From positions 1 through 34,076 of the forward strand of contig JAKLKB010000064.1 in the NCBI GenBank assembly GCA_023150835.1: a DNA stretch of 34,076 bases, given 5' to 3'. This document shows positions 1-34,076 of this stretch, piece by piece. Origin of the DNA: Myxococcota bacterium. Its GTDB lineage: Bacteria; Myxococcota_C; UBA6777. A model generated the notes under the pieces. The model made no database searches. It saw only the letters and a program-made list of their open reading frames with translations, and had not been told where the DNA came from. Position numbers and translations under genes: made by a program. Every line of letters starts with the position of its first letter. Position 1 is the stretch's first letter.

Positions 1-203
1 CGTGCATACAGCGTGTGTCATGAAAAAACAAAATCCCCGCTGCTTCCGACTTTCGCTCCCTCCCCTGTTCACGGGGGAGGGCTGGGGTGGGGGGGCCAAC
101 AAGCGCTTAACCTAACGCCTATGGGGTGAAACCCCACAAACAGCAACCAACCGTGGCGGGGTGTAGGGTGGCCACCCCACAACGCACTTCCAGCGGGGAG
201 AGA
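1..203. repeat. Intergenic palindromes, no gene
   Basis: No coding region is supported here. An 8-bp inverted repeat, CCCTCCCC (58-65) and GGGGAGGG (74-81), has an 8-base loop and is followed by a G-rich run. A GGGGT-GAA-ACCCC hairpin sits at 123-135 and a perfect 12-bp palindrome GGGTGGCCACCC at 166-177. They lie just past the end of the minus-strand sigma factor gene. No U-run follows, so a classical terminator is not shown; they look like dispersed intergenic palindromes. Confidence 0.5.
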
Positions 204-893
204 TTAAGATTTGTCGGATTGATCGGGGAATTGGTTATCGAGGATATCGCGCAGGAAGGCGCGAGCGCGGTGGAGTCGGGATTTGACAGCGGATTCGGTG
301 AGGCCGGTGGCTTCGGCGGTTTCTTGGGTGGAGTAGCCTTCGAGGTCGCGCAACAAGAGGATGGCGCGATCTTGTTCGGAGAGTTGTGCGATAGCTTCGG
401 AGAGAGGGCGGAGATCGGATTGGAGTTCGCCAGAGAAGCGTTCGATCTGTTGGGGGAGTTCGGGGGCATCTTCGGCATGGATGGAGAGGTGGAGGTGGGG
501 GTTGTTTTTTTGGCCGCGCCGCATACGTTGGCAAGAAGTCGAAGCGATGCGATAGAGCCAGTTTTTGACAGAGCTTTCACCGCGAAAGCCTTCGATGTAG
601 CGGAGCATGGCGACATAAGTGTCTTGCATCGCGTCTTCGGCATCGCTGTTTTCGCCGCATCTTCGGCGCAAAAAGCGTAGGAGGTCGTCGTGAAAACAGT
701 AGATCAATTCGTGGACGACGGTGTTGTCGCCTGCAAGGAGGCGTTCTTTGAGTTGGGTGGGGTGGCAAGACGGCGTATCGGTCGAAGAGGTCGGTGGATT
801 CGCCGCTTGTGAGTCAAAGAATTCGTGTGTAGCGGTGGTGGCGCTTTGAGAGAGTGGGGTGGAAGGTTTGTTGTGGTTTGGTGGGTGGGCCAT
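204..893 (-). CDS. ECF-type RNA polymerase sigma factor
   Basis: A 229-residue sigma-70 family factor of the extracytoplasmic-function class, expected to direct core RNA polymerase to a specific promoter set. Region 2 spans about residues 54-125, with the DAEDAMQDTYVAML helix and a basic RMRRGQ end. Region 4 spans about 160-215, with an SEQDRAILLLRDLEGYS helix and an SAVKSRLHRAR recognition helix. The roughly 45-residue N-terminal leader is Ser/Thr/Pro-rich and low in complexity. The gene starts 26 nt after the stop of the M42 peptidase on the same strand, so the two are probably co-transcribed. I see no adjacent anti-sigma factor, which is usual for ECF genes, so its signal is unknown. The ribosome site before the ATG is weak; a start further inside the low-complexity leader is possible. 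Confidence 0.9.
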   Translation of the reverse strand: MAHPPNHNKPSTPLSQSATTATHEFFDSQAANPPTSSTDTPSCHPTQLKERLLAGDNTVVHELIYCFHDDLLRFLRRRCGENSDAEDAMQDTYVAMLRYIEGFRGESSVKNWLYRIASTSCQRMRRGQKNNPHLHLSIHAEDAPELPQQIERFSGELQSDLRPLSEAIAQLSEQDRAILLLRDLEGYSTQETAEATGLTESAVKSRLHRARAFLRDILDNQFPDQSDKS

Positions 894-919
894 GCGGATC
901 TTGCCTTGTGCGTATGGGA

Positions 920-2218
920 TTAGGAAGCGTTGGAATCGTCGGAGGACTTGTTGTTTGCGGCGTTGTTTGCGGGGGAAAGGTGGGTGAGTGCGGGGGCGGT
1001 GTCAAGGCGTGGGTGGCCGCGATGGAAGGCGTGTTGAGAGAGACCTTGTCCGTCTTCGGCTTGGTCCATGCTTTGGAGGAGATAGAACATGGCGTAGATG
1101 GAGGCGAGCAAGTCGCCCGTGTGTCCGGCTTCGGAGATGGTGTGCATATTGCGGATAGGGAAACCGACGGAGGTGGCGGCGCAGTCGATGGAAGCGAGAA
1201 CACCCGCCATGGCGTCGGTGCCTGTGTCGCGTCCGACGACGGAGCGTTGGATCGGGATCTCGTGTTCGAGGGCGACTTGTTGGATCAGGGCGTTGAGTTT
1301 TTCGCTGGCGATGGCTCCGACAGAAAGCGTAAAGCCTTGTCCCATTGCGAGAGGTGGCATCCGCTCGCTTTCGATGCCGGGTGCTGCGACATAATCGTGA
1401 TTGACATCGACCCCGATCAGGATATCGGGTTTGGTGACGGCGGCCATCACACGGCTACCCATACGTCCGATCTCTTCGTGGGTGGCGATGCCAAAAAGTG
1501 CGCGGATATTTTTGAGCCCTCCCGCTTGGGCGACAAGACGGGCGATCTCAGCGGTCGCAAAGCAACCAAGGCCGTTGTCGAGGTAGGCCCCATAAAAAGT
1601 CTCAGGGCTAAAGCCGCGCTTGATCGGGCGATCGAGCAACACATTGTCGCCCACTCGCACACCAAGGGCTTCAATCTGCTTTTGTTTGTTTTCGCTGTGG
1701 ATCTGGAGTTCGAGATAGATCTGTTCTTTTTTGATGCCGCTTTTGCCCGAACGAAGGGCTTCGTTGGCAAAGTGGATCGCGCCGATGGCTTCGACGGTTC
1801 CGCCTTTGATGGTGCGATAGTGCCCGGGATTTTTGGGATCTTCGCTGAACAACAGAACTTCGTGTCCGATCAGGGTGGTGGGCAAGAAGGAATCGGTATC
1901 AAGCCAGATCTTGCCGTCTTTTCCGATCTGACGTACTTGCATACGGATCTTGTCGGCGTGTCCGACAAACAGGACAGTCAGCAGATCGTCGCGGTCGGGT
2001 GCGGTATCAAGGACGATTCCTGCATTTCCACGAAAGGTGTGGATCTTCCAGCCTGCGCGCATCCATTTTTCAAAGTAGGGGATGAGAACGCCGAACGTCA
2101 TGGCGGCTTCGAGGCCGACAGGACTGGGGGCGGCCAAGATATCGCGCATGATCGCGAATTGTTCTTCGGGCATCGGCTGTTTCCAAGGCTTCTCTGTCAC
2201 GATTTTACCTCTCTGCAT
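920..2218 (-). CDS. M42 family metallo-aminopeptidase
   Basis: A 432-residue cytoplasmic-type M42 (glutamyl aminopeptidase/FrvX-like) zinc or cobalt peptidase that would remove N-terminal residues from peptides. The expected metal and catalytic residues are in order: His87 in VGHADK, Asp214 in LDNGLG, the Glu pair 248-249 in ATHEEIG, Asp271 in GVDVNHD, and His359 in RNMHTISEAGH. The frame stays open up to 2863, but the upstream part overlaps a dispersed repeat and a divergent gene and has no family similarity. I chose the ATG at 2218 (AAGG six bases upstream); an ATG at 2173 is the next option. The C-terminal 40 residues are Asn/Ser-rich and poorly conserved. It is followed on the same strand by the ECF sigma gene. 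Confidence 0.9.
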   Translation of the reverse strand: MQRGKIVTEKPWKQPMPEEQFAIMRDILAAPSPVGLEAAMTFGVLIPYFEKWMRAGWKIHTFRGNAGIVLDTAPDRDDLLTVLFVGHADKIRMQVRQIGKDGKIWLDTDSFLPTTLIGHEVLLFSEDPKNPGHYRTIKGGTVEAIGAIHFANEALRSGKSGIKKEQIYLELQIHSENKQKQIEALGVRVGDNVLLDRPIKRGFSPETFYGAYLDNGLGCFATAEIARLVAQAGGLKNIRALFGIATHEEIGRMGSRVMAAVTKPDILIGVDVNHDYVAAPGIESERMPPLAMGQGFTLSVGAIASEKLNALIQQVALEHEIPIQRSVVGRDTGTDAMAGVLASIDCAATSVGFPIRNMHTISEAGHTGDLLASIYAMFYLLQSMDQAEDGQGLSQHAFHRGHPRLDTAPALTHLSPANNAANNKSSDDSNAS

Positions 2219-2774
2219 GGTTGGCCTTGTTGGGGGTAGGCGTAGGGTGTGGGGCTGGACCTTGGGTGTCCTGTATTGCGGGGCAAGCGAGACACTCGGG
2301 CCATCGTGCTGCTTGGGATGCACGAAAAGGCTTGCGGATGCAAGGTTCGTCGCTCTCGCAGCAAGCGCAACGCGGCACTTTATCTCAGGTTTTGGCGCAA
2401 AGCAACGCATCTTCTCTTTTGAACGATCTTGCTCGGCTGAAGGGGGTTGTGTGGCGCTGCCCCAAACTCCGCCATAGACCGAAGGCCCCTTGCCCCCGCA
2501 TTGGCGGACGTGGCGAGGTTTTTCAAACCAACAACTCTGTCGCTTGAAGTGTCGCGAACGCAGGGGTTTTTTGGGGCCAACGGCGTCACTCCTCTCAGAC
2601 GAGGATTTTGTTTGGCTTGTGTTTCTTGGGGGAAACATACATCGCCCCGTCGTGTTGTTTGTGATCGGAATATCCGCACGTTCTTGGCGTCCAAGGGTCA
2701 CGGGTTTTCTAGGTGGCCTCTTGTGTTGGGCAGACCAAGAAATGTCCCGCACCCCACACCTCAAGGAGTTTTTC
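2219..2774. other. Gene-free divergent intergenic region
   Basis: This 556-base gap separates the M42 peptidase (minus) from the small basic protein (plus) and should hold both promoters. I see no convincing gene: the open frames on either strand lack family similarity and conflict with each other. It contains one degenerate copy of the family 1 palindromic repeat at about 2447-2600. The rest is unassigned. Confidence 0.6.
2447..2600 (+). repeat. Dispersed repeat family 1, copy 1 (degenerate)
   Basis: Aligned by eye, this block matches two other intergenic blocks in the window (17188-17334 in the same orientation and 25280-25435 inverted). Shared landmarks in order are a GTGG..GCTGCCCC palindrome remnant, GGCCCCTTG.CCCC, a GGCGG motif, GTTTTTCA, CTCTGTCGCTTGA and CGAACRC.GGGGTTTTT. 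This copy is the most diverged. No protein is encoded consistently across copies, which suggests a non-coding mobile or REP-like sequence. Confidence 0.6.
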
Positions 2775-3101
2775 ATGAAACGTATGGTTTTGTTTCTGAT
2801 TGCAAGTGTCTGGGTTATCACCGCGATCGCCCCATGTTCGGAAGTGTTGGCGCGCAACGTCAAGCGCAGCGTAAAGTCACCGAAGAATCATCGAAAGCCG
2901 CCCAAATACAGAAAGCGTTACAGTCGCGGAAAACCCGGGAAACTCACCGCCGAGCAAAAGAAGCGGAAAAAGGAAAGGGACAAAAAGAGCAAGAAAACTT
3001 CGGTGGGACGGCTATTGGGAAAAAAGACGCACGCAAAAACCACCAAAGTTGGGAAGAGAAAAGTGGGTTCGGGTGGAAAAGTTCATGATCCGTTCAAGTG
3101 A
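2775..3101 (+). CDS. Small, highly basic secreted protein
   Basis: A 108-residue protein of no family I recognise. Residues 1 to about 27 form a clear signal peptide: a short MKR start, a hydrophobic stretch and an EVLA cleavage region. The mature part is extremely rich in Lys and Arg, with runs such as KKRKKERDKKSKK, and has no Cys; the only Cys is in the leader. The start is well supported by AAGGAG six bases before the ATG. Such a strongly cationic, low-complexity exported chain could bind nucleic acid, polysaccharide or anionic surfaces, but that is only inference. Its stop codon directly abuts the stop codon of the convergent CDF transporter with no intervening base. Confidence 0.75.
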   Translation: MKRMVLFLIASVWVITAIAPCSEVLARNVKRSVKSPKNHRKPPKYRKRYSRGKPGKLTAEQKKRKKERDKKSKKTSVGRLLGKKTHAKTTKVGKRKVGSGGKVHDPFK

Positions 3102-4076
3102 TTAGTCTTGTGTGTGTGAGTGAGGGTTCCATGCGTCGCCGAGGGCGAGGGGGTCAGAGGTGGGTTCTTCGTAGCCTTTGGGGTGACAAGGGGCGGAGGC
3201 GGGTTCGAGGTGGGTGGTGACGATGACTTCGGTTTGCGGGAAGGCGCGTTGGAGGTCGAGTTCAAGGAGGGAGGCGCGGCGGTGGGCTTCGGCGAGGCGC
3301 AGCCCGGGATCGAGAAGCAGGTGAAGTTCGACAAAGAGAGTGCGGTGGACGAGGCGGTGGCGGAGTTGATGATAGCTTTCGATCTGATGGGAAGTCGTGT
3401 AGGTGTCGAGGCATTGGAGGATGCGATCGGTGGTTTCTTGGTCGGTGCGTTCCATCAGGCCCTGATAGGCTTCTGCGAGCAGTTCCCAAGCCGAGTGGAG
3501 GATATGGAGTCCGATTACGATAGCTGCGATGGGATCGAGGATACGGATGTTGGTGAACCACACCAACCCGACGCCAAGGACGCCTGCGAGGCTGGTCCAC
3601 ATATCGGTGAGGACGTGCATTCCGTTGGCGCGGAGGATCGAAGATTGGTGCTTTTTTCCTACGGCGAGCAAGTGCCATCCAAGAGCGAGATTGATCGCGA
3701 TCAATCCAATGGCGAGTAAAAGTCCCAGACCAAGGCGTTGTAGCGGGGCTGGCACAAAAAGGTCGTGGATCGCTTTGGCCAAGATACCAAGCGCAGCGAC
3801 CGCAAGGATCACGCCTTCAAAACCGATCGAAAAGTAAGCGATCTTTCCATGACCGTAGACGTGCTTTCGGTCGGGGGGTTGGGCTGCATACCAAAGGCTA
3901 AAGGCCGCAAGGCTGGTTGCGAGGATATGGATCACGGACTCTGCGGCGTCAGAGAGCAGCGCAGTGCTGTTGGTCAACCACCACGCAAGCAGTTTTCCAA
4001 CGAGCATGGTGACCGATACTGCGAGGCTTAGGCGCATGGCGCGTTGGAGGGCAGGGTGTTGGGGCGTGTGTGTCAA
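3102..4076 (-). CDS. Cation diffusion facilitator (CDF) transporter
   Basis: A 324-residue inner-membrane CDF family protein that would export divalent metal (such as Zn, Fe or Mn) in exchange for protons. Six membrane helices occupy about residues 15-200, followed by a cytoplasmic C-terminal domain. In helix 2 the metal positions are Glu46 and His50 (AAESVIH), where YiiP-type transporters carry two aspartates; helix 5 keeps His154 and Asp158 (HVLTD). The conserved YGHGK loop follows helix 2. I place the start at a TTG (4076) because AGGAG lies five bases upstream, overlapping the stop codon of the preceding dus gene; this gives a normal family length. It is the last gene of a minus-strand series and its stop touches the convergent small-protein stop. 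Confidence 0.88.
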   Translation of the reverse strand: MTHTPQHPALQRAMRLSLAVSVTMLVGKLLAWWLTNSTALLSDAAESVIHILATSLAAFSLWYAAQPPDRKHVYGHGKIAYFSIGFEGVILAVAALGILAKAIHDLFVPAPLQRLGLGLLLAIGLIAINLALGWHLLAVGKKHQSSILRANGMHVLTDMWTSLAGVLGVGLVWFTNIRILDPIAAIVIGLHILHSAWELLAEAYQGLMERTDQETTDRILQCLDTYTTSHQIESYHQLRHRLVHRTLFVELHLLLDPGLRLAEAHRRASLLELDLQRAFPQTEVIVTTHLEPASAPCHPKGYEEPTSDPLALGDAWNPHSHTQD

Positions 4077-4084
4077 GCAAGCTC

Positions 4085-5134
4085 CTATGGGCTGTTTGGG
4101 GAAGAGGGCGGATCTTCGTCGTGAGTGGGTGGGGTCCATTGATCGAGGAGGGCGAACAACGTGGTGGTGTCCTCGCATTCCATCGCGGCCATCCGAAGGG
4201 TATGTGCGCCGCGAAAGCCTTGGAGATACACTTTGAGGAATTTTTTCATAATTTTGAAGGGGCGTTTTGGACCCCACACCTCGAAATACAGGGTGATGTG
4301 ATCGCGAAGCATCCTGAGTTTTTCTTCGAGCGGGAGGTCGTTGTAGTTGCGTTGGGGATGGAAGACGACAGGATCTTGGAAGATCCCGCGACCGATCATC
4401 ACGCCGTCTACGCCGTGTTGCTGGTGCTTTTGGTGTACTTCTTCAAGGCTGAGAACGTCGCCGTTGCCGATGATCAGCGTCGATACGCCCATCTGATCGC
4501 GGAGCTCGACGACTTTTGCGATCTCGTCCCAATCTGCGGGATATTTGGACATATCTTTGGCGAGTCGTCCGTGCATGGTGAGGACGTCGATCCCTGTTTC
4601 CAACAGAAAAGTAGCCCATGACTCGGTGCGTTTGTCTCGAAAGCCAAGGCGTGTCTTGACGCTGATCGGTAGAGCGGGTGCGCCTTCGCGGGCGGCGAGG
4701 ATCTGTTCTCGTGCGAGCATGGGATTTTCGATCAAGGCCGAACAGCAGCCTTTGTGGACGATCTTTTCGACAGGGCAGCCCATATTCAGATCGACGCCAT
4801 CAAAGCCGAGGCGTTGGACTTCTTGGGCGGCCCGAAAGATGGCGTTTGGATCTTTGCCCCACAATTGCGCGACGAGAGGGCGTTCTTCTTCGGTGTAGAG
4901 AAGCCGAGAGATCACGCGGCTGCGCCCCGCAGAAAACAGACCTTCTGCGCTGGTGAACTCGGTGACAAAAACGTGCGGGCGTCCCCAACGTGCGATCAAT
5001 CGGCGAAATACGGTGTCTGTCACGTCTTCCATCGGTGCAAGCACATGAAACGGGCGCGGGAGATCGCGCCAAAAACCACGCGGGGCGTGTTCTATCGGGC
5101 CAAAACAAAGGCTTTCTGTGTTCGGATGATTCAT
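4085..5134 (-). CDS. tRNA-dihydrouridine synthase family protein
   Basis: A 349-residue FMN-dependent enzyme that reduces uridines in the D-loop of tRNA using NADPH. The TIM-barrel landmarks are an N-terminal APMEDVTD (residues 34-41), the catalytic NMGCP with Cys120, VHKGCCSAL after it, the SVKTRLGF strand, a TMHGR motif and IGNGD. The C-terminal helical domain is present and ends in a Pro/Ser-rich tail. Upstream in-frame sequence belongs to a dispersed repeat, so the ATG at 5134 is preferred although its ribosome site is poor. The CDF transporter follows 8 bases later and is probably translationally linked. I cannot assign DusA, B or C from the sequence alone. Confidence 0.9.
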   Translation of the reverse strand: MNHPNTESLCFGPIEHAPRGFWRDLPRPFHVLAPMEDVTDTVFRRLIARWGRPHVFVTEFTSAEGLFSAGRSRVISRLLYTEEERPLVAQLWGKDPNAIFRAAQEVQRLGFDGVDLNMGCPVEKIVHKGCCSALIENPMLAREQILAAREGAPALPISVKTRLGFRDKRTESWATFLLETGIDVLTMHGRLAKDMSKYPADWDEIAKVVELRDQMGVSTLIIGNGDVLSLEEVHQKHQQHGVDGVMIGRGIFQDPVVFHPQRNYNDLPLEEKLRMLRDHITLYFEVWGPKRPFKIMKKFLKVYLQGFRGAHTLRMAAMECEDTTTLFALLDQWTPPTHDEDPPSSPNSP

Positions 5135-5176
5135 TGTTTTTTTCTGTACTCGACGGGTTTGTATAGGTATGGGGGG

Positions 5177-5300
5177 ATACGAAATCCGCACATGGTTGTG
5201 ATCGCAAAAATTAGGGGCAGCCCGCTGTGGCTGCCCAACCACAGGGCATCTACAGCGGATCGCACCTACCCTTCGATCACCCTTCTTTCGAAGATCGTAC
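5177..5300 (-). repeat. Dispersed repeat family 2, copy A
   Basis: Read on the minus strand, this block contains TGATCGAAGGGT, GATCCGCTGTAGATGCCCT, the hairpin GGGCAGCC/GGGCTGCCC, TTTTTGCGATCACA and a right end reading GCGGATTTCGTAT. It starts 43 nt after the stop of the thioredoxin-like gene, in that gene's orientation, and precedes dus. The left end is weakly preserved (GTACGATC). Confidence 0.7.
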
Positions 5301-5343
5301 GTTTGACGGAGAGGGAGGCGGGGAGGTTTGGGAGAGGTTTGGA

Positions 5344-5973
5344 TTACCAACGCCAAGAAGATTTGTATTTGACCGAACAGCCGTAGGGACGGGTGAGTTT
5401 GGTTTGAACAGGCTTTCCTGCCAATACGGCATCCACAGCAGCGGTGACGTAGTTTTGGGCTTTTTTGTTGTCTTCGGGGTTGGTGGAGCGGATGCTGTCG
5501 AGGGCTCCCATGTACACGAGGATGCCTTTGGCGTCGATGACGTACATGTGGGGGGTGGTTTTGGCGTTGTAAAGCTGGCCGACTTTGCCTTCGGGATCGA
5601 GCAAGATGGCGTTGGCTTGGCCTTTTTTGGCGGAGTTGATCTCGTTGGCTTGTTTGGCGGGGTAGTAGCCTTGTTTGCCGGGGGCCGAAGACACGATCGA
5701 GAGCCAGATCACGCCTTTGTCTCGGTAGGCTTTTTGGATGGCTTGGATGTGGCCGCTGTCGTAATGTCGTTTGACAAAGGGACAGCCGTGATTAAGCCAT
5801 TCAAGGACGACGATCTTTCCCTTGTATTGGGAAAGATCATGGTTCTTTCCAAACGTATCAGGAAGGGTAAAGGCCGGAGCGGCTTGATCGACTTTGATCT
5901 TTTGGGGAGCGGCATGGACGGAAACGGGAAGCGAGCACAACAGGCCGAGTGCAACGGCAAAAACAAAGCGCAT
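5344..5973 (-). CDS. Exported thioredoxin-fold (redoxin/AhpC-TSA-like) protein
   Basis: A 209-residue periplasmic protein with a signal peptide (residues 1 to about 21, ending VHA) and a thioredoxin/AhpC-TSA fold. The conserved segment APAFTLPDTFGK is followed by VVLEWLNHGCPFVKRHY, where Cys64 stands alone in place of a CxxC pair. TTPHMYVIDAKG, with the family's cis-proline, follows at about residue 145. A single peroxidatic-type Cys suggests a peroxiredoxin-like or thiol-redox role on exported proteins, but the substrate is unknown. AGGAG precedes the ATG. The TauE exporter lies 114 bases upstream on the same strand and a family 2 repeat separates it from dus. Confidence 0.85.
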   Translation of the reverse strand: MRFVFAVALGLLCSLPVSVHAAPQKIKVDQAAPAFTLPDTFGKNHDLSQYKGKIVVLEWLNHGCPFVKRHYDSGHIQAIQKAYRDKGVIWLSIVSSAPGKQGYYPAKQANEINSAKKGQANAILLDPEGKVGQLYNAKTTPHMYVIDAKGILVYMGALDSIRSTNPEDNKKAQNYVTAAVDAVLAGKPVQTKLTRPYGCSVKYKSSWRW

Positions 5974-6087
5974 GAAAAACTCCTAGGGTGGTTAACCAAC
6001 GAGGCATCCCAAAGCAGAGGCGGGAGCGCTCGTTGAGAAAGATGTGGATCGAAACACAGTGATGCGCGATCTTGTTCCTTTTTTTGA

Positions 6088-6816
6088 TTAGCTGCTGAGC
6101 AGAAAACGCACGCCCGCAAACAACAGCAAGGCTTGGACAAGCCCCGCAAAGATCCGCTCATCGACGCTGTGATGAAAGCGCTCCCCCACGAAAAGACCAA
6201 GCAGCACCGCAGGCAAGGTTCCAAGAAACAACCATCCGTGTTGGGCCGTGTATTCGCTTCGTACCAACATCCCCAAAAAGACGGTGACGTTGAGCAAAAA
6301 CCACAGCCCAGCAAGCGTGGCACGAAAAGTTCTTTTGTCCAGCGAAAGGCGGCTCACCACGTACACGATAAACGGGCCACCCGTCGCATACAAACCTTGG
6401 ATCAGCCCACCGCCAAACAAAAAAAAGTTTGCTTGCCATGCAGGAAGAGGCGAAAGTGTCGAGGCTTTTGTTCTCGAACGCCAGATGCCCCAGAGCGTCA
6501 ATCCCAACAGAACAGCCCCAAAGAGGACACGGGTTTGCCGTTCGGGAAGGGTGCGGAACAAGGCAAAACCGAGGGGCAGTCCGAGTCCAGCCCAAGGCAA
6601 CATTTTTTTCCAGAGGACGGGGGATATCGCTTGTCGATCGCGAGAGAGGATGGACAGGCTGAGGATCAGATTGAGCGGGATGATCACGGGTAATAAAACG
6701 GAGAGAGGATAACTCGCAAGGGCGAGCGTCAAGAGTCCACAGCCAAAGCCCAACACGGCCTCCGTGAAGTGAGCCAAAAAGACGACCAAAAAAAGCCAAA
6801 GGAAGGCGAGATCCAT
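6088..6816 (-). CDS. TauE/SafE family sulfite/organosulfonate exporter-like protein
   Basis: A 242-residue, very hydrophobic inner-membrane protein of the TauE/SafE (DUF81) family, a group that exports small anions such as sulfite, sulfoacetate or related compounds. I count seven to eight membrane segments. Family-like features are an N-terminal half with an acidic and glycine-containing helix pair (FTEAVLGFGCG), PLGFALFRTLPE in the middle, and the second-half counterpart FGGGLIQGLYATGGPFIVY. The ATG has no strong Shine-Dalgarno. A perfect palindrome at 6889-6900 lies 73 bases upstream and could be an operator. The thioredoxin-like gene follows on the same strand. Confidence 0.85.
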   Translation of the reverse strand: MDLAFLWLFLVVFLAHFTEAVLGFGCGLLTLALASYPLSVLLPVIIPLNLILSLSILSRDRQAISPVLWKKMLPWAGLGLPLGFALFRTLPERQTRVLFGAVLLGLTLWGIWRSRTKASTLSPLPAWQANFFLFGGGLIQGLYATGGPFIVYVVSRLSLDKRTFRATLAGLWFLLNVTVFLGMLVRSEYTAQHGWLFLGTLPAVLLGLFVGERFHHSVDERIFAGLVQALLLFAGVRFLLSS

Positions 6817-7280
6817 GATGATGTGCTGCCTCGTTGTTGCGATGCTGGTGTTTTGCGCTCAAAAAGCCGGATTCATGGGTAGAGTCGGTTGTGTACACAA
6901 AAAGACCGAAGGGAGGCGCGGTGGCTGGCTTCGGCGTTATCGCGCTTCTGCCCCGCAACGGAGGTTTGAAGAGCGCGGTGCGGGCTTGTGATAGCTGAGG
7001 TGGGCAGCGGAGGCAAGACGCGCAGAGGGAGGGCGAGTCCAAAGAGCGATGCCAAGCTGTGATCCGTCCGTTGATCGCCGTGCTTTGGCAAGATGTAGAG
7101 AGCGAGAGCAAACAGCGTCCTGCTGGGAAGGTTGTGTCGGTGAGACGGATGCTTCGCCCTGTAGGACGGAAAAGGCGTGCTGTTTGGAGAGATGGGGGAG
7201 GTGGTGGAAAAGGCTTGCGCTTGGTTTGTGGGTGCGTATGATGCAGCGCGCCAAACCAGCAAGATTGTTTTTGGGAAAAA
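6817..7280. other. Gene-free intergenic region
   Basis: This 464-base gap separates divergent tauE-like (minus) and acidic-protein (plus) genes. Apart from a perfect palindrome at 6889-6900 I see no gene, RNA or repeat. The open frames have skewed composition and no family similarity. Confidence 0.5.
6889..6900. promoter_or_regulatory. Perfect 12-bp palindrome, possible operator
   Basis: TTGTGTACACAA is a perfect dyad located 73 bases upstream of the TauE/SafE-like start codon. It resembles binding sites of dimeric repressors in form, but no regulator gene adjoins it. Confidence 0.3.
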
Positions 7281-8411
7281 ATGAGGAACAAAAAAGCCAT
7301 GACAGAGAAGCAATTAGAAACGATTCGCCGATGGACGGATTTGGGAGATCTACGGGCAGCGGGAGATCTGGTGCGTGCATTGTTGGTGGAAGATGCGCAA
7401 GACCCGTTGTTGTGGGAGCTTGAGGCACGTTTGCGTGCAGGGATGAAAGAACTGGACACCGCAGCGTACGCTGTCGAACAAGCTGTCCTCCAATCGCCCA
7501 AGTCCGTTCATAGTCTGTTGTTGCAGGCTTGGTTTGCGCGGGAGTTGCGCAATCTTGACGAAGCGAAAGACTGGGAAAATGCAGCGTTGGACGAAGCCGA
7601 GACCGAAGAAGACGGGCATGCGGTGCTGTTGAGCCAAGCGCGCACGCTTTTGGCGGAGGCTCAAGTCGAGATCGACGAGATGGTCGAAGAGATGGCCGAA
7701 GAAGACGAAGACGTCCCCGAAGTCATGCAGATCCCCGACGAGCTTGTGGAGATCTTTCAAGACGGGCTGGAAGCTTTGGGAGATATCTTGGACGAAGATC
7801 CCGAACACGCCGAAGCATGGGCGTTGGAAGCGGATTTTTACAGTCTGATGAACCAGCCCGAAAAAGCGGTGGAATCTCGCAACAAAGCGCTGGAGTGTAT
7901 GCCCGAAAAGATGGCTTGGCTGCATGCACAAGCCGAAGAGATGGAGCGGATCGAGGAAGGCGACAAGGCTTGCACGTTGTACAGCCGTTTGTTTGCACTC
8001 GAACAAAAAGCGCTGAAAGAAGCCAAGAACCCGTACGGCTTGTTTTTTGATCCGCAAGAGTTTTCGGCGATGAGCGCAAAAGCATGGCAAGAGTTGGAAG
8101 GTTATATCCGAGAAGAAGGCGTCACACTCGATTTTTCGGTCGTTTGCGAACCGATGCCTTCCAAGGAGATGGTCGAAGAAGCGATCCCTGAGGAACCTTT
8201 TGATCCGTGGACAGCTTTTCATCTGGTGATCGAGCCGCGTGATATCGGTCGTGATCTGATCAAGATCACGCTGTTTCAGCGGAATGTTGAGCGTTTTTGG
8301 CGAGAAGGCGGGGATGTTTCGATGCACGAGATGTTGCTCGATATCTTGGATGATGCGGCTGCACCCGCGATCTTGCTTGCCGATGGCAACGATCTGTTCG
8401 ATCAAGGATAG
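7281..8411 (+). CDS. Acidic tetratricopeptide-like repeat protein
   Basis: A 376-residue, strongly acidic, probably cytoplasmic protein. Helical-repeat segments with TPR character recur, for example around residues 15-75 ([17 protein letters not shown], then [25 protein letters not shown]) and around 155-225 ([40 protein letters not shown]). Between them is a very acidic stretch with [12 protein letters not shown]. The C-terminal third matches no family I know. TPR folds normally scaffold protein-protein contacts, so an adaptor role is likely. Two starts are possible: ATG 7281 (GGGA upstream) or ATG 7299 (AGGA but long spacing). The gene precedes pyrG by about 200 bases, with no clear functional tie. 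Confidence 0.75.
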
Positions 8412-8616
8412 GCCGCGCTCGATCGAGAATGGGTCACGCCACCGAGGCGGGGGATGTGTTGAGCGTCGTCGAAAACAGCCGATACAGCAAGGGATCGATC
8501 ATGAAGTTTGTCGCAATGGGGAGGGCCGAGACTTGCGTTTTTGCGCGGTCTCGTCTAATACGCCGCCGACAGGGAAAGACAAAAACAGCCCAAGGTTGGG
8601 GAAAGGATCACGATCC

Positions 8617-10242
8617 ATGCAACGGCAAACCAAGTACATTTTTATTACAGGCGGGGTGGTGTCTTCGCTTGGAAAAGGGATTACCGCAGCCTCTGTTGGG
8701 GCTTTGATGGAGAGCCGAGGTTTGGATATCACCATCTTGAAGATGGATCCTTACATCAACGTAGATCCCGGGACGATGAGTCCGATGCAACACGGTGAAG
8801 TGTTTGTGACGGAGGATGGGGCCGAAACGGATCTCGATCTGGGGCATTATGAGCGCTACACCAGCGCGGTGATGAACCGCGCCAACAACTTCACCTCGGG
8901 CAAAGTATACGAGTCGGTGATCGATCGTGAGCGCGAAGGCTATTATCTGGGGCGGACGGTGCAGGTGATCCCACACGTCACGGATGAGATCAAGCGTCGT
9001 ATCCGTCAAGCCGCCGAAGGTCACGACGTGGCGATCTGCGAAGTGGGCGGAACGGTGGGTGATATCGAAGGTCTTCCGTTTTTAGAAGCGATCCGCCAAT
9101 TCCGCTTTGATGTGGGTAAAGAGAATGTCCTCTATCTTCATGTCACCTTGGTTCCCTATATCCACGTCGCGGGCGAACTCAAGACCAAACCCACACAACA
9201 CTCCGTCAAGGAACTGCGATCAATCGGTATCCAACCTGATCTCTTGTTGTGTCGAAGTGATCGAGATCTTGCAACGGATGTCAAATCCAAGATCGCCTTG
9301 TTTTGCAACCTTGCGCCCGAAGAAGTGATCTCCGTCAAAGATGTCGACTCGATCTATGCGGTGCCGCTGATCTTGCGCGATCAAGGACTCGATCAAAAGA
9401 TCGCGGAAAAGATGAATATGTGGTCGCGTGCTGCGCGGATGCGGGAGTGGGAAGCCGTCGTCGAAAAGATCCGTCAACCTCGCCATCATGTGCGCATCGG
9501 CATCGTGGGCAAATATGTTGAACTGACCGAGTCTTACAAGAGCTTGAGCGAAGCGCTGATCCACGGCGGCGTCGCCAACGATTGCCGAGTCGAGCGTGTG
9601 TACTTGGATGCCGAACAATTCGAGCATGAACGACTGCCCTTGCATGAGTTGGATGGGATCTTGGTGCCGGGGGGGTTTGGAGAGCGCGGAACAGAGGGCA
9701 AGATCCGTGCGGTGCAAGCCGCCCGTGAAAACAAGATTCCTTTTTTCGGAATTTGCTTGGGGCTTCAGATGGCGGTGGTGGAGTACGCACGCCATGTCTG
9801 CGGGATGACGGGGGCCAACAGCATGGAGTTTGATCAAAAGACCCCGTATCCCGTGGTGGCCTTGATGGAAGAACAGCGCGAGATCAAGCAGATGGGTGCA
9901 ACCATGCGTTTGGGCGCTTATCCTTGCCAACTCAAAGAAGGCAGCCTCGCACACCAGCTTTATCGCAGCCTCCAGATCAGCGAACGTCACCGCCATCGCT
10001 ACGAGATCAACAACGCCTATCGTGCGCGTTTAGAAGAAAGCGGCTTGGTGATCTCGGGTATCTGGCCGGAAAAATCACTGGTTGAAGTGATCGAACTCCC
10101 CCACGAACAGCATCCTTTCTTCATCGCTTGCCAATTCCATCCCGAGTTTCGCTCACGCCCCCTCAATCCCCACCCCATCTTTGCGGGCTTTATCGCTGCT
10201 TCTATCCTCCAAAAACAAAACAAACAATCTCTCGAATCTTGA
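8617..10242 (+). CDS. pyrG: CTP synthase
   Basis: A full-length (541 residue) CTP synthase, which aminates UTP to CTP using ATP and glutamine and is essential for pyrimidine nucleotide supply. The synthetase domain starts with [16 protein letters not shown] and contains [15 protein letters not shown] and the [12 protein letters not shown] motif. The class I glutamine amidotransferase domain runs from about residue 295, with the oxyanion region [10 protein letters not shown], nucleophile Cys380 in FFGICLGLQ, and His508/Glu510 in ACQFHPEF. The start at ATG 8617 has AAGGA nine bases upstream and matches the usual N-terminus; the frame is open further upstream but overlaps the preceding gene. The convergent GGDEF gene ends five bases after its stop. 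Confidence 0.98.
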
Positions 10243-10247
10243 TCGAG

Positions 10248-11270
10248 CTACGCACACGAACGAATCATCGCGACACGATCGCCGCCTGCTTGTTTGGCTT
10301 GGTACATGGCTCGATCAGCGTCATCGATTAGTTGTTTGGCCGATAATCCGGGCTTTTCATGCCACAACAACCCCACACTCACAGACACGTGCAACGTCAC
10401 ACGATCCAAGACAAAAGGGGCGTGCATCTCTTGGCGCAGTCGTTCGGCCACCAGACGAGCGTGTTCAAGGGTGGCGGTATTATCGAGCAATACAACAAAT
10501 TCGTCTCCGCCGAACCTTGCGATCGTGTCCACCAAGCGCAGGGTTCGTGTGATGCGCTTTGCAATTTGTTGGAGAAGCTGATCTCCTGCCGTATGCCCGT
10601 GTTGATCGTTGACGCTCTTGAAGTGATCGCAATCCAAAAACAGCAAGGCAACGGGGAGATCGGGGCGGCGGTTCATGCGTTCGAGGGTTTGTTGGAGGCG
10701 GTCCGTAAAGAGGGCGCGGTTGTTGAGTCCCGTCAAAGGGTCATGGGAGGCGAGGTAAGCGAGGCGCTCTTCTTCTTCTTTGAAGGAGGTGATGTCTACG
10801 AAAAATCCCCAGATCTCTTTGGTCGTAGACCAAGGCACTTTTTGAAGATTTCCTCGGCAAAGAAGCCAGTGCCATTCGGGTGCTTCTTCGTTGCTTTTTT
10901 CGTATTGCCTTGCACGAACAGTACAAGAAAAAGGATCGATTATATCGTCTTTTTGGTAATAAATCTGTAATTCTTCTTTTAATTGCGAGGCATCTTGAGG
11001 ATGGAGGCGCACAAGAAAATCTTGTAAGGCGACACCAACAGGGAATTGGGCGTGGGAAACAGCCGATTCGGTGTTTGGCGGTGACCAGTACCACAGCCCC
11101 GCGCAGCTTTGTTGAAGACAGCTATTCCATTGTCGGGCCAGCGTAAGGGGTAGGTGGGGGTCGGTGCTGGGGAAGGCGCACAAAGGTGGGTCCGCGAGGG
11201 GCGTGGGGTTGCTTGTCGAAGATGTGTATCGAATCGAAGGCAGGTGAGGGATCGAAGAATTCTTTTCCAT
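10248..11270 (-). CDS. Diguanylate cyclase with PAS-like sensor domain
   Basis: A 340-residue signalling protein. A PAS-like sensor region (about residues 45-165, ending EEIWGFFVDITSFKEEE-like linker) is joined to a GGDEF domain that condenses two GTP into cyclic di-GMP. The GGDEF domain has HDPLTGLNNRALF, metal-binding Asp213 in FLDCDHFKSVND, an intact GGDEF at 254-258 and an RLVD inhibitory I-site (245-248) exactly five residues before it, so an active, product-inhibited enzyme is expected. No membrane segment or signal peptide is seen, so it is likely cytoplasmic. No EDAL/EAL domain is present. The first 45 residues are Pro/Ser-rich. The signal sensed is unknown. It converges on pyrG. Confidence 0.92.
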   Translation of the reverse strand: MEKNSSIPHLPSIRYTSSTSNPTPLADPPLCAFPSTDPHLPLTLARQWNSCLQQSCAGLWYWSPPNTESAVSHAQFPVGVALQDFLVRLHPQDASQLKEELQIYYQKDDIIDPFSCTVRARQYEKSNEEAPEWHWLLCRGNLQKVPWSTTKEIWGFFVDITSFKEEEERLAYLASHDPLTGLNNRALFTDRLQQTLERMNRRPDLPVALLFLDCDHFKSVNDQHGHTAGDQLLQQIAKRITRTLRLVDTIARFGGDEFVVLLDNTATLEHARLVAERLRQEMHAPFVLDRVTLHVSVSVGLLWHEKPGLSAKQLIDDADRAMYQAKQAGGDRVAMIRSCA

Positions 11271-11712
11271 ACTTTTTGTTCTCTACGGCGGGATGTGGAA
11301 TTTGTGGTAGCAACGCAGGCGCACGGAGCGGATGCTGCTTTTTGGGCCGCCTTCGCTCTAAAAACAACGGCATCTTTCGAAAAAGATTTTGGAAGCCGTG
11401 ACAAATGTCACACAATTTTTAATAGGCACCACAGGAGAAATTTTGCAAGATACCGCTGAGCAAGAACTCGCAGTGAGCGGTGGTTGTGGCGGTCGTGTTG
11501 GAAGGCAGAAGGGCCCATCGTCGAAAAGGGCGGGCGGCAGCAACCATCGTAGGAAGGCGATGGGATGGGTCTTGTGAGAGGTCACACATCAGGCTACATT
11601 CTTCGGCGCACAAAAGAACTGTGAAGGTGTGTTTGTTGCGCACCGAATGTTGTGTTGTTGTGATGTCGGTCTGATCGGCGTGATCAAAAAAGAGGAACAG
11701 GAGCGTTGGGCG
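11271..11712. other. Intergenic region with a candidate operator/promoter
   Basis: This 442-base gap lies between the divergent GGDEF (minus) and reductase (plus) genes. I see no convincing protein. A dyad and promoter-like boxes lie at 11398-11425. A short frame beginning at a TTG after AGGAGA (near 11440) runs 44 codons but has no recognisable feature, so I do not call it. Confidence 0.45.
11398..11425 (+). promoter_or_regulatory. Candidate promoter overlapped by an inverted repeat
   Basis: GTGACA (11398-11403), a 16-base spacer and TAATAG (11420-11425) resemble a sigma-70 promoter facing the FabG-type gene. The -35 box is half of the dyad GTGACA-AA-TGTCAC (11398-11411), so a dimeric repressor could block polymerase there. 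The resulting leader would be about 280 bases. Confidence 0.35.
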
Positions 11713-12450
11713 ATGAAGCGGTTTGTTGGGAAGGTTGTTGTGATCACGGGAGGAGCGCAAGGGATCGGTTGGTCGGCTTCTTTGGGGTTTGCGCGAGAAG
11801 GGGCGTTTGTGGCGATCTGGGATTACGATCAAGCGAAGGGAGAGGAAGCGCAAAGAGCACTGTTGGAGGAAGGGTTGGCGGGCTGGTTTCAGCGCGTGAA
11901 TGTGGCGGATCAAGCACAAGTTGACGCGGCTGCATCGGCATTGCAGCAGCGTTGTGGGCGTGTGGATGTGTTGATCAACAATGCGGGGATCACGCGAGAT
12001 GCTTCGCTCAAGAAGATGACGGTCGCCCAATGGCAACAAGTGATCGATGTGAACTTGACGGGTGTGTTTTTGTGTACCCAAGCCTTAACGAATTACATGG
12101 GGCAAGGTGGGCGCGTGATCAACACGTCTTCGGTGGTGGGCCTGTATGGAAACTACGGCCAGACAAATTATGTGGCGACGAAGGCAGGGGTGATCGGGAT
12201 GACAAAGGTGTGGGCGCGTGAGTTGGGCCGGAAGGGGATCACGGTCAATGCGGTAGCACCCGGCTTTATTGCGACGGAGATGATCTCGACAGTGCCAGAA
12301 AAAGTGATTGAGGCGATGCTTCAAAAAACCCCGGTGGGCCGTTTGGGTAAGCCCGAAGATATCGCGCAAGCGTATTTGTTTTTGGCTTCGGAAGAAGCGG
12401 GCTTTATTAACGGAGTGACGCTGAGTGTAGATGGCGGTTTGATGGTGTGA
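11713..12450 (+). CDS. SDR-family 3-oxoacyl-ACP/acetoacetyl-CoA reductase (FabG-like)
   Basis: A 245-residue classical short-chain dehydrogenase/reductase that would use NAD(P)H to reduce a 3-oxoacyl thioester to a 3-hydroxyacyl product. All family motifs are intact: cofactor loop TGGAQGIG (12-19), NNAG (89-92), catalytic Asn114, Ser140, Tyr153 and Lys157 in YVATK, and the PG motif near 183. It fits FabG (fatty acid synthesis) or PhaB/PhbB-like acetoacetyl-CoA reductases; no acyl carrier, thiolase or polymer synthase gene lies nearby to decide. The ATG at 11713 has CAGGAG nine bases upstream, and the upstream in-frame extension is not part of the fold. Its last codons and stop are copied 70 bases downstream. 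Confidence 0.9.
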   Translation: MKRFVGKVVVITGGAQGIGWSASLGFAREGAFVAIWDYDQAKGEEAQRALLEEGLAGWFQRVNVADQAQVDAAASALQQRCGRVDVLINNAGITRDASLKKMTVAQWQQVIDVNLTGVFLCTQALTNYMGQGGRVINTSSVVGLYGNYGQTNYVATKAGVIGMTKVWARELGRKGITVNAVAPGFIATEMISTVPEKVIEAMLQKTPVGRLGKPEDIAQAYLFLASEEAGFINGVTLSVDGGLMV

Positions 12451-12521
12451 GCCAAGGTTCTTGCTTGTACGGCCCCTTTTGGGAGGGCGATGCGGAGCGT
12501 GGGTCGGTTTGATGGTGTGAG
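12435..12521 (+). repeat. 17-bp direct repeat spanning the reductase stop codon
   Basis: CGGTTTGATGGTGTGAG at 12435-12451 includes the last four codons and stop of the FabG-like gene and recurs identically at 12505-12521. The offset is 70 bases, and the intervening sequence is not repeated. Confidence 0.85.
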
Positions 12522-12558
12522 GGTCTCGATGTTTTTGGCGATGTGACGGGGTGTTTGG

Positions 12559-13431
12559 ATGAAGCGTGTTGCGATCCTTGCGGATATCCATGGGAATATG
12601 CCCGCCTTGTATGCGGTGATGGATGATCTGAAGGAGCAGGCTGTGGATGAAGTGATCGTTGCGGGCGATCTTGTGGGGCGTGGCCCCGAAGGCACGGCTG
12701 TTGTGCGCGAGGTCGTTGCGCAAGGGTGGCCTTGTATTCGTGGCAACCACGAGGATTACATGATCTCCTTTTGTCGGGGGGATATCCCGGATGCTTGGCG
12801 TGTTGACGAAGGGTGGGCAGCGGCGCGCTGGATGGCATCAGAACTTGCGCCCGATGCGTTGGCGTTTATCGCAGCGTTGCCTTTTTCGATCTGTGTGCCC
12901 TCTGCACCTCAGATCCGTGTGGTACATGGGAGTCCCTTGTCGAACACCCAAGGCATCGGCTCGTGGACATCGGACGAAGAGATGTTGGAATTTTTGGGGC
13001 AGATCGAGGAGCGTGTGTTGGTTTGTGCGCACACGCATCGTCCCTTGCATCGGGTGTTTTCGGAAGGTGTGATCGTCAACGTAGGATCGGTGGGATTGCC
13101 GTTTAATGGGGATTGGCGTGCGCAGTATGCGATCTTGGCAGGTCAAGAGGCCGAATGGGACGTGGAATTTCGTTGTGTGCCTTATGATCGCGGGGCTTTG
13201 TTTGCGATCTACGAAGAGAGCGGATTTCTTGCGTGGGGCGGAGCGACATCTGCGCTTCTTCAAAAAGAAATCGAGTATGCACGCCCTTTTTTGGTGCCTT
13301 TTCTGCAATGGGCCGAAGCCAAAGGGCTTTCACCCCGTCTCGGACTCGTGCAAGAATTTCTTGCGGTCTTTGATCCCAACCTTCCCATGCGCGATTTTTT
13401 TGCTCTGTTGCAAACTCTGCAAAAGGAATAA
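12559..13431 (+). CDS. Calcineurin-like metallophosphoesterase
   Basis: A 290-residue metallophosphoesterase of the YfcE/serine-phosphatase-like superfamily, cytoplasmic, with a two-metal centre. The five expected motifs occur in order: ADIHGN (Asp9, His11), GDLVGRGP (Asp37), GNHE (Asn63, His64), VVHGSP (His123) and AHTHRP (His158, His160). NVGSVGLP follows, as in YfcE-like enzymes. The last about 90 residues extend past the catalytic core and contain no second domain that I recognise. The substrate cannot be read from the sequence. The ATG at 12559 has only a weak ribosome site. It follows the reductase by 108 bases on the same strand, so the two might share a transcript. Confidence 0.85.
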   Translation: MKRVAILADIHGNMPALYAVMDDLKEQAVDEVIVAGDLVGRGPEGTAVVREVVAQGWPCIRGNHEDYMISFCRGDIPDAWRVDEGWAAARWMASELAPDALAFIAALPFSICVPSAPQIRVVHGSPLSNTQGIGSWTSDEEMLEFLGQIEERVLVCAHTHRPLHRVFSEGVIVNVGSVGLPFNGDWRAQYAILAGQEAEWDVEFRCVPYDRGALFAIYEESGFLAWGGATSALLQKEIEYARPFLVPFLQWAEAKGLSPRLGLVQEFLAVFDPNLPMRDFFALLQTLQKE

Positions 13432-13556
13432 AGGCAACATTTCGCGGAGGGCTTTCGATACTGTGCATAAAGGGTGGTCTGTGATCTCGCTCACCACCTG
13501 ATTCCCCCCAAGATGAGGGGCTTCTCGCCGTCGTGCGCATCGCCAAGGAGTTCGTC

Positions 13557-14381
13557 GTGGCTTCACAAAAAATCCCAACCACCGCCCGTCACATCCCCAC
13601 CAACGTCCGCAATACGTTGCGCCAAGACTTCATCAAACAGCGCAAAGAAGCACAGCGCAAAGAAAACGAAGCCCAAACCCCTTCGACCCCGACCGAAAGT
13701 GCCGAATCCAAGGACGCTGCACAGATCCAAGGCCAAGGCCAGATCAAACAATCCCCCAAGCTCCACAAAGAAGGCCCTGTCCAAGAAGTCCGACGCGAAG
13801 ACGTCCCAAAAAGCCAAACCACCGCCGATTCCGAACAAGGGCCGCTTGGTGCGCTAAACTCTTTCGTCGCTCCACTCCAAGACCGCGCCCGTTCTTTTTT
13901 CTCGAACTTGCGTGAAACCCTCTTTGGTGGGCGCAATCAATCGGTCGAAAAATCCGACGTCGACAGCGCAACCCAAGGTGCCTCAGCCAAACCCACCCTC
14001 CAAGAGATCCAAGCCCAAGATCCGTGGGGAACACGCACCAATGGATTGGGCGCTGCGGTTCATCGCGAAGCTGCCGGCGTTTCCATGACACAACAAGCAC
14101 GCCCTCGGCCTTTGCGTGATGCAGGCATCTTTGCAGATCGGCTCCTTGGTGCCGAAGCCGCCGAACTTCCGCGTATCGGTCTTTCCGAAACCGCCCCATC
14201 CGAAGTCCGTCAAGCCCAAACCGTCGAGCGCAAAGCACCTCGTGTCGCTGCTGAACGCACCGCGCAAGAACCCCGTACGGTGTTTTCGCAGCAAGTCTCT
14301 TCGGTCGCAGAGTCCGCACCCATCGAATCCAAAGTCGCAGAGCCGATCTGGGGCGACGATCTCCCGCGTGTTGGCTTCTGA
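13557..14381 (+). CDS. Unrecognised, low-complexity hydrophilic protein
   Basis: A 274-residue protein of no family I recognise. The first 100 residues are rich in Lys, Gln, Pro and Thr (KQRKEAQRKENEAQ, then IQGQGQIKQSPK) and look disordered. A short amphipathic stretch, PLQDRARSFFSNLRETLF, lies near residue 110. The second half is Ala/Arg/Glu/Pro-rich and ends in WGDDLPRVGF. There is no signal peptide and no membrane segment. I set the start at GTG 13557 because AAGGAG lies exactly six bases upstream; an earlier GTG at 13533 lacks such a site. The composition suggests an intracellular tail, linker or binding protein. The last 37 bases of its locus are copied just downstream. The next gene, also unrecognised, begins about 280 bases later. 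Confidence 0.65.
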   Translation: MASQKIPTTARHIPTNVRNTLRQDFIKQRKEAQRKENEAQTPSTPTESAESKDAAQIQGQGQIKQSPKLHKEGPVQEVRREDVPKSQTTADSEQGPLGALNSFVAPLQDRARSFFSNLRETLFGGRNQSVEKSDVDSATQGASAKPTLQEIQAQDPWGTRTNGLGAAVHREAAGVSMTQQARPRPLRDAGIFADRLLGAEAAELPRIGLSETAPSEVRQAQTVERKAPRVAAERTAQEPRTVFSQQVSSVAESAPIESKVAEPIWGDDLPRVGF

Positions 14382-14464
14382 TCTCTACAACTCCGGCATG
14401 GTACTTTTCGGGATCGAGCCAAGGCATGGCGACGATCTCCCGCGTGTTGGCTTCTGATCTCTAC
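14352..14464 (+). repeat. 37-bp direct repeat copying a gene end and stop
   Basis: The 37 bases at 14352-14388 encode GDDLPRVGF and the stop of the preceding gene plus nine further bases. They recur identically at 14428-14464. The offset of 76 bases places the second copy in another reading frame, where it ends a short open frame with the same ten-residue tail. The 39 bases between are unique. Confidence 0.88.
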
Positions 14465-14541
14465 CCCCCCCTCCGCTTTTCTGCCTCGTTTGCTCTTCTC
14501 CCCAACTGCGAACGCCGAATCTTCGTTGAATTTTGTTTGCC

Positions 14542-14570
14542 TTGACACAGCGACAGGGGGGCGTTAGGCT
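14542..14570 (+). promoter_or_regulatory. Sigma-70-type promoter
   Basis: A consensus -35 TTGACA (14542-14547), a 17-base spacer and TAGGCT (14565-14570) form a good housekeeping promoter directed at the gene starting at 14663. Transcription would start near 14577, placing the hairpin at 14584-14605 inside the leader. Confidence 0.5.
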
Positions 14571-14583
14571 GCTTTTTCGTCGC

Positions 14584-14605
14584 AGGCCCGCGTGATGGGC
14601 CTTTT
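14584..14605 (+). terminator. Hairpin with U-run in a gene leader
   Basis: AGGCCC (14584-14589), a seven-base loop and GGGCCT are followed by TTT and CT, a terminator-like structure. It lies after the promoter at 14542 and 58 bases before the next start codon, so it may either end the upstream transcript or act as an attenuator. Confidence 0.4.
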
Positions 14606-14662
14606 CTCCATAACGTGAACACGACCTGTAGTGGGCCTCGCAGGGATTGTAGGACATTCGCG

Positions 14663-15667
14663 GTGGATCGCAACATTACCCTCTCCCAAGAAGAACTTCT
14701 TGCCTTGCTTCATCTGCCCTTTTTTCGGGCTCCCAATCAACTCTCTCCCTTTTACGAACTCCAGCTGCAAGACGCAGGAGCCGACAACGATCCGCAACGA
14801 GGGCTTGCGTTGCTCGCCCAAAAAGATCTGTGGGAACTCAAACGCAAAGAACTTACCCGTGAGGGCCAGCTTCTGTTTATCCCCGTCTTTCAGCCGACTG
14901 CGCGGATCATGTTGTTTTCGGGTGCGCACGAACAAGTCCCCTTCCAAGAATTTTACGGCTACAAACGCTATCTGGTGTTTTTTAGCGACAAACACGGGGT
15001 TTCCATCTCTGGTTCGATCCGCGAACAAGATCTCGCCGAACATCTGCGCAAGATCTTTCCTGACCGCCGATTGCCGTTGTCCAAAAACAAGATCAGCCTC
15101 CTTGAAGACGAGTATATCGCCCTTTGCTTGATGGCGGACCTGACCCGTCGAGAAGGGGCTGATTCGATCTCCGAAGAGGCGTTGTGTACGCATCTTTTGC
15201 GTCGAATGCAAAGCGCCGAAGGTTTGATCTTGCCAGTTCTTGGCCGTTTGTCGGGCGAATTTGCGGGCGTCTTGTTGGATGAACCGAAAGCGATCTTGCC
15301 GGGGGTTGCAGCCTTGGTCAAAGATCGCTTGTTGGAGCAAGTCGCGCCAAAGACTTACACGCTCGCACCCTATACGCGGGTGGTGTTTTTCCATCTGCTT
15401 GATACACGCGAGATCTTTTTGTTGCGTGAAGAGCTGATCGATGGTGAATTGTTGGTGCGCGAAGTCTCGATCTTTAACGGACAACACGGTTATTTCTTGG
15501 GCCGCAGCGCACACTCCCCCCAACATGGACGCCGCGTGATCTTTCTCGAAGATCTCGAATGGCACGAGCTTTTTCGTATCCTCAACGAAGTCGCACGACC
15601 AAGCGATTACGCCAACCGCTTGAGCCTCGAAGTGTTGCGACGCCACCAAGCCTTTACACGCGGTTAG
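14663..15667 (+). CDS. Unrecognised cytoplasmic protein
   Basis: A 334-residue protein that I cannot assign to a family. There is no signal peptide or membrane helix. It looks like a compact mixed alpha/beta protein: a start with leucine-rich helices (SQEELLALLHLPFF), LALLAQKDLWELKRKELTREGQLLFIP near residue 60, and a C-terminal half with strands such as RVVFFHLLDTREIFLLREE and GRRVIFLEDLEWHELFRIL. The start is placed at GTG 14663 (AGGA eight bases upstream); a GTG at 14615 is an alternative with poorer support. It has its own promoter candidate at 14542. The MATE pump begins 13 bases after its stop, which suggests one transcript, but no functional link is obvious. Confidence 0.7.
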   Translation: MDRNITLSQEELLALLHLPFFRAPNQLSPFYELQLQDAGADNDPQRGLALLAQKDLWELKRKELTREGQLLFIPVFQPTARIMLFSGAHEQVPFQEFYGYKRYLVFFSDKHGVSISGSIREQDLAEHLRKIFPDRRLPLSKNKISLLEDEYIALCLMADLTRREGADSISEEALCTHLLRRMQSAEGLILPVLGRLSGEFAGVLLDEPKAILPGVAALVKDRLLEQVAPKTYTLAPYTRVVFFHLLDTREIFLLREELIDGELLVREVSIFNGQHGYFLGRSAHSPQHGRRVIFLEDLEWHELFRILNEVARPSDYANRLSLEVLRRHQAFTRG

Positions 15668-15680
15668 ACCCCACACACCG

Positions 15681-17099
15681 ATGAACAGCACACCTCTTCA
15701 AGCGGCAGAAGCTCTGCCTGATCGAGCGCATTCTGCGGCTTTTTGGCAAGAAGGCAAAGACACACTCCATCTTGCGGGTCCGTTGATCGTGGCGTACGCA
15801 GGGAACCAGATGATGGGCCTTGTGGACACGGCGATTGTGGGGCGTTTGGGCAGCGCGCAGATCGCGGGTACAAGTGCAGCGGGATCATTGTTTTTTGTGA
15901 TCGCGATCCTTGGGATGGGTGTGATGATGGCGCTTGATCCGTTGGCATCGCAGGCGGTGGGAGCGGGCAAACCGACGGAAGCAAGGCGTTATCTGAGCGA
16001 TTCGTTGTGGTTGGCGGTGGGGCTGACGATCCCGCTTTCTTTTTTGATGGTTGCGAGCTTACAGGTTTTGCCGTGGTTTGGTTTTGATGCAGAGACCCGT
16101 CATGAAGCGCATCTGTACCTGTGGGGCCGCTTGCCGGGGTTGTTTCCGCTGTTGGCGTACACGGCTTATCGGGGTTATCTGCAAGCGTTGAGTATGGGCC
16201 GCCCTGTGATGATCGCGACGTTGTTGGCGAATGTGGCGAACATCCCGCTGAGCATCGGTTTGGCGTGGGGAGGACAGATGGGGGTGGGCGGATCGTGGCT
16301 ACCGTGGGGACTTTCCCAAGGCTGGGGGACAGCGGGAGTGGCGATCGCAACGACCTTGGTGACGTTGTTGCAGTGTGCGTTGCTGTGGTGGGTGGTGCGG
16401 TCTCTTGCACCAAAAGATCAAAAAAAAGGCGCGTCTTTGGCGGGTGTTCGGGCGTTGTGGTGGTTGGGGTGGCCGATCGCGCTGCAACATCTTGCGGAAG
16501 TGGGGCTGTTTGTGTTGACGACCTTGTTGATGGGGCATTTTGGTAAGGTGATGTTGGGTGGACACGAAGTCGCGCTCAAGATCGCAAGTTTTACGTTCAC
16601 GGTGTGCCTTGGGGTGGGGCAAGCGACGGCGGTGCGTGTGGGGTATGCGGTCGGACGGTGCGATGCAGCGGGAGCGCGGCGTGCGGGTTGGGTTGGGGGG
16701 AGCGTAGGGATCGCGTTGATGTCGATGAGTGCGTTGATCTTGGTGTCGATGGCGTATCCGTTGGCGTGGTTGTTTGTGAAAGAAGCGGCGGTGATCCACG
16801 CAGCGGTGGCTTTTTTGGGGATCGCGGCGTTGTTTCAGTTGGTGGATGGTGTGCAAGTGGTGGCGACGGGGGCGCTTCGCGGGGCTGGGGACACTCGAAC
16901 GCCCCTTGTCTTGGGCTTGTTGTCGCATTGGTTGATCGGTGTGCCTGTGGGCGTGGTGTTGGCTTTTGGGACATCTTTGGGCGCGATGGGTCTATGGTGG
17001 GGGTTGTGTGCAGGTTTGGCTGCTGCGGCTTGTTTGCTAGGCGTTCGCTTTTGGTGGGTGACGCGTGGTGAGATGCGTGCAGCGAAACACTTTGGTTGA
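15681..17099 (+). CDS. MATE family multidrug/organic cation antiporter
   Basis: A 472-residue inner-membrane protein of the multidrug and toxic compound extrusion family, exporting drugs or metabolites in exchange for Na+ or H+. It has twelve membrane segments in two similar halves. Family markers include the helix 1-2 region GPLIVAYAGNQMMGLVDTAIVGRLG, which carries the conserved Gly and VDTAIVG motif, ATSAAG-like and LDPLASQAVGAG stretches, and the second-half counterpart LFVLTTLLMGHFGKVMLGGHEVA with the GVGQATAVRVGYAVG motif. The ATG follows the preceding stop by 13 bases without a strong ribosome site, fitting translational coupling. The substrate is not evident. Confidence 0.92.
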   Translation: MNSTPLQAAEALPDRAHSAAFWQEGKDTLHLAGPLIVAYAGNQMMGLVDTAIVGRLGSAQIAGTSAAGSLFFVIAILGMGVMMALDPLASQAVGAGKPTEARRYLSDSLWLAVGLTIPLSFLMVASLQVLPWFGFDAETRHEAHLYLWGRLPGLFPLLAYTAYRGYLQALSMGRPVMIATLLANVANIPLSIGLAWGGQMGVGGSWLPWGLSQGWGTAGVAIATTLVTLLQCALLWWVVRSLAPKDQKKGASLAGVRALWWLGWPIALQHLAEVGLFVLTTLLMGHFGKVMLGGHEVALKIASFTFTVCLGVGQATAVRVGYAVGRCDAAGARRAGWVGGSVGIALMSMSALILVSMAYPLAWLFVKEAAVIHAAVAFLGIAALFQLVDGVQVVATGALRGAGDTRTPLVLGLLSHWLIGVPVGVVLAFGTSLGAMGLWWGLCAGLAAAACLLGVRFWWVTRGEMRAAKHFG

Positions 17100-17187
17100 T
17101 CATCCCTCTTTTTTTTCCATCGCTTGGCGTGTAGCATAAGCGAGCGTATCGACGGCAGATCAAGACAGTAGTGATGCAGTTCGATGG

Positions 17188-17334
17188 TTTTGTGGGGCTC
17201 TGCCCCATACCCCGAAAGGGACTGTCGCCCCTTGACCCCCGTGTTGGCGGGGCGACCAGAGGTTTTTCACACAGGCGACTCTGTTGCTTGATGCCACACG
17301 AACACGGGGTTTTTGCCAACTGCGCCACTCTCAC
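17188..17334 (+). repeat. Dispersed repeat family 1, copy 2
   Basis: This copy begins with the palindrome TGGGGCTCTGCCCCA, then an AAGGGACTGTCGCCCCTTGACCCCCG dyad split across the next bases, GGCGGGGCGA, GTTTTTCA, CTCTGTTGCTTGA and CGAACACGGGGTTTTTGCCAACTG, ending at CACTCTCAC. It lies about 90 bases after the MATE stop and ends shortly before the large lipoprotein gene. Confidence 0.7.
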
Positions 17335-17375
17335 AATGTTGAGCATTTTTCTCGGAAGATTGGGGTGATAGGGCT

Positions 17376-20300
17376 GTGTTGTTATCCATTCAATCCAAAA
17401 GACAGAGCGGTCCGATGTTATGGCGATGGGCAGCGTGTTTGTCCCTTCTGATCGGATGCTTGATATTGTTGAGTTGCGAAACTTTTCCGAGCAAGCAGTT
17501 GATCTTTTCGGAGGGAGCGTGTGATCCAGCGATCTGGCACCAAGCCTTTGCGCGTGAGTACGACGATCCGCTGCTTGGTATCCAATCCCCCGAACCTTAC
17601 CGCACGATCTTCAAGGACGGGGTGGAGTTTGCTTGCCTTGTGACCTCTTGGCGCAATCGTGAACCCAACGACGATCGCAAGCATTATACGCGGCTTTTGG
17701 TCAAAGCAGATGGATCGATGACCCACCTCGATCCGATCCAAGATCGCAACGAGCCGATCTTGCGCCTGCCCAAAGACTCCGACAAAGCCGAAGATATCAC
17801 CTTTACGCTGTTTTTTGTGCGTAAGGACTTCTCTCTCCCCGATCTTCACCACGCCACCTGCAAACTGATGCAGTCGCCCACCTTCCAATGCTTCTCCAAA
17901 GAAGGCTCTCAGCGGTGCTTGTGGTTTTTGCGCCTCTTCCCCAAAGATCCCGATGGGACGCTCAAGATCAAACGATGGGACACCTTTGGCGACAAGCCGT
18001 TGCGCTTGCCCGCAGAGTTTCGCAAAGACCTCCCCGACACGCAGCGAGAGGCTTTGTTTCGCAGTTGCCGCTTGTGCGTTCCCGAGGTATGCGACAACGA
18101 AGACAACGATTGCGACGGCAAGATCGACGAAGACGAAAACAACACAGGGGACTATACTCTCGCAAAGACCTGCTACAACGGCTCCAAAGACACGCTTGAT
18201 CCTGAAACGCGAAAGCCTCTTGGCATCTGTCAGCTTGGAACCAAGGTCTGTCAGCGCGGCGGTGGATACGGGACCTGTAGCGATCGCCGCGCAACCACCG
18301 AAGTCTGCAACGGCAAGGACGACGACTGTGACGGACGCACCGACGAAGAAGACGGCAGCACGCCACTTTGCCCAGAAGGCTTTGTGTGTCAGTCAGGTCT
18401 CAGCGATCCCAACAATCCCAAAAGCGAGATCACGGCTCGTTGCGAACCTCCCCCCTGCTTTTCGCCGCGCAAAGAATGTGGTGGCTTTTGCACCGATATC
18501 TTGCTTGATCCCCAAAACTGCGGCGATTGTGGACGTCGCTGCTTGTCTGGAGAAAAGTGCGAAAAAGGTTTGTGTGTCCTCGATTGTCCCGATGGTACGC
18601 CGACTCCGTGTGCGCGTTCGTGCGTCGATCTGCAAAACAACAACAACCATTGCGGTGCTTGCGGTAGCGTCTGCCCCGAAGGCTATCGATGCAAAGACGG
18701 GCGTTGCGAAGTCGGCTGCCCTCCGAATACACCGATCGTTTGCGGCCAAGGCTGCTACGACGTTTCCGATAACCCCAAGCATTGCGGCTTTTGCGGTCGG
18801 ATCTGCCCCGATGGTTATCGTTGCGCAGGGGGCGATTGTTTGATCTCTTGTCCCCAACGCACACCCACCAACTGCGATGAATCGTGCATCGATCTGCAAA
18901 CCAATCCCTCGCATTGTGGGGCATGCAACCGCCGTTGCGCTCCAAGCGAGTACTGCGCCAACGGCGCTTGTGTGCTCGGATGCCCCGATAGTACGCCTTC
19001 CGATTGCAACGGCGCGTGTGTCGATCTCAAAACCAACCCCAACCATTGCGGACGCTGCCGCCTTGTGTGCAAAAGCGGTGAGCGCTGCTTTAACGGCAAG
19101 TGCGTGATCTCTTGCCCTGCGCAAACTCCCACCGATTGCAATGGCGCGTGTGTCGATCTCGCCATCAACCCCAACCATTGCGGTACTTGCGGTGCCGCCT
19201 GCAAGTCGGGCGAAAAATGCTCCAACAGCAAGTGCGTCCCCGACTGTCCCGCTCGTACGCCGATCGATTGCAACGGCGCGTGCATCGATATCCAAAGCAA
19301 CCCCCTGCACTGCGGGGCTTGCAACAACGTCTGCCCCGCAGGTCAGAAATGCTCAAATGGTCGATGCGTTTTGGATTGTCCGCCCCAAACACCCGTCAAT
19401 TGCAACGGTGCGTGCATCGATATCCAAAGCAACCCCCAACATTGCGGAACCTGCGCCAAAGTCTGCGCCAACGGCCAACGCTGTTCGAGCGGCCAATGCG
19501 CACCCTCTTGTCCTGTCGCAACCCCCACAAGCTGCCAAGATGCTTGTGTGAATCTTCAAAACGATCCCAACCATTGCGGTGCTTGCAACAAAGTCTGCGC
19601 CAACGGCCAACGCTGTCTCAGCGGAGTCTGCGTGGTCTCTTGCCCCGCGCAAACCCCCACCGATTGCAACGGCGCTTGTGTCGATCTCAAAACCAACCCC
19701 AATCACTGCGGAGCCTGTGGAAAAGCCTGCAAGAGCGGGGAACTTTGCTTTAATGGAACTTGCCAAACCTCTTGCCCTATTGGAGCGCCCTTGTGTGGTA
19801 GTGGCGCAAACGGCACGTGTTGCAGTTTGAATTGCTGCACCAACGCTTGTGTTGACTTGCAAAACGACCGAAACAACTGCGGCGTCTGCGGAAAAGCCTG
19901 CGCCGCAGGACAGGTCTGCTCGAAGGGCGTCTGTGAGCAAAACTGCCCAACCAACGCCCCTTCTTGCGGAAGCGGTGCTTCGCGGACCTGCTGTAGCTTG
20001 ACTTGTTGCGGAGGGACGGATTGTGTGGCTCTCAGCGACAACCCCAATCACTGCGGTCAATGCGGCAAGATCTGCCCCTCTGGTCAAAGCTGCTGCAGCG
20101 GAACGTGCGTCGATCTGCGAAACAACAAGAACAATTGTGGAGCTTGTGGCCTCAAGTGCGTTGCTGCCGAAGTTTGCACGTCGGGACGCTGTTGTGCAAA
20201 TGGCCATCTGTGGTGTTCCAATCTCTGTATCAACCCGCAAAACAACAACCAACATTGCGGAGCTTGCGGGGTGGTGTGCAACGCACCGACCACTTGTTTA

Positions 20301-20630
20301 AACGGCGTGTGTGCCTGTCCAAGCGGCGGGACGGCTTGTGGCAACGAGTGCGTTGATCTCAAAACCAACAACCGCCATTGTGGGGCTTGTGGCAAACTGT
20401 GCGAAGGCGGTTCCACTTGTGTGAACAGCGTTTGTACTTGCCCGACAGGGCAAAACTTTTGCAACGGCAACTGCGTGAACTTCAAGACGGATCCAGCGCA
20501 TTGTGGGGCTTGTGGAAACGCTTGTGCGCAAGGCAAAAATTGCAGCAACGGAAACTGCGTCTGCCCCGCTGGAAAGGAAGATTGCCGAGGTACCTGTGTG
20601 GATGTTGGGACGTGTCCTCCCGGTCCTTGA
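17376..20630 (+). CDS. Large Cys-rich lipoprotein: MopE-type motifs and 16 Stig1-like repeats
   Basis: A 1084-residue exported protein. A hydrophobic leader ending in the lipobox-like ILLSC suggests lipoprotein anchoring, probably outer membrane. Residues about 40-235 form a unique N-terminal domain. Two acidic MopE-type metal-binding motifs follow, near 236 (DNEDNDCDGKIDE) and 308 (NGKDDDCDGRTDEED). From about residue 361 come sixteen Stig1-like units, each with a CVDLxxNPxHCGxCGxxC core and CxxGxC end. Units 2-10 are exactly 44 residues, joined by CPxxTP; two later units have an inserted CCSLxCC segment. The many disulfides imply a rigid surface stalk or binding scaffold. Start options are GTG 17376 or ATG 17415, the latter giving a tidier leader; both have weak ribosome sites. 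HIT and Kelch genes follow. Confidence 0.88.
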   Translation: MLLSIQSKRQSGPMLWRWAACLSLLIGCLILLSCETFPSKQLIFSEGACDPAIWHQAFAREYDDPLLGIQSPEPYRTIFKDGVEFACLVTSWRNREPNDDRKHYTRLLVKADGSMTHLDPIQDRNEPILRLPKDSDKAEDITFTLFFVRKDFSLPDLHHATCKLMQSPTFQCFSKEGSQRCLWFLRLFPKDPDGTLKIKRWDTFGDKPLRLPAEFRKDLPDTQREALFRSCRLCVPEVCDNEDNDCDGKIDEDENNTGDYTLAKTCYNGSKDTLDPETRKPLGICQLGTKVCQRGGGYGTCSDRRATTEVCNGKDDDCDGRTDEEDGSTPLCPEGFVCQSGLSDPNNPKSEITARCEPPPCFSPRKECGGFCTDILLDPQNCGDCGRRCLSGEKCEKGLCVLDCPDGTPTPCARSCVDLQNNNNHCGACGSVCPEGYRCKDGRCEVGCPPNTPIVCGQGCYDVSDNPKHCGFCGRICPDGYRCAGGDCLISCPQRTPTNCDESCIDLQTNPSHCGACNRRCAPSEYCANGACVLGCPDSTPSDCNGACVDLKTNPNHCGRCRLVCKSGERCFNGKCVISCPAQTPTDCNGACVDLAINPNHCGTCGAACKSGEKCSNSKCVPDCPARTPIDCNGACIDIQSNPLHCGACNNVCPAGQKCSNGRCVLDCPPQTPVNCNGACIDIQSNPQHCGTCAKVCANGQRCSSGQCAPSCPVATPTSCQDACVNLQNDPNHCGACNKVCANGQRCLSGVCVVSCPAQTPTDCNGACVDLKTNPNHCGACGKACKSGELCFNGTCQTSCPIGAPLCGSGANGTCCSLNCCTNACVDLQNDRNNCGVCGKACAAGQVCSKGVCEQNCPTNAPSCGSGASRTCCSLTCCGGTDCVALSDNPNHCGQCGKICPSGQSCCSGTCVDLRNNKNNCGACGLKCVAAEVCTSGRCCANGHLWCSNLCINPQNNNQHCGACGVVCNAPTTCLNGVCACPSGGTACGNECVDLKTNNRHCGACGKLCEGGSTCVNSVCTCPTGQNFCNGNCVNFKTDPAHCGACGNACAQGKNCSNGNCVCPAGKEDCRGTCVDVGTCPPGP

Positions 20631-20717
20631 GCCTGCTTCTGCCGTCGACGCATAAACAGCTCACTCCCCATCAAAGATATCGCGATCACAAACCCACCGG
20701 AAAAAGGAGCGCAAACG

Positions 20718-21071
20718 TTGAGCGATCAAAACCCCACCCTTTTTGGCAAGATCCTACGAGGCGAGATCCCCAGCGATCGTGTGTACGAAGACGAGCATTG
20801 CATCGCGTTTCGAGATATCCATCCTGCCGCACCGACGCACCTCTTGGTGATCCCGCGCAAGTACATCCCCACCCTCAATGCGATCCAAGAAGACGACCGC
20901 TTTTTGATCGGGCATCTTGTCCTTGTTGCGGGGCGGATCGCCGCCCAATCGGGCATCGCAGAACAGGGTTATCGGTTGGTGGTGAACTGCAATCCACACG
21001 GTGGGCAAACGGTTTATCACCTCCATCTGCACGTTCTGGGCGGACGTGCGATGCTCTGGCCTCCCGGCTGA
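20718..21071 (+). CDS. HIT family (histidine triad) nucleotide hydrolase
   Basis: A 117-residue HINT-type protein, which hydrolyses adenosine phosphoramidates or related nucleotide conjugates in the cytoplasm. The family start TLFGKILRGEIPSDRVYEDE, the HLLVIPRKYI strand and the triad HLHLHVLGG (His101, 103 and 105) are all present, and the length is normal. The start codon is TTG 20718, supported by AAGGAG eight bases upstream. It lies 87 bases after the large Cys-rich lipoprotein and 13 bases before the Kelch protein, so it is probably in a transcript with the latter, although its role there is not obvious. The conserved Gly-His-containing NPHGGQTVYH segment precedes the triad. Confidence 0.93.
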   Translation: MSDQNPTLFGKILRGEIPSDRVYEDEHCIAFRDIHPAAPTHLLVIPRKYIPTLNAIQEDDRFLIGHLVLVAGRIAAQSGIAEQGYRLVVNCNPHGGQTVYHLHLHVLGGRAMLWPPG

Positions 21072-21084
21072 TCGGAGCCTCGCG

Positions 21085-21188
21085 ATGCACAAACCCACAA
21101 ACAGCCCCCTCCCATCCTCTCCCTTCTCTCCGAAATGGACGAGCCCCGCGATGCACAAACCCACAAACAGCCCCCACCCACCCCGAAA
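21085..21188 (+). repeat. Direct repeat at the Kelch gene start
   Basis: Bases starting ATGCACAAACCCACAAACAG at 21085 recur at 21151, an offset of 66 bases, so the N-terminal sequence MHKPTNSP is read twice in the same frame. The second copy diverges after about 30 bases. Confidence 0.85.
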
Positions 21189-22704
21189 CACCCATCCTCC
21201 GCTGCGTTGGAGAGGCCGATTGTTCGGCGGTTTGACCGCAATTGTGACCTTGATGGTGTGGATGAGTCAGGGCGCGTGCGTGGCCGAACGCTTGACCGAG
21301 CGCTTGTCGATCATCGAAGGGCCAACGCTGAATTTCGGTCGGATGTCTGCGAGTCTTGGAGCGGTGGCTTTGCCAGACAAGCGAGTCGTTGTGGTCGGAG
21401 GCTCGCCTACTGAAACCCCCTTCCGACCGTTGGTTGGAAAGCAAGCCATCGAGATCTTGCGGGCGGATTGGAGCAAATGGGATCTGGCGGATATCGACGT
21501 GCCTTATCCGATCGCTGGAAGAGTGTACTTGTTGCGAGATGGCCGTCTGTTGGCGTTTTCTTCGGGCTTTCAGTTTCACGCAGCCTCTGATGATCCCGAA
21601 GGAAAGCCGATCGCGGGAGATCCAGATTATCATTCTTGGCCTGTGTCGGCTGTGTTGATTGATCTTGAAAAGAAGACGGTCTTTCCCTATTATCGGCCCA
21701 AAAACAACGAACCCGGCCAGCCTCCCCTGCGCGGTGATGCGCCCGCGCTGATGCAACGGGCCTTTGATCGCTCTCTTCAGATCGAGGACGGTCGCATCCT
21801 TCGCATCGGCGCGTACATGCGCTACCAAGATCCTGCCCCCCAAAAACGCTGCGTCCAAGGGTATTGCCGCTACTGTATCGGCGAAACGTGCGGTCCCTTC
21901 GACAAAACCAACAACTACGCATGCAGCGAAGAAACCGTCCAAAAGGATTGCCCGCAAAAGTGGGGCAACCGCAAGACCATCGTCTCCGAAGTGATCGAGG
22001 TTTTTTCTCCACCGTCGCCCGTCCATCCCAACGGCTCTCTCTCGTATTTGCGGATGAAAGAAGGCCGCTCAAGCGCCGCAGCGATCCAACTCCAAGACGG
22101 TCGCGTCTTTCTCTCGGGCGGATGGGGGCCTGATGGCGAAGGCTCGAACCAAGCCTACGCAACCACTTACTTTCTCGATCCCAAGACGCTCGAACTGACC
22201 GATGGACCGCGCATGATCACACCCCGCGAAGATCACGCGATGGCGCTTCTTGATGATGGGCGCGTCCTGATCTCCGGTGGAACCGATCACAACGAACGAT
22301 CCGTCAATACTACCGAGATCTTCGATCCCAAAAACAATCAGTTTGTTCACGGTGATGCGATGACCCTCTCTCGCGAAGATCATGTCCCTGTCAACCTCGG
22401 GCCGTGGACGATCTTTCTCGGAGGCGAAGTCAACGATCGCGCCGATCAGATCCGCAACTCCGCCGAAGCTTTTTCCCGCACGACGGGCCGTTATGTTAGT
22501 GCTTTTTTGCTGTTCTCTCGTCTGGCGGTGGGAGATCAAAAAGACGGATTTGCGGGCATCACAGATTCGGCGGTTCTTGAACTTGGCCCCAACCGCGTGT
22601 TGATCTTTGGTGGACAACAAGGACTTCAAGACGCCACAGGTGAGTACATCAGCGCAGGGATCGGCTCGATCCGCAGCTTGATGGTCTCCTTTCAACCTCT
22701 GTGA
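21085..22704 (+). CDS. Exported Kelch-repeat beta-propeller protein
   Basis: A 539-residue protein with Kelch-type repeats, seen as DGRVFLSGGW, DGRVLISGGTDH, NRVLIFGGQQG and DKRVVVVGGSP, each followed by a tyrosine/phenylalanine-and-DP linker such as EIFDPKNNQF. These form blades of a beta-propeller, a fold that binds proteins or carbohydrate. A hydrophobic segment (about residues 48-70, LFGGLTAIVTLMVWMSQGAC) after a Pro-rich, Arg-containing leader suggests export; the Cys has no canonical lipobox residue at -3, so lipid anchoring is uncertain. A Cys cluster (CVQGYCRYCIGETCG) sits mid-protein. I chose ATG 21085 because GGAG lies seven bases upstream; the in-frame ATG at 21151 comes from a 66-base duplication. 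Part of the surface gene cluster with the preceding genes. Confidence 0.8.
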   Translation: MHKPTNSPLPSSPFSPKWTSPAMHKPTNSPHPPRNTHPPLRWRGRLFGGLTAIVTLMVWMSQGACVAERLTERLSIIEGPTLNFGRMSASLGAVALPDKRVVVVGGSPTETPFRPLVGKQAIEILRADWSKWDLADIDVPYPIAGRVYLLRDGRLLAFSSGFQFHAASDDPEGKPIAGDPDYHSWPVSAVLIDLEKKTVFPYYRPKNNEPGQPPLRGDAPALMQRAFDRSLQIEDGRILRIGAYMRYQDPAPQKRCVQGYCRYCIGETCGPFDKTNNYACSEETVQKDCPQKWGNRKTIVSEVIEVFSPPSPVHPNGSLSYLRMKEGRSSAAAIQLQDGRVFLSGGWGPDGEGSNQAYATTYFLDPKTLELTDGPRMITPREDHAMALLDDGRVLISGGTDHNERSVNTTEIFDPKNNQFVHGDAMTLSREDHVPVNLGPWTIFLGGEVNDRADQIRNSAEAFSRTTGRYVSAFLLFSRLAVGDQKDGFAGITDSAVLELGPNRVLIFGGQQGLQDATGEYISAGIGSIRSLMVSFQPL

Positions 22705-22772
22705 TCTCTCTGCTCTCGTATCGCTGCTCTGTTCGGTGGGATGGCCCTAGACATCGCTGGATGCGGCGACGA

Positions 22773-22800
22773 TTGACAGGCTGCACAAGGTGGCTATTGT
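22773..22800 (+). promoter_or_regulatory. Sigma-70-type promoter for mtnD
   Basis: TTGACA (22773-22778), a 16-base spacer and TATTGT (22795-22800) precede the acireductone dioxygenase start by 46 bases. The -35 box is a full consensus match and the -10 matches four of six. Confidence 0.5.
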
Positions 22801-22846
22801 TTCGCTGCGTTTGTATGGAGTCGTTGGATTGTCGAAGGAGCGAGAG

Positions 22847-23410
22847 ATGGCGGTTATCCACATCAAAGAACAAGGGCGCACCTTGCGCGAAACACGAGAG
22901 GTCATCGAATTTTTGCAACCGTTTGGGATCTGGTTTCGCCAATTTGAAGGCTCGGACCAACTGCCCGAAGAGGCCGATGCTTCGCAGATCTTGGAAGCCT
23001 ACCGCGAACCCATCGAAGAACTCAAGCGTACAGGCGGCTACGTCACCGCCGATGTGATCAACGTCAAACCCACCACTCCCGGACTCGATGCGATGCTCGC
23101 CAAATTCAGCCGCGAACATTGGCACGACGAAGACGAGGTTCGCTTTATCGTCTACGGCAGCGGTGTTTTTCACATCCACCCCAAAGAAGGCCCCGTCTTT
23201 TCCATCGAGATGTTCAAAGGCGATATGATCAATGTCCCCAAAGGCACGCTGCATTGGTTCGATCTCTGCCAAGAACGCACCATCCGCGCTATCCGCCTCT
23301 TTCTCGACCCTTCGGGCTGGACACCTCATTATACAGGCTCTGGCCTCGATCAAGATTTTCAACCGCTGTGCTTTGGACCGTCCTATATTTCGGCGTCTCC
23401 GACACTTTGA
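22847..23410 (+). CDS. mtnD: Acireductone dioxygenase
   Basis: A 187-residue cupin of the acireductone dioxygenase (ARD) family. It oxidises the acireductone of the methionine salvage pathway, giving the 2-keto precursor of methionine (Fe form) or, with Ni, an off-pathway product. The metal ligands are visible: His91, His93 and Glu97 in HWHDEDEVRF, and His136 in PKGTLHWFDL. The AIRLFLDPSGWTPHYTG-type ending is characteristic. GAAGGAG six bases before the ATG supports 22847, and the further upstream frame is not conserved. Other mtn genes are not in the window. A GNAT acetyltransferase follows after 15 bases and is probably co-transcribed. Confidence 0.9.
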   Translation: MAVIHIKEQGRTLRETREVIEFLQPFGIWFRQFEGSDQLPEEADASQILEAYREPIEELKRTGGYVTADVINVKPTTPGLDAMLAKFSREHWHDEDEVRFIVYGSGVFHIHPKEGPVFSIEMFKGDMINVPKGTLHWFDLCQERTIRAIRLFLDPSGWTPHYTGSGLDQDFQPLCFGPSYISASPTL

Positions 23411-23425
23411 GGAGGCAAGCCGCTG

Positions 23426-24025
23426 ATGGGGTTTATGGATTCCCGCCTGATCCATCTGGAAAACGGTACACCAATTCGCCTCCGCAATCCCGGCATCGCC
23501 GATGCCCGCCGCATCCTCGCTTACCGAAAAAAGGAGGCCCACACCCACGACTTTGAAGTCGTCACCGCCGAAGAGATCAAGGACGACGAAGAACTTCAAC
23601 GCAAATGGTTGTTTAGCTACATCCAAGAACCGAACAAACTCTGCTTGATCGCAGAGACCCTCGATCCCCGAAATAGCGAAGTCGTCGGGATGCTCGACTT
23701 TTATGGGCATCCTTGGCTGCGACTCGCTCACCACGGAACGATGGGCATCGGCGTGGCTTTGGCTTGGAGAGGACGAGGTATCGGGCGTGCTTTGATCCAA
23801 ACCATGATCGATTGGACTCACCGCCACCCCACCATCGAAAAGATCTATCTCGGCGTGTGGGCCAACAACCTTCGCGCCCAAGCCCTTTACACCTCCTTTG
23901 GTTTTATCGAAGAAAGCCGCCGGTTGGCCTATTTTAAACTCGATCACGGCCATTATGTCGATGAGATCGTCATGGCCCTCTGGGTGAAAGATCCCCTCCG
24001 ACTCGCCTACCTTCGTTCCTCCTGA
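23426..24025 (+). CDS. GNAT family N-acetyltransferase
   Basis: A 199-residue GNAT-fold acetyl-CoA-dependent acetyltransferase resembling the RimJ/RimL-type and amino-sugar acetyltransferase group. The acetyl-CoA-binding signature is seen as GVALAWRGRGIGRALIQ, followed by KIYLGVWANNLRAQALYTSFGF, the usual GNAT end motif. The N-terminal half has RLRNPGIADARRILAYRKK. No signal peptide is present. GAGGAGG lies ten bases before the ATG and overlaps the end of mtnD, so translation is probably coupled. An ATG at 23435 is also possible. The acceptor substrate is unknown, and the tie to methionine salvage is only positional. A family 2 repeat begins 29 bases after its stop. Confidence 0.88.
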   Translation: MGFMDSRLIHLENGTPIRLRNPGIADARRILAYRKKEAHTHDFEVVTAEEIKDDEELQRKWLFSYIQEPNKLCLIAETLDPRNSEVVGMLDFYGHPWLRLAHHGTMGIGVALAWRGRGIGRALIQTMIDWTHRHPTIEKIYLGVWANNLRAQALYTSFGFIEESRRLAYFKLDHGHYVDEIVMALWVKDPLRLAYLRSS

Positions 24026-24054
24026 ACTTCCCGCTCTACGGTCTTTTGCGTGTC

Positions 24055-24202
24055 ATACGATATCTGTGAGAAGTGTACACGAAGAGGCGATGCGATCCGT
24101 TGTAAACGCCCTGTAGTCGGGCAGCCACAGGGGGACTGCCCCTACCTTTTTCGAGGAGGACTGCCCCTACCTTTTTCGATCACACCATGGGGGGATCTCG
24201 CA
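24055..24202 (+). repeat. Dispersed repeat family 2, copy B (with internal duplication)
   Basis: It starts ATACGATATCTG 29 bases after the GNAT stop, in the gene's direction. It includes GATCCGTTGTAAACGCCCTGT, the GGGCAGCC hairpin arm and a TTTTTCGATCACA right side. The segment GGACTGCCCCTACCTTTTTC (24133-24152) is repeated at 24158 with an offset of 25, so part of the hairpin region has duplicated. The right terminus is eroded. Confidence 0.75.
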
Positions 24203-24267
24203 CAATTGCTGCGGTCTTTTGCGTGCGACCGCTGCGATAGATGTCGGTCGTTGCGGCTGTTTGCGCT

Positions 24268-25104
24268 TTATGGTGCGTCCTGTTTTTTGGGGGCTGCGCG
24301 TTGCGACCACAGCGCGCCCGCGTCGATCCAAGCCCGAAGCAGGTCGATATCGCGAGGGGGAAGTTTGTGCGCCTCTGCCGCAGCCATCGAAGGGCGCTCG
24401 CCTTTTACGATGCTCAGTAGCGGACTTTGGGCGCTGTTTCGAGGGAGGACAAGGGCAGCATTTTCGTTTGATCCGAAATAATCTTCTCGCCTGTCGAGGC
24501 GAAACCCGCCGCGTGTTTTGTTCGGGCCGTGGCATCGCAAACAAGCCGAAGCGAGGCGCGGATACACATCCTTCCAATACTCGATCGGAGGCGCAGCGGG
24601 GACGCGCTGTGTCGGGATCGTCGGTTGGATTCGTGGCTGTGCGGTGTGTGGGGTCGCTGGCGACGAGGGATGGCGCGAGGGCGTCGTCGAGATAGGGGCT
24701 TTCCTTCGTTGTTTCGGCGGACAACAGGGCGTGGTTTGTTCCTTCACAGAGACTTGTGTGATCCACGCAAAAGCGCCTAGGATGCCGAGCAACACAAGCG
24801 CCGTGATGATACCGCTTTTGAGGTGCTTGGCTTGGGGGTCTCTTGTGAGGCCAAGGCGCTGAGATACGGCGACCACGATCCACGACCAATGCAGCGCAAG
24901 ATGCAGAAACAAGATCGCCAGCACTCCAAGGCCGAGCCAAGCGTGGATCTCGCCCCATCGGTGTCGCGTCAAGCTCCACAATAGATGCGATTTGTTTGTG
25001 CCGGGTGGAAGCGGGAAATACAAGATGTATCCCGTCGCGATCATCCCAAGAAAAAACACCGCTGCCAAAAGGTCGATGATCTGGTTTAGAGTCGTTCGTT
25101 TCAT
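24268..25104 (-). CDS. Membrane b-type / c-type cytochrome fusion (DUF4405 + PSC1-like)
   Basis: A 278-residue protein. The N-terminal third has four membrane segments with His54, His68 and His72 (GEIHAWLG, FLHLALHW), like the DUF4405/cytochrome b561-type group, so heme b binding is likely. A Pro/Thr-rich linker (about 130-175) follows, then a PSC1-type cytochrome c domain with the heme motif CLRCH (Cys188, Cys191, His192), a GFRLDRREDYF segment and a final LRAWIDAGA helix typical of these domains. It would carry electrons from the membrane to an exported carrier. ATG 25104 is preferred, with AAGGAC eight to nine bases upstream; a TTG lies one codon earlier. It diverges from selD and has no obvious partner enzyme here. 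Confidence 0.82.
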   Translation of the reverse strand: MKRTTLNQIIDLLAAVFFLGMIATGYILYFPLPPGTNKSHLLWSLTRHRWGEIHAWLGLGVLAILFLHLALHWSWIVVAVSQRLGLTRDPQAKHLKSGIITALVLLGILGAFAWITQVSVKEQTTPCCPPKQRRKAPISTTPSRHPSSPATPHTAQPRIQPTIPTQRVPAAPPIEYWKDVYPRLASACLRCHGPNKTRGGFRLDRREDYFGSNENAALVLPRNSAQSPLLSIVKGERPSMAAAEAHKLPPRDIDLLRAWIDAGALWSQRAAPKKQDAP

Positions 25105-25483
25105 CAAAAAAAGTCCTTTGTTCGAGGGTAGCGGCCTTGCTGTTTCGTATCGTTTGCAGAAAAAGCAAGAGAAGGCAACCTTCGTTTGCTTGACGATGGG
25201 CGTAGAGTGTGCTTTCTCTTGCGCGGGCTTTTTCCAAAAAGCTCGATGAAACGGGAACTGTGCATCCCACCACTCCCGGTATTTACGCTATCGCACAGTT
25301 TCCAAAAACCCCGTGTTCGTACCCCTTCAAGCGGCAGCGCTGTTTGTCTGAAAAACGAATGATCGCTCCGTCCACACGGGGTCAAGGGGCCTTTGGTCCC
25401 TTGTGGGGCGTGGGGCAAAGCCCCACAAAACAAGCCGAACAGCGTCACTTTCACCGTGACTTTGCAAAGACGAAGGACAGGAC
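25105..25483. other. Divergent intergenic region with inverted family 1 repeat
   Basis: This 379-base gap between the cytochrome (minus) and selD (plus) has no protein that I can support. It holds a family 1 repeat (25280-25435). No clear promoter for selD is visible beyond a weak TTGACG near 25191. Confidence 0.5.
25280..25435 (-). repeat. Dispersed repeat family 1, copy 3 (inverted)
   Basis: On the minus strand it contains a perfect GTGGGGCTTTGCCCCAC palindrome (25410-25426), GGGACC..GGCCCCTTGACCCCGTG, CAGCGCTGCCGCTTGA, CGAACACGGGGTTTTTGGAAACTG and a right end near CGATAGCG. It shows the same ordered landmarks as copies 1 and 2. Confidence 0.7.
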
Positions 25484-26539
25484 ATGACACGCGAAGAGAT
25501 CCTCAAACTCACGCATCTCGTCACTTGCGCGGGGTGAGCGAGCAAGCTAGGTCCGGGTGACCTAGGCGATATCCTCTCGGGCCTCCCAGAGATCGCGGAT
25601 CCGCGTGTCTTGGTGGGCATCGATACCAACGACGATGCTGGGGTCTTTCAACTCTCAGATGACCTTGCTTTGGTTCAGACGGTGGATTTTTTTACGCCGA
25701 TCGTGGACAACCCCTATGAATACGGTCAGATCGCCGCTGCCAACGCACTTAGCGATGCTTACGCCATGGGAGCCAAGCCGATCACGGCGTTGAATGTGGT
25801 GGGCTTTCCAACGACGCAACTTCCGCTCAACGTGTTGGCGGAGATCTTGCGTGGTGGTTGGGAGATGGCACGCGAAGCAGGTGTGGTGATCTTGGGCGGT
25901 CACTCGGTCAAAGATCCCGAACTCAAGTACGGGATGGCTGTCACTGCGCTGGTTCACCCACAACAGATCGTGCGTAATTCCACCGCACGCTCGGGCGATC
26001 AACTCTTTTTGACCAAGGCCATCGGGACGGGTGTGTTGACGACCGCGCTCAAGCGCGAACGCCTGCCCGACGATCTGTTGCTCGAAGTCACCGCCTCGAT
26101 GAAGCAATTGAATCGCGTCGCCGCAGACGTGATGTTGGAGCATCACGTCACCGCAGCCACCGATATCACGGGCTTTGGCTTGATCGGGCATCTGCACGAG
26201 ATGGTCAAAGGCAGCGGTGTATCGGCTGCTTTGAACGTCGCTTCGATCCCGTTGCTGCGCGGTGCCTCGGACTTTGCGCAACAACAGATGATCCCGGGCG
26301 GTTTGCGGGACAACCAACGCTTCTACGGCCCCTTCGTTGTCGGTGGTGACGCCGTAGACAAGGCCCGTTTCGATCTGCTCTTTGATCCCCAAACCTCGGG
26401 CGGCTTGTTGTTCTCCATCCCCCCACAGCACGCGGCGGATTGTTTGGCTGCCCTCCACAAACGCGGCCTGTCGGTCGCCGCTCACATCGGCGAGATCCGC
26501 CCCCCCTCGCTCGAAACCCCTCCTCTCTTGCTTCTTTAA
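25484..26539 (+). CDS. selD: Selenide, water dikinase (SelD) containing selenocysteine
   Basis: SelD makes selenophosphate from selenide and ATP, the selenium donor for selenocysteine tRNA and selenouridine. The frame starts at ATG 25484 (AAGGA six bases upstream) and is interrupted only by a TGA at 25535-25537 (residue 18), after TCAG and before ASKLGPGD. This is the position of catalytic Cys17 in Escherichia coli SelD (GAGCGCK), so the codon is read as selenocysteine. Total length is 351 residues. Downstream motifs fit the family: Asp-rich GIDTNDDAG, DFFTPIVDN, ANALSDAYAMGAKP, DITGFGLIGH and FDPQTSGGLL. A hairpin follows the TGA (next entry). A caller that stops at TGA would start at an internal GTG, losing 42 residues. 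It converges on nth. Confidence 0.95.
25538..25566 (+). promoter_or_regulatory. SECIS-like hairpin for selenocysteine insertion
   Basis: Just after the TGA (25535-25537), CTAGGTC (25547-25553) pairs perfectly with GACCTAG (25559-25565) around a five-base loop CGGGT that contains GU. The loop begins 17 bases after the UGA, within the range known for bacterial SECIS elements, which sit right after the codon and bind SelB. The stem lies inside the coding sequence. Confidence 0.75.
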
Positions 26540-26564
26540 AGGCCCCTGTGACTTGCCAGTTCGA

Positions 26565-27194
26565 TCAGATTTCAGATGCCGATGCCCACGAACAGATGGG
26601 GCATTGCGAAGGATCATGCCCGCGTGCAGGGCAATAAGAGCGCCCAAAATAGATGATCTGCAAGTGAAGCTTATTCCAATTTTTTGGGGGGAACAGCTTT
26701 TTGAGGTCTTCTTCGGTGGTTTGGACGTTCTTTCCGCTGCTCAGGCCCCAGCGAGCGGCCAGTCGATGGATGTGTGTATCGACTGGAAAGGCCGGCTGAC
26801 CGAAGGCTTGTGACATGATCACGGAGGCCGTCTTGTGGCCGACCCCCGGGAGGGCTTCGAGTTCTTCAAAGCTTTTTGGAACGTGGCCGTGATGTTTTTC
26901 GAGCAATAGGGCGGAAAATCGGTGGATCGCGCTGGCTTTGGAGGCTGAAAGACCGCAGGGACGGATGATCTCTTGGATGGTGTCTACAGACAAAGCCGCC
27001 ATCTTTTCGGGTGTATCGGCGCGTTGAAACAGCGTGGGCGTGATCTGGTTGACGCGCTGATCGGTGCATTGGGCCGAAAGTACAACCGCAACGAGCAAGG
27101 TGTAAGGGTCTTGGTGCTTGAGTGGAATGGGGGTTTCAGGAAAAAGCTGATCGAGGATCTGTTGGATCTTGCGTGCTTTTTGTTTCAACGTCAT
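26565..27194 (-). CDS. nth: Endonuclease III (DNA glycosylase/AP lyase)
   Basis: A 209-residue base-excision repair enzyme that removes oxidised pyrimidines and cleaves at abasic sites. The helix-hairpin-helix LPGVGHKTA has the catalytic Lys121, and Asp139 follows in FPVDTHIHRLA. The C-terminal cluster region keeps Cys188, Cys198 and Cys201 (SYCPARGHDPSQCPIC), but the protein ends eight residues later without the fourth cysteine of the usual C-x6-C-x2-C-x5-C iron-sulfur motif, and the first spacing is nine. A His at 193 might substitute, or the cluster may be absent. ATG 27194 has AGGAGG seven bases upstream. The stop lies 25 bases from the convergent selD stop. Confidence 0.92.
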   Translation of the reverse strand: MTLKQKARKIQQILDQLFPETPIPLKHQDPYTLLVAVVLSAQCTDQRVNQITPTLFQRADTPEKMAALSVDTIQEIIRPCGLSASKASAIHRFSALLLEKHHGHVPKSFEELEALPGVGHKTASVIMSQAFGQPAFPVDTHIHRLAARWGLSSGKNVQTTEEDLKKLFPPKNWNKLHLQIIYFGRSYCPARGHDPSQCPICSWASASEI

Positions 27195-27396
27195 CAACGA
27201 GCCTCCTGCAAAAAGGGTGTCGAGCCGGTGGATAGGATGAAGAACAAGCCGAACACGGTGCGCTTTGGCAAGGGTCTGGTTGTTGGATGGGGACTTCGGT
27301 TATCGTCGTTTTTTTTGCGCGTCTGGATCGAAAAAGGATCTCTGTGCGTCTGATCGGCAGACGCGATGGGGCGTCCATCTTTGGCAGGAGTAAGCG

Positions 27397-28098
27397 ATGT
27401 GGAAGCGTTGGTGTTTGAGTGTGTGGATGGGGATCGGTGCGTTGTGGGCGGAAGGGACGGCGTGGTCGCAGCGTCCGCCTACTTCGACGGTGATGTTGGA
27501 TGGGCGGTTATTGCGGGTGCGTTGGTTGGATGGGGATACGTTTCATTCGGTGGGGCGGCCTCGGATCAAAGCGCGTTTGGAGGGTTACAACACGTTGGAG
27601 AATTACGGTCCTGTCCATCGGTGGGGGACGTGGACAGCGGAAGAATTGGATCGCGTGAATGACAAAGCGTCGGAGTTGGCGCGTTCGCGGACGTGGCGTT
27701 GTGAGACCTTGCCCGAGGGGGGCGGATATGGCCGTGCCTTGGTGCGTTGCGAAGGCTTTGCGCGAGCTTTGTTGTTGCGTGGCTTGGCGCACACTTACAG
27801 TATCCGAGGCCCCGCTGATGCGCGCTGGAATGCGTGGCAGCATCAAGCTCAACGCAAGGGCAGAGGCATCTGGGCTAAGGGTGTTCCTGCGTACCTTGTG
27901 ACGAGCGTACACAGCCGCAATGCGCGTTATCGCAGCGCTTACATCCGCTTGATCTCGACCCGCGATGGCTCATCCAAAAAGATCGAACACAACCAGCGTT
28001 TTCGCACCTGTGAGTGGGTCTGTCGCGAAGGATCTTGTATGCGTTACATCCCCTACAAGCAGCGTTTTGGCTCGCGCAAGGCGTCTTGTTTGCGTTGA
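27397..28098 (+). CDS. Exported staphylococcal nuclease-like (thermonuclease) protein
   Basis: A 233-residue SNase-domain protein with a signal peptide (about residues 1-25, ending TAWS). The nuclease fold runs about 33-165: DGDT at 45-48 for calcium, Arg60 in IKARL, Glu68 in YNTLE and Arg113 in GGYGRAL, matching the three catalytic residues of thermonuclease (Arg35, Glu43 and Arg87). The usual DTPE calcium-site aspartate is Asn65 here (NTLE), so metal use may be altered. A basic, Cys-containing tail (CEWVCREGSCMRY) follows. It probably degrades extracellular or periplasmic nucleic acid. ATG 27397 has AGGAG six bases upstream. It diverges from nth and ends 41 bases before the convergent EamA gene. 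Confidence 0.83.
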   Translation: MWKRWCLSVWMGIGALWAEGTAWSQRPPTSTVMLDGRLLRVRWLDGDTFHSVGRPRIKARLEGYNTLENYGPVHRWGTWTAEELDRVNDKASELARSRTWRCETLPEGGGYGRALVRCEGFARALLLRGLAHTYSIRGPADARWNAWQHQAQRKGRGIWAKGVPAYLVTSVHSRNARYRSAYIRLISTRDGSSKKIEHNQRFRTCEWVCREGSCMRYIPYKQRFGSRKASCLR

Positions 28099-28139
28099 TG
28101 GCGTCATCCAACAGAAAAGGTCCTTTGATGTCACTTGGA

Positions 28140-29069
28140 TCAGATCAGAAAAAGGATCGCGACCCCGCAGATCGCGAAAAAGGCCCCAAGGATCGCCCTG
28201 ACCCCCAGCGGTTCACGCAAGACAAAAAAGGCCAGCGGTAGCACAAACAACGGACTTGTCGAAGACAAGGTCGAAGCGATCCCCGCCGAAGGCGCATAAC
28301 GCAGCCCCACGACTTGCAGCCAGATCCCCAAAAAAGTCCCAAAAAACGTCGCCAACAGCAGTAGCTGAACTTGGTGTTTGTTTTGTAGCGGAACAACACT
28401 CTCCCGCAGGCGGCCCAACAAAAGCACCAACAGAAACAAGCTCAACACTCCTGCCGCAAGTCGAAACATCGCGATCGGAAGGGCCGGGAGTGTGCCACCT
28501 CCTTTTTTGGTCAGGATATTCCCTGCCGCTTGACAGAACGCGGCCAGAAGCCCCCACGCCACACCCCGCCATTCGATCAAGGTGTAGGTGGGCGAATCGG
28601 GTGGTTCGGAAGGTTCGGAGGCATCGGCTTGGGGGTGGTGGTGTTTTTCATGGATCACCCAAAAGATCCCGCCCAAGGTGAGCGCCATCCCCAAAAGCAT
28701 GGCGAGAGTGATCGCTTCGCGCAAAAAAAGCGAGGCGAGTACGGCGGTGAGGGCGGGTGTAAGGGCTGAAACGATCAAGGAGCGGCGTGGGCCGAGTCGG
28801 TTGAGGGAGTGGAAATAGGCGGTGTCTCCGAAGGCTACGCCGATCAAGCCGCTTCCGAGCAAGAGATAGGCGCTTTGCGCATCGGGCCAGCGTGCGACGG
28901 AGGGGTCATTGAGCGTCCAAACACACAACACAAGAGAAAGCATCAACAACGCGAACGTACACTCAAGAAGATTGAGCGCAAGCGCACGGATCGTCAGACC
29001 AAGGCGGGCATACACAAGGCTCGCGATCGCCCACATGGCTGCGGATGCAAGTGCTGCGAGTTCTCCCAT
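28140..29069 (-). CDS. EamA-family (DMT superfamily) transporter
   Basis: A 309-residue inner-membrane protein with two EamA repeats, about ten membrane helices in total. The first repeat covers residues 1-140, with the family-like GVAFGDTAYFHSLNRLGPRRSLIVSALTPALTAVLA in two pieces; the second runs from about 170, with GNILTKKGGG and LQVVGLRYAPSAGIASTLSSTSP. A hydrophilic, acidic/Pro/Ser loop of about 30 residues separates the halves. These transporters export amino acids or other metabolites; the substrate is not known. AAAGGAG precedes the ATG well. It stands alone on the minus strand and diverges from the HEAT lipoprotein. Confidence 0.9.
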   Translation of the reverse strand: MGELAALASAAMWAIASLVYARLGLTIRALALNLLECTFALLMLSLVLCVWTLNDPSVARWPDAQSAYLLLGSGLIGVAFGDTAYFHSLNRLGPRRSLIVSALTPALTAVLASLFLREAITLAMLLGMALTLGGIFWVIHEKHHHPQADASEPSEPPDSPTYTLIEWRGVAWGLLAAFCQAAGNILTKKGGGTLPALPIAMFRLAAGVLSLFLLVLLLGRLRESVVPLQNKHQVQLLLLATFFGTFLGIWLQVVGLRYAPSAGIASTLSSTSPLFVLPLAFFVLREPLGVRAILGAFFAICGVAILFLI

Positions 29070-29265
29070 AAAGGCTCCTTTCGGTTGGGGATGGGGGGGC
29101 GGTTGAATTGGAGGTTGGCGAGTTGGCGTCTTGGTGCTACAACGTCTTTTCGCTGAAGCGGTCGTCCAGATCGCAAGATTCTGCGAAGCAGCATAACATT
29201 TTTTTGCACGTCATGTGATGGAGCGGTTCGAGATGTTTTTGAAAGAGCAGGCGCGAGGTCGAGAG

Positions 29266-30642
29266 ATGGGAGGAGCGTTGTGGGGTGGTTGGTTGTGTCG
29301 CATGGGCTGTGTCGTCCTGTTGAGCCTTGGGGCGGTTGGCTGCCGTGAAAGTGAGACGGCCAAGTGGTCAAAGCAATTAAGTTCGGTGGACGCCAAGGAG
29401 CGAGAAGTCGCCGCGCTGGAACTGGGTAAGCTCGGCCCTGTTGCAGAAGATTCCGTACCTGCGCTGATCGGTGCGCTGGCAGACAAAGAGCCGCGTGTGG
29501 TGTCGGCCTCGGTGCGAGCTTTGCGTGCGGTGGGCAACGGGGCTTGGCCCGCACGCCCTGCGCTGGCGGGGTTGTACAAAAAAACCACCGACAACGCACT
29601 CAAAAAAGAGATCGAACAGACCCTCAAAGCCCTTCCGATGGGGCCGCAGCGCAAAGTCCAACCGTTGCGGCCTTTGGCGGAACTTGTGGCCATCCTCGAA
29701 CAAGAAAAAGATCCAAAGAAACTCGCGCCTGCATTGGTCCAGATCGGAAGGCACCGAGAGAACGCGGCTGCTTATGCGCAAAAGATGGTCGACGCCCTCG
29801 ATCACGCAAGCGCAGACGTGCGTCAGGCTGCCTCCGCAGGTATTACTCTTTTGGGACCCAAGGTCGCGCTGCCTGTCTTGGAAAAGAACCTTGAACACAA
29901 AAGCCTACGTTTGCGCAACAACGCGATCCGAACCATCGGGTTGTTCGGACCCAACGCGATCTCCTCGCTTGACGTCTTGCTCAAGCACGCGCAATCCAAA
30001 GAACCCAAGCTCCGCCGTGCGAGTTTGTGGTCTATCGGTGCGTTGGGGCAAAAATCTCGTGAAAAAGCCCTTCCTCTCGTGGCTAACGCACTCAAAGATC
30101 CCGAGTGGCTGGTGCGTGGGGCAGCATGCTTTGCTTATGGTCATCTCACGCGAGGCTCGCCAGAAGCGTTTCCTGTCTTGCTGTCCATGTTCAAAGACGC
30201 ACACCCTCACGTGCGTTATACCGCGTTGGAATTGATCTTGCGCTACGGTGCAAAAGCCCAAGTCGTCTTGGCGCAAGCCCTCAAAGACCAAGAACCCGAG
30301 GTTCGTGCCTTGGCCTTGCAAGGCGGATCTGGGCTGCGTTTGTTTGGTGCGGAGATGCTTCCTTCTCTGGTGGCTGCAACACAGGACAAGGCTTGGCAAG
30401 TTCGCCTTGCTGCGGTCATGGCCTTGGGTAGCTTTGGAACCGACGCACGTTCTGCGTTGCCGACCTTGCAAAAGATGATGAGCGACTCCGATATCCGCGT
30501 CCGTCGGGCCGTATTGCAGAGCTTCTTGTCTATCCAAAAAGCCAAAACAGGTGCTCCACGCCCGACGCCTCCGCGCCCTCCTGTTCTGCCCTTGTTGAAG
30601 CCCTCTTCGATGCCTGCCTCTTCCCCTGCCGCTCGTCCCTGA
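29266..30642 (+). CDS. HEAT-repeat lipoprotein
   Basis: A 458-residue exported protein. A short leader MGGALWGGWLCRMGCVVLL ends at LSLGAVGC, a lipobox-like site, so it should be lipid anchored. The remainder is HEAT repeats (PBS-lyase-like): LELGKLGPVAEDSVPALIGAL, RNNAIRTIGLFGPNAISSLDVLL, RRASLWSIGALGQKSREKALPLV and RLAAVMALGSFGTDARSALPTL are clear units, about ten overall. The fold is a curved helical scaffold for protein binding. The C-terminus is Pro-rich (PRPTPPRPPVLPLL). Start ATG 29266 has GAGGTCGAG upstream; upstream starts at 29218 and 29233 lack a ribosome site and would hide the leader. No enzyme motif is seen. Confidence 0.82.
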   Translation: MGGALWGGWLCRMGCVVLLSLGAVGCRESETAKWSKQLSSVDAKEREVAALELGKLGPVAEDSVPALIGALADKEPRVVSASVRALRAVGNGAWPARPALAGLYKKTTDNALKKEIEQTLKALPMGPQRKVQPLRPLAELVAILEQEKDPKKLAPALVQIGRHRENAAAYAQKMVDALDHASADVRQAASAGITLLGPKVALPVLEKNLEHKSLRLRNNAIRTIGLFGPNAISSLDVLLKHAQSKEPKLRRASLWSIGALGQKSREKALPLVANALKDPEWLVRGAACFAYGHLTRGSPEAFPVLLSMFKDAHPHVRYTALELILRYGAKAQVVLAQALKDQEPEVRALALQGGSGLRLFGAEMLPSLVAATQDKAWQVRLAAVMALGSFGTDARSALPTLQKMMSDSDIRVRRAVLQSFLSIQKAKTGAPRPTPPRPPVLPLLKPSSMPASSPAARP

Positions 30643-30659
30643 CGCTCTCAGGATTTTTT
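30638..30659 (+). terminator. Short hairpin with T-run after the HEAT gene
   Basis: CCTGA (30638-30642) and TCAGG (30648-30652) flank a five-base loop and are followed by A and six Ts (30654-30659). The stop codon lies in the first arm. The stem is short, so termination may be partial. Confidence 0.45.
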
Positions 30660-30725
30660 GGAAATGGATGTGCTGGGGGGCGAAACACAAAAAAAAGCCT
30701 AAAAAAACAGGCCGTCGCTGCGTGC

Positions 30726-30754
30726 TTGACACTTTCCGAGGGGCTTCCTATGTT
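30726..30754 (+). promoter_or_regulatory. Sigma-70-type promoter
   Basis: TTGACA (30726-30731), a 17-base spacer and TATGTT (30749-30754) lie before the LeuA-domain gene. Transcription would begin near 30761, which argues that coding starts at 30867 or 30879 rather than at the upstream in-frame ATG at 30750 that overlaps the -10 box. Confidence 0.5.
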
Positions 30755-30878
30755 CTGCTTCGGACGGCCCGACGGGTCTCCAAGCATCGCGGGGGAGGGA
30801 CGAGGCGCAACACAGCGCACATCTCATCTTTATCTCCCAGCTTTCTCCTCTGACCTCTTACAAGACGTGAGTACGGCC

Positions 30879-31448
30879 ATGCACATACGACATCAAGACT
30901 CTGTGCGTTTGATCCAAGAAACCCTGCAAGAAAATCGTTTGCGGATGGAGCTCGTTTCTTTTCATATCGACGAGAGCATGGGCGAAGAACCCAGTCGGAT
31001 CTTGGCGACGCTCAAGCGCTTTCCTGAAGAAGAGTCGGTGACGCTCGAAGGCGCAGGAGTAGGGGCCTTTGACGCTTTTTTTGTGGCAGTTAAAGAGCGC
31101 TTTTCCTCGCAGTATCCGAGCTTAAAAGGCATCCGCTTTGCGGGGATAAAACTGCGCAGCATCCCTGATTCGGATCGCGAGCATCCCACCGATGCGGAGG
31201 CCGAAGTCACCCTGCGTTTTCAAAGTGTCGACAAACAAGATTATTACTTCATCGCTCGCTCGCGCAGTATGTTGCGCGCCAATATGGAGTGCATCTTGCG
31301 GATGGTCGAGTTTTTTGCGAACTGCGAAAAGGCCACACAAACCCTTCAAGAACGCCTGCGCGAGGCCCAAAAAGCCGAACAACGCGACGTCGCGCAACAA
31401 CTCCAATCACAGATCGCCTTGCTTAGCACACATCACGTCCGACCCTAA
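30879..31448 (+). CDS. Free-standing LeuA dimerisation (allosteric) domain protein
   Basis: A 189-residue protein whose middle part (about 50-145) reads like the C-terminal regulatory domain of 2-isopropylmalate synthase: EESVTLEGAGVGAFDAFFVAVKE (quoted in part), then IKLRSIPDS and a DAEAEVTLRF strand. In LeuA this domain binds leucine for feedback inhibition. The catalytic barrel is wholly absent, so it is not LeuA itself. An N-terminal helical segment and a C-terminal, Gln/Glu-rich, probably coiled-coil tail (LQERLREAQKAEQRD) flank it. It may sense an amino acid or regulate another enzyme, as inference. Start candidates are ATG 30879 and GTG 30867. Its TAA stop overlaps the first base of the family 2 repeat. 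Confidence 0.7.
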   Translation: MHIRHQDSVRLIQETLQENRLRMELVSFHIDESMGEEPSRILATLKRFPEEESVTLEGAGVGAFDAFFVAVKERFSSQYPSLKGIRFAGIKLRSIPDSDREHPTDAEAEVTLRFQSVDKQDYYFIARSRSMLRANMECILRMVEFFANCEKATQTLQERLREAQKAEQRDVAQQLQSQIALLSTHHVRP

Positions 31449-31787
31449 TACGATATCCGAGTCATCTATGATCGAAGGAGAGCGCGTAAACGCCCTATCC
31501 TTGGGCAGACACAGGGGGCTGCCCCTACACCTTTACGCCCGATTCTTGGGCAGCCACAGGGGGCTGCCCCTACCTCTTTACGCCCGATTCTTGGGCAGCC
31601 ACAGGGGGCTGCCCCTACACCTTTACGCCCGATTCTTGGGCAGCCACAGGGGGATGCCCCTACACCTTTACGCCCGATTCTTGGGCAGACACAGGGGGCT
31701 GCCCCTACACCTTTACGCCCGATTCTTGGGCAGCCACAGGGGGCTGCCCCTACACCTTTGCGATCATGCGCCCTGCGGATTTCGTAT
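31448..31787 (+). repeat. Dispersed repeat family 2, copy C (expanded)
   Basis: It begins ATACGATATCC with its first A as the last base of the preceding gene's TAA stop. It includes ATGATCGAAGG and GTAAACGCCCTA, then an expanded 45-bp hairpin array, and ends TTTGCGATCATGCGCCCTGCGGATTTCGTAT. It sits between convergent LeuA-domain and PLP enzyme genes. The 340-base length compares with about 124-148 for the unexpanded copies. Confidence 0.8.
31501..31762 (+). repeat. 45-bp tandem repeat array, about six units
   Basis: Units start at 31501, 31546, 31591, 31636, 31681 and 31726 (last partial). Each has TTGGGCAGCCACAGGGGGCT, GCCCCTACACCTTTACGCCC and GATTC, with a hairpin GGGCAGCC/GGGCTGCCC in every unit. 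Variants are few: units 1 and 5 share an A in the first arm, unit 2 has CTC for ACC, and unit 4 has an A in the second arm. There are no unique spacers, so it is not a CRISPR. Confidence 0.93.
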
Positions 31788-31871
31788 GACTTGGTGGGTT
31801 AGGGGATCTCTTGGAGGATCTTTGCAAGTATGACTTGGTGGGTTAGGGGATCTCTTGGAGGATCTTTGCAA
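31784..31871 (+). repeat. 44-bp perfect tandem duplication over a gene end
   Basis: A 44-base unit beginning GTATGACTTGGTGGGTTAGG at 31784 is repeated exactly at 31828. The second copy contains the last codons (KILQEIP) and the TAA stop of the minus-strand PLP enzyme; the first copy repeats them just downstream of the gene. Confidence 0.93.
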
Positions 31872-32802
31872 GTGTGGTGGGCGCGATATTTCCGCCACTG
31901 ACGACGATCACAAGGGGGCGGGATGTGGGCATGGGGGAGGATTGAAGGAGCGCTGAGATCGCGATGGCTCCCCCGTGTTCGGCGATCAGCTTGTGTTCTT
32001 GAGCGAGAAACGAAACCCCCAAATCAAGCGCCTCTTCTTCGACAAGAGAAACCACAGCGGCATTGCGTTTGGTGATGGCAAAGCCCAGTGTGCCCGGCAT
32101 CGCTGCCACCAGCGCGTCGGCGCGTGTCGTAAAGTGTTCGACTGTGAGTGGATAGCCCGCTTCAAGCGACCGCGCCATCGAAGCATTGACTGCGGGTTGA
32201 ACGCCATACACGCGACACGAGCCGCCGTGGGCTTCGAGGGCTAGGCTGATCCCGCCGATCAGTCCCCCCCCGCTTACAGGCACCCAGATATCAAAGTCTT
32301 GATCGAGCTGTTCCAACAATTCAAGCGCAATCGTGCCGTTGGCTGCGATGGTTTCGGCTGTATCGTAGGGATGCAATAGCGGTACGCCGCGTTCTTCTTG
32401 GAGGCGATGCGTGGTCTCCCATCGCGCTTGATGGTGTGGGGCGCAAAAGACGATCTCTGCACCCCATTGTTGGGTTCGCGCCAGTTTGAAGGGTGAGGTG
32501 TCTTCGCGCATCACGATGCAAGCCGATACATCGAGGCGTTGCGCTGCATAAGCGACCGCTTGTGCGAAATTCCCCGAAGAAGAAGTCAAGACACCGCGTT
32601 GTCGGCAGATCGCGAGGTTTCGCAATAGCCCAAAAAAAGCGGGCCGCACCTTGAAAGATCCCGTCAAATGCAGGCTTTCAAGCTTTAACCACACAGGGCG
32701 CTTGCATAGGCGGCTGAGCGGTTCCGAATAGAGCAACGGACTTGGTGCAAGATATGGTGCGATCGCTTCGCGGGCTTCATGGATTCGCTGAGGATCGAGC
32801 AT
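31843..32802 (-). CDS. Threonine/serine dehydratase-like PLP enzyme
   Basis: A 319-residue fold-type II PLP enzyme of the threonine dehydratase family, which deaminates threonine or serine to a 2-oxo acid. Lys51 in LTGSFKVRPA is the cofactor lysine, TSSSGNFAQAVAY is the substrate loop, and SGGGLIGG binds the PLP phosphate; the GNIAP ending is typical. A Pro takes the place of Gly in the usual SFKxRGA. There is no ACT regulatory domain, so it resembles the catabolic or racemase-like types. The start is set at ATG 32802 (GGGGG five bases upstream); ATG 32814 is an alternative. The longer upstream frame lies in a repeat and overlaps PaaX. Function is not proved beyond family level. Confidence 0.87.
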   Translation of the reverse strand: MLDPQRIHEAREAIAPYLAPSPLLYSEPLSRLCKRPVWLKLESLHLTGSFKVRPAFFGLLRNLAICRQRGVLTSSSGNFAQAVAYAAQRLDVSACIVMREDTSPFKLARTQQWGAEIVFCAPHHQARWETTHRLQEERGVPLLHPYDTAETIAANGTIALELLEQLDQDFDIWVPVSGGGLIGGISLALEAHGGSCRVYGVQPAVNASMARSLEAGYPLTVEHFTTRADALVAAMPGTLGFAITKRNAAVVSLVEEEALDLGVSFLAQEHKLIAEHGGAIAISALLQSSPMPTSRPLVIVVSGGNIAPTTLAKILQEIP

Positions 32803-32865
32803 CAACACCCCCATCGAGGATCTTGGCGGCTTATACAAACACGGACGTCTGTGCTGTCGTGAAAA

Positions 32866-32940
32866 TGTAGTAGGGGACCCCCGTGACTGCCCGAGCATAG
32901 GGCGTCTACGCACGACCCTTCGATCACACGGATATCGTAT
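32866..32940 (-). repeat. Dispersed repeat family 2, copy D (3' truncated)
   Basis: On the minus strand it begins ATACGATATCCGTGTGATCG and continues AAGGGTCGTGCGTAGACGCC, CTATGCTCGGGCAG and GGGGGTCCCCTAC. Its first base is the final A of the PaaX gene stop codon TAA, as in copy C. The right inverted repeat is missing. Confidence 0.7.
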
Positions 32941-33788
32941 TACACAAAAGCAGATGTCTGCGATATCATCGGGCGATAGGGGGCTGTGAGGGTGGGGATA
33001 TGGGAGATCGGTTGGATGATCTGTTCCCAGACCAAGCGGCTTTGTCGATCGTAATGCAGCATCGTATCGCGGAGGCGTCGGCGCAGATCTTCGCGGCAAA
33101 GCGGCGGCGGCAGCAACGGATCAAGCAGCAAAAGCCGCATGGCTTCGGAGCCAAGCCAAAAACTCTCTCGCCCTGCTTCTTCGGGGGTGAGATGCGGAAA
33201 TTGAGACACGCTAGACTCCAAGCGCTCGATCATCTGCGTGTATTGGCGATGCAGCTTTTCGATCGACCACAGCTTGGTGATGGCTTTTTCGGGGGCAGGA
33301 TTCCAGTCGGAAAGCCGAAAGATCGGCGCTTGTGCTTCGAGCCCCAGATTGCGAAGTCGATCGCGGGTTCGCTCGATCCCACCGCGCAGATTGTTCGGGC
33401 GCAACTCAAGTCCCGCACACCATTGACGAAAACCCAGCAGCTTGAGTGCTCGTTGCCGTTGACGAGCCGTTTTGCGCTGCGAAGACAGCCCCGCTGTATG
33501 CACCCCGATCCAAGTCCCATCCCACGTCTCGACTTTTTCTTCGATCTGACGCCACGCCGCGATCTCTTCACTCAAGGCCCGTGCCGCAGGCCCCAGACGA
33601 TATTCGCCCCGTCGCCCCAACTCCACAAGCCGCTCTTGTTTCAGCCTTGCCAACGTCACTCGCAAACAGTTCTCGTTCACGCCCAACAACGACATCCCAT
33701 ACACAAGCCCCTGCACTGGAACATACGTCGGCCCTGCCGCTGTCAACAGTTGCAAGATCACTTTGCGCGTCGATGGATTCTCCGACAT
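32940..33788 (-). CDS. PaaX-family transcriptional regulator
   Basis: A 282-residue DNA-binding protein of the PaaX family, known for repressing phenylacetate catabolism genes in response to phenylacetyl-CoA. The winged-helix N-terminus shows RVTLARLKQERLVELGRRGEYRLGPAA at about residues 43-68, a typical PaaX recognition region, and the C-terminal PaaX domain follows with WDGTWIGVH. No phenylacetate gene is in this window, so its target and ligand are unknown. GAGG six bases before ATG 33788 supports the start, and a sigma-70 promoter lies at 33874-33902. The stop codon shares its last base with a family 2 repeat; the PLP enzyme gene lies downstream on the same strand. Confidence 0.82.
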   Translation of the reverse strand: MSENPSTRKVILQLLTAAGPTYVPVQGLVYGMSLLGVNENCLRVTLARLKQERLVELGRRGEYRLGPAARALSEEIAAWRQIEEKVETWDGTWIGVHTAGLSSQRKTARQRQRALKLLGFRQWCAGLELRPNNLRGGIERTRDRLRNLGLEAQAPIFRLSDWNPAPEKAITKLWSIEKLHRQYTQMIERLESSVSQFPHLTPEEAGRESFWLGSEAMRLLLLDPLLPPPLCREDLRRRLRDTMLHYDRQSRLVWEQIIQPISHIPTLTAPYRPMISQTSAFV

Positions 33789-33873
33789 CTTCTACCTCTT
33801 TCTCTTCGATCTTTCGGGGCAGAAACAGCCGATCCTTGTCGCTGATCTTCCACCCATTTGGCGATTCGCGCGC

Positions 33874-33902
33874 TTTGTACTTTGTTCTCTCTTTGCTGTC
33901 AA
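33874..33902 (-). promoter_or_regulatory. Sigma-70-type promoter for the PaaX gene
   Basis: On the minus strand TTGACA (33902-33897), a 17-base spacer and TACAAA (33879-33874) point to the PaaX start. The leader would be about 80 bases. Confidence 0.5.
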
Positions 33903-34051
33903 TCTCTCTATTTCTTATTTTTGATGTAGTGTTCGGAATAGAAAGTACCGCAGCGCAACAGGTTTGCGCATCGACGATGTGTTCTACAGCAGGCGGGGAG
34001 GTGGCGAGCGAGGAGGGGGCGGAGGTTTTTGGGTGTTGGTTTTCTTTGTTT

Positions 34052-34076
34052 ATACGATATCCGCAAGATGTGTGAT
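34052..34076 (+). repeat. Dispersed repeat family 2, copy E (cut by the window end)
   Basis: The last 25 bases read ATACGATATCCGCAAGATGT then GTGAT, matching the left terminal inverted repeat of the family. Whatever follows is beyond the window. The preceding stretch (33789-34051), apart from the PaaX promoter, shows no gene that I can support. Confidence 0.75.

Follow-up and report, generated by a model that had tools for sequence, protein, structure and literature searches.

The window, by which the whole analysed stretch of 34,076 nucleotides of a Myxococcota genome is meant, contains five stretches that belong to one short repeat family. One of them (31448..31787, minus, strands being those of the profile consensus) carries a 45-bp core hairpin unit, ACGCCCGATTCTTGGGCAGCCACAGGGGGCTGCCCCTACACCTTT, repeated six times in tandem (31490..31759). 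The other four are a plus-strand copy whose right end is decayed and which lies 44 bp beyond the stop of the minus-strand gene 5344-5973 (5177..5299), a minus-strand copy that has a segment of its core duplicated and its far end decayed, starting ~30 bp past the stop of the gene 23426-24025 (24055..24203, the far limit being approximate), a plus-strand copy without its left end (32848..32940) and a further minus-strand copy of which the contig end leaves only the first 25 bases (34052..34076). A sequence-only reading of the window had described five copies with both inverted ends; the five members of one family stand, but both ends are intact only at 31448. That reading had also observed that the four copies with a visible gene follow its stop codon, which is confirmed, and two of them (31448 and 32940) use the stop itself as the TNA at their edge. 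At the 31448 copy, the upstream gene stops with the TAA at 31446-31448, which also serves as the outer TNA on that side of the element, while a TGA (31787-31789) has this place on the other side; the middle bases therefore no longer agree, and the duplication at this copy is not clean. In the 32848-32940 copy, the TAA stop codon of the minus-strand gene that ends at 32940 doubles as the right TNA, which reads TTA at 32940-32942.

Some other features of the window were observed alongside these repeats. Directly upstream of the 31448 element, positions 30903-31448 encode a small protein whose only match is to the LeuA allosteric (dimerisation) domain (E 9.4e-06, obtained by scanning a longer frame starting at 30726). 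A perfect 44-bp tandem duplication (31784-31871) starts in the last four bases of the same element and spans the stop codon of a convergent PALP-family gene; judged by coordinates, it is absent from the sister species. A 1084-aa ORF (17376-20630) matches STIG1, a family known from plants, ten times with a repeat period of 132 bp.

The repeats are a real, genome-wide family. The search of the whole genome with the terminal repeat, which had been proposed from the window, was productive: the 12-base end motif ATACGATATCCG, allowing at most one mismatch, has 939 matches in the 7.56-Mb genome as against 1 for the reversed motif. The sample used for closer analysis covered ~1.4 Mb of this genome and ~1.1 Mb of the genome of a sister species, G001. 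An oriented profile derived from full copies gave 262 matches in 1.41 Mb, corresponding to ~220 elements, and 0 in the reversed sequence, and it defines the strand of the element well, the better strand being ahead by a median of 83 bits. For counts of position and core, the profile matches were grouped as 187 blocks. Because contigs with matches are over-represented in the sample, the genome copy number was scaled by end-motif counts (237 in the sample and 939 in the genome), which gives roughly 700-900 copies.

A typical full copy measures 113-116 bp (~115 bases), and its profile consensus, ATACGAGATCCGCCCGTTGTGTGATCGTAAAAATGTAGGGGCAGCCCCCTGTGGCTGCCCAATAATAGGGCGTCTACGTACTATCCTTCGTGTACACATCACTCGGATATCGTAT, contains no gene by inspection. 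The imperfect terminal inverted repeats start with TACGA(T/A/G)ATCCG (ends in sequence letters: TACGATATCCG), and the outer A and T of the consensus are part of a 3-bp TNA duplication, a feature that goes beyond the sequence-only reading, as do the six-fold 45-bp core at 31448 and the absence of that copy from the sister species. TNA flanks 78 copies on both sides, and in 59 of these the two middle bases are identical, whereas 10,000 permutations gave 19.6 on average and 35 at most; when only isolated copies are considered, it is equal in 42 of 56 with 14.3 expected. The target preference comprises a W centre (TWA) and S-G just outside the TNA, the latter being a modest preference at isolated ends (SG flank 32% vs 17%). 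A strong 11-bp palindromic target, SGnnTNAnnCS, had emerged from the first analysis and is partly an artefact, because the element's own CG adjoins the TNA at occupied sites and abutting copies were counted.

The core is modular, with tandem units, mostly of 45-122 bp, in 23 of the 187 blocks, which occur in differing registers and are often near-identical. Such near-identity suggests recent duplication at palindromes, with MAG assembly error as another possible source, and the hairpin core would have been secondarily amplified in tandem in some copies such as that at 31448. Examples of this amplification, within or across elements, are L038:7240-7516, L093:8550-8739, L075:15942-16355, L081:11367-11808 and 31490-31759 of the window. 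Some solo ends are parts of mosaic copies with other cores. Another repeat family, with a TAGGGGCGGTTCGCGAACCGCCCCTA-type hairpin, was observed outside this element (L034:19426, L037:4441, L040:19313, L046:11806, L049:15466, L075:16644 and L083:258), and its hairpin also takes the place of the core in some copies of the element, for example at L052:5065 and L049:8761.

Comparison with the sister species, which belongs to the same genus and whose longest stretches in common are mostly 88-94% identical (about 92%), revealed both occupied and empty sites. The end pattern has 221 matches in G001 and is near chance level in three other members of the bacterial family and in more distant genomes; a scan of the genome collection with the pattern gave at least 15 matches, and all matches listed came from the MAG 'Myxococcota bacterium isolate KLAP109'. 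At L079:12271, the arrangement GCCGCC-TAA-[element]-TAA corresponds to GCCGCC-TAA-CTCCC in G001, and since the empty site has a single TAA, this insertion took place on a TAA stop and duplicated it. L084:6000 likewise has a clean empty site in G001, with TCA as the target; both sites were read from the printed sequences, the global alignment being untidy there. At L047:474, a full element is present here and only a short remnant in G001, and some insertion sites, including the 24055 locus of the window, are occupied in both species. The sequences on either side of the 31448 copy have alignments of equal length in G001 C166 (7658-7104 and 7112-6157), and thus this element together with ~70 bp of adjacent, partly duplicated sequence is absent in G001. 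Judged by coordinates, the 32848-32940 locus seems to be empty there as well.

With terminal inverted repeats, a TNA duplication, no gene and empty sites in the sister species, the element qualifies as a miniature inverted-repeat transposable element (MITE) with past mobility. It is short and non-coding, its high copy number is dispersed over the genome, and copies are present in one sister species and absent from the other. Of the three roles proposed from the window, that of a MITE with an insertion preference is consequently the one borne out, and the family is very probably a TNA-targeting non-autonomous DNA transposon whose survivors gather where they are harmless.

A transposase with matching ends, which had been suggested as a target of search, was found neither in the ~2.5 Mb sampled from the two genomes nor at the readable transposase loci. 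No autonomous element with MITE ends was found in this sample, nor any solo end pairs with matching flanks 700-5000 bp apart, and long pairs with equal TNA were few. Searches for transposase families (PF13586 and PF01609 in this genome; PF13359, PF13358, PF13340, PF01797 and PF05598 in both) yielded few matches overall. PF13340 and PF13359 had no match in either genome, and none of the transposases at the loci of PF13586 and PF01609 is bounded by a pair of MITE ends. At L111/L116, complete short MITE copies adjoin a degenerate transposase fragment, and at L115 there is one isolated 11-base match to the MITE end. A separate short element was observed at L116:1463-1880 (G000 C238); it has GAGGGTGTTTGCGAAAAAGTG ends, is flanked by TTA at either side, carries a degenerate IS5-like transposase fragment and abuts two adjoining MITE copies. 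An IS630-type copy at L110:18675-19723 (G000 C225) has its transposase in two overlapping frames and its own ends, which differ from the MITE ends. IS5-family elements of the IS1031 type make a 3-bp TNA duplication, and an origin from this family was considered and set aside; the duplication is as expected, but no IS5-type transposase with MITE ends was found at the readable loci. The partner transposase may be extinct, may be unsampled or may belong to a family outside those searched.

Regarding position relative to genes, which were called with a home-made gene caller, 0 copies lie inside called genes, though 79% of the sample is coding, and 149 copies are placed between two called genes; a gene stop falls within the element in only two blocks. 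Copies number 47 in the 27 kb of convergent gaps and 22 in the 84 kb of divergent gaps. An excess of this kind is also described for the BOX, RUP and SPRITE repeats, where it is interpreted as possibly marking them as mobile parasites whose insertion downstream of genes is tolerated (PMC3049150). Exactly on a stop codon are 43 element ends (36 TAA and 7 TGA), those at 31448 and 32940 of the window among them, and ~10% of the TAA stops in the sample (36/357) carry a copy, with a raw hazard at stops 2.5 times that at nearby TNA sites. These figures could be taken as a sign of active targeting, in which transposition would be directed to gene 3' ends or stop codons. However, in a discrete-hazard regression over TNA sites up to 200 bp past stops, with terms for TWA centre (OR 3.1), SG flank (OR 2.8), convergent gap (OR 3.2) and distance, no extra effect is left at the stop (OR 1.1-1.2, z below 0.6), and TNA is also the target of the many insertions that lie elsewhere than at stops. 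The special stop-codon targeting that the raw excess had implied disappears with this adjustment, the 3'-end targeting envisaged by the sequence-only reading is unneeded, and active targeting of stops is highly improbable.

A role at transcript ends, also raised from the window, would mean that the transcribed hairpin terminates, processes or stabilises the mRNA of the gene upstream and is selected after stops. The location of copies past genes and between convergent genes is in line with it, as are the reported effects of ERIC and Correia elements on transcripts (PMC10969869). Most of the single copies tested also have a better fold than shuffled sequence, as is expected of palindromes. The orientation of copies is, however, at odds with such a role: they had been described as lying in the gene's own orientation, whereas in codirectional gaps 41 copies have the same orientation and 36 the opposite one (p=0.65), and ends facing a stop within ~50 bp show a weak skew (55 vs 36, p=0.06), the four-of-four agreement in the window being a small-number effect compatible with chance. 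The sequence-only reading had named two observations that would speak against its view of the placement, of which random orientation is what the genome presents and insertion within genes as often as after them is not. Terminator-like sites (a stem followed by a T-run) are absent from the copies in the scanned region, namely the 31448 and 32848 copies, no Rfam family matches the window at gathering thresholds, almost no compensatory change was found in the element alignment (covariation term -0.11; two-sided change in 1 of 20 pairs), and copies differ between the sister species at conserved genes. Selection for a function at transcript ends is very unlikely. There is a slim chance that elements were co-opted as orientation-independent 3'-end hairpins, acting in mRNA decay or blocking convergent read-through, with amplification of the core tuning the effect. 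The GC-rich internal hairpin, the intergenic position and the high copy number would also suit REP/BIME-type repeats moved by a RAYT (Y1) transposase instead of a DDE element. Against this are the long terminal inverted repeats and the TNA duplication, the latter seen also at pairs of empty and filled sites; REP elements are not known to make a TNA duplication. Moreover, Y1_Tnp gives only two marginal matches here and no match in the sister genome, where the element is present too, making such an origin barely credible.

The post-gene placement of this MITE is thus best read as TNA-targeted transposition that would have been followed by filtering through selection. A DDE transposase acting in trans would have cut and pasted the element by its inverted ends, with insertion at TNA sites, preferably those with TWA and flanking S-G. 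Insertions in coding sequence or promoters would have been lost by selection and those downstream of genes tolerated, so that the position after genes may represent a survival filter. Where the element enters at a TAA or TGA stop, the gene would keep its stop through the TNA duplication and suffer no harm. The apparent rule that elements sit on stop codons then follows from two plain facts, namely that TNA includes TAA and TGA and that the duplication regenerates the stop. A practical consequence concerns assembly, as a MITE copy lies no more than 150 bp from 18 of the 78 contig ends examined, the window's copy at 34052-34076 being one such case, compared with 3.75% expected for a random 150-bp stretch; the assembly breaks at these copies, and the MITE accounts for part of the fragmentation of these assemblies. 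The family adds a high-copy, genus-restricted, TNA-duplicating MITE, whose partner transposase was not found in our searches, to a little-studied Myxococcota lineage.

Among known systems, RUP of Streptococcus pneumoniae (107 bp) resembles this MITE in being small and non-coding, with inverted ends, a target duplication, more than 100 copies and a convergent-gap excess (PMC3049150, PMC2229807). By its description RUP is set apart, since it uses a TA target and has a partner, IS630-Spn1, with matching ends, whereas TNA is used here and no partner was found. The BOX elements of the same species combine fixed ends with an internal module that can occur more than once (PMC3049150), comparable to the six 45-bp cores at 31490-31759; they differ by being built from the defined units boxA, boxB and boxC, whereas the amplified units of the MITE vary in length and register. 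Correia/NEMIS and ERIC are likewise palindromic MITEs of ~100-200 bp located between genes, for which promoter and RNase effects are reported (PMC10969869, PMC2229807), and differ by their TA termini as opposed to TNA here, Correia being set apart here by its target. BrickBuilt of Porphyromonas gingivalis, a MITE with an internal minisatellite, is like the 31448 copy in its organization, but it has IS5-like GAG... ends, 23-bp units and 19 copies (PMC4596501). The ends of the IS5 family begin with GAG... (PMC4596501), and those of the MITE described here begin otherwise.
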